A stretch of DNA of 64,000 nucleotides, from contig CP113924.1 of NCBI GenBank assembly GCA_029391995.1, forward strand, positions 177,501 through 241,500. The letters run 5' to 3'. This document shows positions 1-64,000 of the stretch, one piece after another. The stretch's first letter is position 1. Every line of letters begins with the position of its first letter. This DNA comes from Streptococcaceae bacterium ESL0729 (GTDB lineage: Bacteria > Bacillota > Bacilli > Lactobacillales > Streptococcaceae). Position numbers and translations under genes: made by a program. Under the pieces are notes generated by a model. That model ran no database searches, had not been told where the DNA came from, and was given only the letters and a program-made list of their open reading frames with translations.

Positions 1-69
1 TTTAGTGAAGAAATGAAGGTCGTGGCTGAAGAGTTTGAAGTTGTTTATCTTCCTGATGATCATATATGA
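1..69 (+). CDS. 3' end of an unidentified gene (partial)
   Basis: The first 69 bases are an open frame of 22 codons ending in TGA at 67-69; the gene starts outside the window. The tail is acidic and ends VVYLPDDHI. It is followed at once by a hairpin terminator shared with the convergent glycosyltransferase, which supports a real gene end. The tail is too short to name a family. Confidence 0.5.
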   Translation, partial: FSEEMKVVAEEFEVVYLPDDHI

Positions 70-75
70 AATATG

Positions 76-106
76 AAAAAAGATAGATTAAAAATCTATC
101 TTTTTT
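76..106. terminator. bidirectional hairpin terminator
   Basis: A near-perfect stem (AAAAAAGATAGATT against AATCTATCTTTTTT) with a 3-base loop lies between the convergent partial gene and the glycosyltransferase. A-run and T-run on the two sides let it serve both strands. Confidence 0.85.
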
Positions 107-1079
107 GGCAATATAATTTTGCAAATATAGGTAAGAGGTGAATTTTTTCAAGGAATCTAAAAATCAATACAATAAGACGATTTTTGTAATTTTCTCCTGA
201 TAATTTATTTGAAAGAGGATTTAGCTTGCTTTCAAGCCCTTTTTCTTGTATCCAATTTTTAATGGTATAATATTGGTTCATAAATTCATCTGCTGATGCT
301 TGTCTTCCTGAAAAAAGAAGATACCAAATATAATAGCGCTTGATGTAGTATTTAAAATACTCATTTTCTTGACTGTTTTTTGCGATTTCAAGAAGTTTAT
401 TTAAAAAATATATAATATTTATTTTTTGACTAAAGCCTTTTTGGGAAGTATTTGATACACTTTCCCCATTATAAAACCAATTGTAACCAGTGTAGTTAAT
501 TGAGCTTATTTTCTTGGTAAAATTAAAGGCTTTTAAATTGAAATAAACGTCTTCTCCAATTGGATAATCAAGAAATTGAATTTTATTTTCAAGTAAAAAA
601 GATTTACGGTATATTTTTGCCCAAGGTGCAAGGATTATATATTTTCCCCATTTATTATCCCTTGGGTAGTCAGAAAAAAGAACTTTTTCTTTGTTTGTTC
701 GTTTGTATCCACCGATTACAATATCTGATTTATTTTTTTCGATCTCTTTGAGATAAGTTTCAAGGTAATCAGAATCAATAAAATCGTCATTATCAATAAA
801 AATAACATACTCACCTTGAGCCATAGATATTCCCAAATTTCTGGTAGGTGCAACTCCTTGATTTTCTTTATCTACCACCTTTATCCTACCATCTTTAATT
901 TTATAGTCTTCTAAAATGGTAAGGCTATTATCCTTAGATCCATCATTGATGAGCAAAATTTCATAGTCGGTATAGGTATTTTGGAGAATAGAATCAAGAC
1001 ATTGTTTAATATATTTTTCTGAATTATAAACTGGGATTATTATTGATATTTTTGGTTTTTTGTTTTGCAATTTGTCCAC
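96..1079 (-). CDS. family 2 glycosyltransferase
   Basis: 327 residues. The N-terminal GT-A fold opens with SIIIPVYNSEKY (about residues 12-23), has the nucleotide-binding INDGSKDNS stretch (44-52) and an acidic FIDNDDF motif (94-100) that should bind the metal and nucleotide sugar. The C-terminal 120 residues look like the variable acceptor half of cytoplasmic GT2 enzymes. There is no signal peptide or membrane segment. It is probably a single-gene unit converging on the partial gene at the window edge. Sugar and acceptor cannot be read from sequence; a wall or capsule glycan is the usual role. Confidence 0.85.
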   Translation of the reverse strand: MDKLQNKKPKISIIIPVYNSEKYIKQCLDSILQNTYTDYEILLINDGSKDNSLTILEDYKIKDGRIKVVDKENQGVAPTRNLGISMAQGEYVIFIDNDDFIDSDYLETYLKEIEKNKSDIVIGGYKRTNKEKVLFSDYPRDNKWGKYIILAPWAKIYRKSFLLENKIQFLDYPIGEDVYFNLKAFNFTKKISSINYTGYNWFYNGESVSNTSQKGFSQKINIIYFLNKLLEIAKNSQENEYFKYYIKRYYIWYLLFSGRQASADEFMNQYYTIKNWIQEKGLESKLNPLSNKLSGENYKNRLIVLIFRFLEKIHLLPIFAKLYCQKR

Positions 1080-1132
1080 CTCTAAATCTTCGATAATCTT
1101 ATTTTAACATATTGAAATGTTAGCTTCTATTT

Positions 1133-1164
1133 AAAAAGAGCCCAATAGCTGGGCTCTTTAATAT
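1133..1164 (-). terminator. terminator of the zinc-ribbon membrane protein gene
   Basis: The stem AAAGAGCCCA / TGGGCTCTTT has a 5-base loop and lies just past the stop of the minus-strand gene. A/T tracts on both flanks make it potentially bidirectional. Confidence 0.8.
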
Positions 1165-1177
1165 AAGGAAGTAAGAT

Positions 1178-2182
1178 TTATTTATTTTTTGATTTAAAAA
1201 ATTTAAGGGCTGATGAAATTACCATACCAATTGTTCCAAATAAAAGGGCGTAAGCTGGGAAGCCTAAAATTGGATAATTCTTATTGAATAATAGGGTTAA
1301 AATCCCATCATGGTAGCCAAAATTATTTAAGGTACTGCTTAGGTAAGAGCCAAGAGCAATAAAGAGTATGAGCTCAAGAGCGGCTAGAATTAGGGAAGTC
1401 ATTTGTAGGGCTTTGTTTGCTAGGAAAGTAAAAACTATTGTCAAAATTGGTACAATAATTAGTGCAAAGCCTATGTATTTAGCTAACTCAAGACTGTTGT
1501 TGGTCTGCCCGTTACCAAACATTTGATTAAATCCGTTAATTGATCTACCAACTGATGAAATATCACCTAGTAGTTGGTAGATATTTTCATCTATGAATTT
1601 AATAAATTTAGGTCCAAGGGCACCATATAAGGCAAGGAGAGAAGATATGATTGTTAGGATATTTACTAGTCCCAATTTAGTTAGATTGTTACTGACTGCT
1701 GGTGCAGGATTGTCTACTTTATCCTTTGCTTGGTCTGAATCAACAGTTTTAGTTAATTCTCCGACTATCTTGGCTGATTCTGAATGTATTGATTGAATGG
1801 TTGTTTCAGATTGACTGTAAGTTTTTGAAAAAAGTTCAATTAATTTTCTATTTGCCTTGATTTCATTTCCCTTACTAGAGATGGCTAAAAAGTAAAGAAC
1901 CATTAGAGATAGTAAAAGGAATATGAGTCCTCTTTGGGCTGAAAAGAGGGTTATGAAAAAGATAAGGCCATAAAAAGTATGGGTTAATTCGAAGTTATTA
2001 ATCAAAAAGTTTTTCAGGTAATGCATGTTTAGTTTGCTGGGTTTTAAGTCTTTGATTTTGTCGTTACTTGTGGAACTTTTAATAGTTCCCTCTACAGGAT
2101 GACCACACGATGGGCAAAATTTATCATCAGGTGCTAGTGGTGCCTTGCAATTTTTGCAATTAGTTTGTAAGTTATCTTCCAT
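1178..2182 (-). CDS. zinc-ribbon multi-pass membrane protein
   Basis: 334 residues. Cys9, Cys12, Cys23 and Cys26 form a CxxC...CxxC zinc ribbon ending PSCGHP, typical of the zinc-ribbon proteins of Firmicutes. One or two hydrophobic segments follow (about 60-105), then a soluble helical stretch (110-165), then three or four more membrane segments (about 170-330). The ribbon should face the cytoplasm. No catalytic motif is visible and the function is unknown. It stands alone between two terminator-bounded units. Confidence 0.75.
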   Translation of the reverse strand: MEDNLQTNCKNCKAPLAPDDKFCPSCGHPVEGTIKSSTSNDKIKDLKPSKLNMHYLKNFLINNFELTHTFYGLIFFITLFSAQRGLIFLLLSLMVLYFLAISSKGNEIKANRKLIELFSKTYSQSETTIQSIHSESAKIVGELTKTVDSDQAKDKVDNPAPAVSNNLTKLGLVNILTIISSLLALYGALGPKFIKFIDENIYQLLGDISSVGRSINGFNQMFGNGQTNNSLELAKYIGFALIIVPILTIVFTFLANKALQMTSLILAALELILFIALGSYLSSTLNNFGYHDGILTLLFNKNYPILGFPAYALLFGTIGMVISSALKFFKSKNK

Positions 2183-2374
2183 TGTGCTTGTTCTCCTTAG
2201 TTTATTAGTTTAAAATTTTGTATAACACATTAATTGTCTCATTTTATTTTTTTAAATCAACACTCTTTTATCGAATAAGAACTAATTTTTAGTGTATTAT
2301 GTTGATTTAAGGTGTCTTTTTAATGTTTTATGGTATAATTTTTTGTAATATTTCTGAAAATGATTGGAGAAGTG

Positions 2375-3370
2375 ATGAAAGTTACTAGAAAAATGATTGC
2401 TCCAAATTTACGATGGCGGGGGGAAATTCTTAAATCAATATTACCCTGGCATAGTAAAAGAGGTTTTTATTTTAGTCAATTTTTACTTGATCAGATCCTT
2501 GAACAACTAAGACCAGCTGCTGATATTTCCTTTGAGGAGGTCTTTATTGACCGGACTGATGGTAGTAAACTCAGACTTTGTATCTATAAATCTAAAGACT
2601 ACCAGTCAAAGGATGCTTTACCTGGTCTCCTCTGGTTTCATGGGGGTGGATATGCCATGGGTCGCCCTGAGATTGAGACGGGGATTATTGAAGGATTTAT
2701 TAGGGCAAGCCCTGCGGTTATTATCGCACCCGACTATCAACTGTCGCTTGAAAAGCCCTATCCGGCTGCTCTTGATGATGCTTATTTGAGCCTTTTATGG
2801 ATGAAAAATAATCATGAGGAGCTTGGAATAAGGGAGGATCAACTTTTTATTGGGGGAGAAAGTGCAGGAGGTGGTCTTACCTGTGCCCTTTCAGCCTATG
2901 CTAGAGATAGGGGTGAGGTAAGTATTGCCTTTCAAATTCCCCTTTATCCCATGCTTGATGACCGTGAACAGACGGATTCAGAAATCAGTAATAATGCTCC
3001 TATTTGGGATCAAAAAGCTAATATTTTGGCTTGGAAACTGTATCTAGGAAATGGGTATGGAAGTAGTGACGTGCCCTTCTATGCAGCACCAGCAAGACTT
3101 ACAAATTTTAAAAACCTTCCGCCGACCTACTCCTTTGTTGGGTCAATTGAGCCCTTTTATGATGAGACAAAAGCTTACATTGAAAAAATTAACTCAAGTG
3201 GAGGAGAGGCAGAGCTTGACGTTTATGAAGGTTGTTATCATGCTTTTAATATGGTTGCTCCAAACTCGTCTCAAGGAAAAGAAGCTAATAAAAAATTATT
3301 TAAGGTTTATCAGAAGGCGGTTAAGACTTATTTTGCCAGCCAACAAAAGGATAGAAAAAAAGGAGTTTAG
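2375..3370 (+). CDS. alpha/beta hydrolase, hormone-sensitive-lipase type esterase
   Basis: 331 residues from the ATG at 2375, chosen because GGAG lies 5 nt before it; an in-frame ATG 15 bases upstream has no ribosome site. The oxyanion-hole HGGG is at residues 89-92 and the nucleophile elbow GESAGG at 161-166 (Ser163). A conserved C-terminal His (CYHAF) completes the expected triad. These are the marks of the HSL/family IV carboxylesterases, which hydrolyse short-chain esters in the cytoplasm. There is no signal peptide. The natural substrate is unknown. Confidence 0.85.
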   Translation: MKVTRKMIAPNLRWRGEILKSILPWHSKRGFYFSQFLLDQILEQLRPAADISFEEVFIDRTDGSKLRLCIYKSKDYQSKDALPGLLWFHGGGYAMGRPEIETGIIEGFIRASPAVIIAPDYQLSLEKPYPAALDDAYLSLLWMKNNHEELGIREDQLFIGGESAGGGLTCALSAYARDRGEVSIAFQIPLYPMLDDREQTDSEISNNAPIWDQKANILAWKLYLGNGYGSSDVPFYAAPARLTNFKNLPPTYSFVGSIEPFYDETKAYIEKINSSGGEAELDVYEGCYHAFNMVAPNSSQGKEANKKLFKVYQKAVKTYFASQQKDRKKGV

Positions 3371-3384
3371 CACTCCTTTTTATT
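3355..3384. terminator. bidirectional terminator overlapping the esterase stop codon
   Basis: The stem AAAAAGGAGT / ACTCCTTTTT encloses the TAG stop of the esterase. It also ends the convergent C39-like peptidase gene, whose stop is at 3380. Confidence 0.85.
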
Positions 3385-4123
3385 TTGCTGTATAGACCCA
3401 GAGATGGGCAAGTTCATTTTGGATTTGCTCTTTGCTAAAGGCAGTTAGTGAATGCCTTTTTTTAGCATCATCATTTGGATCAAGAAGGTGGATTCCTTGG
3501 TCATCTAAAGAACTTAGAACCAAGATGTGACCAACTGATGTAAAGATTCCTGGTTTGACTGATGCAACGACTGGAATTCCCTGGCTTAGGTAAGAAAGGG
3601 CACTGTCAATATTGTCTCCAAGGTCAGTAAAGTTATAGTCATATTTTTCAGCAAAGGCAGGGAAAATGTTCCAAGAGGTACCCTCATCGGTAAAGTAGTC
3701 ATTTTTAGCCCAATCTAAAACATTTTGGACTGATAAATCCCCCTTTTGATAGTTAGCATTAATCATTGAAAGTGAGGCTATGGCACAGGCATTTTTGTCA
3801 AAAGTGGTGTAGGTACCCCAGCCGTAAGGAAGATTAGCCCATCTTTCGTCAGTTTGTAGGATGAGGTTGGCATTTAGGCCCTGCTTTTGAAGTTCAGCCC
3901 GTGCTTCATTACCATAAGCTTTTATGGGATTAGCGACAGCCTCTTCAAGGGCTTGATTTTTATCTTCAGCGGCTTTTAATTTGTCTTGAGTTGTACGAAG
4001 TTCATTTTTTAGATGGTTAATGTCCGTTGTATCCTTGGTTTGGATGGCAGAAAAAGCAAAAATAAGCCCTAAAAAGACTGATATTAAAATTAAGGGCATT
4101 CCGATTTTCTTTTTAAATTTCAT
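3380..4123 (-). CDS. membrane-anchored C39-like cysteine peptidase
   Basis: 247 residues: an N-terminal anchor (about 8-27) with no obvious cleavage site, a coiled coil (35-65), then a papain-like C39_2 domain (about 85-247). Candidate catalytic residues are Cys113 in NACAIAS, His199 in VGHILVL and Asp215 in LLDPND. A preceding W-x-x-x-x-YG motif (95-101) is usual in this family. The domain should lie outside the membrane. C39_2 proteins lack the transporter of true bacteriocin exporters, so a role in wall or protein processing is more likely than bacteriocin maturation. Confidence 0.8.
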   Translation of the reverse strand: MKFKKKIGMPLILISVFLGLIFAFSAIQTKDTTDINHLKNELRTTQDKLKAAEDKNQALEEAVANPIKAYGNEARAELQKQGLNANLILQTDERWANLPYGWGTYTTFDKNACAIASLSMINANYQKGDLSVQNVLDWAKNDYFTDEGTSWNIFPAFAEKYDYNFTDLGDNIDSALSYLSQGIPVVASVKPGIFTSVGHILVLSSLDDQGIHLLDPNDDAKKRHSLTAFSKEQIQNELAHLWVYTAK

Positions 4124-4315
4124 ATAAACTTCCTTTTGCTGAATATTGAGGTCTTCTGGCTTAAAGTTAAGGAGAAGACCAAGTCTTTTGCTATTATAGC
4201 ATTATTTACTATCTAATCAATATATTTTGGTTCAGAGACTGGGAAGGTTTGTTTTTTTATTTTTCAATAAATGTTATAATCTAGCTATTAGTATAATTTG
4301 TGTAAGGAGTGGATA

Positions 4316-4888
4316 ATGGATTTAAAAACTGTAAGTGAATTGTCGGATTTATTCGGCGTAACCCGGCAGGCCATGAATAACCGGGTTAAAAAATTACCTG
4401 GGGAGTATGTTGAAAAAAATGAAAAGGGTACAACCGTTGTAAACATCAATGGTATTAAGGAACTGGAAAATATCTATGGTAAGAAGGTTACTTTCAAGCC
4501 TGAAGAAGAGGGTGAGGACAAGGGAGCCTCAGAGCAAGGTTTAGCTAGCCTTCTTACAAGTCTTATGGAGGATAAGAATGCTGAGATTAGACGCTTAAAT
4601 GAGCAGTTAAGGGTCAAAGATAGCCAACTGGCCACCAAGGACAACCAAATTGCCATTAAGGATCAGCAAATTTTTGAAAAGGACAAGCAGCTTGATCAAC
4701 AGCAGCAATTAACTGCTAAAGCCATGGCCGATAGTGAGCAATTACGTCTTGATAGTGAGCAGTTAAAACTTGATTCAGAGCAGCTGAAAGAAGATGCTGA
4801 AAAGTTGAAAACAGACCTTGATACTGACAAGAAAAAGGGCTTTTTTGCTAAACTATTTGGTAAAAAAGAAAATGTTAAAGATGAGTAA
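4316..4888 (+). CDS. helix-turn-helix and coiled-coil protein (DUF536-like)
   Basis: 190 residues from ATG 4316, with AAGGAG 6 nt upstream; an in-frame TTG at 4298 precedes that site. Residues 1-45 form a MerR/DUF536-type HTH (SELSDLFGVTRQAMNNRV). Residues 75-170 are a continuous coiled coil built from two blocks of seven-residue repeats, KDxQ(L/I)xx then DSEQLKL-like. The C terminus GFFAKLFGKK is amphipathic and may touch the membrane. DUF536 proteins are common beside repB on lactococcal plasmids, so this chromosomal copy may have a plasmid origin. Its target is unknown. Confidence 0.75.
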   Translation: MDLKTVSELSDLFGVTRQAMNNRVKKLPGEYVEKNEKGTTVVNINGIKELENIYGKKVTFKPEEEGEDKGASEQGLASLLTSLMEDKNAEIRRLNEQLRVKDSQLATKDNQIAIKDQQIFEKDKQLDQQQQLTAKAMADSEQLRLDSEQLKLDSEQLKEDAEKLKTDLDTDKKKGFFAKLFGKKENVKDE

Positions 4889-4961
4889 TTTATTCTTAAT
4901 AATATTGTAATAAGACCACTATTTATTTATATTTTATCTCTTACTTATCAGTCTTTAGTTC

Positions 4962-4989
4962 TTGCAATTTATTGTAAAAATGTTATCAT
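4962..4989 (+). promoter_or_regulatory. gapA promoter
   Basis: TTGCAA (4962-4967), a 16-bp gap and TATCAT (4984-4989) with a TG extension at 4981-4982. The predicted start is near 4996, giving an 85-nt leader that carries two hairpins (about 4996-5013 and 5022-5037). Confidence 0.65.
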
Positions 4990-5080
4990 AGTTGATGTAA
5001 GTTGATTACTTACCAATGTGGTGGGAGATTAGTCTCCCTTAAATAAATTTTTGATTTTCAATAAGGAGGAAATCTACATT

Positions 5081-6094
5081 ATGGTAATTAAAGTCGGTAT
5101 TAATGGTTTTGGACGTATCGGGCGTCTTGCATTCCGTCGTATTCAAGAAATCGAAGGTGTTGAAGTTGCTCGTATCAACGATCTAACTAACCCAGAAATG
5201 CTTGCTCACCTTTTAAAATATGATTCAACTCAAGGTCGTTTCGACGGTTCTGTTGAAGTTGCTGAAGGTGGATTTAACGTTAACGGTAAATTCGTTAAAG
5301 TTTCTGCTGAAGCTGACCCAACAAAAATCGATTGGAAAAACGATGATGTTCAAATCGTTCTTGAAGCAACTGGATTCTTCGCTTCCAAAGAAAAAGCTGA
5401 ACTTCACCTTCACGAAAATGGAGCTCAAAAAGTTGTAATCACTGCACCTGGTGGAGCTGATGTTAAAACTATCGTTTTCAACACTAACCATGATGTACTT
5501 GATGGAACTGAAACAGTAATCTCTGCTGGTTCATGTACTACTAACTGTCTTGCACCAATGGCTGACGCTCTTAACAAAGAATTCGGTCTTAAAGCTGGTA
5601 CAATGACTACAGTTCACGGATACACTGGTGACCAAATGCTTCTTGATGGTCCTCACCGTGGTGGAGACTTCCGTCGTGCGCGTGCTGCTGCAATCAACAT
5701 CGTTCCTAACTCAACTGGTGCTGCTAAAGCTATCGGTCTTGTAATCCCTGAGTTAAACGGTAAACTTTCAGGTCACGCACAACGTGTTCCAATCCCAACT
5801 GGATCACTTACTGAACTTGTAAGCATCCTTGGTAAAGAAGTTACTGTTGAAGAAGTAAACGAAGTTATGGCTAAAGCTGCTAACGAATCTTACGGATACA
5901 ACACTGACGACATCGTTTCATCTGACATCGTTGGTATGTCATTTGGATCACTTTTCGATGCTACTCAAACAGAAATCATCACTGGTGATGACAATGCACA
6001 ACTAGTTAAAACTGTTGCTTGGTATGACAACGAAATGTCATACACTTCACAACTAGTTCGTACTCTTGAGTACTTCGCAAAAATCGCTAAATAA
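5081..6094 (+). CDS. gapA: glyceraldehyde-3-phosphate dehydrogenase
   Basis: 337 residues from ATG 5081, with AAGGAGG upstream. It converts glyceraldehyde-3-phosphate, phosphate and NAD+ to 1,3-bisphosphoglycerate in glycolysis. The Rossmann motif GFGRIGR is at residues 9-15 and catalytic Cys152 sits in SAGSCTTNC. The length is that of a normal type I enzyme. Codon choice is strongly biased (GGT, CTT, GAA, AAA), as for highly expressed genes. It is monocistronic, with its own promoter and terminator, and two genes upstream of pgk, whose product uses its product. Confidence 0.98.
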
Positions 6095-6115
6095 GACATC
6101 TTATTAACGATAAAA

Positions 6116-6146
6116 ACAAGGGAGGCTTAATAGCTTCCCTTTTTTA
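6116..6146 (+). terminator. gapA terminator
   Basis: The stem AAGGGAGGC / GCTTCCCTT, with one mismatch and a TTTTTT tail, lies just after gapA and before the ribosome site of the next gene. Confidence 0.8.
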
Positions 6147-6164
6147 AATTTTAAAGGAGAAAAA

Positions 6165-6521
6165 ATGGAAACACCTAAATGCCCATCGTGCTCTTGCGTT
6201 TATACTTATGAATTATCTGACACAACTTATGGTTGTCCTGATTGTGGACTTGAGTTTACAGCTGATGATGTAGCAGCTAATGAAACTGAAGGTAAGTTTG
6301 TTGTTTTAGATAGCGAAGGTAATGAGCTTAATACAGGGGATACTGTAGTAATCATTAAAGACCTTCCAGTCAAGGGTATGCCAAAACCAATCAAAAAAGG
6401 TACTAAGGTTAAAAACATCCGTATCAATGAGTTTGGTAAAAATGGTCATAATATTGACTCTAAGATTGATGGATTTGGATCAATTGGACTTAAGGGTTTA
6501 GTTGTAAAACTATCTAAGTAA
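6165..6521 (+). CDS. PhnA/YjdM-like zinc-ribbon protein
   Basis: 118 residues with a strong SD (AAAGGAG). N-terminal CPxC (residues 5-8) and CPDC (22-25) pairs form a zinc ribbon, followed by a small beta-barrel PhnA domain (about 45-115, NTGDTVVIIKDLPVKG). The family was named for a phosphonate operon but is not itself shown to be an enzyme of phosphonate breakdown. It lies between gapA and pgk and may be reached by read-through from gapA. Confidence 0.85.
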   Translation: METPKCPSCSCVYTYELSDTTYGCPDCGLEFTADDVAANETEGKFVVLDSEGNELNTGDTVVIIKDLPVKGMPKPIKKGTKVKNIRINEFGKNGHNIDSKIDGFGSIGLKGLVVKLSK

Positions 6522-6561
6522 AAAAAATATATTTATCCCTCAACAAAAGCTCAGTATGTGC

Positions 6562-6567
6562 TATAAT
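6562..6567 (+). promoter_or_regulatory. pgk promoter -10 (extended)
   Basis: TATAAT preceded by TGC forms an extended -10. No good -35 is visible at the usual distance, which is common for extended -10 promoters. The start is about 40 nt before the pgk ribosome site. Confidence 0.6.
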
Positions 6568-6616
6568 AATCAATGTATATAAATAGCTAAATCATTTGAT
6601 TTTAAAAGGAGAAAAA

Positions 6617-7813
6617 ATGGCTAAATTAACTGTTAAAGATGTAGATCTTAAAGGTAAGAAAGTTCTTGTCCGTGTTGACTTTAACGTTCCCCTAAAAGAC
6701 GGAGTTATCACAAATGATAACCGTATCACTGCAGCACTACCAACAATCAAATACATCGTTGATCACGGTGGACGTGCTATCCTCTTCTCTCACCTAGGAC
6801 GTGTTAAAACTGAAGAAGATAAAGCAGGAAAATCTCTTGCTCCAGTAGCAAAAGCTTTATCTGAAAAACTTGGTCAAGAAGTTGTTTTCGTTCCTGAAAC
6901 TCGTGGAGCTGAGCTTGAAAAAGCTGTTAGCGACCTTAAAGATGGACAAGTTCTTCTTGTTGAAAACACTCGTTTTGAAGATATCGACGGTAAAAAAGAA
7001 TCTGGAAACGATCCAGAACTTGCTAAATACTGGGCAGGTCTTGGAGATGGAATCTTCGTTAATGATGCCTTTGGTACAGCTCACCGTGCCCACGCTTCAA
7101 ACGTTGGTATCTCTAAGAACGTTGATAAAGCAGTAGCAGGATTCCTACTTGAAAACGAAATTGAGTACATCCAAAACGCTGTTGATGCTCCAGTTCGTCC
7201 ATTTGTTGCCATCCTTGGTGGATCAAAAGTATCTGACAAGATCGGTGTTATCGAAAACCTTCTTAAAAAAGCTGATAAAGTCCTTATCGGTGGAGGTATG
7301 ACTTACACATTCTTCAAAGCTCAAGGAATTGAAATCGGAAACTCTCTAGTTGAAGAAGACAAACTTGACCTTGCTCGCGAACTTCTTGAAAAATCTAACG
7401 GAAAACTAATCCTTCCAGACGACTCTAAAGAAGCAAACGGATTTGCTGACTACACTGAAATCAAAGATACTGAAGGTAAAGCAATCGACGCTGGCTTCAT
7501 GGGTCTTGATATTGGTCCAAAAGCAATTGCCCAATTCGGTAAAGAAATCGAAGGAGCTAAAACTGTAGTCTGGAATGGACCAATGGGTGTATTTGAAAAC
7601 CCTGACTTCCAAGCTGGTACTATCGGAGTAATGGATGCTATCGTTTCACAACCAGATTGCAAATCAATCATCGGTGGTGGAGATTCAGCAGCAGCTGCAA
7701 TCAACCTAGGATATGCTGACAGATTCTCATGGATCTCTACTGGTGGTGGAGCTTCTATGGAACTTCTTGAAGGTAAAGTTCTTCCAGGACTTGACGCTCT
7801 TACAGGTAAATAA
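6617..7813 (+). CDS. pgk: phosphoglycerate kinase
   Basis: 398 residues from ATG 6617 after AAAAGGAG. It transfers the acyl phosphate of 1,3-bisphosphoglycerate to [14 protein letters not shown] (about 18-28), the HLGR loop and the C-terminal GGGDSAAA and [13 protein letters not shown] nucleotide-site motifs are all present. Length and ends are normal. The last 16 codons and the terminator are repeated twice further downstream (9259 and 12851). Confidence 0.98.
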
Positions 7814-7849
7814 TTAAAGAAAATCCTGATAATCTATCAGGATTTTTTT
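7766..7849 (+). repeat. pgk 3'-end repeat, copy A (in pgk)
   Basis: This is the native end of pgk plus its terminator (stem AAATCCTGAT / ATCAGGATTT, 7821-7845, then a T-run). It is the reference copy for two further copies: B at 9259-9342 (about 7 differences in 83 bases) and C at 12851-12881 (a 31-base core with one difference). Confidence 0.9.
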
Positions 7850-7966
7850 GTTTTTTCTAAATTACTATTTCGTAAATCTCTGTAAAAGTGTATAATATAG
7901 TGATTATGATAACTAACACATCATGTTTAGGAAAGCAAGAAATAATATAATGTTTAGGGGATGAAA

Positions 7967-9103
7967 ATGAAAAGATACATAATAGGGCATGGACTTGATG
8001 CTTGGAGTTTCGATGAGGCTTATAAGGTAGCTCGAGATGGCGATATTATTGAGTTAGAAAAGGGTTATAATTTTACTATCCCTAAGGGAGAATCTAGACA
8101 TCTCGAGAAATGCATAACTATTGAGGGGCATCTTGAAAAAAATAATGAGGGAATCCTATATACTAATACAATTTATGGCGAGTTTATATTGAAAAGCGGT
8201 GCCCATGTTACCCTCAAAAACTTATGGATTGAGCCTGACGAAGATAAGGCAGCTTTGATGGTTGAAGAGATGTCTATACTTAATATGGAAAATGTAGTAC
8301 TGACAACAAAAGTTGAAAACTATTCTGTGTTTATTTTATACGCAGATACGGGGTCGACAGTATATGGGTGCAATTTATTAGTTACAAATCAGGGATGTTT
8401 CAATGGTTGCGAAGCTACCTTTGAAAATAGTAAGTTTCGTGATAAAGTAAAACTCCTCAACAAATCTCGCGTAACTTTTGTAAATTCCATTTTAGAGCTT
8501 CCTACCCAATCAAATAACTCAGTTCATATTGAAGATTCAAGCGCAAATTTTGTAGACTGCAATATAAGTGGTTCAACCCAAAATGATTTATTTCCTACAA
8601 TGTGGGTGATAAGAAGTGAAGTCGATTTAGTAAATACCATGGTTTCTCGCGAATCTACAGTGGGAGAATATGTTTCGGCGCTTTGGATGACAGATACTTC
8701 TCTATTGAAATCGAATGGGGGCAACTATTCAGGATTGGTTTTACAAGGTTCCACTGCGCATGTAGAAGATTTGTCTATTGAAAGTTGTGTAGATATGGAT
8801 AATGGATCCTTAATGTTATCAAAAGGAATTTTAAATTTCCGTGCTCATTACCCAGAAAGATGCAATTTATATATGGAGAAAAATTCCATCTTCCGCGGTG
8901 AAGAGATTTATTTGAATAAAGTGATAAATCCTAATATTTACGTGGGAGAAAAGTGCACCTTGTCATTAAACTCTCTTAGTTTTTGGGACAGTTCAAAAAA
9001 ACAATTGAAATCTGGAGATGAGTTATTAATAGCCCATCCCAACAGTTCTGTTAGTGTTCCAAGTGTTAAGAATATGTTTTTTAATGATATTGAATCTAAT
9101 TAA
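7967..9103 (+). CDS. right-handed beta-helix protein without an ATPase domain
   Basis: 378 residues from ATG 7967, chosen because AGGGG ends 6 nt before it; an ATG two codons upstream is too close. The chain is a run of short strands with stacked Val/Ile/Leu and Asn and no signal peptide, which fits a cytoplasmic parallel beta-helix. It aligns along its length with residues 1-350 of the fusion protein at 9474: YIIGHG...FDEAY...DGDIIELE against YLVGSG...FGDAY...DGDVIELE, then LKNLWIEPDEDK against LKNICIQADEDK and ENVVLTT in both. It then stops instead of continuing into AAA domains. No active-site residues are recognisable. Confidence 0.75.
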   Translation: MKRYIIGHGLDAWSFDEAYKVARDGDIIELEKGYNFTIPKGESRHLEKCITIEGHLEKNNEGILYTNTIYGEFILKSGAHVTLKNLWIEPDEDKAALMVEEMSILNMENVVLTTKVENYSVFILYADTGSTVYGCNLLVTNQGCFNGCEATFENSKFRDKVKLLNKSRVTFVNSILELPTQSNNSVHIEDSSANFVDCNISGSTQNDLFPTMWVIRSEVDLVNTMVSRESTVGEYVSALWMTDTSLLKSNGGNYSGLVLQGSTAHVEDLSIESCVDMDNGSLMLSKGILNFRAHYPERCNLYMEKNSIFRGEEIYLNKVINPNIYVGEKCTLSLNSLSFWDSSKKQLKSGDELLIAHPNSSVSVPSVKNMFFNDIESN

Positions 9104-9179
9104 TTCATTGGATGAAGCTTAAGAATTCGAGAGAACAGGTAGGGAGTTTATGAGAACTTCAAGTAAAAACTTACCGAAA

Positions 9180-9258
9180 AGATGAATGATGGAAGTGATG
9201 GGGATAATCTCCATAATGCCAAAGCAATAAGTAAGGAAGATATAATAAAGGTGCTAGT
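9180..9258 (+). pseudogene. possible leftover C-terminal tail of a lost AAA domain
   Basis: One frame reads DNLHNAKAISKEDIIKVL directly before repeat copy B. It resembles the last residues of the AAA fusion (SYDLNTITVEDINEVLT), which end just before the decayed gene of the next cassette. There is no start codon and the upstream frame is closed. The rest of 9104-9258 holds no gene that I can see. The similarity is short, so this is suggestive only. Confidence 0.4.
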
Positions 9259-9342
9259 CTTGAAAGTAAAGTTCTTCCAGGACTTGATGCCCTTACAGAC
9301 AAATAATCGAAGAAAATCCTGATAATCTATCAGGATTTTTTT
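9259..9342 (+). repeat. pgk 3'-end repeat, copy B, with terminator
   Basis: Matches 7766-7849 (the last 48 bases of pgk and its terminator) with about 7 substitutions in 83 bases. The hairpin (9314-9338) and T-run are intact, so it still ends transcription from the beta-helix gene. The pgk codons here have no coding use. Confidence 0.9.
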
Positions 9343-9404
9343 TAATTTCTTATTTTTTAAGAGGTAAAAGTATTTTTTAAGGTGTGCACTTCTACGTAAA
9401 GGTG

Positions 9405-9410
9405 TATAAT
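9405..9410 (+). promoter_or_regulatory. -10 of the beta-helix/AAA gene
   Basis: TATAAT in a block (GTAAAGGTGTATAATA...GATAACTAA) that resembles the region before the first beta-helix gene (TATAAT at 7891-7896, also followed by GATAACTAA). The two genes were therefore duplicated together with their promoters. No clear -35 is seen. Confidence 0.55.
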
Positions 9411-9473
9411 AGCAGTGAACAAGATAACTAAGATGTTGTCTATAGAACATTAAAAAATATTTAGGAGGCGAGT

Positions 9474-12230
9474 TTGGCAAAATATTTAGTGGGTTCCGGA
9501 GGAAATACGTGGGACTTTGGTGATGCATATGCAGCAGCAAGCGATGGGGATGTCATTGAACTAGAGAGTGGTTTTAATTACAGGATACCTCAAGGATATC
9601 AACATAATCTTGAAAAAAATATAACTATTATTGGCTGTTTGAGAAAAGAAGGAAATACTGATATTTATGAAAATGCTATATATGGAAAATTAGTTATCAA
9701 AGGGGGAACCCAGGTCACTCTTAAAAATATCTGTATTCAGGCAGATGAGGATAAGAATTCTCTGGTGATTACAGAAAAATCAACTGTCTCCATTGAAAAT
9801 GTGGTGCTTACAACAGAAGTTGAAAATCCTAGTGCTCCTACCCTCTATGCAGAGGACGGTGCAACCATAAAAGGGACTAGTTTGGAAGTAAAAAAAGGAG
9901 TAGCTAAATTTTATAATGCAACCGCTGATCTTATAAAGAGCAAGTTTTTGGATAGTGTAATTGTCAAGAATAGATCTAGGGTAACCATGCGAGATACGGT
10001 TATCGAACTTCCAAACCGCTCTGGTAATGCAGTGAGTATTTTGTATTCAGAGGCCATTTTTACAAACTGTAAAATAAGCGGTTCCCTCCAGAATGACGAC
10101 AATTCAACCTTATGGGCCCAAGGGAGTAGGGTAACCCTCACCAATACTACAGTTTTCCGAAAAACTGAGAAGACGTTTGAGCATGGAATATGTGTAATAA
10201 ATGGTTCATCGCTAAAGGCAGCTAAAAGCACTTGCTCTTCGATTTATTTAGATGGCTCGATGGCACAAGTGGAGGGCCTGACTGTCAACAATGTAGTCAG
10301 TTTAAGAGAAGGCTCGCTTATGTCTTCCAAGGGAGTCTTGAATCTTCTCGGTCAATATTCTAAAAAGATAGATTTATTTATGGATGACAATTCTGTTTTA
10401 ATGGGAGAAGGACTCCGTCTAAACAGAAAATGCGGTCCTAATATTCGTTTAAGGGGAGGTTCTAAGCTCTGCACCGACTATATCAGCTTTGTTGGTGGTC
10501 AAAAGAGCGATCTAGTATTTCAGGTTTCTGAAGACAGTCACATGATGAGTTCAGGATCTGGAAAGGCTACGGCGACCTCGCCCAATACTCTTTCAAGTTC
10601 CCCGAAAAATATTCCCTCACAAAGTGCTCGGGAGAAATTAAATGACCTAGTTGGCCTTGATCTGGTCAAGGGGGAAATTAATAAGATTATCCAGATGGTT
10701 GAGTACAATAAAATACGTGAAAGTAAAGGTCTTTCACCTGAAAAACAGTCCCTTCACTCGGTCTTTCTGGGAAATCCGGGAACCGGTAAGACGACAGTTG
10801 CAAGGCTTCTTGGGGAAGTGCTCTTTGAAAATGGAGCGTTTTCAGGTGACGAATATAAATTCATTGAAGTATCAGAATCAGATCTGATTTCAGAAAATGT
10901 AGGAGGAACTGCCCTACAAACTCAGTCATTTTTGGAGAAGGCACGAGGAGGGGTTCTCTTCATTGATGAAGCCTATACCTTAAATAAGGGAGAGTCTAGG
11001 GTAAATTTTGGTCAGGAAGCCATCAACACCATCCTGAAATATATGGAAGACTACCGAGATGAAATCATGGTCATTTTTGCCGGTTATACGAAAGAGATGG
11101 AACAATTCCTGCAAACCAACCCTGGTCTCAAGTCGCGAGTTCCTAATACTTTCGTCTTCGAGGATTACTCTCCTCAAGAAATAACCAAGATGGGACAATT
11201 CCTTTTGAGGAAAAAACAATATGTTTTGGAAGATGAAGAGTGGTATGCAAAAAGAGTTGAAGGTGCTTATAGGAACTCTCTTGATAAGAGTAATGGACGC
11301 TGGATTCGTAACTTCAATGAAAAACTCTTGAATGCTCTTGCTAGTCGTGTTATTGAAGATGATTGTGATGATGTTGCAACAATAATCAAAGCAGACATTG
11401 AAGAAGTTGCTAATGCCGGGCGCTACCAAAATGACGAAACTTCTATTAGTGCTACAGATCGGCTGAACCAGATGATAGGTATTACCCAGGTCAAAAAACA
11501 GATGGAACAATTTATTGCTGTTGCAGAAGTTAATAAGCGTCGGGAAGAATTGGGACAAAACATTTCCGATTTCACTCTCCATTCTCTCTTCTTAGGAAAC
11601 CCGGGAACTGGCAAGACGACTGTCGCCCGTATTATGGGTGATATCCTTTATCAAAAGGATGTTATCAGTCAAAATAAATTTATTGAGGTTTCACGAAGTG
11701 ACTTAGTCGCGGGTTATGTTGGACAGACTGCTATTAAAACCCGTAGGGTTCTCGAATCTGCCCTAGGAGGGGTCCTCTTTATCGATGAGGCTTATACCTT
11801 AAGTGGAAATGGGGATAATGATTTTGGTAGAGAGGCCATTGGCGAAATTTTGAAATTTATGGAAGATCACAGAAGAGATATTGTAATTATCTTTGCCGGT
11901 TATACAAAAGAGATGGGAGAGTTCCTACAAATGAACTCAGGCCTTAGAAGTCGTATTCCAACGACTATGAACTTTGAAGATTATAGCCTTAAAGATCTTG
12001 TGGAAATTGGTCTTCTGGATCTTCATAGGTCTGGCTATAAAATTGATGAAAAATCTTACGGTCTACTAGTTGAAAACAAGTACAATATTTCAAATGACTC
12101 CAGTAATGGTCGTTGGATTAGAAATCTTAATGAGAAACTCATCATGGCTATGTCTATTCGCATTAGCAGAACGAGCTCTTACGACTTAAATACCATAACT
12201 GTTGAAGACATAAATGAAGTATTAACATAG
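9474..12230 (+). CDS. beta-helix / AAA+ / AAA+ fusion ATPase (CbxX/CfqX type)
   Basis: 918 residues. The start is TTG 9474, placed by AGGAGG 5 nt upstream. Residues 1-345 are a parallel beta-helix paralogous to the preceding protein, 346-385 a Ser/Pro-rich linker, and about 386-640 and 650-918 two AAA+ domains of the CbxX/CfqX (SpoVK, EccA) class. Each has Walker A GNPGTGKTT (near 432 and 708), Walker B GGVLFIDEAYTL (near 491 and 764), a sensor-1 region IIFAGYTKEM, an arginine-finger region (KSRVP, RSRIP) and a sensor-2 NGRWIRN. Both ATP sites look intact. There is no signal peptide or membrane segment. The helix probably selects a substrate that the AAA ring remodels. EccA itself has TPRs instead, and no type VII secretion gene lies nearby. 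Biological role unknown. Confidence 0.85.
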   Translation: MAKYLVGSGGNTWDFGDAYAAASDGDVIELESGFNYRIPQGYQHNLEKNITIIGCLRKEGNTDIYENAIYGKLVIKGGTQVTLKNICIQADEDKNSLVITEKSTVSIENVVLTTEVENPSAPTLYAEDGATIKGTSLEVKKGVAKFYNATADLIKSKFLDSVIVKNRSRVTMRDTVIELPNRSGNAVSILYSEAIFTNCKISGSLQNDDNSTLWAQGSRVTLTNTTVFRKTEKTFEHGICVINGSSLKAAKSTCSSIYLDGSMAQVEGLTVNNVVSLREGSLMSSKGVLNLLGQYSKKIDLFMDDNSVLMGEGLRLNRKCGPNIRLRGGSKLCTDYISFVGGQKSDLVFQVSEDSHMMSSGSGKATATSPNTLSSSPKNIPSQSAREKLNDLVGLDLVKGEINKIIQMVEYNKIRESKGLSPEKQSLHSVFLGNPGTGKTTVARLLGEVLFENGAFSGDEYKFIEVSESDLISENVGGTALQTQSFLEKARGGVLFIDEAYTLNKGESRVNFGQEAINTILKYMEDYRDEIMVIFAGYTKEMEQFLQTNPGLKSRVPNTFVFEDYSPQEITKMGQFLLRKKQYVLEDEEWYAKRVEGAYRNSLDKSNGRWIRNFNEKLLNALASRVIEDDCDDVATIIKADIEEVANAGRYQNDETSISATDRLNQMIGITQVKKQMEQFIAVAEVNKRREELGQNISDFTLHSLFLGNPGTGKTTVARIMGDILYQKDVISQNKFIEVSRSDLVAGYVGQTAIKTRRVLESALGGVLFIDEAYTLSGNGDNDFGREAIGEILKFMEDHRRDIVIIFAGYTKEMGEFLQMNSGLRSRIPTTMNFEDYSLKDLVEIGLLDLHRSGYKIDEKSYGLLVENKYNISNDSSNGRWIRNLNEKLIMAMSIRISRTSSYDLNTITVEDINEVLT

Positions 12231-12835
12231 GAGATATAAAGACGATGAATATGTGGCACCACCAGTAAGGACTTTTGTTGAAGATACTTCTGCACAAAAT
12301 GAGTATATAGCCCCTCCCGGAAATTTTGATGATGAAGAAATACGGGAGAACATTTCAGAAGAAAGACGAGGTTATTTCGCCACATCTCACATGAATATCA
12401 AATTTTATCTCTCAGGATACATATTTTGATCTCTGATATTTATTCTGTGCATGGATACGACTCCGCTTATGAAAATAATACTTGTCGCATATGTATTTTT
12501 TCTAATTATATCTATTGTTGGTATGCAGATTACAAACGCTACTAAGGTGGGAGATTTTCATGGTTCTTTACCCCTTGGAATAGCTTCAAAACGGCTCGCG
12601 ACTGTTCTCAAAGCGCAGATTTTAAAAAGGGATCTATAGAAAAGAACTGGTATGGTGGTGAAACTGTAAAAATAAGAACAGACTACAAACAGCATTTCAT
12701 AACTTTCATTGTAGCTGCTGTTCTTGGAGAATTGGCTAAGTATTTCGTTTCGGTAGTTATTGCCTTTATAAGTATATTTGTTCATTTTTCAACAATTGAT
12801 AAATATATAGCGGATATTGGGGAAGAGATTGCATA
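12231..12835 (+). pseudogene. decayed gene for a small membrane protein
   Basis: The frame through 12244 reads DDEYVAPPVRTFVEDTS... to KFYLSGYIF, then TGA at 12427. The same frame continues past it into FILCMDTTPLMKIILVAYVFFLIISIVGMQITNATK, a membrane segment. Near 12540 the frame is lost and the protein resumes in another frame as FFTPWNSFKTARD... through KNWYGGETVKIRTDYKQHF to a final membrane segment and stop at 12835 (GEEIA). No start codon with a ribosome site is visible. At least one nonsense and one frameshift mark it as broken. It directly follows the AAA fusion and ends at repeat copy C, so it is probably the second gene of that cassette. Family not recognised. Confidence 0.65.
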
Positions 12836-12850
12836 ATTAATTTTTGCAAA

Positions 12851-12881
12851 GGACTTGACGCTCTTACAGATAAATAATTAA
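12851..12881 (+). repeat. pgk 3'-end repeat, copy C (core only)
   Basis: 31 bases identical to 7789-7819 of pgk except one base in the penultimate codon. The terminator after it (12884-12917) differs in sequence from those of copies A and B. Confidence 0.85.
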
Positions 12882-12883
12882 TA

Positions 12884-12917
12884 AAAAGAATCTTGATGAA
12901 ATCAAGATTCTTTTTTA
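12884..12917 (+). terminator. terminator after repeat copy C
   Basis: A perfect 12-bp stem (AAGAATCTTGAT / ATCAAGATTCTT) with a GAA loop and T-run. The T-run abuts the first CiaR-like hexamer of the small RNA promoter. Confidence 0.85.
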
Positions 12918-12968
12918 AGTTTAACCTAAGTTTCCCTTTAGCTTTTCTTAAGCTTTCAGGCCTATACT
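12914..12968 (+). promoter_or_regulatory. CiaR-like hexamer array and -10 of small RNA gene 1
   Basis: Four hexamers with 5-bp gaps: TTTAAG 12914-12919, CCTAAG 12925-12930, CTTTAG 12936-12941, CTTAAG 12947-12952. A 10-bp gap then leads to TATACT (12963-12968). The published streptococcal CiaR site is two TTTAAG-type repeats with a 5-bp gap, about 10 bp before the -10. There is no normal -35, as expected for an activator-dependent promoter. Confidence 0.75.
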
Positions 12969-12974
12969 AAGGTC

Positions 12975-13063
12975 ACTCCTAAAAGACAGCTTAAAAACTG
13001 TATAAACTTTTTTCATAAATAAACTCCTAAAAACCGCTAGACATCATGCTAGCGGTTTTTTTT
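12975..13063 (+). ncRNA. putative Cia-dependent small RNA, copy 1
   Basis: The predicted transcript is 89 nt, starting about 7 nt after TATACT and ending in a strong terminator (stem AAAACCGCTAG / CTAGCGGTTTT, 13030-13059). It has a small 5' hairpin (ACAG...CTGT), a single-stranded A/U stretch and two ACTCCT motifs, one at the 5' end and one just before the terminator. These are complementary to Shine-Dalgarno sequences. Length, promoter type, two-hairpin layout and anti-SD motif match streptococcal csRNAs, which repress translation by pairing over ribosome sites. There is no open frame of note. Confidence 0.75.
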
Positions 13064-13129
13064 GTTTTCATTTATTTTTTATTAGAAGCTTCTTACTTAA
13101 TTTTTTGGAAGGATTTAAAGGTATATTTT

Positions 13130-13184
13130 TTTAAGTTTAATCTAAGTTTATCTTTAGCTTCCATTAAGCTTTCAGGCTTATACT
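13130..13184 (+). promoter_or_regulatory. CiaR-like hexamer array and -10 of small RNA gene 2
   Basis: TTTAAG 13130-13135, TCTAAG 13141-13146, CTTTAG 13152-13157, ATTAAG 13163-13168, all with 5-bp gaps, then 10 bp and TATACT (13179-13184). The spacing is identical to that of the first copy although several bases between the hexamers have changed, which suggests selection on the hexamer phase. Confidence 0.75.
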
Positions 13185-13190
13185 GAGGTC

Positions 13191-13279
13191 ACTCCTAAAA
13201 GACAGCTTAAAAACTGTATAAAAACTTTTTTCATAAATAAACTCCTAAAAACCGCTAGACATCATGCTAGCGGTTTTTT
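13191..13279 (+). ncRNA. putative Cia-dependent small RNA, copy 2
   Basis: 89 nt, the same as copy 1 apart from a two-A insertion in the single-stranded region and a base change in the terminator tail. Both ACTCCT motifs and the GCTAG terminator stem are conserved. Its terminator (13249-13278) lies 7 bp from the stop of the convergent luxS gene and has an A-run on the other side, so it probably also ends luxS. Confidence 0.75.
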
Positions 13280-13285
13280 CTGCTT

Positions 13286-13759
13286 TTAAATTACTTTTCT
13301 TTCAAAGGCATCTGTTGAAATACCTTTTGAAAGAATTTCACGGGCCCACTCTTTAGCTGACCAGAGTGAATGATCGCGGTAGTTACCACAAGATTCAATC
13401 GTAGTTCCAGGGACATCCTCCCAAGTAATACCATCAGCAATTTCTTCAAGAGATGACTTGATAACTCGAGCAATGTCCTCACTGGTTGGCTCACCCCACA
13501 TAATCATGTGAAAACCAGTCCGACAGCCAAAGGGACTGCAGTCAATCATCCCGTCAATGCGGTCACGAATAAGACTTGCCAGCAGGTGCTCAATTGTGTG
13601 TAGGCCCCCTGTTGGAATCTCTTGAACATTTGGTTGAACCAAGCGGACATCAAAATTTGTTATAACATCACCATGAGGTCCCTCTTCGCTTGCAATAAGC
13701 CTGACGTAAGGTGCTAGTACTTTAGTGTGGTCAAGTTGGAAGCTTTCTACTTCTGCCAT
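13286..13759 (-). CDS. luxS: S-ribosylhomocysteine lyase
   Basis: 157 residues, with start ATG after AAAGGAG. It cleaves S-ribosylhomocysteine to homocysteine and the AI-2 precursor in the activated methyl cycle. The metal ligands His54 and His58 lie in HTIEH, Cys124 in ESCGNYRDH is the third ligand, and catalytic Cys79 is in [10 protein letters not shown]. Length is normal. It is monocistronic, transcribed towards the tandem small RNA genes. Confidence 0.97.
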
Positions 13760-13899
13760 GATTTTCTCCTTTAAATTAACTTTTAATGTAAGTTCTATTA
13801 TACCAGTTTTAAGCTTTTAAGGTAGTTATAATTTTTTATCCAAAAGTTTTTCATTTTACTAAAGTTAGGGAAAAGTTTAATAAACTTTCTGAACAAACC

Positions 13900-13928
13900 T
13901 TGTGTTCATAATAAAAATTGGGTACAAT
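13900..13928 (+). promoter_or_regulatory. candidate promoter of the surface-glycan cluster
   Basis: TTGTGT (13900-13905), a 17-bp gap and TACAAT (13923-13928). A second -10, TATAAT at 13973-13978, lies closer to the first gene. Nothing else is visible in the 250-bp gap between luxS and licD apart from the luxS leader. Confidence 0.45.
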
Positions 13929-14015
13929 TGTCATTAGTTACATTCAAATTTTAAAATCGTAGCATAGTACAATATAATGAAAATAAATTACTTTTAAATA
14001 TTGGTGGGGTGGGAA

Positions 14016-14843
14016 ATGACTTTTAGTGAAGATAAGAAAATTAAGCAACTACAGTTGCTAGAACTTGAAGCCTTGAAAGAGATAAAGGCGATAATGGACA
14101 GCAAAGGTTACCCTTTTTTTTTACGTGGGGGATCAGTTATGGGAGCTGTCAAATATCAAGGATTTGTGCCTTGGGATGATGATGTCGATATAGCAATTCC
14201 AAGACCTTACTACAAGGAAGCAATCAAACTTATGCAAGAGGGTCTATCTGATAAGTTTTGGGTAGCCGCATATTCAGATGACTTCAATTCATTTTGTTAT
14301 TTCCCACGTGTGTTCTTAAAAGAAGAAGTCAGGGTTGAGCTTGGTATTCCTAAAAATAACCATCTTGGCCTTTGCTTGATTGACTGCCTACCGCTTGATT
14401 CAGGACCGCAAAATAAATTGGCCTTAAAATTCTATCAGTTTAGAGTTTTATACTTAAGGGCCATCGCCTCAACCTTTACCTTAGAAAATAAGGATACGGT
14501 CAAGACGAAAAGTCCAATGGTTTATAAGGTTGTTAAGGCTTTAAAGGCTCTTAGATTAAATTCAAATGAGACACAAAATCAAATCTATGACAAGCTAGAT
14601 AAACTTTATACATCAATAGAATACGAGACTTCACCAGTTAAGGGGACTGTTACAGGTTCACTTTCCTTTAAGGAACTATTTGACTCAGAGGTATGGGGCA
14701 AGGGTAAAATGCTTCAATTTGAAGATACTGAAATGCTTGTTCCAGATGATTTCGATTTTTATTTGAAGAAGCTTTACGGGCAAAATTATGCTACAGAAGA
14801 GCCAGATTATAAAAAATCTCACCAAGAAGATAGAACCCATTAA
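14016..14843 (+). CDS. LicD family phosphotransferase
   Basis: 275 residues from ATG 14016, preceded by a purine-rich GGGGTGGGAA; an in-frame TTG at 14001 overlaps that site. The LicD signature is the N-terminal FFLRGGSVMGAVKYQGFVPWDDDVDIAIPR (about 32-61), whose DDDVD binds the metal and nucleotide. LicD proteins move phosphocholine or a similar phospho-substituent onto cell-surface glycans. It is first in a cluster of glycosyltransferases, so it probably decorates the glycan they build. The transferred group cannot be told from sequence. Confidence 0.85.
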   Translation: MTFSEDKKIKQLQLLELEALKEIKAIMDSKGYPFFLRGGSVMGAVKYQGFVPWDDDVDIAIPRPYYKEAIKLMQEGLSDKFWVAAYSDDFNSFCYFPRVFLKEEVRVELGIPKNNHLGLCLIDCLPLDSGPQNKLALKFYQFRVLYLRAIASTFTLENKDTVKTKSPMVYKVVKALKALRLNSNETQNQIYDKLDKLYTSIEYETSPVKGTVTGSLSFKELFDSEVWGKGKMLQFEDTEMLVPDDFDFYLKKLYGQNYATEEPDYKKSHQEDRTH

Positions 14844-14894
14844 GAAATATAAAAAGTAGACGTGTAAAAGAAAAAGGCAGGTAGAGAAAAAGTA

Positions 14895-15749
14895 ATGATT
14901 TCCTTTGTAACATTAAATTTTAATTCAGAAGATGAAATTGATTTAGCAGTAGCTAGTATAAGAGAAAAGGTAGCAAATGATTACAAGATTGTAATTATTG
15001 ATAATGACAGTCCTGATAAATCAGGTCAGAGGCTCAAGGACAAGTATGCTAATGATGATAAAATTGAGGTCATCTTAAACCAAGAGAATGCAGGTTTTGC
15101 AAGGGGAATGAATGTTGGTTTCAGGAGGGCATTGGCCGAAAATCCTGATTTTATAGCAATTATGAATCCAGATTCTCACCTGGAATCTAATAATTTTGAT
15201 CAAGCCATTGAAGAAATCTATGCCAGAGAAAATTTTGCAGCCTACGGTCCTGATATTAATGTTGGTGGAACAAATCAACACCAGAATCCTAAAAAAGGGG
15301 ACTGGGTTTCAAAAGAGGCTGTTAAAAAGCGTATTAAAACAGCCCAGTCTAAGATTGACCACCCTTATTATGCCTTAGTGAGAAACCGACTTGCTAATTT
15401 GGTAAGAAACAACAAGTCTTATAATGATGGGGATTTTTGGAAGGAAGCACAAGAGGGAATCCAACTTCACGGAGCCTTCGTTGTCTTTTCTAAGCAGTTT
15501 TTTGAATGGCGTGACTATGCCTTTGATGAAAATACTTTCTTCTACATGGAAATGCAGATTTTATTTTATGAGATGGAAAAAGCTGGCTTAAAATCATATT
15601 ATTCACCGGAGTTAAAGGTTATCCATGATAAAAGTAGCTCTACTAAAAAATCACACAGTGATTTCTTTAAGAGAAACAAATTCCAAAATGAGAATCTAGT
15701 AAAATCATGTACCTACTACCTAAGTCTTTTGGAAAAAGATGAAATCTAA
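14895..15749 (+). CDS. family 2 glycosyltransferase
   Basis: 284 residues. ISFVTLNFNSEDEIDLAV opens a GT-A domain, followed by IDNDSPD, NAGFARGMNVGF (a rhamnosyl/galactofuranosyl-type substrate loop) and IMNPDSHL as the metal-binding motif. There are no membrane segments. It is one of four GTs in the cluster and lies 51 bp after licD with no terminator between. Rhamnosyltransferase activity is the commonest for this form but is an inference. Confidence 0.85.
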   Translation: MISFVTLNFNSEDEIDLAVASIREKVANDYKIVIIDNDSPDKSGQRLKDKYANDDKIEVILNQENAGFARGMNVGFRRALAENPDFIAIMNPDSHLESNNFDQAIEEIYARENFAAYGPDINVGGTNQHQNPKKGDWVSKEAVKKRIKTAQSKIDHPYYALVRNRLANLVRNNKSYNDGDFWKEAQEGIQLHGAFVVFSKQFFEWRDYAFDENTFFYMEMQILFYEMEKAGLKSYYSPELKVIHDKSSSTKKSHSDFFKRNKFQNENLVKSCTYYLSLLEKDEI

Positions 15750-15780
15750 GCTATAAAGGCTTGTAAGAGAGAAATTGAAG

Positions 15781-16848
15781 ATGAAGATAAAGTTTGTTAT
15801 TCCAAGAAATGTAGATAGACCATCAGGAGGGTTAAAAGTAGGCTTTGATTACGCCAATGAGATGTCAAGACATGGCCATGAAGTTGAAATTCTATTTGTT
15901 GGAGATTCAAATTATAAAATTAGAACACATAATCATTTAAAAATTTTAAAGCATTTTTATGACTATGCCAAAACCAAAGGGAAACAAAAAAAGATAAGTT
16001 GGTATCAGCTTGATGAAAAAATTAAGATATCAAGTTCCTTTCACTTTAAGCCAAGGAAGCTTAAGGATGATGAGAGAGTTATTTGTTTAGGCTTTGATAT
16101 TATTTTAAGCATTGCTGATAGGTTGGATAATTTAAAAAATTATTTCTACCTTATTCAACATGATGAAAAGGTCTACTACAAGGAAGAAATTATCAGAGAA
16201 GCCTGGAAGCTTCCAATGAAGAAGATTGTGGTAAGTTCATGGCTTAAAAGAGAGGTTGAAAAATATAGCTCAGAGGTTTATCTGGTTAAGAACTATACTG
16301 ATGAATCAAAATTTTACTTAACCAAACCCGTTGAAGATAGAAAACCAATTGTTTCAATGATTTACCATACCAACCCCTACAAGGGAACGGCTACAGGAAT
16401 AGAGGCCCTAGAGTTAGCCTACAAACGCTATCCTAAGTTTGAAGCCCAGCTCTTTGGTGTTTTTGATCAGCCTGAAAATTTACCTGCTTTTATTAAATAT
16501 TTAGGAAAAAGATCAGGTGATCAGTTGAGGGATGAGGTCTATAATGAGTCTTCTATCTACTTGTTCCCGTCTGTTCTTGAAGGATGGGGTCTTGTGGCTA
16601 CAGAGGCTATGGCTTGTGGGGCTGCTCTTGTAACTACTAAAAATGGTGGTTCAGATGATTTTGCCCTTGACGAGCAAACGGCCCTTGTTAATGAGGTAGG
16701 AGATGCAGCAGGTTTGGCTGAAAGTATTGTGAGGATTCTCAAAGACCAAGATTTGAGACAGAAACTTGCAAATAACGCCCTTGAAAGCATAAAAAACCTG
16801 ACCCTAGAAAATAGTTACAATAATTTAATGAAAGTTTTAGAAGATTAG
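15781..16848 (+). CDS. family 4 (GT-B) glycosyltransferase
   Basis: 355 residues from ATG 15781; a TTG two codons upstream is also possible and the ribosome site is weak (GAGAG). The N-terminal half (SGGLKVGFDYANEM) binds the acceptor. The C-terminal half carries YHTNPYKGT and the retaining-GT motif EGWGLVATEAMACGAALVTT (about 262-281) for the nucleotide sugar. It is cytoplasmic and lies 31 bp after the preceding GT. Confidence 0.85.
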   Translation: MKIKFVIPRNVDRPSGGLKVGFDYANEMSRHGHEVEILFVGDSNYKIRTHNHLKILKHFYDYAKTKGKQKKISWYQLDEKIKISSSFHFKPRKLKDDERVICLGFDIILSIADRLDNLKNYFYLIQHDEKVYYKEEIIREAWKLPMKKIVVSSWLKREVEKYSSEVYLVKNYTDESKFYLTKPVEDRKPIVSMIYHTNPYKGTATGIEALELAYKRYPKFEAQLFGVFDQPENLPAFIKYLGKRSGDQLRDEVYNESSIYLFPSVLEGWGLVATEAMACGAALVTTKNGGSDDFALDEQTALVNEVGDAAGLAESIVRILKDQDLRQKLANNALESIKNLTLENSYNNLMKVLED

Positions 16849-16861
16849 GAGTGGAGTAAGA

Positions 16862-17755
16862 GTGCCTTTAGAAAAGCCAAAATATTTTGACGAACTATCT
16901 TTAGTTGTTTTGAATTATAATTCATTTGATGACACCATTAAATGTGTGGAGCAACTACTGAGTTTTTCTGAAAACTTTAATATTATTGTTGTTGACAATG
17001 CTTCACCCAATAATTCCCGGGAAATTTTAACAAATAAATTTAAAGATGTTAAAAATGTTAGCCTGCTATTTGCTGATGAAAATAAGGGCTATAGTGCAGG
17101 TAATAATATCGGAATAAAATTTGCCTTGAAGGAATTTAATTCTAAATATGTCGGAATACTAAACCCTGATGTTATTATTCCAGATGCAAACCTTATCTAT
17201 AAAACAATTGAAGCTTTAAATATTGATGATAAGTATGTGATAGCAGGGGCTTCACCAATTAACAATTCCAAACATTTTAATGCCAGTGAGGCAGGTTGGA
17301 GGATTCCTACGGCCAAGGAGCTTGTTTTAAATCACTCGATTAGAATGCCTTATAGCAGGATTGCTCAGTCCTTTAATATTGTAGATGGAACAATAGCTGA
17401 GGTTGATTGTGTTGCAGGTTGCTATTTTATAGCTAAAGCAGATTTCTTAAAGGAAATTGACTACCTGGATGAGGGAACCTTCTTGTACAATGAGGAAAAT
17501 ATTCTGGGAATTAAAGCTAAAAGCTTGGGTTATAAGGAATTAATTCTGTTAGATGAATTTTACCTCCATAACCATAGGCACAGTTCCAAGGACCTAAAGG
17601 GTGATTTTAGGGCCTTAAAAATATCTTATGATTCAAGGGCTTACTTATGCCGCAAGTACTATTCAAAATCATTAATTTTCCCCTTATATTTAGTAGATAA
17701 GAGCAATTATTTGGTTAAAATTGTGGGAAGATTAAAGAAGAGTATTAAAAAATAG
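16862..17755 (+). CDS. family 2 glycosyltransferase
   Basis: 297 residues, with start codon GTG (16862) 5 nt after GGAG. LVVLNYNSFDDTIKCVEQL, VDNASPNNS, NKGYSAGNNIG and ILNPDVIIP follow the same order as in the GT2 at 14895, so the two are diverged paralogues. The insert CVAGCYFIAKADFL and the EEN motif (near 220) sit where the acceptor pocket is expected. It follows the GT-B gene by 13 bp. Confidence 0.85.
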   Translation: MPLEKPKYFDELSLVVLNYNSFDDTIKCVEQLLSFSENFNIIVVDNASPNNSREILTNKFKDVKNVSLLFADENKGYSAGNNIGIKFALKEFNSKYVGILNPDVIIPDANLIYKTIEALNIDDKYVIAGASPINNSKHFNASEAGWRIPTAKELVLNHSIRMPYSRIAQSFNIVDGTIAEVDCVAGCYFIAKADFLKEIDYLDEGTFLYNEENILGIKAKSLGYKELILLDEFYLHNHRHSSKDLKGDFRALKISYDSRAYLCRKYYSKSLIFPLYLVDKSNYLVKIVGRLKKSIKK

Positions 17756-17807
17756 AAGCTTAAGATGAGCAAGTTAAATTTTTATAAATAATTATTAAGG
17801 GGAATAA

Positions 17808-18716
17808 ATGAAAAATGATCCAAAAATAGCTTCAATCATAGTAACCTTCAATAGGAAGGAACTACTTATTGAAGCAGTTGAAGCAATGAAAAATCAAACA
17901 CTAAAGCCGTCAAATATTATCATTATTGATAATAATTCAACTGATGGAACCTTTGAAGAGCTAGAAAAAAATGGCCTACTCGGCGGAAATGTAATCTACA
18001 AAAAATTAGATGAAAACATCGGGGGAGCCGGTGGATTTAGTGCTGGGGTTAAGTATGCCCTTGATAATTTAGAATTTGATTGGTTGTCACTATCAGATGA
18101 TGATGCCATCTATGATTTAAATTATTTTGCAAATCTTTTCTCAAATGAAGATGAATATAGCAAATATGGTGGCCTTTGTGGTAAGGTTCAGTTCCCAGAT
18201 GGGGAAGTTCAAATGGAGCAAAGAAGAAATGTCACCAACCCCAATATCCTTCTTTCTGAGCCAGTAGCCCCTGAGACTAAGGCAGATATTGATTTAGCAA
18301 GTTTCTGTGGTCTAGTTGTAAATAGGGATGTTGTTGAAAAGATTGGCCTACCAAGGGAAGACTTTTTCATCTGGATGGATGATACAGAATATAGCCTAAG
18401 AATTAGAAAAGAAGCAAAAATTTTGTATAATCCTTTAGCTTTTATTAATCATAAGACTGCTAAACCTGCTCCTGCTTCGGCTGGACCAACTAAATTAAAC
18501 TGGAAAAATTACTATGGTTATAGGAACAGTCTGGTAACAGGTTGGGCCCATGCAGAGAATAAGATGGTCTTTTCTTTAGTTAACCTAAAAAACTATTCAA
18601 AGATTATTTTTGGTAAATTAAGACGTGGTGACAAGGATTCAGCCAAGGTTGTATTTACTAGTACTGTTGACGCTATAAGAGGAAACATGGGGATAAGTGA
18701 AAAGTACCGTCCTTAA
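17808..18716 (+). CDS. GT2 glycosyltransferase, galactofuranosyl/GlfT-like
   Basis: 302 residues. ASIIVTFNRKELLIEAVEAM opens the GT-A domain. ENIGGAGGFSAGVKYA (about 66-81) is the NxGGAGGF loop characteristic of GlfT-type galactofuranosyl- and some rhamnosyltransferases. SLSDDDAIYD provides the DDD metal site, and WMDDTEYSLRIRK is the conserved acceptor-side motif. It has a strong SD (AAGGGGAA). UDP-Galf as donor would need a glf mutase, which is not in this window. Confidence 0.85.
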   Translation: MKNDPKIASIIVTFNRKELLIEAVEAMKNQTLKPSNIIIIDNNSTDGTFEELEKNGLLGGNVIYKKLDENIGGAGGFSAGVKYALDNLEFDWLSLSDDDAIYDLNYFANLFSNEDEYSKYGGLCGKVQFPDGEVQMEQRRNVTNPNILLSEPVAPETKADIDLASFCGLVVNRDVVEKIGLPREDFFIWMDDTEYSLRIRKEAKILYNPLAFINHKTAKPAPASAGPTKLNWKNYYGYRNSLVTGWAHAENKMVFSLVNLKNYSKIIFGKLRRGDKDSAKVVFTSTVDAIRGNMGISEKYRP

Positions 18717-18752
18717 TTGTTTCTAATAGAAAAGTAAATTTTGGAGGTTGGC

Positions 18753-19664
18753 TTGGAAAGACACAATAGAAGGAAAAGGCGAGGTTCTTGGATTTTTATC
18801 CTCGTGCTTTTGATAATTTTATTACTTATAGGTGGTGGGGCTTACGCCTTAAGAGACCTCTTCTTACCTCAAAGGGAAGAGGCTACAACCAGTCTTAGTA
18901 GTAATCAGCCTACTAAAACTTCAGAAGAAAATGGTTATGTTCCTGAGGAGAAGGCACCAGCTGCTACAGGCAGCATGGAGGTCACAGAAGATACAGGTGA
19001 AGCTGGTTGGGTTAAGGTTCCATCAAGCGAAAAATTAGATAAATTTACTGATTTATCGGTTAATAATATTACAATTTACCGAATCAATAATCCTGAGGTT
19101 TTAAAGACAGTTACAAATCTAAGTGATCAAAGGGTGACCATGGACGAGCTTGTAGCCAAGTATCCAAATTCTTTAATCATGAATGCTTCGGGTTTTAATA
19201 TGGAGACAGGTGTTATTGCAGGTTTTCAAATTAATAATGGAGAGTTAATCAGGGACTGGCGGTCTACAGATAGCTTGCAGTATGCCTTTGTTATAAATAA
19301 GGATGGGTCATGTAAGATCTATGACTCAAGGACACCAGCAAGTGAGATTATTGCAAACGGTGGCCAGCAGTCCTATGACTTTGGCTCAGCTGTTATCCGT
19401 GATGGACTTGTCCAACCAAGTGATGGTTCAGTTGATTGGAAGATTCACACCTTTATCGCAAATGATAAAAAAAATAATCTCTATGCCATCTTAAGTGATA
19501 CCAATGCTGGATACGGAAACATCATGAATGCTGTATCTAATCTTGGGCTAGAAAATATGCTGCTTCTTGACGGGGGAGGCTCAAGTCAGCTATCGGTTAA
19601 TGGTCAAGTTATTGTTGCTAGCCAAGATAGTAGGCCTGTTCCCGACTACATAGTTATGAAATAA
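18753..19664 (+). CDS. membrane-anchored phosphodiester glycosidase (NAGPA-like)
   Basis: 303 residues from TTG 18753, with GGAGG 5 nt upstream. A very basic N terminus (ERHNRRKRRGSW) and one membrane helix (about 13-33) are followed by a low-complexity linker and an extracellular NAGPA domain (about 100-303) ending LLLDGGGSSQLSVNG. The family cleaves sugar-1-phosphodiester bonds, as in human uncovering enzyme. It comes last in a glycan cluster that starts with a LicD transferase, so trimming a phosphodiester-linked substituent outside the cell is plausible. Confidence 0.8.
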   Translation: MERHNRRKRRGSWIFILVLLIILLLIGGGAYALRDLFLPQREEATTSLSSNQPTKTSEENGYVPEEKAPAATGSMEVTEDTGEAGWVKVPSSEKLDKFTDLSVNNITIYRINNPEVLKTVTNLSDQRVTMDELVAKYPNSLIMNASGFNMETGVIAGFQINNGELIRDWRSTDSLQYAFVINKDGSCKIYDSRTPASEIIANGGQQSYDFGSAVIRDGLVQPSDGSVDWKIHTFIANDKKNNLYAILSDTNAGYGNIMNAVSNLGLENMLLLDGGGSSQLSVNGQVIVASQDSRPVPDYIVMK

Positions 19665-19688
19665 AAAAGAACCCGCGGGTTCTTTTTT
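19664..19688. terminator. bidirectional terminator of the glycan cluster and LCP gene
   Basis: The palindromic stem AAAAAAGAACCC / GGGTTCTTTTTT with almost no loop overlaps the ends of the two convergent genes. Confidence 0.8.
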
Positions 19689-20610
19689 ATTTCATTGATT
19701 GGACAAACATATTTTTAACTGAATCAAGTTCCTCTTGGGTTACAATTTTGGTGTCATTTTCAGTTACTGTATGTAGATTTAATTTACTTGTGTTAATTAT
19801 TCCCTTGTTGTAGTTGAGGGCAATTTCTTTGGCATCATTAAGGCTAATGTCTGATTTGATGATGGTTGAAAGGGCATCTAGGATATTGCGGTAGTAATTA
19901 ATATTTTGTAGCTTTTTACTGCGGGCAATTTTTTGGATATTACCATAGAGTTCCATGGAAACATTTTGAATTCTTTTGACTGATGAATCAAAGTCAGCAT
20001 CGTCAACTTGGGTTAGATAGGCTTGAACTTGTTCAGCCGTCTGAAGGCTTACAGTACCTTGTTGGAATTTATATCCATTGGCATTGAAGGCCTTGGGATT
20101 TTCCATGGTAATTCCGCCAGTTGCTTGGACAACAGTCCCCATATTGTTGACGTCAATTTGTACTACCTTATTAATTGGGAGCTTAACAAGGTCAGATACC
20201 ATCTGGATGACACCAGTATCGCCACCTGTGTTATAGGCCTCAGTTATTGTCTTTTGATTGGGCATGATGGCAAAAACTGGAAAATTCATAAAGGTAGTTT
20301 GCTTGGTTTTAGCATTTGTTGAAGCTAGAACAGCCGCATAGGCAATATCAGTAGAATTATTGTGTCCACTTTCGATAATTAGGGTCGTGAAGGCATCTGA
20401 ATTTTTAAAGTCAGCCTTGGTGGTTTGGGGGAAGTCCTTGTAGGAATTTGCAAAAACGGCGTCAATATTGCGGTAGATAATGAAAGAGGCAGCCCCAAGG
20501 AAAATAAGAATCAGTAAAAGAAGACTAAAGAAAACCTTTAAACCTGTATGTTTTTTAGGATAGCTTCTTCGTCTGTACTTGTTTGAATAATGATTTTGTT
20601 TGTTAAACAT
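19687..20610 (-). CDS. LytR-CpsA-Psr family protein with altered active site
   Basis: 307 residues: basic N terminus, one membrane helix (about 25-47) and an extracellular LCP-like domain (about 70-250). LCP proteins attach wall glycans to peptidoglycan. The usual GRSD and LSIPRD-type Arg/Asp residues that bind the lipid pyrophosphate are not seen: the matching stretches read NNSTDIAYAAV and FMNFPVFA. The gene at 31296 has them (DGRSDSMMVA, LERD). This one may therefore be a non-catalytic or accessory member. It converges on the glycan cluster. Confidence 0.7.
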   Translation of the reverse strand: MFNKQNHYSNKYRRRSYPKKHTGLKVFFSLLLLILIFLGAASFIIYRNIDAVFANSYKDFPQTTKADFKNSDAFTTLIIESGHNNSTDIAYAAVLASTNAKTKQTTFMNFPVFAIMPNQKTITEAYNTGGDTGVIQMVSDLVKLPINKVVQIDVNNMGTVVQATGGITMENPKAFNANGYKFQQGTVSLQTAEQVQAYLTQVDDADFDSSVKRIQNVSMELYGNIQKIARSKKLQNINYYRNILDALSTIIKSDISLNDAKEIALNYNKGIINTSKLNLHTVTENDTKIVTQEELDSVKNMFVQSMK

Positions 20611-20832
20611 AAGATCTCCATCTAAAATTAAATTCCCCTAATTTTATCACAATTTAAGGAAAGATTATGTATATGATTTAACTTTTTTTAATCAACAAGT
20701 AGTTTTGACTCCCTTTAATAATAATTTGTACCTGGAGATAAATGTTCTAAAGGTGTTTTATTTTTAAAAATTTTAGTTTATAATTAAAATATTGGGGTGA
20801 TGTAGCCTATATTTTAACACTGGGGATAAAAA

Positions 20833-21540
20833 ATGAATCAAGTGACTGAACTATTCTTATCATATTTGGACTTAAAATTAGATAAGTCATTGCATGAAAT
20901 CGTCTATGATGCCTTTTATAAGATGATAATTACTGGAAAAATTCCTGCAGGGACAAGAATAAATGAAAAGCAAATCTCTATTCATTCCAACATATCACGG
21001 ACTCCAATCAGACAGGCCCTCAAGCAGCTTGAGGCTGAAAAGCTTATAGCTTACGGCCTAGGAAATAAAAATGGTGCCATAGTGCTTGGGATAACGAGAA
21101 AAGATGTTTATGAAATCTTTACTATTAGAAGGTCCTTTGAAACTTTTGCAGTGATTGAGGCCAGTCGGCGAATGTCTAAAGAAGATTTTTCTAAGCTTCA
21201 CCAGCTGGTACAAAAGTCTTATGACCTGTATGAACTTGATGATTTTGCAGGGATTAGGGATAATTTCAGAGATTTCAATGCCTTTATTTTTGAAAGGGCT
21301 AAAATATTTAGGATTCAAAATATTCTTGAGACCCTTGAGGTTTATCAGTTGTATTTTTATGAAATTACAACCAAATGTAGCGAGCGAACCCTTGAGGTCA
21401 TTAAAAATCATGAAAAAATTTATGCTCTCATGCTTGATGGTGATGAAAAGGGGCTTGAGCGTATAATTGATGATTACCTTAAGGTGAGTTCGGAGTTTAT
21501 AGCTAATGTTATAGATGAAAAGGATATTAAAAGAATTTAG
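20833..21540 (+). CDS. GntR family transcriptional regulator (FCD type)
   Basis: 235 residues. The winged helix is at residues 15-75: LHEIVYDAFYKMIITGKIPAGTRI and ISRTPIRQALKQLEAEKL are classic GntR helices. A helical effector-binding domain follows (about 90-225), of the FadR/FCD type. The start ATG follows GGGGAT. It is monocistronic and ends before the riboswitch promoter. Nothing in the window names its target or ligand; metabolite sensing is usual. Confidence 0.85.
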   Translation: MNQVTELFLSYLDLKLDKSLHEIVYDAFYKMIITGKIPAGTRINEKQISIHSNISRTPIRQALKQLEAEKLIAYGLGNKNGAIVLGITRKDVYEIFTIRRSFETFAVIEASRRMSKEDFSKLHQLVQKSYDLYELDDFAGIRDNFRDFNAFIFERAKIFRIQNILETLEVYQLYFYEITTKCSERTLEVIKNHEKIYALMLDGDEKGLERIIDDYLKVSSEFIANVIDEKDIKRI

Positions 21541-21595
21541 CTCTGAGTAATAGACAACCACATGGTTTATCAGTGATTGTGGGCGTGTTTATTAT

Positions 21596-21624
21596 TTGAC
21601 TGATTTATTTTCTTTTGATAGACT
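21596..21624 (+). promoter_or_regulatory. promoter of the riboswitch-ATPase transcript
   Basis: TTGACT (21596-21601), 17 bp, then TAGACT (21619-21624) with a TGA extension. The predicted start near 21631 coincides with the 5' edge of the conserved RNA element. Confidence 0.65.
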
Positions 21625-21630
21625 TATTTA

Positions 21631-21738
21631 CAACAAGGGAGTAACTAACGTGCAGACGTGGTAATATCGACAATTCGAGTAATCCGGTATTACCTTAAAA
21701 AGTGAGACTTGTGGCTGAGCCACAGGTCTCTCTTTTTT
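21631..21738 (+). promoter_or_regulatory. probable yybP-ykoY (Mn2+) riboswitch with terminator
   Basis: AAGGGAGTAAC at 21635-21645 matches the conserved loop of the yybP-ykoY class. A hairpin GGTAATA...TATTACC (21660-21693) follows, carrying CCGG in its 3' strand, as the class does. Next is a perfect-looking terminator (21704-21730, 12-bp stem with one G-U, then T6) and then the ATPase ribosome site. In Lactococcus lactis this class controls yoaB, a P-type ATPase, and binds Mn2+. The layout predicts that metal binding prevents termination. Confidence 0.65.
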
Positions 21739-21764
21739 ACTTACCTGTGAAAGAAAGGAAAATT

Positions 21765-24434
21765 ATGTCAGAGAAAAAGTTTTTTACGCAAACAGGAGAT
21801 GAAGTCCTAAAGGAGTTAGACTCATCAAGCAAAGGATTGACTACTGAGGAAGTTAATCGCCGTCTTGAACTCTACGGAAAAAATGAGCTTGATACAGGAA
21901 AAAAAGAATCTCTTTTAACAAAATTTTTAAATCAATTTAAAGATTTAATGATAATCGTTTTGATTATCGCAGCCATCTTGTCTGTTGTGACAAGTGGCGG
22001 AGAAGACATTACTGATGCTATTATTATCATGGCTGTTGTAATTATTAATGCAGCCTTCGGAGTTTTTCAGGAAAATAAGGCTGAGGCTGCAATTGATGCC
22101 TTAAAATCAATGAGTACGCCTAATGCACGTGTTCGCCGTAATGGTCATGTAGAGGACATCGAATCAGATTTACTTGTTCCAGGTGACATTGTGCTTCTTG
22201 AGGCAGGAGATGTTGTGCCAGCTGATATTCGCTTACTTGATACAGCAAGTATGAAGATTGAAGAAGCTGCCTTAACAGGGGAGTCAGTACCCGTTGATAA
22301 GGACGAAGACATTCTTTTAGGTGACGATGCAGGGCTTGGTGACCGAGTTAACATGGCCTACCAAAATGCTAATGTGACCTATGGTCGCGGGGTCGGTGTG
22401 GTTGTTGCTACAGGAATGTACACTGAGGTTGGACGTATTGCAAGCATGCTTGAAAATGCTGACGAGACTGAAACTCCGCTTAAAGAAAACTTGAACCGTC
22501 TGTCTAAGGTTTTAACCTATGCTATTCTTGTAATTGCAGCTGTTACCTTCTGTGTGGGGGTTTTCCTTCAAGGACATGCACCTCTTGATGAACTTATGAC
22601 GTCAGTGGCCCTTGCGGTTGCGGCAATTCCAGAAGGACTTCCGGCCATTGTAACCATTGTCCTAGCTCTTGGAACTCAAGTTCTTACTAAGAAAAATGCC
22701 ATTGTCCGCAAGCTTCCAGCAGTTGAAACCTTGGGTTCAACTGAGATTATCGCAAGTGATAAGACTGGTACCCTAACCCTTAATCAAATGACTGTTGAAA
22801 AAGTTTACACTAATGGACAACTAAGAGACGCGTCAGATGAAATTACAGCAGATGATATGACCTTAAAGGTTATGAACTTTGCTAACGATACTAAGATTAG
22901 CCAAGATGGTAAATTACTTGGTGACCCAACTGAGACAGCCCTTATTCAGTATGGTCTTGATAATAACTATGATGTTCGTGAAGCCCTAAAAATTGAAAAA
23001 CGGGTGGCAGAAATTCCATTTGATAGTGACCGTAAACTTATGACTACCATCCACAAGGAAACTAATGGTAAGTATCTAGTTGCAGTCAAGGGAGCACCAG
23101 ATCAACTCCTAAAACGCATTACTGGAAAGCTTGAAAATGGTCAGGTTACTCCTCTAACAGATAGTGATCGAAAAAATATTTTAGATCTTAATACTAAACT
23201 TGCCAAACAGGCCCTTCGTGTTCTTATGATGGCCTACAAGGAAGTTGATCAAATTCCTGAACTTGAGTCAGACATAGTTGAAAAAGATTTAATCTTTGCA
23301 GGACTTGTGGGAATGATTGACCCTGAACGTAAGGAAGCAGCAGAAGCTGTTAAGGTTGCTAAGAAAGCTGGTATTCGTCCAATCATGATCACAGGTGACC
23401 ATCAGGATACAGCTGAAGCTATTGCTAAACGTTTGGGAATTATTGACGCAGGAGATACTGAAGATCATGTGTTAACTGGAGCTGAATTAAATGAGATGAC
23501 CGATGAAGAATTCCAAAAGGTTGTAGGTCAGTATTCAGTATATGCTAGGGTGTCACCTGAACATAAGGTAAGAATCGTTAAGGCTTGGCAAAATGAAGGC
23601 AAGGTTGTTGCCATGACTGGTGACGGGGTTAACGATGCACCAGCCCTTAAAACAGCAGATATCGGTATTGGTATGGGGATTACAGGGACTGAGGTTTCTA
23701 AGGGAGCTTCAGACATGGTTCTTGCTGATGATAATTTTGCAACCATTATCGTGGCTGTTGAAGAAGGACGTAAGGTCTTTTCTAACATTCAAAAAACCGT
23801 TCAGTACCTTCTTTCAGCTAATACAGCTGAGGTGTTAGCTATTTTCCTAGCTACCCTATTTGGTTGGGATGTTTTACAACCAGTTCACCTGCTTTGGATT
23901 AACCTAGTAACTGATACCTTCCCAGCGATTGCTCTAGGTGTTGAGCCTACTGAGCCTGGTGTTATGGACCATAAGCCAAGAGGGCGTAAATCAAGCCTCT
24001 TCTCTAATGGTGTTTTATCATCAATTATCTACCAAGGTCTCTTACAGGCTGCTCTAACTCTTGGTGTTTACTGGTTTGGTATCAGTCATCCGGTCCACCT
24101 TGGTGATGAGGTAGCCATCCACGCTGATGCCCTAACCATGGCCTTTGCAACCTTGGGTCTAATCCAATTGGTTCATGCCTTTAACGTTAAGTCAGTTTAT
24201 CAATCAATCTTTACAGTTGGACCTTTTAGGTCAAAAACTTTCAACTGGTCAATCCTTGTATCATTTATCCTTCTGGCAGCAACAATCGTTATTCCAGGAT
24301 TTAATGATATCTTCCACGTAAGTCACCTGGACGGATACCAATGGTTGGTCGTTCTAATCGGTAGCTTATCAATGGTTGTCATCGTTGAAATTGTCAAATT
24401 TATTCAAAGGGCAATGGGACTTGATAACAAGTAA
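21765..24434 (+). CDS. P-type cation ATPase (Ca2+/Mn2+ type, YoaB/PacL-like)
   Basis: 889 residues from ATG 21765 after GAAAGGA; an in-frame ATG 63 bases upstream lies inside the terminator hairpin and cannot be the start. It has an N-terminal cation-ATPase domain, ten predicted helices, TGES (actuator) and Asp332 in DKTGTLTLNQMT as the phosphorylated residue. It also has KGAPD and MTGDGVNDAPALK, so it is a complete type II ATPase. Sitting behind a Mn2+-class riboswitch, it most likely exports excess Mn2+ (or Ca2+). Confidence 0.92.
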   Translation: MSEKKFFTQTGDEVLKELDSSSKGLTTEEVNRRLELYGKNELDTGKKESLLTKFLNQFKDLMIIVLIIAAILSVVTSGGEDITDAIIIMAVVIINAAFGVFQENKAEAAIDALKSMSTPNARVRRNGHVEDIESDLLVPGDIVLLEAGDVVPADIRLLDTASMKIEEAALTGESVPVDKDEDILLGDDAGLGDRVNMAYQNANVTYGRGVGVVVATGMYTEVGRIASMLENADETETPLKENLNRLSKVLTYAILVIAAVTFCVGVFLQGHAPLDELMTSVALAVAAIPEGLPAIVTIVLALGTQVLTKKNAIVRKLPAVETLGSTEIIASDKTGTLTLNQMTVEKVYTNGQLRDASDEITADDMTLKVMNFANDTKISQDGKLLGDPTETALIQYGLDNNYDVREALKIEKRVAEIPFDSDRKLMTTIHKETNGKYLVAVKGAPDQLLKRITGKLENGQVTPLTDSDRKNILDLNTKLAKQALRVLMMAYKEVDQIPELESDIVEKDLIFAGLVGMIDPERKEAAEAVKVAKKAGIRPIMITGDHQDTAEAIAKRLGIIDAGDTEDHVLTGAELNEMTDEEFQKVVGQYSVYARVSPEHKVRIVKAWQNEGKVVAMTGDGVNDAPALKTADIGIGMGITGTEVSKGASDMVLADDNFATIIVAVEEGRKVFSNIQKTVQYLLSANTAEVLAIFLATLFGWDVLQPVHLLWINLVTDTFPAIALGVEPTEPGVMDHKPRGRKSSLFSNGVLSSIIYQGLLQAALTLGVYWFGISHPVHLGDEVAIHADALTMAFATLGLIQLVHAFNVKSVYQSIFTVGPFRSKTFNWSILVSFILLAATIVIPGFNDIFHVSHLDGYQWLVVLIGSLSMVVIVEIVKFIQRAMGLDNK

Positions 24435-24439
24435 TAATA

Positions 24440-24474
24440 AAAACCTTCAATTCGACTTGGATTGAAGGTTTTTT
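24440..24474 (+). terminator. terminator of the P-type ATPase gene
   Basis: The stem AAAACCTTCAAT / ATTGAAGGTTTT has a 9-base loop and T tail. Confidence 0.85.
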
Positions 24475-24534
24475 GTTTATTTTAAGCGGCCATTTATCGG
24501 AAAAGTTTGGTCTGAGACAAAAACTTTTTACTCA

Positions 24535-24578
24535 AAATGTAAAAACATATTTACATTTATTGAAAAGTAACTTATACT
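24535..24578 (+). promoter_or_regulatory. promoter and operator of the iron-type ABC operon
   Basis: AAATGTAAA (24535-24543) and TTTACATTT (24550-24558) form a perfect 9-bp inverted repeat around 6 bases. The right arm contains the -35 TTTACA (24550-24555), 17 bp before TATACT (24573-24578). A second small dyad GTTAT-N4-ATAAC sits at 24585-24598. A metal-sensing repressor bound here would block the promoter; which one is not known. Confidence 0.6.
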
Positions 24579-24683
24579 GAAATGGTTATATAAATAACAA
24601 AAGTTAAAAAAATTAAAAGTCAATTAATTTGTCTCTTGCAACTTATGCTGGATAAAAGTTGATTTTTAATCTGTCAGGGGGAA

Positions 24684-25751
24684 ATGATTATCGCCAATAT
24701 GAAGCGAAAGATACCGGTAATTGCCTGGGTGGCCTTATTTCTTATAATAATTGCCATATCAGTTATAATATCGGTCAGTAACGGTCAAGCTGATATCTCA
24801 TTTTGGGATGTTGGTCGAATTTTAGTCAATAAGATGAGCCAGGGAGCAATTGGTGACATAGCAGATTTACCTGCTTCGTCGGCTAATATTATTTGGTTTA
24901 TTAGGATGCCAAGGATTTTACTGGCAATTTTTGTCGGTCTAGGTCTGGCCCTTTGCGGGGCAGTTATGCAGGCTGTTGTCCAAAATCCCTTAGCAGATCC
25001 TTATATCTTAGGGATTTCATCTGGATCATCCTTGGGTGCAACCTTTGCCATATTGATTGGTTTTGGTTCAAGTTCCATCTTATCACAATTTGGGCTTGGT
25101 TTTGGTGCCTTCTTGGGGGCCATGATTGCCACCTTGTCCGTTTTGCTCTTGTCAAATATTGGTGGTCGAATGACCAGCGTCAAGCTAATCCTATCAGGTT
25201 CTGTAATAAGTAGCCTTTTTGGTTCGATTTCAAATTTAATCGTTTACATGGCGGGTAATTCTGAAGGGATTAAGACCATCCAGTTTTGGCTCATGGGAAG
25301 CCTTGCTTCAGCAACCTGGTCTAAGCTTGGAATGGTAGTCATTCCTGTCCTCCTTGTTTTTATCTTTTTTTTAACCCAATCAAGGATTTTAAATGTCATG
25401 CTTTTGGGAGATGAGGCAGCAATTACCCTGGGTATATCCCTTGGCAAATACCGTAGAATCTATATGGTTTTAACCTCTCTTGTAACAGGGCTTATCGTTG
25501 CAAATTCTGGAATGATTGGCTTTGTTGGGCTGATTGTACCGCATATTGTGCGTGGTCTCTTTGGAAGTGACCACAAGGTAATACTAGCAATTACAGCCGT
25601 TTGCGGTGCCCTTTTTATGGTTTGGGCTGATTTGATTTCTCGGATTTTGATTAAAGGTGTTGAGCTTCCGATCGGAATTATCACAGCCATGATTGGTGCA
25701 CCATTATTCATCTATATTATCGTTAAAAAAGGTTATAGTTTTGGGGGGTAA
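24684..25751 (+). CDS. FecCD-type ABC transporter permease
   Basis: 355 residues from ATG 24684 after AGGGGGAA, with about ten membrane helices. The family signature PRILLAIFVGLGLALCGAVMQAVVQNPLADPYILGISSG (residues 74-112) and the C-terminal GLIVPHIVRGLFGSDH coupling region are intact. One permease gene is present, so it probably works as a homodimer. It is the first gene of a four-gene operon for an iron compound (siderophore or haem) or cobalamin; iron is favoured by the reductase at the end. Confidence 0.92.
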   Translation: MIIANMKRKIPVIAWVALFLIIIAISVIISVSNGQADISFWDVGRILVNKMSQGAIGDIADLPASSANIIWFIRMPRILLAIFVGLGLALCGAVMQAVVQNPLADPYILGISSGSSLGATFAILIGFGSSSILSQFGLGFGAFLGAMIATLSVLLLSNIGGRMTSVKLILSGSVISSLFGSISNLIVYMAGNSEGIKTIQFWLMGSLASATWSKLGMVVIPVLLVFIFFLTQSRILNVMLLGDEAAITLGISLGKYRRIYMVLTSLVTGLIVANSGMIGFVGLIVPHIVRGLFGSDHKVILAITAVCGALFMVWADLISRILIKGVELPIGIITAMIGAPLFIYIIVKKGYSFGG

Positions 25752-25754
25752 AAA

Positions 25755-26516
25755 ATGAAATTATCGATTCAAAAACTTGATATAGAAATCGGAAAGAATT
25801 CGATTGTCCGTAATGTTTCCTTGGAAGTACCTGATAAGAAAACAGTTGGACTCATCGGAGCTAACGGTTCTGGTAAATCAACCTTATTAAGAAGTATTTA
25901 CCGAAGCATTGCTCCAAAAGATGGGGCCATCTACCTGGATGATATTGATGTTTTAAATTCACCAAATAAGAAGGTAGCCAAGCATTTGGGCGTGGTTGGT
26001 CAGTTTAATGAACTAAATTTTGACCTAACGGTCGAACAGATGGTTTTACTAGGCCGAACACCTCACAAAAAAATGATGGAAGCAGATAATATTTATGACC
26101 ATCAAAGGGTTCAGGAAGCACTTTTGAGGACTAATTTGATGAATTATAAGGACAGGAGTTATCTGTCTCTATCTGGTGGGGAAAAACAAAGGGTAATACT
26201 TGCAAGGACGATAGCTCAGGAACCCCAGGTGATGATACTTGATGAGCCTACCAATCATTTAGACATCAGGTATCAGCTTGAAATTTTAACTGCAGTAAAG
26301 AATCTTAACATCACAACATTTGTCGCCCTCCATGATTTGGAACTTACGGCTTCATACTGTGATTACATATACGCCATGAAAAAAGGCGAAATTATTGCCC
26401 AAGGAACCCCTGAGGAGGTATTAACTGAAGAGTTAATCGAAGAAATATATCAGGTTAAGTGCCAGATATATGAAAATCCAATCACCCATAAACTGGGCTT
26501 TCATTATTCCATCTAA
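25755..26516 (+). CDS. ABC transporter ATPase, FecE/FhuC type
   Basis: 253 residues starting 3 bp after the permease stop. Walker A GANGSGKST (about 35-43), the Q-loop VVGQFNE, signature LSGGEKQ (about 138-144), Walker B VMILDEPTNHLD and the switch His in ALHDLEL are present. It powers uptake through the adjacent permease. Confidence 0.95.
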   Translation: MKLSIQKLDIEIGKNSIVRNVSLEVPDKKTVGLIGANGSGKSTLLRSIYRSIAPKDGAIYLDDIDVLNSPNKKVAKHLGVVGQFNELNFDLTVEQMVLLGRTPHKKMMEADNIYDHQRVQEALLRTNLMNYKDRSYLSLSGGEKQRVILARTIAQEPQVMILDEPTNHLDIRYQLEILTAVKNLNITTFVALHDLELTASYCDYIYAMKKGEIIAQGTPEEVLTEELIEEIYQVKCQIYENPITHKLGFHYSI

Positions 26517-26592
26517 GAATAGTGGAAGGCGGGTAACTTATAGTAAAGAATAATCTATCTGACAAGATAGGTTTGGAATATAGGAAGAAATT

Positions 26593-27627
26593 ATGAAAAA
26601 AATATTGATGACAGCCCTTCTTGGGGTATCAGTTCTAAGCCTTGCAGCTTGCGGCGGGAAAAGTACAGAAAAATCAACAGCACAAGCTAGTGATTCAGAT
26701 AAGACAACTTATCCTTTGACCATTAAAAACTACAGTAAGAGTGTAGGTAGTGACTCATCAGATCCAACTTGGCCTGAAAGTACCCAAACATTTACCCATG
26801 CTCCTAAAAAGGTAGTGGCCAATACTCGTCCTATGGCTGAACTTTTACTTCACCTGGGACTTGAAAAGTCAATTGCAGGTGTTGGAGCCGTTTTTGGTGA
26901 GAAAGATGAAAGCGTTGAAGCTTCATTTGACAAGCTTAAAAATCTTGGTAACAGCTATATTCCACAGGAGGTTGCCCTATCAGTTGACCCTGACTTTGTC
27001 TTTGGTCGTGGTGGTCTCTTTGAAAAATCTGAATGGGGAGTTGGTACAGTTGAATCCCTAAATGAGATGAAGATTCCTACTTATATCATGGAAACATCTA
27101 TCAATGGTGGAACATTTGACTCAATCTACAAGGATATTGATAATCTTGGTAAAATTTTTGATGTCGAAGCCAGTGCAGATAAGTTTAAAAAAGAGATTGA
27201 AGACCGTGAAGATGCCCTTAAGAACACTGTTAAAGATGTTAAGGAAACTCAAACATTTGCCTACATTCACTCTAATGACCCAGCAGAGATTAATGGCTAC
27301 TCACTAAAGGGTGATACTTTTGCTACCAGCCTGTTTGATATGTTGAAACTTAAGGAAGCTTACGATGTGCCGACAGGTACTGTAAGTATCGAGAAAATCA
27401 TCGAAGCCAACCCAGATGTTATCATTATTCCTAAGTGGGATGATACCGACAATGCTGAAAAGATGGTCGCAGGACTTTACACTAGTGATAAGGTATCAAG
27501 CCTAAAAGCGATCAAGAATAAAAAAGTCTACATCCTAAACTACAACTACCTATTTGGCTACAGCTACCAATCTCTTGCAGGATTTGAAGACTTTGCCAAG
27601 GTTTTATACCCTGAACTTGCTAAATAA
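26593..27627 (+). CDS. iron-compound-binding lipoprotein
   Basis: 344 residues. A signal peptide with the lipobox LAAC (Cys20) anchors it outside the membrane. Two lobes joined by a long helix (about 190-215) make the FhuD/BtuF type III fold: NTRPMAELLLHLGLEKSIAGVGA at lobe 1 and IEKIIEANPDVIIIP near lobe 2. It delivers the ligand to the FecCD permease. The ligand is not evident. Confidence 0.92.
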   Translation: MKKILMTALLGVSVLSLAACGGKSTEKSTAQASDSDKTTYPLTIKNYSKSVGSDSSDPTWPESTQTFTHAPKKVVANTRPMAELLLHLGLEKSIAGVGAVFGEKDESVEASFDKLKNLGNSYIPQEVALSVDPDFVFGRGGLFEKSEWGVGTVESLNEMKIPTYIMETSINGGTFDSIYKDIDNLGKIFDVEASADKFKKEIEDREDALKNTVKDVKETQTFAYIHSNDPAEINGYSLKGDTFATSLFDMLKLKEAYDVPTGTVSIEKIIEANPDVIIIPKWDDTDNAEKMVAGLYTSDKVSSLKAIKNKKVYILNYNYLFGYSYQSLAGFEDFAKVLYPELAK

Positions 27628-27638
27628 GAGGTAGTAGG

Positions 27639-28652
27639 ATGACAAATGAAGTTTATGATCTTGTAATCGTAGGAGGTGGCCCAGCAGGCCTTTACAGTAG
27701 CTTTGCCTGTGGTATGCGGGGGATACGTGCAAAAATGCTTGAAGCACGAGACTCTTTAGGTGGACGAATGACAGCATACCAGGACAAGCTTGTGTGGGAT
27801 TTAGGCGGTAGCCAGGGCAAACTTGCTAGTGATATCGCTAATAACTTACTTGCAGCAAATCAAGAGTTTGAGCCAGATATTAGCTATAACCAGCAGGTTA
27901 AAAGGATTAAAAAAGAAGCAACAGGCTTTAGCCTGACTAGTCAAGACGGTCAGGAATATAAGGCAAAAACTGTTATCTTGGCTTCTTCCCTAGGGATTAT
28001 TAGGGCAAAAAAATTAGCTATTCCAGCTGACTATGAAAACCTATCTTATCCGGTAGAAGAGGTGCTTAATTTCAGGGACTATCAGGATAAAACTGTGCTT
28101 CTTTACGGGGACCCTGAGTATTTAATTAACTATGCTAATTTACTTGGTCAGCTTGCAAAATCGCTCATCTTGGTTAGTAAAAAAGAAGAGTTCCCTAAAG
28201 ATGTGGACTTTTCAGCAAATGTGACCCTTGTAAAAAATGCGGAAATCGCTAGTTTTTCAGATGAAGCTGGCCTAATAACTTCAGTTAGTCTATCAGATGG
28301 ACAAAGCTTCCCTGTTTCAAATGTCTTAGTAAATATTGGCATGAAACGTGAGGCAAACACCATTGACTTTGCGAACTTCGAGCTTGAGACTGTTGACCAC
28401 CATGGTCATGAGTTTATCAAGAATGAGGCAGATACAAGTACAAGTGTTGAAGGTTTATTTGTTGTAGGTGATTTGGGGAATTACCCTGATAAAAATTACA
28501 TGCTAGCCTCTTGCATGTTAGAGGGGACCAATGCAGCATCTAAAGTAGCCCGCTATCTTGACGCTAGTGCTAAACCACAAATTACCGTCTCAACTCATAA
28601 TGAGCTCTTTAAGGCAAAAAACCAAGAAAAGATTGCCAAATATTTTTCTTGA
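27639..28652 (+). CDS. FAD-dependent NAD(P)H oxidoreductase
   Basis: 337 residues beginning 11 bp after the lipoprotein gene with a GAGGTAG ribosome site. The FAD motif GGGPAGLYSS is at residues 11-20, and FVVGDLGN near the C-terminal third binds FAD. There is no CxxC redox pair, so it is not thioredoxin reductase; it resembles type-2 ferredoxin/flavodoxin-NADP reductases and the IruO class. In this operon it probably releases iron from the imported complex by reduction. Confidence 0.8.
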   Translation: MTNEVYDLVIVGGGPAGLYSSFACGMRGIRAKMLEARDSLGGRMTAYQDKLVWDLGGSQGKLASDIANNLLAANQEFEPDISYNQQVKRIKKEATGFSLTSQDGQEYKAKTVILASSLGIIRAKKLAIPADYENLSYPVEEVLNFRDYQDKTVLLYGDPEYLINYANLLGQLAKSLILVSKKEEFPKDVDFSANVTLVKNAEIASFSDEAGLITSVSLSDGQSFPVSNVLVNIGMKREANTIDFANFELETVDHHGHEFIKNEADTSTSVEGLFVVGDLGNYPDKNYMLASCMLEGTNAASKVARYLDASAKPQITVSTHNELFKAKNQEKIAKYFS

Positions 28653-28654
28653 TT

Positions 28655-28681
28655 AAAAGGTACCAATCGGTGTCTTTTTTG
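28655..28681 (+). terminator. terminator of the iron-type uptake operon
   Basis: AAAAGGTACC / GGTGTCTTTT (with G-U pairs) and a T-run. Confidence 0.65.
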
Positions 28682-28827
28682 TTTGTTAAAGCATGTTAAT
28701 TAATTTTATAGATTACTTTTATTTTAAATATATAGAATCAGAATGCTTTTACATTTAGCCAAAATTTTGTTATACTTGAACCCGAGAGCCTTTTTTAGGT
28801 CTAAGTAAAATATAAGGAAGAATTAAA

Positions 28828-30663
28828 TTGACAAAATTACGTGAAGATATCCGCAACGTTGCGATTATTGCCCACGTTGACCACGGAAAAACTACCCTGG
28901 TTGATGAGCTTTTAAAACAGTCAGACACACTTGATGACCACTTTACGCTTCAAGAGCGTGCCATGGACTCAAATGCCATTGAAAAAGAACGCGGGATTAC
29001 AATCCTTGCTAAAAATACTGCCGTATCATATAACGGTACTCGTATCAACATCCTTGATACACCAGGTCACGCGGACTTCGGTGGAGAAGTTGAACGTATC
29101 ATGAAAATGGTTGACGGGGTTGTTCTTGTAGTTGATGCCTATGAAGGAACAATGCCACAAACTCGTTTCGTACTTAAGAAAGCACTTGATCAAAAACTAA
29201 CTCCAATCGTTGTAGTTAACAAGATCGACAAACCATCAGCACGTCCTGCTGAAGTAGTTGACGAAGTTCTTGAACTATTCATCGAGCTAGGTGCAGACGA
29301 CGACCAACTTGACTTCCCAGTAATCTACGCTGCAGCCCTTAACGGAACATCAAGCCTATCTGATGATGTAGCTGATCAGGAAGAAACAATGGCGCCAATC
29401 TTTGATACAATCATCGAACACATTCCAGCACCAGTTGACAACTCTGATGAGCCCCTTCAATTCCAAGTATCACTACTTGACTACAACGACTACGTAGGTC
29501 GTATCGGGATTGGACGTGTCTTCCGCGGAACAATCAAGGTTGGGGACAATGTAACCCTTTCTAAGCTTGACGGAACTACACAAAACTTCCGTGTAACTAA
29601 ACTATTTGGTTTCTTCGGTCTTGAACGTCGTGAAATCCAAGAAGCAAAAGCTGGAGATTTGATTGCTGTATCTGGTATGGCTGACATCTTCGTTGGGGAA
29701 ACTGTAACTCCAACTGACGCTGTTGAAGCTCTTCCAATCCTTCACATCGATGAGCCAACTCTTCAAATGACCTTCCTAGTTAACAACTCACCATTCGCTG
29801 GACGCGAAGGTAAATTTGTAACTTCTCGTAAGGTTGAAGAACGTCTTGAGTCTGAGCTTCAAACAGACGTTTCACTTCGCGTTGACCCAACTGATTCACC
29901 AGACCGCTGGACTGTATCAGGACGTGGTGAACTCCACCTTTCAATCCTTATTGAAAACATGCGTCGTGAAGGATACGAACTTCAAGTATCTCGTCCAGAG
30001 GTTATCGTAAAAGAAATCGACGGCGTTAAATGCGAACCATTTGAACGTGTTCAAATCGATACTCCTGAAGAATACCAAGGAAGCATCATCCAAAGCCTTT
30101 CTGAGCGTAAGGGTGAGATGCTTGACATGCAAAACGTTGGTAACGGACAAGTCCGTCTGATCTTCCTAGTTCCAGCTCGTGGACTTATCGGATACTCAAC
30201 AGACTTCCTATCAATGACTCGTGGATACGGAATCATGAACCACACATTCGACCAATACATGCCACTTATCCAAGGTGAAATTGGTGGACGTAACCGTGGT
30301 GCCCTAGTATCAATCGATACTGGTAAGGCTACAACTTACTCAATCATGTCAGTTGAGGAACGCGGAACAATCTTTGTTAACCCAGGAACTGAAGTTTACG
30401 AAGGAATGATCATCGGTGAAAACAGCCGTGACAACGACCTTACAGTAAACATCACAAAAGCTAAACAAATGACAAACGTGCGTTCTGCTAACAAGGACCA
30501 AACTTCAGTTATCAAAACTCCACGCATTCTTACTCTTGAGGAATCACTTGAATTCCTTAACGACGATGAATACATGGAAGTAACACCTGAGTCAATCCGC
30601 CTTCGTAAGCAAATCCTTAACAAGGCTGAGCGTGAGAAAGCTAACAAAAAGAAAAAAAGCTAA
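28828..30663 (+). CDS. typA: ribosome-associated GTPase TypA/BipA
   Basis: 611 residues, with start codon TTG at 28828 after AAGGAAG. The translation-factor G domain has AHVDHGKTT (about 14-22), the effector RGITI, DTPGH and NKID. Domain II, the EF-G-like III and V domains and the TypA-specific C-terminal domain follow. It aids ribosome assembly and stress adaptation. Codon bias is strong. It is followed by a hairpin terminator. Confidence 0.97.
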
Positions 30664-30713
30664 TAGTTTAGACTATAACTTTTGACATAATAGATGCTAC
30701 TGCATCTGAGAGG

Positions 30714-30736
30714 GCCTGAAATTTTCAGGCTTTTTT
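30714..30736 (+). terminator. typA terminator
   Basis: The perfect stem GCCTGAAA / TTTCAGGC is followed by six Ts. The last T and the next bases (TGG) form the extension of the next gene's -10. Confidence 0.85.
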
Positions 30737-30744
30737 GGTAAAAT
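30736..30744 (+). promoter_or_regulatory. extended -10 predicting a leaderless tsaE mRNA
   Basis: TGG plus TAAAAT (30739-30744) ends 6 nt before the ATG, and no purine-rich ribosome site exists between the terminator and the start. Confidence 0.6.
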
Positions 30745-30750
30745 AAAATT

Positions 30751-31191
30751 ATGAAATTAAATGAAGAAGCAATGCTAGCCTTTGCAGAAGGCCTAGCTCA
30801 TAAATTACAAGCTGGTGACGTTATCATTTTAACAGGTGATTTGGGTGCCGGAAAGACCACATTTACTAAGGGCCTAGGCCGCGGACTTGGGATTAAACAA
30901 ATGATAAAAAGTCCAACTTATACAATTGTCCGTGAGTATGCTGGACGTCTTCCCCTTTATCACATGGATGTTTACCGTATCGGTGATGATCCAGACTCAA
31001 TTGACCTTGATTCTTATTTATTTGGAGACGGTGTAAGTATTATCGAGTGGGGAAACTTACTTGAAGAGGATTTACCAGATGAGTACTTGGAAATTATTTT
31101 TGAAAGGCTAGACGAGGCAAGAGAGATTAAACTTGTCAGTCACGGTAAAAAATATGAACGATTTGAAGATCTGGTAGATGGTGAATTGTAA
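30751..31191 (+). CDS. tsaE: tRNA threonylcarbamoyladenosine biosynthesis ATPase
   Basis: 146 residues. Walker A GDLGAGKTTFTKG (about 30-42), the conserved SPTYTIVREY (about 55-64) and IEWG near 93-96 define TsaE, which cycles the TsaB-TsaD complex making t6A37 in ANN-decoding tRNAs. It has no Shine-Dalgarno and its ATG lies 6 nt after a -10 hexamer. An LCP gene follows, as in other streptococci, though the GNAT gene usually between them is absent here. Confidence 0.95.
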   Translation: MKLNEEAMLAFAEGLAHKLQAGDVIILTGDLGAGKTTFTKGLGRGLGIKQMIKSPTYTIVREYAGRLPLYHMDVYRIGDDPDSIDLDSYLFGDGVSIIEWGNLLEEDLPDEYLEIIFERLDEAREIKLVSHGKKYERFEDLVDGEL

Positions 31192-31295
31192 GGTAAATTC
31201 TTAACTTTTATATTACAAATGCCTAAACTATGTTGATTAACTCTTTAAAGAATGAGATAATCAGCCGTATATAAGAAAAAATAGGGAGATTGATA

Positions 31296-32453
31296 GTGAA
31301 ATACGGAAGGAAGATAGTAGGTGCAATTTTTATGGGCCTAGCTGTCACTTTAATAGCCGCAGGTGTGTATGCCTATACGGTAGTACATAAGGCAGAGGAT
31401 ATTATGTCCTCAACTTACGACGACTTAGGACTTGAAAGCACAGGTGTCCAATTTGATGCCTCAAAACCTTTTAGTATCCTTTTAATGGGTATTGATACTG
31501 GAGGAGAGGGCCGTGAGGACCCTTGGGACGGTCGAAGCGACTCAATGATGGTTGCAACGGTTAACCCTAAAACCAAGGAGACAACCCTAATAAGCCTTGA
31601 GCGAGACATGCTGATTGACCTTGTTGATACAGATGGGAATTCAACCAACGAGCTTCATAAACTTAATGATGCCTATGCCATTGATGGGGCCAAAATGAGT
31701 ATCGCTAACGTTCAAAAACTTTTGAATACTGATATCGACTCTTATGCTCTGATCAATATGGAGGGTCTGGCAACTCTTGTCGATGCTGTAGGTGGTATTA
31801 CCGTCAACAATACCTTGGGTGAGACAATCTCGATTGAGGAAACAGAGCCTGATTATAAGGCGACAGTTGAGCCAGGAGTTCAGCACATTAACGGAGACCA
31901 AGCCCTGGTTTATGCACGGATGCGCCACCAGGACCCAGAAGGCGACATTGGCCGTCAAACTAGGCAGCGTGAGGTTATCAGCCAGGTTATTAAAAAGCTT
32001 CTAAGTATGGATAGTATCTCCAACTACCAGAAGATTCTTAAGGCCTTGAGTGGTAATATTAAAACAAATATTAAGATTGACGCAGGATCAGTCTCTCATC
32101 TCTTAAAATATAAGGATTCCCTAGAAAATATTAATACCATTAAGCTTCAGGGTGTTGGTGAAATGATTAATGAAATTTCTTATCAGGTGATGCCAGCAGA
32201 TAATTTACTTAGTGCCCAAAATGCGGTTAAGCGTTCCCTTGATGAAGAAACAAGTGACAAGCTTGATTCAGGTATTGTGACCTTCGAATCATACTATGGT
32301 ACCTATCCTAGCCTTTATGAGCGTCCCCTTTTAACCATTGGTCAAAAGGGTAAGACACCAGTTTCTTACTATTTGAACTTAGACGGGACTGAATCAAGTG
32401 AGACAGTAGCAAGCTCTGCTTCTGAGGAAGCTGAAAGCTCAAGCTCAAATTGA
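31296..32453 (+). CDS. LytR-CpsA-Psr family wall-glycan ligase
   Basis: 385 residues from GTG 31296, 7 nt after GGGAG; a TTG at 31290 is too close to that site. One N-terminal membrane helix (about 8-28), then the LCP domain with MGIDTGGEGREDPWDGRSDSMM (about 64-85) and LISLERDML, and the later QTRQREV motif. The pyrophosphate-binding Arg and Asp residues are all present. It ends in a Ser/Glu-rich tail. It transfers lipid-linked wall polymers to peptidoglycan outside the cell. Confidence 0.92.
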   Translation: MKYGRKIVGAIFMGLAVTLIAAGVYAYTVVHKAEDIMSSTYDDLGLESTGVQFDASKPFSILLMGIDTGGEGREDPWDGRSDSMMVATVNPKTKETTLISLERDMLIDLVDTDGNSTNELHKLNDAYAIDGAKMSIANVQKLLNTDIDSYALINMEGLATLVDAVGGITVNNTLGETISIEETEPDYKATVEPGVQHINGDQALVYARMRHQDPEGDIGRQTRQREVISQVIKKLLSMDSISNYQKILKALSGNIKTNIKIDAGSVSHLLKYKDSLENINTIKLQGVGEMINEISYQVMPADNLLSAQNAVKRSLDEETSDKLDSGIVTFESYYGTYPSLYERPLLTIGQKGKTPVSYYLNLDGTESSETVASSASEEAESSSSN

Positions 32454-32476
32454 TTCCTCTAAATCTTAAAAAGCAA

Positions 32477-32504
32477 TTGACAAGTTGTGAAAATTTGTTA
32501 AAAT
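32477..32504 (+). promoter_or_regulatory. promoter of tRNA-Arg
   Basis: TTGACA (32477-32482), 16 bp, TAAAAT (32499-32504); the overlapping TATAAT at 32504-32509 is an alternative with a 21-bp gap. Confidence 0.6.
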
Positions 32505-32558
32505 ATAATTAGCGTTTACACGACCTATAACTTACTGTAATAGGGGCTTGTGTGACTT

Positions 32559-32632
32559 GTTTCAATAGCTCAGCTGGATAGAGCATTCGCCTTCTAAGCG
32601 AACGGTCGGGGGTTCGAATCCCTCTTGAAACG
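32559..32632 (+). tRNA. tRNA-Arg (anticodon UCU)
   Basis: 74 nt cloverleaf. The acceptor stem GTTTCAA pairs with TTGAAAC and G is the discriminator base. The D arm contains AGCTCAGCTGGATAGAGCA, the anticodon loop is CTTCTAA with TCT, and the T arm is GGGGG-TTCGAAT-CCCTC. No CCA is encoded. It reads AGA codons, the favoured Arg pair in low-GC genomes. Confidence 0.95.
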
Positions 32633-32643
32633 CTCTTTATATT

Positions 32644-32673
32644 GGAACCCGTCCTAGGATGGGTTCTTTTTTG
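32644..32673 (+). terminator. tRNA-Arg terminator
   Basis: GAACCCGTCC / GGATGGGTTC with TTTTTT, 12 nt after the tRNA. Confidence 0.85.
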
Positions 32674-32718
32674 ATATATAAGATCTGTTTTGGTAATATT
32701 CTCTAAAGGAGATTATTT

Positions 32719-33267
32719 ATGAAATTAATGACAGATCACTTGCTTCTTAGACCCTGGTCTCTTGAGGATGTAGAGGGCCTATACAAGTATGCACAGAGTC
32801 CAGAGATTGGTTCTATGGCTGGATGGCCAAGGCATGAAAGTCTTGCTGACAGTAAATGGTGCCTGGAAAATATTCTAATGACTGATTTGAGCTATGCCTT
32901 AACCTTGAAGGAAGATTCGTCTCAAGTCATAGGAGCCATTGCCCTTAAGGTCAATGAAGATTTAGGTGCAGAGGATTTGGAACTTGGTTACTGGTTGGGT
33001 AGGCCTTTTTGGGGTCAAGGTTTGATACCTGAAGCAGTTGAGGAGCTGAATAGATATGCTTTTACCAATAATCTAGCCCAGACCATATGGTGTCAGACCT
33101 ATGCCCATAATTTGAATTCAAAGAGGGTACAGGAAAAAACAGGATTTATTTATGAAAAAACAGTCAAAGATGTTTTTTCTCAGTTTTTAAATAAAACTGT
33201 GGATTTAGATTTTAGCCGCTTGGATAAGGCTTCTTGGTTTGAAAATTTAGCCCAAATAAAAAGTTAA
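32719..33267 (+). CDS. GNAT acetyltransferase, RimJ/RimL type
   Basis: 182 residues with SD AAAGGAG. The RimL-like order is LLLRPWSLEDVEGLYKYAQSPEI, then GAIALKV, LGYWLGRPFWGQGLIPEAV (acetyl-CoA pyrophosphate loop, about 92-110) and N-SKRVQEKTGF. It uses acetyl-CoA to modify an amine, often a protein N terminus; the substrate here is unknown. Confidence 0.85.
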   Translation: MKLMTDHLLLRPWSLEDVEGLYKYAQSPEIGSMAGWPRHESLADSKWCLENILMTDLSYALTLKEDSSQVIGAIALKVNEDLGAEDLELGYWLGRPFWGQGLIPEAVEELNRYAFTNNLAQTIWCQTYAHNLNSKRVQEKTGFIYEKTVKDVFSQFLNKTVDLDFSRLDKASWFENLAQIKS

Positions 33268-33288
33268 TGGATTATCCATTAACTTTTT
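33258..33288. terminator. bidirectional terminator between two GNAT genes
   Basis: AAAAAGTTAATGGAT / ATTAACTTTTT hairpin covering the end of both convergent genes. Confidence 0.85.
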
Positions 33289-33721
33289 ATATTTCCATGG
33301 CCATATTTACGTGGTCAATGCCAGCTTCTTCAAAAATTTGACCAAATTCCTTAAAACCAAAGCCTTGGTAGAAGCCTTTAGCTGTTAGTTGGGCATGAAG
33401 GCTAATTTTTTCAAATTTTTCTGCCCTAGAAAAGGCTAGAAGGTCATTAACCAAGGTTTTAGCATAGCCCTGTCCTCTGAAATCCTTTAAAACCGCCATC
33501 CTTTGGAGGACAAATTCCTTTTTATTTAGGGGAAGTAGTCTTGCTGTGGCTACAGCTTCCTTGTCATCATTATATAAGACAAAGTGAATACATAAGGGTT
33601 CTTCAGCATCGACCTCCATTGAATAAGGTACACCTTGTTCCTCAACAAAAACTTTAGTGCGAATCCTTAGGGCATCCAGGTAGGTTTGTGATAAGGTGTC
33701 TCTTGTTAATTTTATTTCCAT
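33287..33721 (-). CDS. GNAT acetyltransferase, ElaA-like
   Basis: 144 residues from the ATG at 33721, which has AAGGA upstream; the frame extends 31 codons further but would overlap the promoter of the divergent permease. FVEEQGVPYSMEVDAEEPLCIHFVLY and the acetyl-CoA loop VLKDFRGQGYAKTLVNDLL are seen. The family is close to ElaA/YjcF. Substrate unknown. Confidence 0.85.
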   Translation of the reverse strand: MEIKLTRDTLSQTYLDALRIRTKVFVEEQGVPYSMEVDAEEPLCIHFVLYNDDKEAVATARLLPLNKKEFVLQRMAVLKDFRGQGYAKTLVNDLLAFSRAEKFEKISLHAQLTAKGFYQGFGFKEFGQIFEEAGIDHVNMAMEI

Positions 33722-33797
33722 ATATAATCCTTCTAAAAATTTCTTAAATAAATTATAATATAAAGAAGTTTCATCAGCAAATATATGAAGGAGATCT

Positions 33798-34898
33798 ATG
33801 TTTAAAAATAGCAAATTATTCTTTTGGACAGTTGAAATATTGGCTCTTGCCCTACTTACTTTGGTCCTAACTCAGATGGATTTTCTTTTTCATCCTCTGG
33901 TTAGTCTTTTTGGAACAGTCTTTATCCCCTTTTTGATTGCAGGATTTTTATACTATTCCTTCAATCCCTTGATTGAATTTTTGGAAGCAAACTTTAAACT
34001 TAAACGTTCCTTGGGAATTATGATTGTTTTCATCCTTCTAATCGGAATTATTGTCTTCTTAGTTGTAAGTTTTGTACCGACCATTATTAATCAGCTGGGA
34101 GGCTTAGTAAATTCGACAGCCAGTGCCATTCCAGACATCCAAAAGTGGATTTCTGACTTAGCCCTAAGGGATGAGTTTAAAAATATTGACTTAAATGGCA
34201 CCTTTGAAAAGTTAAATCTATCTTATTCTGAGATTTTGAAAAATATCTTAAATGGCATTAGTTTTAGCTTGGGCGGAATGTTTTCGACAGTTACCAAAAT
34301 TGGTATGATTTTAATCCTTGCACCAATTCTTTTATTTTACATGCTCAAGGACGGAAAGAAGCTACTTCCTAGCTTGAAGAAAAATGTCCTTAAAAATGAT
34401 AAGTACGGGGTGGCTTCCCTCCTAGAAACCCTAAATAATACCATGTCCCGCTATATATTAGGTTCAGCTATTGATTGCTCGATTATTTTTGTGGCAGTCT
34501 TTGCGGGTTATCTATTTATGGGTATACCTTACGCCTTTTTACTGGCAACTTTCTCAGCCATAATGAACTTGATTCCTTATCTTGGGCCCTACCTTGGAAT
34601 CATGCCCATGATTCTTGTTGTAGCAGTTGATGACTGGAAGAAGGCCTTGATTGCAGCAATCTATGTCATGATTGTCCAGCAAATTGATGGTAATTTTATC
34701 TATCCAAGGGTGGTAGGTAATGCCATGAAGATTCATCCAGTTACTATTATGCTTTTGATGCTGGTTGTCGGCAATTTATATGGGCTTTTGGGGATGATAG
34801 TAGCAGTACCAGCTTATTCTTTAATTAAGGATTTAATAAAATTTGCTTTTACAAGCTATGAAAATAGAAAAATAGCTAAGCAAATTAGCCCTAAATAG
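33798..34898 (+). CDS. AI-2E family membrane transporter (PerM-like)
   Basis: 366 residues, SD AAGGAG 4 nt before the ATG. Eight predicted helices, with a large soluble region (about 95-150) after the third and the conserved LGPYLGIMPMILV and QQIDGNFIYPRVVGNAMKIHP motifs near the C terminus. Members export autoinducer-2 or act as Na+/H+ antiporters; which applies here is not evident. Confidence 0.85.
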   Translation: MFKNSKLFFWTVEILALALLTLVLTQMDFLFHPLVSLFGTVFIPFLIAGFLYYSFNPLIEFLEANFKLKRSLGIMIVFILLIGIIVFLVVSFVPTIINQLGGLVNSTASAIPDIQKWISDLALRDEFKNIDLNGTFEKLNLSYSEILKNILNGISFSLGGMFSTVTKIGMILILAPILLFYMLKDGKKLLPSLKKNVLKNDKYGVASLLETLNNTMSRYILGSAIDCSIIFVAVFAGYLFMGIPYAFLLATFSAIMNLIPYLGPYLGIMPMILVVAVDDWKKALIAAIYVMIVQQIDGNFIYPRVVGNAMKIHPVTIMLLMLVVGNLYGLLGMIVAVPAYSLIKDLIKFAFTSYENRKIAKQISPK

Positions 34899-34961
34899 TT
34901 AAAGTATGATATAATCATACTACCTTTAAAAAATTAGAAAAATAGGAGAAATAGAAGAAAT

Positions 34962-36314
34962 ATGAACGCAGATCCCGAGGGTCAGTCACTTATAATTCAA
35001 TTAGTTTTGTTGATTGTCCTAACAATCTTAAATGCTTTTTTTGCAGCCAGTGAGATGGCTTTGGTTAGTGTGAACCGCTCAAGAGTTGAACAAAGGGCGG
35101 CTGAAGGTGATAAAAAGTATAAAAACCTTTTAAGCATCATTAACTTTCCAAGTAACTTTTTATCTACAATTCAGGTAGGTATCACCTTGATTAATATCCT
35201 GACTGGGGCGAGTCTTGCTGAAGGTTTAGCGGCTAAGCTTGTGCCGTATTTAGGAAATGTTTCAGGGGCCAAGGCCATTGCTCAGGTTATTACGCTAGCT
35301 CTTTTGACTTATTTCTCAATCGTATTTGGGGAACTTTATCCTAAAAGGGTGGGACAAAATCTCAAGGAAAACTTGGCTATTGTTGTAGTTAAGCCTATTC
35401 AAATCCTTGGGATTATAATGAAACCTTTTGTTTGGCTTCTAGCCAGCTCAACAACTCTTTTGGGTAAGATTACACCCATGAAGTTTGATGATGCCGATGA
35501 CAACATGACACGGGATGAGATTGAATATCTTCTTAATACAAGTGCCATTGCCCTTAACTCAGATGAGCGGGAGATGCTTGCGGGTATTTTCTCCCTTGAT
35601 GAGTTGATGGCACGCGAGGTTATGGTACCAAGGACTGAGGCTTCAATGATTGACATTGAGGATACTCCAGCAGAAAATATCCAGTATATTATTGATTCTG
35701 TCTACTCACGCTTTCCGGTCTATAACGATGACAAGGACAAGATTGTAGGAATTCTCCATACCAAAACGCTTTTAAAAGAAGCTTACGCTAAGGGCTTTGA
35801 TAAGGTGGATATCTCAAATATCATGCAGGAGCCTCTTTTTGTTCCAGAAACAATCTATGTTGACGACCTGATGAGGGAGCTGAAACGAACTCAAAATCAG
35901 ATGGCTATTTTGCTGAATGAATATGGTGGAGTTGAAGGGATTGTTACCCTGGAAGACTTACTTGAAGAGATTGTTGGTGAGATTGAAGATGAAAATGACA
36001 CTTCTGAGACACCAGAGGTTGAAAAAGTATCTGACAACATCTACAAGGTAAAAGGTAGAATGCCGCTGGGTGACTTTAATGAGGAGTTCCAAGTTGAACT
36101 TGAAAATAATGATGTTGACACCATTGCAGGTTTCTTTATCACAGAGATTGGAACCATTCCAGGTCAGGACGAGCATATGAACCTTAATTTACTTTCAAGA
36201 GACAAGTCGTTTACTCTGACAAACCTTGAGATGGACGGTCCCCGTGTTGATATTTTACAATTAGAATTTCATGAAGCACAAGCTGATCAAGAAGGAGAAA
36301 AAGAGGAGGAATAA
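34962..36314 (+). CDS. CNNM/CorC-type membrane protein (hemolysin family)
   Basis: 450 residues: a DUF21/CNNM domain with three to four helices (about 10-200), a tandem CBS pair (about 215-335: EVMVPRTEASMIDI, VDDLMREL, VTLEDLLEEIVGEI) and the C-terminal CorC_HlyC domain (about 355-435). CNNM proteins move Mg2+ or related cations. The old name hemolysin is not supported by function. Downstream hairpin at 36298-36325. Confidence 0.88.
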   Translation: MNADPEGQSLIIQLVLLIVLTILNAFFAASEMALVSVNRSRVEQRAAEGDKKYKNLLSIINFPSNFLSTIQVGITLINILTGASLAEGLAAKLVPYLGNVSGAKAIAQVITLALLTYFSIVFGELYPKRVGQNLKENLAIVVVKPIQILGIIMKPFVWLLASSTTLLGKITPMKFDDADDNMTRDEIEYLLNTSAIALNSDEREMLAGIFSLDELMAREVMVPRTEASMIDIEDTPAENIQYIIDSVYSRFPVYNDDKDKIVGILHTKTLLKEAYAKGFDKVDISNIMQEPLFVPETIYVDDLMRELKRTQNQMAILLNEYGGVEGIVTLEDLLEEIVGEIEDENDTSETPEVEKVSDNIYKVKGRMPLGDFNEEFQVELENNDVDTIAGFFITEIGTIPGQDEHMNLNLLSRDKSFTLTNLEMDGPRVDILQLEFHEAQADQEGEKEEE

Positions 36315-36325
36315 CCTCTTTTTTT
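36298..36325 (+). terminator. terminator of the CNNM/CorC gene
   Basis: AAAGAGG / CCTCTTT with a long T-run, overlapping the stop codon. Confidence 0.75.
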
Positions 36326-36407
36326 CATGTTTCCCATTGGATGTTTGTAAATATGGTCAAAATCGGGTATTCTTAAGGCATAAATAAATATGATGGAGAC
36401 GTGTAAA

Positions 36408-37199
36408 ATGAAGGATAGGGACTTATTAGGGGTCAAGGGGCTTGTTCATTCGACCGAAAGCTTTGGAAGCGTTGATGGACCAGGTGTGCGTTTTATTATC
36501 TTTATGCAGGGCTGTAAGATGCGTTGTAAGTACTGTCACAATCCAGACACCTTGGCCATGCAAAATGCCAAGGCCCGTGAGCGAACAGTCGAGGATGTCT
36601 TAAAGGAAGCTTTGAAGTTTAAATCCTTCTGGGGCCGTCGTGGCGGAATTACTGTAAGTGGTGGAGAGGCCATGCTCCAAGCTGAGTTTGTGACTGCTCT
36701 TTTTACCGAAGCTAAAAAACTAGGTATTCACACAACCCTTGATACTTCAGCCCAGCTCTTTACAAGAAAAGCTGAATTTTTAGAAGTCCTTGATGGCCTT
36801 TTGGATGTGACTGACTTGGTTCTTCTTGACCTAAAAGAAATAAATCCTGAGCGTCATAAAATTTTAACTGGCCATAAGAATGATAATATTTTAGACTTTG
36901 CCAGATACCTATCTGATTACGGAGTTCCTGCCTGGATTCGCCATGTATTGGTACCAGGGGAGTCTGACTTTGATGAAGATTTGATTGAGCTTGGTAAGTT
37001 TGTCGAAACCCTAGATAATGTGGACAAGTTTGAGATTCTTCCCTACCACACCATGGGAGAGATTAAATGGCAGGAGCTTGGCTGGGATTATCCCTTGGCT
37101 GGAGTTAAACCACCGACAGCAGACCGGGTTAAGCACGCTAAGGATATTATGAGAACTGAATCTTATACAGACTACTTGGCCCGTGTCCAAAGCAGGTAA
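36408..37199 (+). CDS. pflA: pyruvate formate-lyase activating enzyme
   Basis: 263 residues from ATG 36408; two ATGs at 36390/36393 lie before the only ribosome-like site (GGAG). The radical-SAM cluster is Cys36, Cys40, Cys43 in CKMRCKYCHNP, preceded by HSTESFGSVDGPGVRF. GG-AM binding (SGGEAML) and the C-terminal YHTMGEIKW are typical. It generates the glycyl radical of pyruvate formate-lyase under anaerobiosis. It is single, with no pfl beside it. Confidence 0.95.
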   Translation: MKDRDLLGVKGLVHSTESFGSVDGPGVRFIIFMQGCKMRCKYCHNPDTLAMQNAKARERTVEDVLKEALKFKSFWGRRGGITVSGGEAMLQAEFVTALFTEAKKLGIHTTLDTSAQLFTRKAEFLEVLDGLLDVTDLVLLDLKEINPERHKILTGHKNDNILDFARYLSDYGVPAWIRHVLVPGESDFDEDLIELGKFVETLDNVDKFEILPYHTMGEIKWQELGWDYPLAGVKPPTADRVKHAKDIMRTESYTDYLARVQSR

Positions 37200-37283
37200 T
37201 TACCCCAATAAAATATTATCCCCTGGCAAAAGAATCCCTAATCTGATAAAATAAGATGAATAAATGAATGGAGAGTAGATAAA

Positions 37284-38219
37284 ATGTCTAAAGTTTTTGT
37301 TTTCGGGCACCTTAACCCTGACACAGATGCCATTGCATCAAGTGTTGCCTATGCCAATCTTGTAAGAGAGACCGAAGGTCTTGAGGCTGAGGCTGTAGCT
37401 CTTGGTACTCCAAATGAAGAAACTGTTTTTGTACTTGACTACTTCAAAATGGATGCACCGCGTGTTGTTGAATCAGCTGGTTCAGAAGACGTAAGTAAGG
37501 TTATCCTTACCGACCACAATGAAGCTCAACAGTCAATTTCTGATATTAAAGACCTTGAGGTCCTTGCTGTTATTGACCACCACCGTGTGGCGAATTTTGA
37601 AACTGCAAACCCACTATTCATGCGTCTTGAGCCAGTTGGGTCTGCATCAAGCATCGTTTACCGCATGTATAAGGAACGTGGCCTTGAAGTTGGGCCTGAA
37701 ATCGCAGGACTTCTTTTATCAGGTCTAGTTTCAGATACCCTACTTCTTAAATCACCAACAACAACAGATTCAGACCGTGCAATTGCACCTGAACTTGCTA
37801 AACTTGCGGGTGTTGACCTTGAAGAATACGGTTTAACCATGCTTAAGGCTGGAACCAACCTTGCAAGTAAGTCTGCTGACGTTTTAATCGACATTGATGC
37901 AAAAACTTTTGAACTTTCAGGAAACGCTGTGCGTGTAGCTCAGGTTAACACTGTTGACATCGATGAAGTTCTTGACCGTCAAGAAGAAATCGAAGCAGCT
38001 ATGAAGGCTGCCATGGAGCAAAACGGTTACTCTGACTTTGTCCTTATGATTACTGACATTGTAAACAGCAACTCAGAAATCATGCACCTTGGAGCAAATG
38101 CTGATAAGGTTGAAGCAGCCTTCAACTTCAAACTTGATAACAACCATGCCTTCCTAGAAGGTGCTGTATCACGTAAGAAGCAAGTTGTACCTCAACTTAC
38201 TGAAGCCTTCGAAAAATAA
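37284..38219 (+). CDS. ppaC: manganese-dependent inorganic pyrophosphatase (family II)
   Basis: 311 residues. The DHH-family order is [14 protein letters not shown] (His/Asp metal ligands near 8-15), LTDHNE (about 75), [10 protein letters not shown] (about 97-106) and the C-terminal SRKKQVVP substrate motif. It hydrolyses pyrophosphate in the cytoplasm. Its stop overlaps the ATG of the next gene (TAATG). Confidence 0.96.
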
Positions 38220-38989
38220 TGGCAATCAAAATATACAATGAAAATCGGCTGACCAAACAGCCGTTTTTTCAAAGTTTGATTACTTACTTGGATGAAAATT
38301 CTAATGTAACCCTAAGGGATATCAAGCGAGAATTCCCCCATGTTGAAAAGCTTGACCGTAAAATTGAGGAGTATGTTAAGGCGGGTTTCATCAGTCGACG
38401 TGACAGACGCTACTACAACAATTTTGAGCTTTTTGGTGATGGGGATTTTGACCTGTCTGATGGAACAATTGACGCTCCTGCCATCTTGGTTTATGAGGCT
38501 CCCTTCTTTGTTGCTGAGGGATCTAAGCTTCAAGAGCTTTTAGAAAGTAGTCGCATCAACCAAATTCTTGAAAATGATACCAACGAGCTTAAATTCTTTT
38601 TTACAAGTGATTATGCAAGAAGGGAAGATAATCTAGCCAACTATTTTTATAAGCTTGAAAAAGATATTCCTTTAACAGAGCTTGAAGGTCAAATCTACAA
38701 GTTAATTGGTGATGTTAATCGTGATTACGCCCTTAAATATATGACAGCCTTTTTGCTTAAGTATAGTAAGCGGGACTTAGTCCCTCAAAAGCGGCTTGAT
38801 ATCTTTATTAAAAGTCTGGAAGTCTATGGCTACATTGAAGAGGCTGAAGACAAGCGTTATGCCTTAGGTAATCTTGAGTTAGCTAAAGCTTACGAGCTTC
38901 CTGTAATCACATTTGACAATCCACGTGACTTTATTAGCTCACAACTCAAACAACAAGCAAAAACTCAAGGAAGACTATCTCTTCCCTGA
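38219..38989 (+). CDS. DUF1803 family protein
   Basis: 256 residues, translationally coupled to ppaC by a TAATG overlap. The family is confined to Streptococcaceae and always seems to sit near ppaC and murE. No catalytic motif is visible. The N terminus (LTYLDE..VTLRDIKREFPHVEKLDRKIEEYVKAGFISRR) looks like a winged helix, and the rest is helical. Function unknown. Confidence 0.8.
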   Translation: MAIKIYNENRLTKQPFFQSLITYLDENSNVTLRDIKREFPHVEKLDRKIEEYVKAGFISRRDRRYYNNFELFGDGDFDLSDGTIDAPAILVYEAPFFVAEGSKLQELLESSRINQILENDTNELKFFFTSDYARREDNLANYFYKLEKDIPLTELEGQIYKLIGDVNRDYALKYMTAFLLKYSKRDLVPQKRLDIFIKSLEVYGYIEEAEDKRYALGNLELAKAYELPVITFDNPRDFISSQLKQQAKTQGRLSLP

Positions 38990-38998
38990 GTTTTTATA
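38962..38998. terminator. terminator between the DUF1803 gene and murE
   Basis: ACTCAAGGAAGA / TCTTCCCTGAGT hairpin with a T-run, inside the end of the DUF1803 gene. It may also stop murE read-through from the other side. Confidence 0.7.
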
Positions 38999-39015
38999 TT
39001 TTATAATGGATAATC

Positions 39016-40470
39016 TTACAGGTATTTTTCAGCGACCGCACGGTCACCAGCATATGAGGCATGCTTACCTTCTACAATCTGGTAGGCGTCGGCCCCTTTT
39101 CCAGCGATGATTACAGCATCTCCTGGTCCCAGAGTTCTTGCTAGAGCAGTTTTAATGGCTTCTTCCCGGTCAATAATGGTTTCAAAAGGACGGGTCAAGA
39201 AGCTTCCAATTTCAGCACAGATGTCCGAAGGATCTTCAAAGTTTGGATCATCTGAGGTTAGAATAATCTGGATGTTAGGTCTTTTGTTGAGGACGTCAGC
39301 AAAATCCTTCCTACGGCTTTCCCCCTTATTACCAGGGGCTCCCAGGAGGAGTTGGATTTTTCCAGTTTGAGTCTGTTCAGCTACCTCTAAGAGATTATTT
39401 AAGCTGACTCCGTTATGGGCATAGTCTACATAGACATGGGCCCCATTGTCCTGCTTTAAAATCTCCATTCGCCCAGGAACTGTTGTTTGAGCAATTCCTT
39501 TTTTAATGGCTGAAATATCAGCTCCAAGTTTATGGGCTGCAAGGGCTGCTGCCAGAGCATTTTCCTGGTTGAAGCCACCGATTAGCTTAATATTAAAACT
39601 ATCATTGAAGGTTCCGCTTGTTTTGAAGCTAAAGGCCTTAGAATCATGGATTTGATTGTCTGATTTACTACCGTAAAAGGCATGGGGGATATCCATACAC
39701 TGGTCCCTGACCAGGTCGAAATGATCCATGTCTGAATTAACCACCATAAAATGGCTATTTTCAATCAGCATTCGCTTGCAGTAAAAATAATCTTCATAGG
39801 TTGGATGTTCAATCGGTCCCACGTGGTCCGGTGATATATTTAAAAAGATTCCTACATCATACTTAAGGCCATAGACCCTTGAAATTTTATTGGCCTGGCT
39901 ACTGACTTCCATGACCAAATGGGTCATGTTATTATCACGGGCACAAGCCATCATCTTGAAGAGATCAAGGCTTTCAGGGGTTGAAAGGGCAGACTTGAAG
40001 TAGTTGATCCCATCAAGAGTTGTCTCCATGGTAGAGAGCATGGCTGTCTTGTGACCATTTGTAGCATCAAGAATGTTTTTAGCAAAGTAGGCAGCAGTTG
40101 TTTTACCCTTGGTTCCAGTAAAGGCCATAATTTTTAAGTCCCTTTGTGGGTAGCCATAGAAGGCCTGGCAAAGAAGGCTCATGGCCTTTCTAATGTCTGA
40201 TACCATAAGAACTGGGATTCCGACTTCATAGTCTCTTTCAGACACATAAAATTTAAGTCCAGCTTGGACTGCACCTAGGAGAAACTCCCTTTTAAAATTT
40301 AGCCCCTTGGCAAAAAAAAGTGTATCACCATCAACCTGCCTTGAATCGTAAGAAACCTTGGTGAAACTTAGTTCATGCGGGTATTTGTAGTAGTAATTAT
40401 CATCATCAATAATCTCTCGGAAGTTACTGTCATCCTTAAGAATTTGTATCATTTCATCTATATTAATCAT
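39016..40470 (-). CDS. murE: UDP-N-acetylmuramoyl-L-alanyl-D-glutamate--L-lysine ligase
   Basis: 484 residues from the ATG at 40470. The start is set by the family N terminus ([11 protein letters not shown]..., as in streptococcal MurE), although the open frame runs 60 codons further upstream into integrase remnants. The Mur ligase ATP site is [12 protein letters not shown] (about 113-124). DDPNFEDP near the C terminus is the lysine-specific form; mDAP enzymes have DNPR. It adds L-Lys to the cytoplasmic peptidoglycan precursor. The -10 TATACT lies 6 nt before the ATG with no ribosome site. Confidence 0.95.
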
Positions 40471-40476
40471 GATTTC

Positions 40477-40482
40477 AGTATA
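40477..40482 (-). promoter_or_regulatory. -10 of murE, predicting a leaderless mRNA
   Basis: TATACT on the minus strand is followed by GAAATC and the ATG. It lies inside the truncated integrase frame. Confidence 0.5.
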
Positions 40483-40806
40483 AAACAAATTTATTAAAAA
40501 TTCTATTTTTCTACAAATATTTTTATAGTTTCCAACCGTTGCGGGCGAAACATTATTTTTTTGGTGTTCTATCCAAAGCTCATATAGATCGTTAAAAGTC
40601 TCAACTTTGGAAGCTTCTGAATTAATCCCGTTGTCCTCATAGAAGACCATTGTTTTATTAATTCATCTATTAGTTTCAGTTTTAGTTTTAAATCCTGATT
40701 TTGATTTATATTTTTTCTTATAGGTCACATCATCCCTACCAATGTAAAGGTTTTTAACCTTGTAGAGTTTACGTCCGTTCTTTGTATATTGTTCTATTTG
40801 TGCCAT
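40483..40806 (-). pseudogene. truncated tyrosine integrase (N-terminal part only)
   Basis: Starts with a proper SD (AAAGGATAATT) and ATG at 40806. Residues 1-47 (AQIEQYTKNGRKLYKVKNLYIGRDD...SGFKTKTE) form the arm-type DNA-binding domain of phage and ICE integrases. An in-frame TGA follows at codon 48. The same frame continues as the SAM-like core-binding domain ([28 protein letters not shown]). The catalytic domain is missing; the frame runs straight into the murE start region, so a deletion joined the two. Confidence 0.8.
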
Positions 40807-40894
40807 TTTTTAATTATCCTTTCTATTTCGGGTAGATATCGGACATTATTCATGCTAAAATAGTACATAAAAGGCCTTATGCGGGCTTTAAAAT

Positions 40895-40933
40895 CAACCA
40901 CTCAAACTTTGGTCGGGGAGAGTGGTTTTTTTG
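40895..40933 (+). terminator. hairpin with plus-strand T-run in the prophage remnant
   Basis: AACCACTC / GAGTGGTT is followed by seven Ts on the plus strand, although all neighbouring genes are on the minus strand. The minus side has only a weak T tract (GATTTT). Confidence 0.6.
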
Positions 40934-40936
40934 TTG

Positions 40937-41491
40937 TTATTTTTTAGTTTCGAATGTATTACCGCAGTTATTGCAGTGCCATTGATTTTTCCCTTTTTTA
41001 CCAGCGAATCCAGCCAAAACACCAACACCGCTGGTTAGAGCAGCGCCTGCTACAGCCTTACCTACAGAAAAACTTTTTCTATCATTACCCATGAAACTAA
41101 CATTAATAGAATGACATGCAGGGCAAGAAATAATATTTTTTTTAACATTTTCTTTTGGTACGGCAGGAGTTACTACAGGCTTACTTTCTCTCTTTATAAC
41201 TTCCACGTTTAATGAAGTTAATAAGTTTAGCAAATCTTCAACTTTTTTAATTTCACCTTGGGTAAAACTAATCACAGTTGCACCAAAGCTACTCCTAGTA
41301 GTTTGGTCATTCCCATCTTTGCTAAAATACACTACTCCATCTAAGAGTGATGGATCATAGGGTTTATAATATACGCAAGCGATATCATCCAAATTAAACT
41401 TATTTTTTTTAATAGTGATACTTTCATCTTCTAAGATTACTCTTTTTTTAAGTAAAAAACCAAATTTCTCATCAAATAAAACCTTTCCCAT
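40937..41491 (-). CDS. PH-like/zinc-ribbon protein of the prophage remnant
   Basis: 184 residues from the ATG at 41491, which follows AGGAGG. The first 95 residues (VLFDEKFGFLLKKRVILEDESITIKK...) look like a PH-type domain. A Pro/Lys linker follows, then CPAC...CNNC zinc-ribbon cysteines (about 126-178) enclosing a glycine/alanine-rich hydrophobic stretch (AVAGAALTSGVGVLAGFAG). Such proteins often sit next to cI and ImmA in lactococcal prophages. Function unknown. Confidence 0.7.
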   Translation of the reverse strand: MGKVLFDEKFGFLLKKRVILEDESITIKKNKFNLDDIACVYYKPYDPSLLDGVVYFSKDGNDQTTRSSFGATVISFTQGEIKKVEDLLNLLTSLNVEVIKRESKPVVTPAVPKENVKKNIISCPACHSINVSFMGNDRKSFSVGKAVAGAALTSGVGVLAGFAGKKGKNQWHCNNCGNTFETKK

Positions 41492-41540
41492 GAATAAGCC
41501 TCCTGTGATATAATATTTTTGTAAATACATTACATCCTAG

Positions 41541-41570
41541 TCCCTGATTGCAGTCAGGGGCTTTTTTATG
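41541..41570 (+). terminator. second plus-oriented hairpin in the prophage remnant
   Basis: TCCCTGATTGCAGTCAGGGG hairpin followed by CTTTTTT on the plus strand, between the immA stop and the ribosome site of the next minus-strand gene. Confidence 0.6.
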
Positions 41571-41946
41571 TTGTTAAATAATATCTGAATAATTCTTCTG
41601 CCATATCGTAATATCTTGGTTTTATCTTATAGACCGTTAGAAACCTATTAACGTCTATTTCTTCTGGTGGATAGTCGTAGTAGGACAGGAACTCCTTGAC
41701 CCTGCATTCTATCCAGTACCTGTCAGCTTCGGCTTCATTTTTAATGTGTAGTGCTGGTGCTGAAAGTCTAGTTTCAAAATGTTTATTTAAGTAGTGGCCC
41801 AGCTCATGCAAGAGGGCATTTTTTGCGTCAACGTCTTCTAAATTACTATTTATTACTATTAAGTTTACTTTAGGTATGTAGACCCCATCTTCTTTAATCC
41901 TATCTGAATAAATAATCTGTATACCTAACTCCTCAAGGCTCTTCAT
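41566..41946 (-). CDS. ImmA/IrrE metallopeptidase
   Basis: 126 residues with SD AGGAGG. The zinc motif HELGH is at 47-51, with further Glu in AEADRYWIE (about 73-81) as the third ligand. ImmA proteases cleave the cognate phage or ICE repressor after DNA damage. It lies directly downstream of the cI-like gene in the same direction, the usual arrangement. Confidence 0.9.
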   Translation of the reverse strand: MKSLEELGIQIIYSDRIKEDGVYIPKVNLIVINSNLEDVDAKNALLHELGHYLNKHFETRLSAPALHIKNEAEADRYWIECRVKEFLSYYDYPPEEIDVNRFLTVYKIKPRYYDMAEELFRYYLTT

Positions 41947-41967
41947 TTTCCGCCTCCTAAGTATTTC

Positions 41968-42432
41968 TTATTTTTCTTCTTTTAAAATATCTTTCAAGGC
42001 TTCTAATGTCTTGCTACTTACTGATTTACCACCAAAGGCGACAGAACCCTCTAACAATTCTTCTAAGTTAATTTGCTGTAATTGAATGATTTTACTTTGT
42101 TCCTCTAGTTGATCATTAGCAAAGTTTAGGACTTTTTCTTGGCGGTATTGTTCAAGCTGTTCGCTGACACTTATTATTCTATCTATAGTAGTTATTGATT
42201 TTACAGATAAATTTTCATTCAGAAGTTTACTTAATGGAATGTTGAATAGTTTTGCTATTTCATTTAGTACTCCAGCTTTAGGCGTATATTTTCCTTTCTC
42301 CCATTCGCTTACTGAAGAAGAACTTTTTCTTCCTAAATGATGGGCTAGTTCCAATTGTTCCATTTTATGTTTTTGCCTCAAATATTTTAAGTTATTAGCA
42401 AAATAATTTTCTTTTAAATAATTATTCTCCAT
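41968..42432 (-). CDS. cI-like phage repressor (XRE family)
   Basis: 154 residues. The N-terminal XRE helix-turn-helix is about residues 13-65 (LKYLRQKHKMEQLELAHHLGRKSSSSVSEWEKGKYTPKAGVLNEIAKLF). The C-terminal half is helical and lacks a LexA-type peptidase, consistent with inactivation by the adjacent ImmA. Its ATG follows TGG-TACTAT by 6 nt with no ribosome site, so the mRNA is probably leaderless, as described for cI of lactococcal phages. Confidence 0.88.
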   Translation of the reverse strand: MENNYLKENYFANNLKYLRQKHKMEQLELAHHLGRKSSSSVSEWEKGKYTPKAGVLNEIAKLFNIPLSKLLNENLSVKSITTIDRIISVSEQLEQYRQEKVLNFANDQLEEQSKIIQLQQINLEELLEGSVAFGGKSVSSKTLEALKDILKEEK

Positions 42433-42438
42433 GGGGTA

Positions 42439-42447
42439 ATAGTACCA
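42439..42447 (-). promoter_or_regulatory. extended -10 of the cI-like gene
   Basis: On the minus strand TGG-TACTAT then TACCCC and ATG. Confidence 0.55.
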
Positions 42448-42481
42448 TGTAATTCGGTAAATATGAAATATAAGCCATAAG

Positions 42482-42527
42482 AACGGAAATATTTTTTCTT
42501 TCCAAATCTTTTAATTTCCGTTAAAAT
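42482..42527 (+). promoter_or_regulatory. inverted repeat and -10 upstream of murJ
   Basis: AACGGAAAT (42482-42490) and ATTTCCGTT (42514-42522) are perfect 9-bp arms 23 bp apart. A related half-site, CGGTAAAT, lies nearer cI at about 42454-42461. The right arm touches the murJ -10 TAAAAT (42522-42527), which ends 6 nt before the ATG. The arms may be operators of the adjacent cI-like repressor. Confidence 0.5.
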
Positions 42528-42533
42528 ATAGAT

Positions 42534-44189
42534 ATGGAAAACATTGATGAAATTGAAACCTTGCTTGATGATACGGAGCAGGACCAAAAAAATAAGATGA
42601 TTGAAGGTTCCTTTTGGCTTACCATGGGAAATTTTTTATCTCGATTTTTAGGGGCCCTTTATATCATACCCTGGTATGCTTGGATGGGTACCAGTGCCAA
42701 TGAAGCTAATGCACTTTTTGGAATGGGTTATAATGTTTATGCCCTCTTTTTACTTATTTCAACGTCTGGTATTCCAGTAGCTGTAGCCAAGGAGGTGGCT
42801 AAATACAATACCTTAGGCGATAAGAATTTAAGTTATAAACTTGTCAGACAAATGTCTGGTTTTATGCTGATTTTAGGGGCAGTTGCGTCAATTGCCATGT
42901 ATCTTTTATCACCAACTTTAGCTCATATGAGTGGGGGTGGTGATTCCTTAATCCCTGTCATGAGAAGCCTGTCATATGCTGTTTTTATTTTTCCAGCAAT
43001 GAGTGTAATCAGAGGTTTTTTCCAGGGGAATAATAATCTAAAGCCCTTTGCTATTAGTCAGCTGGCTGAACAGTTAATCAGGGTCATCTGGATGCTTTTA
43101 ACGGCCTTCATTATCATGAAACTTGGTAGTGGGGATTATGTTAAGGCTGTTATCCAATCAACAACTGCAGCTTTTATTGGAATGCTTGCAAGTATAGCTG
43201 TTTTATTCTATTACTTGGTTAAAACTGGGGATTTGACAAGGATTATTAATCCAGGCCCAGCCAAGCGGTCAATTAACTCGAAGGAACTCCTTGTAAATAC
43301 AGTTATTCAGGCAGTTCCCTTTATCATTCTGGGATCGGCCATTCAGATTTTTAAGGTAATTGATCAATTTACCTTTTCAAATGTTATGAGCCGAATTGGG
43401 AACTTTACAAGCTCAGATCTTCTGACCTTTTTCAGCTATTTCTCTGGTAACCCAGACAAATTGACCATGATTCTTGTGGCTGTTGCTGTTTCCGTAAGCG
43501 GGGTAGGAATCCCTCTTATCACGGAAAATTTTGTTAATGGAAATACTAAGGCAACCGCAAATCTTATAAGCGATAATCTTCTTTTATACTTTGCTTTTAT
43601 GATTCCAGCTGTGACCGGTCTTTCAATTCTAGCCCTACCGGCTTATACTATTTTTTATAACCGACCTGACAATTTGGCTCTAAATCTGTTTGTTTTCGCG
43701 GTAATCCAGAGTTTTATCCTGGGTCTTTATATGATGATTACACCCATGATGCAGTCCCTTAGAAGGAGTAGGCTGGCTGTTAGATATTTCTTTTATATCG
43801 TGCTTTTGAAGCTAGCTATTCAACTGCCAGCTATTTATCTGTTTGAGTCTTATGGTCCAATGATTTCAACAACGCTAGCCTTTAGTGTTGCCTGCTACTT
43901 TTACATGAAAAAGCTCCATCAGATTACGGACTTTGACATCAATCTTTTATTGAGGCGTTTGGCTGGGATTTTAACTTTTACAATAATCATGGCTCTTGTG
44001 ACTGCTTTGGTCTTTACCCTTTTAAGATTATTCATAAGTCCTAATGGAAAATTTAGGTCCCTCATTCTTGTCCTTTTAGCTGGAGGAAGTGGTTTTGTAA
44101 GCTATCTCTTCTTAATTCTAAAGACTCATTATATTGATCTGCTCCTAGGTGAGCGTGGTACCCGCCTAAGAAAAAAATTAGGCCTATAA
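42534..44189 (+). CDS. murJ: lipid II flippase, MurJ/YtgP type
   Basis: 551 residues. The N terminus is acidic and cytoplasmic (NIDEIETLLDDTEQDQKN), followed by 14 predicted membrane helices of the MVF/PST family (GSFWLTMGNFLSRFLGALYIIPWYAWMG, VIRGFFQGNNNLKP). It is probably the flippase that moves lipid II outward. It normally neighbours murE in streptococci; here the prophage remnant separates them. The start has no ribosome site and is probably leaderless. Confidence 0.85.
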   Translation: MENIDEIETLLDDTEQDQKNKMIEGSFWLTMGNFLSRFLGALYIIPWYAWMGTSANEANALFGMGYNVYALFLLISTSGIPVAVAKEVAKYNTLGDKNLSYKLVRQMSGFMLILGAVASIAMYLLSPTLAHMSGGGDSLIPVMRSLSYAVFIFPAMSVIRGFFQGNNNLKPFAISQLAEQLIRVIWMLLTAFIIMKLGSGDYVKAVIQSTTAAFIGMLASIAVLFYYLVKTGDLTRIINPGPAKRSINSKELLVNTVIQAVPFIILGSAIQIFKVIDQFTFSNVMSRIGNFTSSDLLTFFSYFSGNPDKLTMILVAVAVSVSGVGIPLITENFVNGNTKATANLISDNLLLYFAFMIPAVTGLSILALPAYTIFYNRPDNLALNLFVFAVIQSFILGLYMMITPMMQSLRRSRLAVRYFFYIVLLKLAIQLPAIYLFESYGPMISTTLAFSVACYFYMKKLHQITDFDINLLLRRLAGILTFTIIMALVTALVFTLLRLFISPNGKFRSLILVLLAGGSGFVSYLFLILKTHYIDLLLGERGTRLRKKLGL

Positions 44190-44231
44190 AAGCAAAAAAA
44201 ATAGACTGGCTAGTCTATTTTTTTTGCTTTT
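44187..44231. terminator. bidirectional terminator between murJ and zwf
   Basis: AAAAGCAAAAAAAATAGACT pairs fully with its complement across a GGCT loop, giving a 20-bp stem used by both convergent genes. Confidence 0.9.
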
Positions 44232-44233
44232 AT

Positions 44234-45721
44234 TTAGTCTTTTGAATGTTCCTTATACCATAGGTCAGGCTGCCAAATCCATGAAGCATGATGCTCTTCA
44301 AGGAGCCTGAAGCTCTCTTTGGGTCCCATGCTGCCAGCTTCATAAGGGTAAAGGGGAACCTGATTGTCAGACCAGACCCTTTCGATGTCGTCAATTAAAA
44401 TCCAGCTGGCCTTAACTTCCTCCCAGCGGGAAAAGTTAGAAGAGTCTCCGTGAAGGACATCATAAATTAGCTTTTCATAGGCCTCTGGAGAATTACCAAG
44501 GATGGCCGCATCATGTCTAAAGTCAAGCTTAATGTCATTGATATTAAAGTCTTTACCGACCTCTTTTCCATTCATCAGAAGGGAGAAACCTTCTGTTGGC
44601 TGGATATAGATGGTGAGGATATTTTGTTTTAATTCCTTTTTAGAGCTAAAGATTGAATCTTCCTTCTTGAAGACAATATTAATCCTCGTCCCCTTTTCAG
44701 TCATCCTTTTACCTGTCCTAAAGAAGAAGGGAACATCTTTAAATCTTTCATTATTGACAAAGATTGTCCCAGCTGCAAATGTTTCAGTCATAGACTGAGG
44801 ATCAACTGCATTTTCCTGGCGGTAACCAAGATAGTCATGGCCTTCAAAATGACCAGCATGATACTGTCCACGAACAAAATTGTCCTTAATTTCATCTGTT
44901 GAAGGGAGCTCTAAATTTTCAAGAACCTTAATTTTTTCCTTGAGAATGTCTGAACTCTTAAAAGACGCAGGTTTATCCATGGCTAAAAGAGATAGGACTT
45001 GGAGAATATGATTTTGTACCATATCTTTAAGGGCCCCTGATTTATCATAATAGGCACCGCGGTCTTCAACTCCAATGGCCTCAGCAAAGGTAATCTGAAT
45101 ATTATCAATGAAGTTGCGATTCCAGATCTTGTCAAAGATGAAATTTGCAAAACGGATGGCAAAGATATTTTGAATCATCTCCTTGCCTAGGTAGTGGTCA
45201 ATTCGAAAAATTTGGTTTTCGGAGAAAGCCATCGAAAGCTCATCATTAAGTTTTTCAGCACTTTTAAGGCTTGTCCCAAAGGGTTTCTCAATAATCAGCC
45301 TCTCATATCCCAGACCATCAGTAATATTTTCTGACTTTAGGTGACCTGCGATTGTCCCAAAAAATTCTGGAGCCATGGCTAGGAAGAAGATTTTATTATT
45401 TTCCGTTTGGTACTTTTGACCAAGCTCAAGGGATAGATTCTTCAAGGTTACATAGTTCTCAGAATCATTTACATCGTGAGCCTGGTAGTAAAAGTGGCTG
45501 GCAAATGTCCTTGCATCCTCAGTATTTTCAATCAAATCAGAAATACTATCTAGGACAACCTCCTCATACATCTCCTTGGTCCAAGGACGTCTAGCAGTCC
45601 CGATTACTGCAAAGTCCTCCTCCAAAATACCAGATTTATATAAACGGTAAAGTGATGGGTAAAGTTTACGCTTGGCTAAATCACCAGTTGCACCAAAGAT
45701 TGTGACTAAAACTTTTGACAT
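44234..45721 (-). CDS. zwf: glucose-6-phosphate 1-dehydrogenase
   Basis: 495 residues, SD AAGGAAAAG. NADP-binding IFGATGDLAKRKLYPSLY (residues 8-25) and the catalytic RIDHYLGKEM (about 177-186; His179) are intact. It is the entry step of the pentose phosphate pathway and a main NADPH source. It appears monocistronic. Confidence 0.97.
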   Translation of the reverse strand: MSKVLVTIFGATGDLAKRKLYPSLYRLYKSGILEEDFAVIGTARRPWTKEMYEEVVLDSISDLIENTEDARTFASHFYYQAHDVNDSENYVTLKNLSLELGQKYQTENNKIFFLAMAPEFFGTIAGHLKSENITDGLGYERLIIEKPFGTSLKSAEKLNDELSMAFSENQIFRIDHYLGKEMIQNIFAIRFANFIFDKIWNRNFIDNIQITFAEAIGVEDRGAYYDKSGALKDMVQNHILQVLSLLAMDKPASFKSSDILKEKIKVLENLELPSTDEIKDNFVRGQYHAGHFEGHDYLGYRQENAVDPQSMTETFAAGTIFVNNERFKDVPFFFRTGKRMTEKGTRINIVFKKEDSIFSSKKELKQNILTIYIQPTEGFSLLMNGKEVGKDFNINDIKLDFRHDAAILGNSPEAYEKLIYDVLHGDSSNFSRWEEVKASWILIDDIERVWSDNQVPLYPYEAGSMGPKESFRLLEEHHASWIWQPDLWYKEHSKD

Positions 45722-45827
45722 ATATCTTTTCCTTAATTTTTTATTATAGTTATCCTATTCTATCATAAAATTTTAGCTTTTGCCCAAAGCCTAGGATTTA
45801 CAGCCCTTGTAATCAGCTAATCCTAGC

Positions 45828-46640
45828 CTAAAAACTTCTATAGACATAGGGGTTGGCTGGCTGATCAACCTCTTTTATCTCCTCAACCTGAATGGTTGGA
45901 ATATTTCTCTTGTAGACATCAAAGAATTGACTAACAAGAGTCCCTTCAACAGAGAGCCAAGTATTGTCCTTATAGTCCTTGCTACCTTCAATCATGAGAC
46001 CAAAGACGCCCGAATCTGCTATGCAGTGAATGATACCAAAGCGAAAGAGGAAGTGGTAATTTTGGCCATTAGAAGCATTATTATAGGCAAAGCCTGTTAG
46101 GCGGATTTTTTTGCCAATAAATTCACTAGGATAATCGTAGATAAGTTCCATGACCTCCATATAATTTTTTTCAGTGACCTCAATCAGCTTGCTATCCTGG
46201 TAATTCTTGAGGGTCTTTTTCATGAGCTCATCATAGTCTGACTTAGTGAAGTAGGAGCTGGTATCAGGCTTTAGGTATTGAATGCTTGTCCCGTCATCAC
46301 TAGTGCCAGATTCTTTTGAAAGGGGGAAAACAAAGCCCTTATTGTTTACGACAGATGCATCAAGGGATTGGTAAGGAAGGAAGATGCAGGTGAAGAGGGG
46401 GAGGGCAAGTAGGAGGTAGGACATAACATTTTTAAGCATACTTGTAAAAGAAGTTTTTTGCTTTTTTTGGCCGGTCTTGACCCACTTGACTAACTCAACC
46501 AGAGATAAAAGAAGGGCAAGAATCATGCTCATTTGGGCAAGGTAGCTGTAGTGGACATTGATGTACTGATTTAGCCTTCCGCTAACCATCAAATACATCA
46601 TCAGCTCAAAATAACCAGATAATATTAAAAATCGAATCAT
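45828..46640 (-). CDS. TIGR03943-type membrane subunit paired with a permease
   Basis: 270 residues. Two to three N-terminal helices (about 5-100) are followed by an extracellular domain (about 130-270) holding the conserved ..IRLTGFAYN, RFGIIHCIADSGVFGLMIEG and WLSVEGTL segments. Its start overlaps the stop of the permease gene by 4 bp, so the two are coupled and probably form one complex. Substrate unknown. Confidence 0.85.
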   Translation of the reverse strand: MIRFLILSGYFELMMYLMVSGRLNQYINVHYSYLAQMSMILALLLSLVELVKWVKTGQKKQKTSFTSMLKNVMSYLLLALPLFTCIFLPYQSLDASVVNNKGFVFPLSKESGTSDDGTSIQYLKPDTSSYFTKSDYDELMKKTLKNYQDSKLIEVTEKNYMEVMELIYDYPSEFIGKKIRLTGFAYNNASNGQNYHFLFRFGIIHCIADSGVFGLMIEGSKDYKDNTWLSVEGTLVSQFFDVYKRNIPTIQVEEIKEVDQPANPYVYRSF

Positions 46641-47548
46641 ACAAGATACCCCGTAAAAATGATGATGGTGAGTGAGACAAGTGCAATAAATTTGATGATG
46701 AAGCTTGCCTTGAAGTAGCGGGCCATTAAAAGGAGATTTTTGATGTCAACGATTGGTCCAAAAAGAAGGAAGGCAAGGACTGGGGCAGGCCCAAAAAGTC
46801 CCAGGAAGCTTGCTCCGACAAAGGCATCAGCCTCTGAACAAAGGGACATAATAAGGGCAAGAATCATCATGGTAAGAATGCCCAAAAGTTTATTGTGGTT
46901 GAGGCTTGTAATAAAAGTTGTTGGTAGATAAATTTGCATGATGCTTGCAAGCGAGGCCCCAATTATTAAGTATTTCCCCGTATCAAAAAATTCATCAATC
47001 GAGTGGTTCAAAGCCAGCCAAATTTTTGAAGATGTTTTAAGGTTTTTAAAATCATGATGGTGGTGGGCGTGTTCGTGCTCACAGGAATTTAGATTCTTGT
47101 CCTTTAAAGGAGATCTTTGGTAGACATAGATTAGAAACAAACCGACTAAAAAGGCTACAAGAATTGTTCCAAGGGTTCTAAGAAAAACCAGATGAAGGGA
47201 GTTACCAAAGGCAATGTAGCCTGCAAAGATTACGATGGGATTTATTACGGGAGCAGCTACCATAAAGGGGAGGGCTGTGTAAGATGGCACACCCTTAAGC
47301 ATAAGCTTACTTACCACAGGAACAATCCCACATTCGCATGAGGGAAAGAAAAAGCCAAAGAAGCTACCAAATAGGACTCTTAAAATCTTATTTTGAGGTA
47401 GAAGTCTTTTAATTAAATCAGCTGTTAAAAAGATTTCAAGAAAGCCTGAGATGATTGAACCCAGTAAAACAAAAGGAAGTGCCTCAATGACTATGGACAT
47501 GAAAATTGTCGCACATTGAAGCACCCCGTAAGGTAGATTGCTAAACAT
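46637..47548 (-). CDS. DUF318/UPF0718 family permease with His-rich loop
   Basis: 303 residues and about eight helices. SCECG (residues 70-74) in a membrane segment is the family signature. A soluble loop at about 156-166 reads CEHEHAHHHHDF, with seven possible metal ligands. These permeases are linked to metal or metalloid handling. The start overlaps the stop of the small upstream gene, so three minus-strand genes form an operon. Confidence 0.85.
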   Translation of the reverse strand: MFSNLPYGVLQCATIFMSIVIEALPFVLLGSIISGFLEIFLTADLIKRLLPQNKILRVLFGSFFGFFFPSCECGIVPVVSKLMLKGVPSYTALPFMVAAPVINPIVIFAGYIAFGNSLHLVFLRTLGTILVAFLVGLFLIYVYQRSPLKDKNLNSCEHEHAHHHHDFKNLKTSSKIWLALNHSIDEFFDTGKYLIIGASLASIMQIYLPTTFITSLNHNKLLGILTMMILALIMSLCSEADAFVGASFLGLFGPAPVLAFLLFGPIVDIKNLLLMARYFKASFIIKFIALVSLTIIIFTGYLV

Positions 47549-47721
47549 TACTTAGTTTTTTCACCGTCCTTATTTTTTTGATCATTTTTTTGATCACTTG
47601 TAGAATCTTTTTTCTCGTTCTTGTCTTCTTCATTCTTGGTCTTTAAAAGATCATCAGGAAAACTTGCAAATTCGCTTAGAACCTTATCAAGGTCATCTCG
47701 TTTTTTATAGGTTAGTGCCAT
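47548..47721 (-). CDS. small charged protein, SPJ_0845-like
   Basis: 57 residues from the ATG at 47721 after GGAGG; the longer frame upstream has no ribosome site. MALTYKKRDDLDKVLSEFASFP is a short amphipathic N terminus, followed by a tail of Lys/Asp/Glu/Asn. It resembles a small Streptococcaceae family (SPJ_0845) by memory only. Its stop overlaps the permease start. Confidence 0.6.
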   Translation of the reverse strand: MALTYKKRDDLDKVLSEFASFPDDLLKTKNEEDKNEKKDSTSDQKNDQKNKDGEKTK

Positions 47722-47779
47722 AATTTCCTCCAGGATAAATTTATTTACTACTACTATCTTATCACTAACTTGCAAAATA

Positions 47780-47788
47780 TGTTAAAAT
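47780..47788 (+). promoter_or_regulatory. extended -10 of tex
   Basis: TGT-TAAAAT ends 8 nt before the ATG, leaving room for a 0-3 nt leader and no ribosome site. Confidence 0.5.
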
Positions 47789-47796
47789 AAATTGCT

Positions 47797-49926
47797 ATGG
47801 AAAAAAATATTGAAAAAATCGCAAACGCTATTACCTTAAAGCCAAATCAGGTTGCAACCGTTTTGGAGTTGACCAAAGAAGGCAACACAATTCCCTTTAT
47901 CGCCCGCTACCGTAAGGAGATGACGGGAAGTCTTGATGAGGTTGAAATAAAAAAAATAATTGACACCCATGCCCAGCTAGAACGTCTCCTTGATCGTAAA
48001 AAAACTGTTCTTTCGATAATTGAAAAGCAGGGTAAGCTGACTGATGATTTACGCAAGAAAATTGAAGTCGCTGAAAAAATTCAAGAGGTTGAAGACCTTT
48101 ATCTTCCCTATAAGGAAAAACGCCGGACCAAGGCAACCATTGCTCGGGAAAACGGTCTTTTTCCGCTGGCAAAACTTATCATGCAAAATGCTTCCAATAT
48201 CGAAGAGCAGGCTGAAAGCTTTATAAATGATAAGGTAAAGACTGCAAAAGCTGCCCTTGATGGAGCTCTTGCCATCTTAAGTGAGGCCATTAGTGAGGAT
48301 GTAAAATTACGCAAATGGACCCTATCTGAGATTCGTAACAACAGCCACTTGACCTCCAAGGTCAAGGATGAAAGTCTTGATGAGAAGAAAGTCTTTCTTA
48401 TGTACTACGACTTTGATAATGCCCTAGCAAAACTGCCTAATTACCGGATTCTCGCCCTAAACCGCGGGGAAAAATTAGGTATTTTGACCCTTAAATTTGC
48501 CAACAATTTTGATAAGATTGAACGCTTCTTTGAAACACGTTTTAATGCACGTGGCAACAAGTATTTAGGTCTTGCCATTAAAGATAGCCTTAAAAAGAAA
48601 ATTGTACCTGCCATGGAAAGGCAGGTACGTAGTGAAATGACTGAGGCTGCTGAGGATTCAGCCATCAGCCTCTTTTCTGAAAACCTGCGTAACCTTTTAC
48701 TTGTAGCTCCTCTTAAGGGCAAAGTCGTCCTTGGATTTGACCCAGCCTTTAGAACTGGGGCAAAACTTGCCGTCGTTGATGCTACTGGAAAACTTCTTGA
48801 AACCAAGGTAATCTATCCGGTTAAGCCAGCCAAGGCTTCTGAAATTGAAGCAGCCAAAAAAGAACTGGCTAACCTTGTCAACAAGTACGAAGTTGAGATG
48901 ATTGCTATCGGTAACGGGACGGCCTCACGTGAATCTGAAGCTTTTGTGGCTGAGGTCATCAAGAGTGAGAAGCTAAATAGCTACTATGTTATTGTAAATG
49001 AGTCAGGTGCCTCTATCTACTCAGCCAGTGAGCTCGCCCGCCGTGAGTTTCCAGACCTTACTGTTGAGAAGCGTTCTGCCATCTCAATTGCCCGTCGCCT
49101 GCAAGACCCTCTTGCTGAACTTGTTAAGATTGACCCCCAATCAATTGGAGTAGGCCAGTACCAGCATGATGTCAGTGATAAAAAATTATCTGAAAATCTT
49201 GATTTTGTAGTCGATACCGTGGTCAACCAAGTAGGAGTTAATATCAATACAGCAAGCTCAGCCTTACTTAGTCATGTTTCAGGGCTTAATAAGTCAATTG
49301 CTGAAAACATTGTCAAATACCGTGAGGAAAATGGAGCAATTACAAGTCGTAGTGAGATTAAGAAGGTACCAAGGCTTGGAGCCAAGGCCTTTGAGCAGGC
49401 AGCAGGCTTTTTAAGAATTCCTGATGCTAAAAATGTTCTTGATAACACGGGAGTCCATCCAGAGTCATATCCTGTAGTAAAGGACTTGCTTTCAGTCCTA
49501 GAAATTAAGGAGCTTGACGATGAGGCTAGGGTAAAACTTAGCCAGCTAAAAATCAAAGAGATGGCTGACAAGCTTCAGGTAGGTCAAGAAACTCTAAAGG
49601 ATATCGTGGCTGATTTGATTAAGCCAGGTCGTGACCTTCGTGATAACTTTGACGCTCCAAGTCTTCGCCAGGATATTTTATCAATTGAAGACTTACAAGT
49701 GGGCCAAAAACTTGAGGGAGTGGTTCGTAATGTTGTTGACTTTGGTGCCTTTGTTGATATCGGGATCAAGGAAGATGGCCTAATCCACATTTCAAAAATT
49801 AGCAAAAATTATATTAAGCATCCTTCTGAAGCTGTAGCTGTAGGTGAGATTGTGACTGTTTGGGTTGACAAAATTGACCTTGATCGCCATAAATTAAACC
49901 TCAGTCTACTTGACCCTAGAGACTAA
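47797..49926 (+). CDS. tex: Tex family RNA-binding transcription/translation factor
   Basis: 709 residues. Order: Tex N-terminal helical region with VLELTKEGNTIPFIARYRKEMTG, the YqgF-like RNase H fold (VVLGFDPAFRTGAKLAVVD, about 308-326), two helix-hairpin-helix motifs (LNKSIAENIVKYREENG, LGAKAFEQAAGFLRI) and a C-terminal S1 domain (about 638-705, GVVRNVVDFGAFVDIGIKEDGLIH). It binds nucleic acid in the cytoplasm and is needed for normal gene expression in several pathogens. sprT follows by 19 bp. Confidence 0.96.
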   Translation: MEKNIEKIANAITLKPNQVATVLELTKEGNTIPFIARYRKEMTGSLDEVEIKKIIDTHAQLERLLDRKKTVLSIIEKQGKLTDDLRKKIEVAEKIQEVEDLYLPYKEKRRTKATIARENGLFPLAKLIMQNASNIEEQAESFINDKVKTAKAALDGALAILSEAISEDVKLRKWTLSEIRNNSHLTSKVKDESLDEKKVFLMYYDFDNALAKLPNYRILALNRGEKLGILTLKFANNFDKIERFFETRFNARGNKYLGLAIKDSLKKKIVPAMERQVRSEMTEAAEDSAISLFSENLRNLLLVAPLKGKVVLGFDPAFRTGAKLAVVDATGKLLETKVIYPVKPAKASEIEAAKKELANLVNKYEVEMIAIGNGTASRESEAFVAEVIKSEKLNSYYVIVNESGASIYSASELARREFPDLTVEKRSAISIARRLQDPLAELVKIDPQSIGVGQYQHDVSDKKLSENLDFVVDTVVNQVGVNINTASSALLSHVSGLNKSIAENIVKYREENGAITSRSEIKKVPRLGAKAFEQAAGFLRIPDAKNVLDNTGVHPESYPVVKDLLSVLEIKELDDEARVKLSQLKIKEMADKLQVGQETLKDIVADLIKPGRDLRDNFDAPSLRQDILSIEDLQVGQKLEGVVRNVVDFGAFVDIGIKEDGLIHISKISKNYIKHPSEAVAVGEIVTVWVDKIDLDRHKLNLSLLDPRD

Positions 49927-49945
49927 TCTTAGGTAATTAGCCAAA

Positions 49946-50416
49946 ATGAGTAAATTATCAGCTGAAAATTTTGATCTCAAGGCCTATGTTAAGAAGGTGT
50001 CCCTTGAAGATTTCGCAAGGGAGTTTATCCATGATGTTAGCTGGAATAATCGTTTGAAGACAACCGGTGGTCGCTTTTTTACCAGTGATTGCCATCTTGA
50101 CTTTAGTCCATCCATCTATGAAGCCTTAGATCTTTCTACTTTTAGGAAGATTGTCCGCCATGAATTGGTCCACTATCACTTGTTTATAGCTGGTAGAGGA
50201 TATAGGCATAGGGATTACGACTTTAAAAAATTACTAAAAGAAGTTGATGGATTGAGATTCACTCCAAGGATAGCTAAAGATAAGGATTATTATTTTTACT
50301 TGTGTAAGGACTGTCAAAAAAAATACAGGCGTCAAAGAAGGGTTAATACCAGTAAGTATGTCTGTGGACATTGCCTGGGAAAGTTGCAGGAGTTAAAGGA
50401 GGAAGTAAATGAGTAA
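49946..50416 (+). CDS. SprT-like zinc metalloprotein
   Basis: 156 residues. HELVH (72-76) is the zinc motif, and a C-terminal ribbon has CKDC (about 123-126) and CGHC (145-148). No signal peptide. SprT proteins (Spartan-like) act on proteins bound to DNA in eukaryotes; bacterial function is less clear. Its end overlaps the start of the nuclease gene. Confidence 0.88.
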   Translation: MSKLSAENFDLKAYVKKVSLEDFAREFIHDVSWNNRLKTTGGRFFTSDCHLDFSPSIYEALDLSTFRKIVRHELVHYHLFIAGRGYRHRDYDFKKLLKEVDGLRFTPRIAKDKDYYFYLCKDCQKKYRRQRRVNTSKYVCGHCLGKLQELKEEVNE

Positions 50417-51293
50417 GAAATCACCCTTGGAAAAATTAGGAGACCAGGCCATAAGAAAAGCCAGCAAAAAATCCCCCATTTTAGGCCTGATTTTGGCCCT
50501 GATGATTGCAGGTTTGCTTTTTTACCTGGACAAGTCAGAGCCTGGAAAGTCTCCCAATACTAGCCCTACAAGTTCCCAGATTCAAAGTTCAGTAAAGGAA
50601 AGCAGTCAAACTAGTGGAAGTAGCTCTTCTACTTCTGAAGTCATTTCAGAAAATTCTTCTGATTTTCTAAATTTGAGCTGGGACGGGACTGTTCAAAATA
50701 TTGCAGTGGCCATAAATAATAATAAGTCAACCTTTACCAGCGAGGAAATGCAGGAAGATTCTGGTCAGGATTTTTGGGTTAAGTTTTCTAAACTTGATAA
50801 TTTGACAAGAGCTGGTCAGGCCAATGCTCGTCTCAGTCGGGACAAGTACCTAGAGATTAAGGCCATCAAGCGTCCAGGAATTCCCCAAGGTAATGATCCA
50901 GCAGGCTGGAAGTACCAGGGGAAATCAAACAATAAGAAAATTGACTTTGCTGGTCAAAATCAAATGATCTATAATCGGAGCCATCTCATTGCCTGGATGC
51001 TCTGTGGGGATGCTGGAAGCCTTGATAATTTGGTGACAGGAACCCGTGCCTTTAATAGTCCAGGGATGAGTAATTATGAATCAAAGATTTCAAATTCCTT
51101 GTATTATCAAAATGTCCATATTAGATATCAGGTTACTCCCATCTATAAGGATAATGAACTTTTACCTAGAGGAGTTCATATGATGGCCAAAAGTATTGAA
51201 GATGACGGAAAATCATATGATCTAAATATCTATGTTTTCAATGTCCAACCAGGTGTCCAAATAAATTATTCAACTGGTCAAACCAACTTGTAA
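50409..51293 (+). CDS. membrane-anchored DNA/RNA non-specific endonuclease
   Basis: 294 residues with SD AAAGGAGG. One N-terminal helix (about 22-39), a Ser/Thr-rich linker (40-85), then the betabeta-alpha-metal nuclease domain. NRSHLIAWMLCG (about 194-205) holds the general-base His and DNLVTGTRAFN (about 212-222) the metal Asn. This form matches the streptococcal EndA/Spd-type nucleases of the cell surface, used for DNA degradation or uptake. Terminator at 51311-51338. Confidence 0.88.
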   Translation: MSKKSPLEKLGDQAIRKASKKSPILGLILALMIAGLLFYLDKSEPGKSPNTSPTSSQIQSSVKESSQTSGSSSSTSEVISENSSDFLNLSWDGTVQNIAVAINNNKSTFTSEEMQEDSGQDFWVKFSKLDNLTRAGQANARLSRDKYLEIKAIKRPGIPQGNDPAGWKYQGKSNNKKIDFAGQNQMIYNRSHLIAWMLCGDAGSLDNLVTGTRAFNSPGMSNYESKISNSLYYQNVHIRYQVTPIYKDNELLPRGVHMMAKSIEDDGKSYDLNIYVFNVQPGVQINYSTGQTNL

Positions 51294-51310
51294 AACAAGC
51301 AAAAATTAAA

Positions 51311-51340
51311 TTCAGTCTGCGGACTGATTTTTTTTAGTGA
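51311..51340 (+). terminator. nuclease gene terminator
   Basis: TCAGTC TGC GGACTGA with eight Ts. Confidence 0.8.
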
Positions 51341-51379
51341 AAATCTGACATAATGGACACATAGCAGGAGGAAGCAAAC

Positions 51380-52606
51380 ATGCAAAAAAAAGAAAGAATT
51401 TTAGATTTAATGCGTCACGGAGTCATCTCTAATGAAGAGGCCATTGAACTACTTGAAAATATTGATAATAAGAAAAATGATACAAATATAGATACTGGTA
51501 AGGATCTTGATAGCTTTAGTGATATCTTTGCAGGTTTTGATCCAAAGAGCTTCTTTGATAGTGAAGAAGTAATCGAAGAATATCCAGAAAATCAGGAATC
51601 TGAGACAGACCAGAAGAAAGAAGATGGAAGTAAGAAAGGCAAGAGTCAAGACACTAAGCAAGATAAGTTTAATGCAAGTGACTTTTCAGATAGCATTGGT
51701 GAAGCCATGAGGAGCCTTTTAGGATGGGGCAGTGATGTTTTTGACAATGTAAAAACCAAGGTTGATGAAAATTTTGAGTGGGATTCTGGTAAGTTTAAGG
51801 TTAAGAGCAGTAAAAAACAGGATTCAAGGGTAATTGAGGGAGACATTCGTGCCCTCAATATCATCTCTCAGGCGGGAGATATCGAAATCATCAAGTCAGA
51901 AGATGACAGGGTCAAGGTTGATTTTGACTTTGAGGTCTATGGAAGTGATAATATTGACGATTTCCTTGAAAAAAATATTCTAATCAGTGATGCTGGCGGC
52001 ATTTTGACTATCAACGTTGCAAGTAAGCGTGTGTCGGCTGATATGGTGGTGAGTCTTCCAGCTAAGAGGTATGATTCTTTAATTGTAAGACTGGCAAGTG
52101 GTGATGTAGCTGTCAGCTCAACTATCGCTGACTACATTCGAATTACTAGTGTTAGTGGTGATTTGGAGCTAAATGACTTGAGTTCAACGATTACAGAGCT
52201 TTCAACAAAAAATGGTGATTTGAAGGTTTCTGGTGGCTCTTATACCGACTTGAATGTGAAGACAATTAATGGTGATTTGAGGGTCAATTCTGACTTTGAG
52301 ACTAGCGAGCTTTCATCAATCAATGGGGCCATCCGTCTTGCTCCAAGCCTTAAGGCTAAAAAGATAAATATTAAAAATATCAATGGTGACATCAAGATGT
52401 CCATCCCGTCTTCAGCAGGCTTTACAGGACTTGCTAAGACATCTTTTGGGAAGTACAAGACCCGTCTTGAGCTTGATAATCCGCTAGATATTGGTAAGAG
52501 TGGTGTTGCCCTAGTCAGAGCAGGCCATGATGTTATTACCTTTGAGATTGAGTCTAAAATGGGTAATATTTGGCTCAAAGATGCTGACTTAGATGAAAAA
52601 AAATGA
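51380..52606 (+). CDS. DUF4097 envelope-stress protein
   Basis: 408 residues. The N-terminal 32 residues (ERILDLMRHGVISNEEAIELLENI) form a SHOCT/DUF2089-like helix pair, and 60-100 are charged linker. About 150-405 is DUF4097, a repetitive beta structure (SGDVAV, NGDLKV, NGDLRV, NGDIKM turns). There is no signal peptide. Similar proteins sit with PspC in the cell-envelope stress (LiaRS/CesSR) regulons; here PspC follows 37 bp downstream. Confidence 0.85.
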   Translation: MQKKERILDLMRHGVISNEEAIELLENIDNKKNDTNIDTGKDLDSFSDIFAGFDPKSFFDSEEVIEEYPENQESETDQKKEDGSKKGKSQDTKQDKFNASDFSDSIGEAMRSLLGWGSDVFDNVKTKVDENFEWDSGKFKVKSSKKQDSRVIEGDIRALNIISQAGDIEIIKSEDDRVKVDFDFEVYGSDNIDDFLEKNILISDAGGILTINVASKRVSADMVVSLPAKRYDSLIVRLASGDVAVSSTIADYIRITSVSGDLELNDLSSTITELSTKNGDLKVSGGSYTDLNVKTINGDLRVNSDFETSELSSINGAIRLAPSLKAKKINIKNINGDIKMSIPSSAGFTGLAKTSFGKYKTRLELDNPLDIGKSGVALVRAGHDVITFEIESKMGNIWLKDADLDEKK

Positions 52607-52643
52607 GATAATAATCTCAGTAATGTAAGAAAAGAGGAAAATT

Positions 52644-52976
52644 ATGCCAAAGAAAAGACTGACAAAATCTTCAACCGATAAGGTTTGGTCGGGTGTCTTA
52701 GGTGGGATATCAGAATATTTCGGACTTGATTCAACTTGGGTAAGGATTGCCTATGTTGCCTTGTCAGTGCTCTCTTCTGGCTTTCCGGGGATAACGCTTT
52801 ATATTCTCCTTTCCATAATAATTCCCAAGGCTCCAGATACAAATTACAGGAAATTCCATGGTTTTGACCAAGGGAATTACTACTATAAGGGTGGGACAAA
52901 ATCGACAGATGGGGCCCGCAAGAGAAAAGATGCTGAGGTCATCCATGATGAGGATGATGACTGGGCAGATTTTTAA
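52644..52976 (+). CDS. PspC domain protein
   Basis: 110 residues with SD AGAGGAAA. The PspC domain is at 5-65: KVWSGVLGGISEYFGLDSTWVRIAYVALSVLSSGFPGITLYILLSIIIPK, with a single long membrane segment. The C-terminal 40 residues are charged and cytoplasmic, ending DEDDDWADF. It probably acts with the DUF4097 protein to sense or resist envelope damage. Confidence 0.88.
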   Translation: MPKKRLTKSSTDKVWSGVLGGISEYFGLDSTWVRIAYVALSVLSSGFPGITLYILLSIIIPKAPDTNYRKFHGFDQGNYYYKGGTKSTDGARKRKDAEVIHDEDDDWADF

Positions 52977-52979
52977 AAG

Positions 52980-53011
52980 TAAAAAAACACTGGCTGAGGC
53001 TAGTGTTTTTT
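52980..53011 (+). terminator. terminator after the PspC gene
   Basis: AAAAACACT / AGTGTTTTT hairpin with T-run. Confidence 0.8.
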
Positions 53012-53086
53012 GCTTGAATTTAAAATCTTTGAGCATTAAAATCACAAAAAATTTTTAGCTGGGTTATAATGAAGACGGAGGGTAAT

Positions 53087-53707
53087 ATGAATAATAATGA
53101 TTTTTTAGATATTTTAACTAACCGTCGTTCAATCAGAAAATATAAGGACGTGAAAATTGCACAAGATGATATCCTTGACATGCTTAATCTAGCAGTCAAG
53201 TCCCCTAGCAGTAGAAACATTCAGCCCTGGGAATTTGTAGTTGTTGAAAGCCCTGAGGCCAAGGATAAATTAAAGCAAATGGTTTATAGCAATACTGTGC
53301 AGGTTGAAACATCAAGTTTTGCCTTAATTATATTCTCACGTTTTCAACTTGAAAATAATGCCGAGAAGGTTATTCATGCGGAATACTTGAAGGGACATGT
53401 TTCTGAGGATAAGAAATCTGAGCGTGTGGACTACTTCCATAAGAATTACAAGATGTTGTCTGATGAGATAAAGCGTGAGCTTGCGACCTTTGATGCAGGA
53501 ATTATTACAGCTAATTTTTTAAATGTTGCCCGCCACTATGGTTATGATACCAATGTTATCGGAGGCTTCGTAGCAAGCCAGGTTCATGATGAATTTTCAC
53601 CAGCCAGTGACACAAGGCCAGCTATTATCATAACAGTCGGTATTGCCGATGAGGAAGGTAAGAAGACTGCAAGGATTGCAGCAGAAGAAATCACTAGATT
53701 TGTTTAA
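53087..53707 (+). CDS. nitroreductase family flavoprotein
   Basis: 206 residues from ATG 53087 after GGAGG. NRRSIRKYKD (about 11-20) is the FMN-phosphate motif; SPSSRNIQPWEFVVVE (about 44-59) and GGFVASQVH (about 160) follow as in NfsB/YdgI types. It reduces nitro compounds or quinones with NAD(P)H. It is a lone gene with a terminator at 53704-53734. Confidence 0.88.
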   Translation: MNNNDFLDILTNRRSIRKYKDVKIAQDDILDMLNLAVKSPSSRNIQPWEFVVVESPEAKDKLKQMVYSNTVQVETSSFALIIFSRFQLENNAEKVIHAEYLKGHVSEDKKSERVDYFHKNYKMLSDEIKRELATFDAGIITANFLNVARHYGYDTNVIGGFVASQVHDEFSPASDTRPAIIITVGIADEEGKKTARIAAEEITRFV

Positions 53708-53734
53708 AAAAGAGGGTTTTCCCTCTTTTTTGCT
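53704..53734 (+). terminator. nitroreductase gene terminator
   Basis: AAAAAAGAGGG TTTT CCCTCTTTTTT. Confidence 0.85.
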
Positions 53735-53803
53735 TGCAGCTTATAAATTAAAGATAGGAGCTAGTGTGCTATAATAAAAGTTAATAGAAAAAGGAGAAGT
53801 CAT

Positions 53804-54727
53804 ATGAGTGTTACTGTGCAAAATTTGATTGATAAAATCATGCTTGATGTTGTTTACGCAAGTGAAGATGCCCTTAAAAGGGAAATTACAACTGATGATA
53901 TTGAAAGACCAGGTCTTGAAATATCTGGCTACTTTGACTACTACACTCCCGAGCGAGTTCAGGTTATTGGACGCAAGGAGTGGAGCTACATGCAGGAGCA
54001 CACTGGGGAGAACCTTTATGAACTTTTAAAGAAGATTTTTACTCCTGAGACACCTGCAGTAATTGTGGCCCGCGACCTTAAAATTCCTGAGGAGATGGTA
54101 AGGGTAGCAAAAGATCAAGATGTTGCTCTTTTACAATCAAAGGATGTAACGAGCCGTTTGTCAGCAGCCATTACTACCTATCTCTATGAAAAATTAGCTG
54201 AAAGATTTACTGTCCACGGGGTACTCATGGATATCTTTGGGACAGGAGTCTTGATTCAGGGGGCAAGTGGGATTGGTAAAAGTGAAACAGGACTTGAATT
54301 AGTCAAAAGAGGGCATTCTCTAATTGCAGATGACCGTGTTGATGTTTACCGTAAAAGTGAGTTTACCTTGATGGGAGAGCCTGCTGAAATTTTACGCCAT
54401 CTGATTGAAATTCGCGGAGTTGGGATTATTGACATAATGACCCTCTTTGGGGCTGGGTCAGTTAGGGATTCAAGCGAGGTGAACCTAGCAGTAAATCTAG
54501 TTCCCTATGCTAATGACGACGAATATGACCGTTTGGGGAATGGGACAAGCATTTTAAAGCTTGCTGATGTTGAAATTCCACAAATCAGTATACCGGTTAA
54601 GACTGGCCGAAATATTTCAGTCATCATTGAGGCTGCGGTCATGAATTTCCATGCTAAAAATATGGGATATGACGCTACTAAAATGTTTGAGGACCGCCTG
54701 ACCAACCTTATTGGAAAAAATAGTTAG
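53804..54727 (+). CDS. hprK: HPr kinase/phosphorylase
   Basis: 307 residues, SD AAGGAGAAG. The C-terminal kinase domain carries the P-loop [11 protein letters not shown] (153-163), the catalytic His138 region and the signature [20 protein letters not shown] (about 202-221). It phosphorylates and dephosphorylates HPr at Ser46 and so drives CcpA carbon catabolite control. It is operonic with lgt (9-bp gap), as in most Firmicutes. Confidence 0.97.
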
Positions 54728-54736
54728 GGAGGTTTT

Positions 54737-55522
54737 ATGCTCTTATCAATTAATCCCATAGCCTTTAAACTAGGTCCTGTTCAGGTACACTGGTATGCTA
54801 TATTCATAACCTTGGGGGCCGTTTTAGGGGTTCTTTTGGCCATGAAAGAAGCACCCAAGAAGAAGATTAAGGCAGATGATGTTTTAGACTTCATCCTTCT
54901 AGCCTTTCCCATCTCAATCATCGGGGCAAGAATCTACTATGTCGTTTTTGAATGGTCTTACTACAAGGACCATCTATCAGAGATTATTGCCATTTGGAAT
55001 GGGGGGATTGCCATCTATGGTGGACTTTTAACAGGCCTTCTGGTCCTGATTGTTTACTGCTACTATAGGATGATAAATACCTTAGACTTTCTTGATGTGA
55101 TAAGTCCCAGCCTTTTTATTGCTCAAGTTATTGGTCGCTGGGGGAATTTCATTAATCAAGAGGCTTACGGGCGTGCTGTATCAAATCTTAATTATCTACC
55201 AAAATTTATTAGGGAGCAGATGTTTATTGATGGTTCCTACCGAATACCGACCTTTCTTTATGAAAGCCTTTGGAATCTGCTTGGTTTTATCATAATCATT
55301 GGTCTAAGGGCTAGAAAAAACTTCCTAAGGCGGGGTCAAATATTTGCCTTTTATCTAAGTTGGTATGGTTTTGGTCGCTTCTTTATCGAAGGCATGAGAA
55401 CGGACAGTCTGATGCTTGGAGGTCTTAGGGTATCCCAGCTGGTTTCTATTCTTATTTTCTTGACTGGACTTTTAATTATGATCTACCAGGCAAAAAAGAA
55501 AAGTAAATATTATCAAGGATAG
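54737..55522 (+). CDS. lgt: phosphatidylglycerol--prolipoprotein diacylglyceryl transferase
   Basis: 261 residues with SD GGGAGG and about seven helices. The Lgt signature [14 protein letters not shown] (about 134-147; Arg and Asn essential) and HWYA near the N terminus are present. It adds diacylglycerol to lipobox cysteines, for instance that of the iron-compound lipoprotein in this window. Confidence 0.96.
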
Positions 55523-55583
55523 TTTAAATTTGCTATAATGAAAAAAGTAGATTTAGCCCTTTGGGCTTAGATGGGAGGCTTGT

Positions 55584-56024
55584 GTGGAAAATATTGCCTT
55601 ATGGATTATTGTTGGTGCCGTTCTTGTTTTGGTAGCTTTTGTCGCCGCTTTAATCGTCTACCTAATCGGATTTATTAAAAAAATATCGAAAATGGCAGAT
55701 GAGGTTACAGGAGCAGTCAATTTACTTGCAAGTGACGCAGATATCTTGATGGGACAAACGGATCAACTTTTGGCAAAAACTAACCTTCTCATGGACAATG
55801 TTAATGAGAAGATGGATACTGTAGATCCTTTATTTCATACTGTGGCAGACTTGTCAGTTAGCGTTTCAGACATCAATGAAAAGGGACAAGATTTTGTATC
55901 TCGCTTCAATTCAAATGCGGCAAGCATTGGGAAGGCTGGGACCATTGTTACAGTTGGTCGGGCTGCAAGCAAGATTTTAAAGGGTCGAAAGAAAGTTTCT
56001 AAAAGAAAAAAGGAGGAAAAGTAG
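55584..56024 (+). CDS. DUF948 membrane protein
   Basis: 146 residues, start GTG 55584 after GGGAGG. One N-terminal helix (about 5-33), then a helical tether (EVTGAVNLLASDADILMGQTDQLLAKTNLLMDNV) and a basic C terminus (KGRKKVSKRKKEEK). These proteins are found with YtxH and are often stress-related. It shares an operon with the next gene (adjacent, no gap). Confidence 0.85.
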   Translation: MENIALWIIVGAVLVLVAFVAALIVYLIGFIKKISKMADEVTGAVNLLASDADILMGQTDQLLAKTNLLMDNVNEKMDTVDPLFHTVADLSVSVSDINEKGQDFVSRFNSNAASIGKAGTIVTVGRAASKILKGRKKVSKRKKEEK

Positions 56025-56585
56025 ATGGCTAAGAAATCAGGATTTTTAACAGGTGCTTTATTTGGAGCTGCTCTTGGAGCAGTTGGAGCCTACCTTACTG
56101 CCAGCAAGAAGGGTGAAGAATTAAGGGAAGACTTGCGTGAAGAGTTCAACGAGTACAAGGAAGACCCACAAGGAAAGCTTAATGAATTAAAGGATGTAGT
56201 TATTGACAAGGCTTATGTGGCCCGTGACTTTGCTGAGGATAAGTACATTGAGCTTCGTGAGGCCATTGACAATGGTGATATTTCAGTTGATTCAGCTGTC
56301 CAATTTTTGAATGAGAAAAAAGCTGAAGCCATTGAAGAATTTAGAAAAATTAAGGCGGATGTTGAATCTTCTGATGAAGAAATCGTTGAAGACCTCAAGG
56401 AGGAAGGCCTTGATTTTGAATTAGAGCTTGAAAAATTTGTTGATGACAAAAAAGAAGAAGGTCAGGAACTTAAGGATCGACTAGAAGAGAAGGTTCTTGA
56501 AACTGAGGATCGCATTAAGGAAAAAGCTTCTGAGCTCAAAGAAGAAGGCAAAGAAAAATTCACTCGTTTTAGAAGTGAAAAATAG
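56025..56585 (+). CDS. YtxH-like protein
   Basis: 186 residues starting at the base after the preceding stop, SD AAGGAGG. The glycine-zipper membrane helix GFLTGALFGAALGAVGAYLTASKKGEE (5-31) is the YtxH mark. The rest is one long, strongly acidic/basic helix rich in Glu and Lys, longer than usual for the family. Probably a membrane-bound general stress protein. Confidence 0.85.
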   Translation: MAKKSGFLTGALFGAALGAVGAYLTASKKGEELREDLREEFNEYKEDPQGKLNELKDVVIDKAYVARDFAEDKYIELREAIDNGDISVDSAVQFLNEKKAEAIEEFRKIKADVESSDEEIVEDLKEEGLDFELELEKFVDDKKEEGQELKDRLEEKVLETEDRIKEKASELKEEGKEKFTRFRSEK

Positions 56586-56605
56586 ATGATTTAAAATAAG
56601 TAATA

Positions 56606-56645
56606 TAAGAAGGGCTCCAGATTTAATCTGGGGTTCTTTTTTTGG
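56606..56645 (+). terminator. terminator after the YtxH gene
   Basis: GAAGGGCTCCAGATT / AATCTGGGGTTC with mismatches and seven Ts. Confidence 0.75.
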
Positions 56646-56721
56646 GGAAAATAAAAAGAACCCAGCCTCAAGATTCAGAGGACAAGTCCTTTAATGAGCC
56701 TTTAGGGTATTATCCTAAAGT

Positions 56722-56889
56722 TTAGCGGGAAATACGTTTGCGGGCTGCTTTTTTGCGATTTTCATTGATGAACTCTTCTTTTTCAAGCTCTGGATCAATG
56801 AATTTCTTTTTGGCAGCGAGAGCCCCAGCTACTGAAACTGCTACAGTTGAGGTTACACCTGCAAGAACACCCTTGACAAATTTATTCAT
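56722..56889 (-). CDS. DUF3042 small protein
   Basis: 55 residues, start ATG at 56889 after GGAGG. MNKFVKGVLAGVTSTVAVSVAG is a glycine/alanine membrane helix, followed by KKKFIDPELEKEEFINENRKKAARKRISR. The sequence fits DUF3042, a short family of lactic acid bacteria with unknown function. It lies divergent to miaA in a gap of 350 bp. Confidence 0.85.
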   Translation of the reverse strand: MNKFVKGVLAGVTSTVAVSVAGALAAKKKFIDPELEKEEFINENRKKAARKRISR

Positions 56890-56934
56890 TTTGAATACCT
56901 CCGATATGTGTTATAGTTATATTATCTTAAAAAA

Positions 56935-57849
56935 ATGGAAAAATATCAAATGAAAAACAAATTATTAGTCATTGCAGGTCCTACTGCCGTCGGAAAAACA
57001 GCCCTTGGAATAAAATTAGCCCAGATTTTTAATGGGGAAATTATCAATGGGGATTCCCAGCAGGTCTATCAGGGCCTTGATATTGGTACAGCTAAGGCAA
57101 GTCGTGAAGAGCAGGAGATGGTTCCTCATCATTTGATTGATGTAAAAAGGATTGACGAGGACTTTTCAGCCCATGATTTTACCAGCCAGGCACGAAAGCT
57201 GATTGATGACATAAGTTCCAGGGGAAAAGTTCCAATTATTGTTGGGGGGACTGGTCTTTATTTACAGGCCCTTTTGGAAGGTTATCATTTGGGCGGATCT
57301 GATAATCATGATATGATGAGGGCAAGGCGTGAGGAACTTGAACTTATGGATGACCAAGGTCTTGAGGAAATTTTTAAAAAGGTAGGTCTTAGTCTTCCTG
57401 AGCCCAATAGGAGAAGGATTATTAGGGAGATTGAAAAGTATGAGCTGGCTACTAACCTTGAAAATAATCCCCTCCCCTATGATAGTTTGATCATAGGCTT
57501 GAATATGGAGCGACCCCTGCTTTATGACCGCATTAACCAGCGGGTTGACTTAATGGTTGATGCTGGGATTTTAGATGAAGCAGGTCTCCTTTTTAAGCAA
57601 TTTCCCCAAGTTCAAGCAACAAGAGCCATTGGCTATAAGGAATTCTTCCCTTATTTTAGGGGGGAGGTTGACCTTACAAGTGCCGTTGAAACAGTGAAGA
57701 AAAATACCAGACATTATGCCAAAAGACAGCTGACCTGGTTTAAAAATCGCATGAAGGTTGATTTTTATGACGTACTGTCAGAGGATTATCCCTCTGCTGT
57801 TTTAAGGGATGTCGAGGTATTCTTACATGAGGAGGATAATCATGATTGA
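56935..57849 (+). CDS. miaA: tRNA dimethylallyltransferase
   Basis: 304 residues from ATG 56935; an ATG five codons later (56950) fits the family N terminus equally well. Neither has a ribosome site, and a -10 (TGT-TATAGT, 56909-56917) implies an 11-nt leader. The P-loop is GPTAVGKTALG (about 14-24). NGDSQQVYQGLDIGTAK binds the tRNA anticodon, and the C-terminal KKNTRHYAKRQLTWF is diagnostic. It adds the isopentenyl group to A37 of UNN-decoding tRNAs. Overlaps hflX. Confidence 0.94.
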   Translation: MEKYQMKNKLLVIAGPTAVGKTALGIKLAQIFNGEIINGDSQQVYQGLDIGTAKASREEQEMVPHHLIDVKRIDEDFSAHDFTSQARKLIDDISSRGKVPIIVGGTGLYLQALLEGYHLGGSDNHDMMRARREELELMDDQGLEEIFKKVGLSLPEPNRRRIIREIEKYELATNLENNPLPYDSLIIGLNMERPLLYDRINQRVDLMVDAGILDEAGLLFKQFPQVQATRAIGYKEFFPYFRGEVDLTSAVETVKKNTRHYAKRQLTWFKNRMKVDFYDVLSEDYPSAVLRDVEVFLHEEDNHD

Positions 57850-59089
57850 AACTGAAGAAAGAAAAGAACGAGTTGCCATTGTGGGAGTTGAAACTGAGGA
57901 GAACTACAAGACTTTTTCAGTATCCATGGAAGAGCTTGCAAGTTTAGTTACAACAGCAGGTGGCGAGGTTATTAGTGAGTTTATCCAAAAGCGTGACCGA
58001 GTTGATGGAAAATATCTGGTTGGAAAAGGCAAGCTTGAAGAAATCAAGGAGGGCATTGAGGCAGATGAGATTGATACGGTTATCTTTAATGACCGCTTAA
58101 GCCCAAGGCAAAATATGAACCTTGAAGAACTTTTAGAGGTCAAGGTTATTGATAGGATGCAGCTGATCTTGGATATCTTTGCCTCTCGTGCAAAAAGTTA
58201 TGAGGGCATGTTGCAGGTTGAGCTGGCCCAGTTAAAATATATGCTTCCAAGGCTTGTTGGAAAGGGAATTGCCCTTAGCCGTCAAGCAGGTGGTATTGGT
58301 AGTAAGGGTCCTGGGGAAAGCCAGCTTGAGATGGACCGCCGTTATATTAGGACTAGAATTGAAAATATTGAAAAATCCTTGAAAAAGGCTGAGAAAACTC
58401 GTCTCAACATGCGTCAAAAACGCCAAAAATCAGGAATTTTTAGGATTGGGTTAATTGGCTACACCAATGCTGGTAAGTCAACCATCTTTAATGTTTTGAC
58501 TGATAAAATTCAATATGAGAAAGATGAGCTTTTTGCAACCCTTGACGCCACAACGAAAGATTTCAGCTTAAAGGATGATTTTATTGCTACCTTGACTGAT
58601 ACTGTTGGATTTATCCAAGATCTTCCAACGGAGCTTGTTAATGCCTTCAAGTCAACCCTTGAGGAAAGTTCTGATGTGGATCTTCTAATTCATGTTATTG
58701 ATGCAAGTAATCCTGATCATCAGATTCATGAAGATACCGTTAAAAAAATAATGGCTGACTTGAAAATTTCTGACATTCCAGTCTTAAATGTCTACAATAA
58801 GGCTGATTTAATTAAGGGTGATTTTACTCCTGATGCCTATCCAAATATTTTAATTTCAGCTAAAAACAAGGATGACGTAAAAAAACTTAAGGATAAGATT
58901 GTTGAGAGAATCGAAGAAATCTTTGAAAAATTTGCCATTAAGGTACCTTATGCGGATGCTTATAAGCTAGCAGATCTTGGGAAAGTCGCCTTGATTGACG
59001 ACATGAAGGAGCTAGAAGATAGCTATGAAATCCGCGGATCAATTGCTAAAAATCAGGAATGGAGAATACAAAACTATGAGTTTATTTAA
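57842..59089 (+). CDS. hflX: ribosome-splitting GTPase HflX
   Basis: 415 residues from ATG 57842, with GAGGAGG just upstream and 8 bp of overlap with miaA. An N-terminal HflX domain (about 8-110), a coiled coil with GGIGSKGPGESQLEMDRR (about 152-169), then the GTPase with GYTNAGKST (about 205-213), DTVGFIQDLP and NKAD. It rescues stalled ribosomes under heat or antibiotic stress. Confidence 0.96.
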   Translation: MIETEERKERVAIVGVETEENYKTFSVSMEELASLVTTAGGEVISEFIQKRDRVDGKYLVGKGKLEEIKEGIEADEIDTVIFNDRLSPRQNMNLEELLEVKVIDRMQLILDIFASRAKSYEGMLQVELAQLKYMLPRLVGKGIALSRQAGGIGSKGPGESQLEMDRRYIRTRIENIEKSLKKAEKTRLNMRQKRQKSGIFRIGLIGYTNAGKSTIFNVLTDKIQYEKDELFATLDATTKDFSLKDDFIATLTDTVGFIQDLPTELVNAFKSTLEESSDVDLLIHVIDASNPDHQIHEDTVKKIMADLKISDIPVLNVYNKADLIKGDFTPDAYPNILISAKNKDDVKKLKDKIVERIEEIFEKFAIKVPYADAYKLADLGKVALIDDMKELEDSYEIRGSIAKNQEWRIQNYEFI

Positions 59090-59771
59090 GTGGGTCGACC
59101 TTGCTCTTAAGTATGGCGGCTACATGGAAATGGACAAACCCCTCCTGGCTAATAGGCTAAATTTATTAGCCAGTGACCAGGAAAAATTGGCTCTTGTGAC
59201 ACCGCCAGCTAGTGTTGTCAACGCTTATTTTTCAGAGCTTTACCAGAAAAAAAGTCCCCAGGATGCCTTGGATTATTTCTTGGATCTAAGTAGGGCCTTA
59301 AATAACTTTAATGCGGAGCCTGATTTTAGGCAGGAGGGTGATGAAAATTACCCTTCTTACCGTTTTATCAGGCTTAATCTGCAAAAGCTGTCATATGGCT
59401 TTGTTTTCACAAATGACAGAGGAGATGCCCTGGTCTTTCCAGAAGATAGGACTAAAAAGCCTGAGGATGCTATTTTCTTACAGCTAGCAAATCTTTTTCC
59501 AGGCTACGGAGTTTTCTGGAAACCCGAAGAGAGTGCGATTAAAGTTCAACCCATGGATGAATTTTCTGAAGAAGTTATTAATGAAAAAATTTTAAATGAC
59601 TTTCCTAATTCTAAGATTTTTTACCACAAATCTTATGTGCTAGTAGAATCAATGAAATTTGACGAATTAACTGGTCTAAGCCAGCTTCTTGGTGCAGGGT
59701 GTGACAAAATTTTACTACTGGATAGGGATACAAATGGAGATGATAAACTTAAGGTTTTTTTAAAGCCTTAG
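59076..59771 (+). CDS. uncharacterised cytoplasmic protein
   Basis: 231 residues from ATG 59076, which overlaps the hflX end by 14 bp with GGAG further back. The sequence is soluble and rich in aromatic and acidic residues (SLFKWVDLALKYGGYMEMDKPLLANRLNLL, SYRFIRLNLQKLSYGFVFTNDRGDALVFPEDR). I do not recognise a family. Coupling to hflX suggests a conserved operon position rather than a shared function. Confidence 0.7.
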   Translation: MSLFKWVDLALKYGGYMEMDKPLLANRLNLLASDQEKLALVTPPASVVNAYFSELYQKKSPQDALDYFLDLSRALNNFNAEPDFRQEGDENYPSYRFIRLNLQKLSYGFVFTNDRGDALVFPEDRTKKPEDAIFLQLANLFPGYGVFWKPEESAIKVQPMDEFSEEVINEKILNDFPNSKIFYHKSYVLVESMKFDELTGLSQLLGAGCDKILLLDRDTNGDDKLKVFLKP

Positions 59772-59789
59772 ATAAATAAAGGAGGTTAT

Positions 59790-60683
59790 ATGATTTTTTT
59801 ACTAGTTGTACTTGGATTTCTAGCAGTTCTTTTTCTAGCTGCAGCAGGTAGTTTATTTTATGTTGTTAAACAAGAGACAGTTGCCATTATTGAACGCTTT
59901 GGTAAATTTCAAAAGGTGTCAGCTTCAGGGATTCATGTAAGGCTTCCCTTTGGGATTGACCGAATTGCTGCAAGGATTCAGCTTCGCTTAATTCAAAGTG
60001 ATATGACAGTTGAGACAAAAACACGTGATAATGTCTTTGTACAGATGAATGTGGCTACCCAGTATAGGGTGAGTGAGCAAAATATCACTGATGCCTACTA
60101 CAAGCTTATGAACCCAGTTGAGCAGATTAGGTCATATATTGAAGATGCCCTAAGGTCTAGTGTGCCAAGGCTTACTCTTGATGAGCTCTTTGAGAAAAAA
60201 GATGAGATTGCCCTTGAGGTTCAACACCAGGTGACTGAGGAGATGGCAACTTATGGGTATGTTATCGTTAAAACCTTGATTACTAAGGTTGAGCCTGATG
60301 CAGAGGTTAAGCAGGCCATGAATGAAATCAATGCTGCTCAAAGGAAGCGAGTGGCGGCCCAAGAGTTAGCTCATGCTGATAAAATCAAGGTGGTTACAGC
60401 AGCTGAAGCTGAGGCTGAAAAAGATAGACTTCACGGGGTCGGGATTGCTGAGCAAAGACGTGCTATTGTTGACGGTCTTGCAGCATCTATTCTTGAGATG
60501 AAGGAAGCAAATGTGAATATTAATGAAGAGCAGATTATGTCAATTTTACTGACCAACCAATATTTAGATACTCTTAATCAGTTTGCAGAAAAAGGAAATT
60601 CAACAGTCTTTTTACCAGCAAGTCCAGAGGGAGTAGAAGATATCAGAACTCAGATAATGACCGCTCTTAGTGCTCAAAAGTAA
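59790..60683 (+). CDS. SPFH/band 7 (stomatin-like) membrane protein
   Basis: 297 residues, SD AAAGGAGG. One N-terminal helix (1-25), then the band-7 domain beginning TVAIIERFGKFQKVSASGIHVRLPF and a coiled-coil region rich in Ala/Glu (HADKIKVVTAAEAEAEKDRLHGVGIAEQRRAIVDGLA, about 195-235). It should oligomerise into a membrane microdomain scaffold. Terminator at 60698-60728. Confidence 0.9.
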   Translation: MIFLLVVLGFLAVLFLAAAGSLFYVVKQETVAIIERFGKFQKVSASGIHVRLPFGIDRIAARIQLRLIQSDMTVETKTRDNVFVQMNVATQYRVSEQNITDAYYKLMNPVEQIRSYIEDALRSSVPRLTLDELFEKKDEIALEVQHQVTEEMATYGYVIVKTLITKVEPDAEVKQAMNEINAAQRKRVAAQELAHADKIKVVTAAEAEAEKDRLHGVGIAEQRRAIVDGLAASILEMKEANVNINEEQIMSILLTNQYLDTLNQFAEKGNSTVFLPASPEGVEDIRTQIMTALSAQK

Positions 60684-60697
60684 TCAAGTAGGCTGGG

Positions 60698-60728
60698 AAA
60701 GAAGATGGGTGATCTATCTTCTTTTTTT
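60698..60728 (+). terminator. terminator after the band-7 gene
   Basis: AAAGAAGAT / ATCTTCTTTTTTT hairpin. Confidence 0.8.
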
Positions 60729-60848
60729 ATTGTTGAGGGTGCTTGGGCAAGGGGGCAGTCGCAGAATTTTATTTGTTATGTTATAATGCAAGAAGCTTAT
60801 ATCCAACTAAGGATACCTATAGAATAAATAAATTTTTTGAGGAGTCTA

Positions 60849-61580
60849 ATGAAGAAGGTCATTTTAATAATTCCAGCCTACAATGAAGAAAAGAGTATTG
60901 TAAATACTGTAAAGATGGTTGAAGATTTTAAAAAAGAAAGGGCTAAAGATCTTAGTTTTATTCTTGACTATGTTGTTATAAATGATGGTTCAAAAGATAA
61001 TACCAAGCAGGTTTTAGAAGAGCACAAGCTAAACCACGTCAATCTAATTCAGAATCTAGGAATCGGTGGTGCTGTTCAGACGGGTTATCTTTATGCCTTT
61101 AGAAATGATTATGATGTGGCTGTGCAGTTTGACGGGGACGGTCAACATGATATTGCAAGCATTGAAGATATCGTTGCCCCTATCTTAAATAATCAGGCTG
61201 ATTTCGTCATTGGCTCTCGTTTTGTCCAGGAAGATCAAGATAACTTTAAGTCGACAGCCGCTAGGAGGATGGGGATTAATCTGATATCACAGGCCATTAA
61301 GCTTGTAACCGGGAAAAGAATATATGACACAACCAGTGGTTACCGGGCAGCAAATCGGGAATTGATTAAGTATTTTTCAGAAAATTATCCCGTTGCTTAT
61401 CCGGAGCCTGAAACCATTGTGCGAGTTATCAAACATGGCAATCGTATCCTAGAGGTAGCGGCTCATATGTTTGAAAGAACTGAAGGTGAGTCAAGTATCA
61501 GTGCCTTAAAATCGGTTACCTATATGATGGATGTTTTAACCTCTATTTTTATCGCAGGACTTATGAAGGAGGTTGACTGA
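60849..61580 (+). CDS. ycbB: family 2 glycosyltransferase, dolichyl-phosphate-glucosyl type
   Basis: 243 residues from ATG 60849 after GAGGAG; a TTG 12 bases earlier precedes that site. ILIIPAYNEEKSIVNTV, VINDGSKDNT and FDGDGQHD (metal site, about 94-101) are of the DPM/GtrB type, which load a sugar on undecaprenyl phosphate. No C-terminal helices. Overlaps the next gene (TGATG). The position before DUF2304 and rmlA matches lactococcal ycbB. Confidence 0.88.
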   Translation: MKKVILIIPAYNEEKSIVNTVKMVEDFKKERAKDLSFILDYVVINDGSKDNTKQVLEEHKLNHVNLIQNLGIGGAVQTGYLYAFRNDYDVAVQFDGDGQHDIASIEDIVAPILNNQADFVIGSRFVQEDQDNFKSTAARRMGINLISQAIKLVTGKRIYDTTSGYRAANRELIKYFSENYPVAYPEPETIVRVIKHGNRILEVAAHMFERTEGESSISALKSVTYMMDVLTSIFIAGLMKEVD

Positions 61581-61948
61581 TGTCTACATTGTTGAGAGTT
61601 GAGATGCTGGCCTTAGCCTTGGGGCTATTTGTATATATAGTTCGAATGATTAACAGGAGCTCCTTTTCACTAAGAAGGTCTGCTCCCTGGATGATTGTTG
61701 GTATTGGAATCTTATTTTTAGCTGCCTTTCCAGGCATAATTGAAAAATTAGCTCATGAATTAGGCTTTGGACTAACCATCAATTTTATCCTTTTTGTTGG
61801 CCTTGTTTTTGTCTTTGTGCTTGAACTCATGAAAACAAGTAGTGATACCAAAAAGGACAATCAAATTAAAGTTTTGATTCAGGAAGTTTCATTGCTGAAA
61901 AAAGAGGTGGAAGATAAAAATTCTAACCATGATTCTAGTGCTAAATAA
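61580..61948 (+). CDS. ycbC: DUF2304 membrane protein
   Basis: 122 residues with three helices (about 4-22, 35-55, 62-90) and a charged C-terminal coil. Translationally coupled to the GT2 gene. DUF2304 proteins accompany GtrB-like transferases and may help present or flip the lipid-linked sugar. Symbol given by position in the lactococcal cluster. Confidence 0.82.
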   Translation: MSTLLRVEMLALALGLFVYIVRMINRSSFSLRRSAPWMIVGIGILFLAAFPGIIEKLAHELGFGLTINFILFVGLVFVFVLELMKTSSDTKKDNQIKVLIQEVSLLKKEVEDKNSNHDSSAK

Positions 61949-62079
61949 ATTTATTATCAAAATTTAAAGATAAATCAAACAAGCTTTAGTGAAAATAAAG
62001 TAAAGATTTTAACGAGATTCGCTGAAAAAAGATAATTATGATATAATCTAAGAGTATAATTTTTGAAAAAGAGGTAAAT

Positions 62080-62946
62080 ATGAAAGGTATTATCCTAGCC
62101 GGAGGTTCTGGCACACGTCTATATCCCCTAACTCGTGCAACAAGCAAGCAACTTATGCCGATTTATGATAAACCAATGATCTACTATCCACTATCAACTT
62201 TAATGTTGGCTGGAATTAAGGACATTCTTATCATCTCTACCCCTCAAGACCTTCCGCGTTTTGAAGAGTTACTGGGAGATGGAAGCGAGTTTGGAATCAA
62301 TCTAAGCTATGCTGAACAGCCAAGTCCTGATGGACTAGCCCAAGCCTTCATTATTGGTGAGGACTTTATTGGAGACGATTCAGTAGCATTGATTCTTGGG
62401 GATAATATCTACCATGGACCAGGCCTTTCTAAGATGCTTCAAAAGGCTGCCTCAAAAGAAAGTGGAGCAACTGTTTTTGGTTACCAGGTAAAAGATCCAG
62501 AACGTTTTGGTGTGGTTGATTTTGATGAAAATATGAAGGCTATCTCTGTTGAAGAAAAACCTGAACATCCAAAGTCAAATTACGCTATTACTGGCCTTTA
62601 CTTCTATGATAATGATGTCGTAGAGATTGCTAAAAATATCAAACCAAGTGCACGTGGTGAGCTTGAAATTACTGACGTAAATGCGGCTTACTTAGAACGT
62701 GGAACACTTGACGTTGAGCTTATGGGGCGTGGTTTTGCCTGGCTTGATACAGGTACACATGAAAGCCTACTTGAAGCAGCTCAATACATTGAGACTGTTC
62801 AACGTATGCAAAACCTTCAGGTGGCAAACCTTGAAGAAATTGCCTACCGCATGGGTTACATTACACGCGAACAAGTAGGTGAACTCGCTCAATCACTTAA
62901 GAAAAATGAGTATGGTCAATACCTACTACGTTTAATCGAGGAATAA
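62080..62946 (+). CDS. rmlA: glucose-1-phosphate thymidylyltransferase
   Basis: 288 residues, SD AGAGGTAA. The nucleotidyltransferase signature [16 protein letters not shown] (3-18) and the product site [19 protein letters not shown] are exact matches to RmlA. First step of dTDP-L-rhamnose synthesis. rmlC starts one base after its stop. Confidence 0.97.
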
Positions 62947-62947
62947 G

Positions 62948-63541
62948 ATGACTAAAGAATTCTTTAATAAACCACTTGCTGCAAGAGAAATTCCTGGTAT
63001 TCCAGGCATGCTTGAATTTGATATTCCAGTCTTTGGGGACAACCGCGGCTGGTTCAAGGAAAACTTCCAAAAGGAAAAGATGATGCCACTTGGATTTCCT
63101 GAAAGCTTCTTTGCCCAAGGAAAACTACAAAACAACGTAAGCTTCTCAAGGAAGAATGTCCTTCGTGGACTCCATGCTGAGCCTTGGGACAAGTACATTT
63201 CAGTTGCTGACGATGGGCGTGTTCTAGGTTCTTGGGTTGACCTTCGTGAAGGTGAAACTTTTGGAAATGTCTACCAGACTGTAATTGACGCCAGCAAGGG
63301 AATTTTTGTTCCTCGCGGTGTGGCAAATGGTTTCCAAGTTTTATCTGACAAGGTTGCCTACAGCTACTTAGTTAATGATTACTGGGCTCTTGAATTGAAA
63401 CCAAAGTATGCCTTTGTCAATTATGCTGACGAGACCCTTGGCATTAAGTGGGAAAATCTTGCCCAAGCAGAAGTATCTGAAGCAGATGAGAATCACCCAA
63501 TGCTTAAGGATGTAAAACCTTTGAAGGCATCTGAGCTTTAA
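62948..63541 (+). CDS. rmlC: dTDP-4-dehydrorhamnose 3,5-epimerase
   Basis: 197 residues. The cupin has FKENFQKEKM, VLRGLHAE (about 73-80, catalytic His) and GVANGFQVLSD, as in RmlC. Its stop overlaps the start of the small gene that follows (TAATG). Confidence 0.95.
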   Translation: MTKEFFNKPLAAREIPGIPGMLEFDIPVFGDNRGWFKENFQKEKMMPLGFPESFFAQGKLQNNVSFSRKNVLRGLHAEPWDKYISVADDGRVLGSWVDLREGETFGNVYQTVIDASKGIFVPRGVANGFQVLSDKVAYSYLVNDYWALELKPKYAFVNYADETLGIKWENLAQAEVSEADENHPMLKDVKPLKASEL

Positions 63542-63801
63542 TGAGGGTTGTTCATCTTAAAACCAAGAGAAAACTTGAGGCTTGGACTGTTCAAACAGAC
63601 ACCTCCTTACCTTTTTGGGCCGAAAACTTCTTTTCTCAAGGTGGCTTTAAATGGAATGGGACCAGGTCTTTGGCTATTAAAAATGCAGGAGGTCTTGTCA
63701 AAATGACAGTGCCTGTCGGGGATGTCATGGTCTTTAATGGCAAGTATTTAAAAGCAGTACCAGCCTACAAGTTTACTCGCGAATATAAGATCTTAGATTA
63801 A
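63541..63801 (+). CDS. ycbD: small protein of the rhamnose cluster
   Basis: 86 residues coupled to rmlC by TAATG. Basic and beta-rich (MRVVHLKTKRKLEAWTVQTD, LVKMTVPVGDVMVFNGKYL). It occupies the place of lactococcal ycbD between rmlC and rmlB. No function is known to me and no motif is visible. Confidence 0.7.
   Translation: MRVVHLKTKRKLEAWTVQTDTSLPFWAENFFSQGGFKWNGTRSLAIKNAGGLVKMTVPVGDVMVFNGKYLKAVPAYKFTREYKILD

Positions 63802-64000
<199 letters not shown>

Follow-up and report, generated by a model that had tools for sequence, protein, structure and literature searches.

What are the two near-identical units that stand in tandem in the gap between pgk and luxS of Streptococcaceae bacterium ESL0729, a genome that does not belong to Streptococcus? 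The window analysed here, a stretch of 64 kb (64,000 nucleotides), comes from a Floricoccus-group member of the Streptococcaceae whose genome of 1,448,317 bases forms one contig; the isolates ESL0687 and ESL0729, obtained from stingless bees and with genomes of 1.4 Mb, form a sister clade of Floricoccus (PMC10128065), and the host species shares its genus group with F. penangensis and F. tropicus. The reading preferred here, to which we assign a probability of roughly 0.88 from the sequence evidence, is that both units are Cia-dependent small RNAs (csRNAs), predicted to be activated by CiaR, to pair with translation start regions, and to be tandem duplicates of each other.

The two RNA units occupy positions 12975-13063 (89 nt) and 13191-13281 (91 nt) of the plus strand; an earlier note on this DNA had placed the first of them correctly, and its figures for the second (89 nt, ending at 13279) are replaced by those given here. 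The near-identity with a two-base indel that it described is borne out by the RNA bodies, which align with 88 matches, 1 mismatch and one 2-nt gap; the promoters are identical at 53 of 61 positions, and the flanks downstream of the two terminators are unrelated sequence. A -10 element TATACT precedes each unit (12963-12968 and 13179-13184, plus strand), and the transcription start of unit 1 was placed 7 nt past it, following a published rule (PMC3091779). The predicted fold of both RNAs begins with a 5' hairpin of 4 bp, continues with an open centre and closes with a terminator of 12 bp, which is the architecture that had been claimed, with folding-energy z-scores of -4.2 (unit 1) and -4.8 (unit 2), and none of 200 shuffled sequences was equally stable. 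In unit 1 the 5' hairpin (12986-13001, plus strand), which is invariant across the copies of this genome and of its sister species, is followed by the single-stranded centre AAACUUUUUUCAUAAAUAAACUCCU (25 nt, 13004-13028), identified by folding and copy comparison and predicted to be the target-pairing region, and by the intrinsic terminator with its T-run (13029-13063). Unit 2 has the same single-stranded centre at 13222-13246 and a terminator at 13247-13281 that is flanked by an A-run and a T-run, all on the plus strand. Among the reading frames of at least 50 codons in the window, none overlaps either unit.

The units run towards luxS, as had been stated, since this gene (13286-13759, minus strand) converges on unit 2; its assignment as a 157-aa S-ribosylhomocysteine lyase is correct, at 294 bits against a cut-off of 290. 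With an A-run on one side and a T-run on the other, the predicted terminator hairpin of unit 2 could also end the convergent luxS mRNA. On the upstream side, a terminator-like hairpin of the upstream transcript (12884-12918, plus strand), recognised by sequence reading and by blastn against the sister locus, is part of a pgk 3' end that is present in duplicate, and the T-run of this hairpin runs into the first CiaR half-site of unit 1. By the blastn comparison, the pgk 3' end lies both within 6349-7849 and at 12850-12914. This pgk 3' end occurs three times in the window (~7785-7849, 9258-9342 and 12850-12914), as copies of 65-88 bp that are 81-95% identical to that of the sister species; between the copies lie two genes related to each other, one at 7961-9103 and one at 9474-12230, and the latter encodes AAA+-like ATPase motifs. 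Since the csRNA array of the sister species lies directly 3' of pgk, this locus probably gained about 5 kb by two successive insertions at the pgk end, as if that end served as an integration site.

The promoters suggest a link of the units to CiaR. Each carries four half-sites at 11-bp spacing rather than the usual two: TTTAAG-N5-CCTAAG-N5-CTTTAG-N5-CTTAAG ahead of unit 1 (12914-12952, plus strand; half-sites starting at 12914, 12925, 12936 and 12947) and TTTAAG-N5-TCTAAG-N5-CTTTAG-N5-ATTAAG ahead of unit 2 (13130-13168, plus strand). When both strands of the window were scanned for four TTTAAG half-sites at this spacing, the two arrays were the best found, with summed mismatches of 4 and 5 of 24 against 6 for the next best, and the CiaR-like promoter that the earlier note had proposed is present. 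The published CiaR site consists of TTTAAG-N5-TTTAAG ending 10 bp before the -10 element, with the G residues being essential (PMC3091779). The promoter-proximal sequences CTTTAG-N5-CTTAAG-N10-TATACT (unit 1) and CTTTAG-N5-ATTAAG-N10-TATACT (unit 2) retain both G residues and the spacing, so that the direct repeat, the 5-bp spacer and the distance of 10 bp from the last half-site to the -10 element, as in streptococcal CiaR promoters (PMC3091779), are found in both units. The cut-off used in the search of Marx 2010, at most one mismatch per half-site and at most two in the -10 element, is failed by both because the half-site CTTTAG has two mismatches; this cut-off is a search setting and not a definition. 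Four-half-site promoters recur in a Lactovum-genus locus (TTTAAG-N5-TTTAAG-N5-GTTTAG-N5-ATTAAG before TATAAT) and, as four near-matching half-sites, in F. penangensis and F. tropicus, in each case ahead of the second csRNA; nearly all promoters checked in Lactococcus, Pseudolactococcus and Streptococcus have two. The extra pair of half-sites may strengthen the binding of CiaR.

Binding to repeats with an 11-bp period is common among OmpR-type regulators, of which the host genome encodes four; the RNAs could accordingly be real and yet be activated by a regulator other than CiaR, of the WalR, PhoP-like or BceR-like kind. Some csRNA-like candidates (L228 and L229) do occur in genomes whose best CiaR match reaches only 37-41% identity, which favours this alternative. 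A search of the host genome for ciaR and ciaH orthologues, as the earlier note had proposed, found a CiaR orthologue of 228 aa (~901931-902617, minus strand) with a sensor kinase, CiaH, directly downstream. The regulator is 89-90% identical to its Floricoccus counterparts and 73-80% identical to those of Streptococcus, Lactococcus and Lactovum, whereas the next-best regulators reach ~35-42% identity; in a maximum-likelihood tree it falls inside the streptococcal CiaR clade (S. suis and three other streptococci) with support of 99/96. The streptococcal recognition helix reads VVEVY(V/I)SK(V/I)RKKL (PMC3091779); the only departures of the helix found here, VVEVYISKLRKKL, from the pneumococcal sequence fall at the two positions where streptococci also differ among themselves, and the second of these holds L instead of V/I. 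Recognition helix and grouping with streptococcal CiaR thus agree, and the sensor half of CiaH is homologous to sensors of S. suis (E 3e-19) and Lactococcus. A search of NCBIfam found no CiaR model and a search for a solved CiaR structure brought up none, so that the identity of CiaR rests on the homologues, the published helix and the tree.

In streptococci, htrA is a target of CiaR. Just upstream of htrA in the host genome, TTTAAG-N5-ATTAAG-N10-TAGAAT stands in the correct register and is the same, base for base, in the sister species. A third csRNA of ~113 nt lies elsewhere in the genome (~1231303-1231191, minus strand); its promoter, TTTAAG-N5-TTTAAG-N10-TATACT, lies within the Marx 2010 cut-off, and the RNA is kept in all four Floricoccus-group genomes. 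By these sequence features a single regulator is predicted to control no fewer than three csRNA genes in the host genome. A genome-wide search for the CiaR pattern with at most 3 mismatches gave 18 matches against 12 for a reversed-pattern control, and since this is little above the control, genome-wide box counts are not used as evidence. Activation by another regulator is improbable, given that the half-site published for CiaR reads TTTAAG (PMC3091779), that the recognition helix is conserved, and that before htrA and the third csRNA this box is equally far from the -10 element. We return to CiaR as the probable activator of the two units.

Relatives of the host speak to whether the units are maintained. 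At the corresponding site the sister species carries the unit four times in tandem, together with a collapsed remnant between copies 3 and 4 (~2110-2200 of locus L128) in which the start of a promoter is fused to the end of a terminator. Because of these four copies, we infer that the copies in the pgk-luxS gap are products of tandem duplication and would provide dosage. The centre is identical, except for its last base, in all six copies of the host and its sister species. Between the two species the terminator stem differs by one compensatory pair (C-G/U-A) and three one-sided changes; covariation of the named structure over these copies is weak, with 43 of 500 shuffles reaching its score, and RNAalifold returned almost no consensus structure from a nine-copy alignment, which is due to misalignment of the hairpins by MAFFT. 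F. penangensis and F. tropicus have two such RNAs each, at other loci. Four loci of these two species also contain a further multicopy RNA-like element, which shares the stretch AAACTTTTTTCATAAAT...CTCC with the csRNAs and has a terminator, with no obvious TTTAAG promoter.

The difference in copy number (2 against 4) and the collapsed promoter-terminator remnant in the sister species are what one might also expect of a non-functional tandem repeat that has a promoter and a terminator, with its copies being decaying relics. This explanation is slightly less probable still than that of another regulator: the centre and the 5' end are constant although flank and terminator differ between the species, the promoter half-sites are kept, and RNAs of the same type stand at independent positions in F. 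penangensis and F. tropicus. Least credible, and rejected, is a small peptide gene in place of an RNA, since the minus-strand start AGGAG-N7-AUGAAAAAA, with its perfect ribosome site, is indeed present in both copies, but the frame behind it is broken between them by the 2-nt indel (MKKVYTVFKLSFRSDLSIGLKA in copy 1, MKKVFIQFLSCLLGVTSV in copy 2) and codes for 8-13 aa in the sister's four copies, while it is the DNA of the centre that is conserved, which fits an antisense to start sites.

The csRNA reading can be compared with what is known of the class. Like streptococcal csRNAs of the csRNA1 to csRNA40 types, the units have a length of ~90 nt, two hairpins, an own terminator, a CiaR box that ends 10 bp before the -10 element, and a centre complementary to start sites, with the shared stretch AAACUUUUUUCAU and CUCCUAA. 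The tandem arrangement is already known from S. sanguinis (PMC8186281), where csRNA1-1 and csRNA1-2 are likewise near-identical copies. Differences are seen in the four half-sites, where streptococcal csRNAs have two; in the position of the units in the pgk-luxS gap of a genus other than Streptococcus; and in the motif ACUCCU, which is unpaired ahead of the small 5' hairpin, whereas the CUCCUAA of csRNA1 lies in the loop of an 11-bp hairpin. Multicopy RNAs activated by a two-component system also occur in Listeria monocytogenes: LhrC1-5, controlled by LisRK and active on envelope stress, pair through C-rich sites with Shine-Dalgarno regions (PMC4132741), in likeness to what is predicted for the units described here. 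They differ in regulator and sequence, having UCCC motifs instead of ACUCCU and a start-codon complement, and were compared by literature only.

A covariance search against the Rfam csRNA families, also proposed earlier, gave a divided answer: csRNA RF02379 was the best family and both units align with it over their full length and on the correct strand, and the scores of 33.3 bits (unit 1) and 28.2 bits (unit 2) lie below the gathering threshold of 57. The model represents the csRNA1 type of Streptococcus; it scores over its cut-off in only 127 of the 247 Streptococcaceae genomes searched, and therefore does not cover the whole csRNA class, missing many Streptococcus genomes and csRNA members. 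AbsR25, BSnc120 and other Rfam names that came up on the units are chance matches, far below cut-off or on the wrong strand or in the wrong lineage. The size of the units agrees with the published range (intergenic, 51-202 nt, intrinsic terminator within 250 nt), CiaRH is encoded in the same genome, and the centre, being the complement of AGGAGUUUAUUUAUGAAAAAAGUUU, is complementary to translation initiation regions. Each csRNA property that was checked is found, apart from the one-mismatch setting of Marx 2010, and the units are classed as new putative csRNAs and not as members of RF02379. The match to streptococcal csRNAs that the earlier note had suggested is supported by the full-length Rfam alignment, CiaRH, the htrA box, the third csRNA and the relatives.

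As a working model, cell-envelope-type signals would cause CiaH to phosphorylate CiaR, which would bind the half-site arrays and switch on the TATACT promoter of each unit; two near-identical RNAs of 89-91 nt, ended by their own terminators, would result, and their centre, together with the 5' end ACUCCU, may pair with the Shine-Dalgarno/AUG region of several mRNAs. Typical target mRNAs would start AUGAAAAAA, and their translation would be blocked. Known csRNAs repress translation by pairing at the start region, as with comC in S. pneumoniae (PMC8186281). The centre is the exact complement of AGGAG-N7-AUG-AAAAAAGUUU, and ACUCCU occurs twice in each RNA. When one mismatch was allowed, the motif AGGAG-N7-AUGAAAAAA had 15 sites in the host genome outside the csRNAs, against 2 for a reversed control; several are ahead of lipoprotein genes, but such a pattern is expected of start sites anyway. 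The energies of the target duplexes (-10 to -19 kcal/mol) were not clear of those of ordinary genes in the window (best -19.2). Pairing with start sites is likely to be the general mechanism of the units.

The range of such RNAs beyond the genus was examined with two models. The first, built from nine Floricoccus-group RNAs with the promoters left out, gave weak matches in other genera; of the best eight distinct loci examined, seven have a CiaR box exactly 10 bp from the -10 element, share the centre and have a terminator, and these belong to the Lactovum-genus genome, a Streptococcaceae MAG, L. cremoris, L. taiwanensis and three Pseudolactococcus genomes. The second, combining promoter and RNA, reached 34-37 bits in genomes outside its training (L. 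petauri, L. termiticola, L. reticulitermitis, L. insecticola, L. piscium and L. cremoris), compared with a best score of 29.4 in ~129 genomes of other Lactobacillales families; some matches outside the Streptococcaceae look csRNA-like, and the border is not clean. Three outside genera have regulators that are 54-59% identical to CiaR. In another Lactobacillales family, locus L225 (G390:C2:374300-375700) holds four tandem units ~155 bp apart, with a start-site-complementary stretch and a terminator. The csRNA-like genes L228 (G339:C193; TTTAAG-N5-TTTAAG-N10-TATACT) and L229 (G393:C1) have TTTAAG-type boxes, and given the low identity of the best CiaR match in their genomes, another regulator may read the same box there. 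We propose tentatively, at somewhat less than even odds, that the common ancestor of all Streptococcaceae already had the CiaR-csRNA circuit and that the Floricoccus group and the Lactovum-genus genome evolved doubled CiaR sites; the CiaR-like regulators and the csRNA-like tandem RNAs with TTTAAG-type boxes elsewhere in the Lactobacillales are the reason why the circuit might be older still.

Papers of 2010 and 2021 place CiaRH and csRNAs in Streptococcus only, with CiaRH stated to be absent from Lactococcus (PMC3091779) and from any genus other than Streptococcus (PMC8186281). Our literature searches found nothing on CiaR in Floricoccus, and neither CiaR nor csRNAs reported in Lactococcus. 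The evidence for CiaR orthologues does not support these statements of absence: CiaRH orthologues and predicted csRNA genes are now found in the Floricoccus group, Lactococcus, Pseudolactococcus and the Lactovum-genus genome. The finding matters mainly for its range, with a CiaR-csRNA circuit that appears to be older and wider than published; the circuit becomes testable in Lactococcus cremoris, an organism that is safe to handle in the laboratory and in which the RNAs are candidate envelope-stress sRNAs, and comparison across genera could now reveal the targets of csRNAs.
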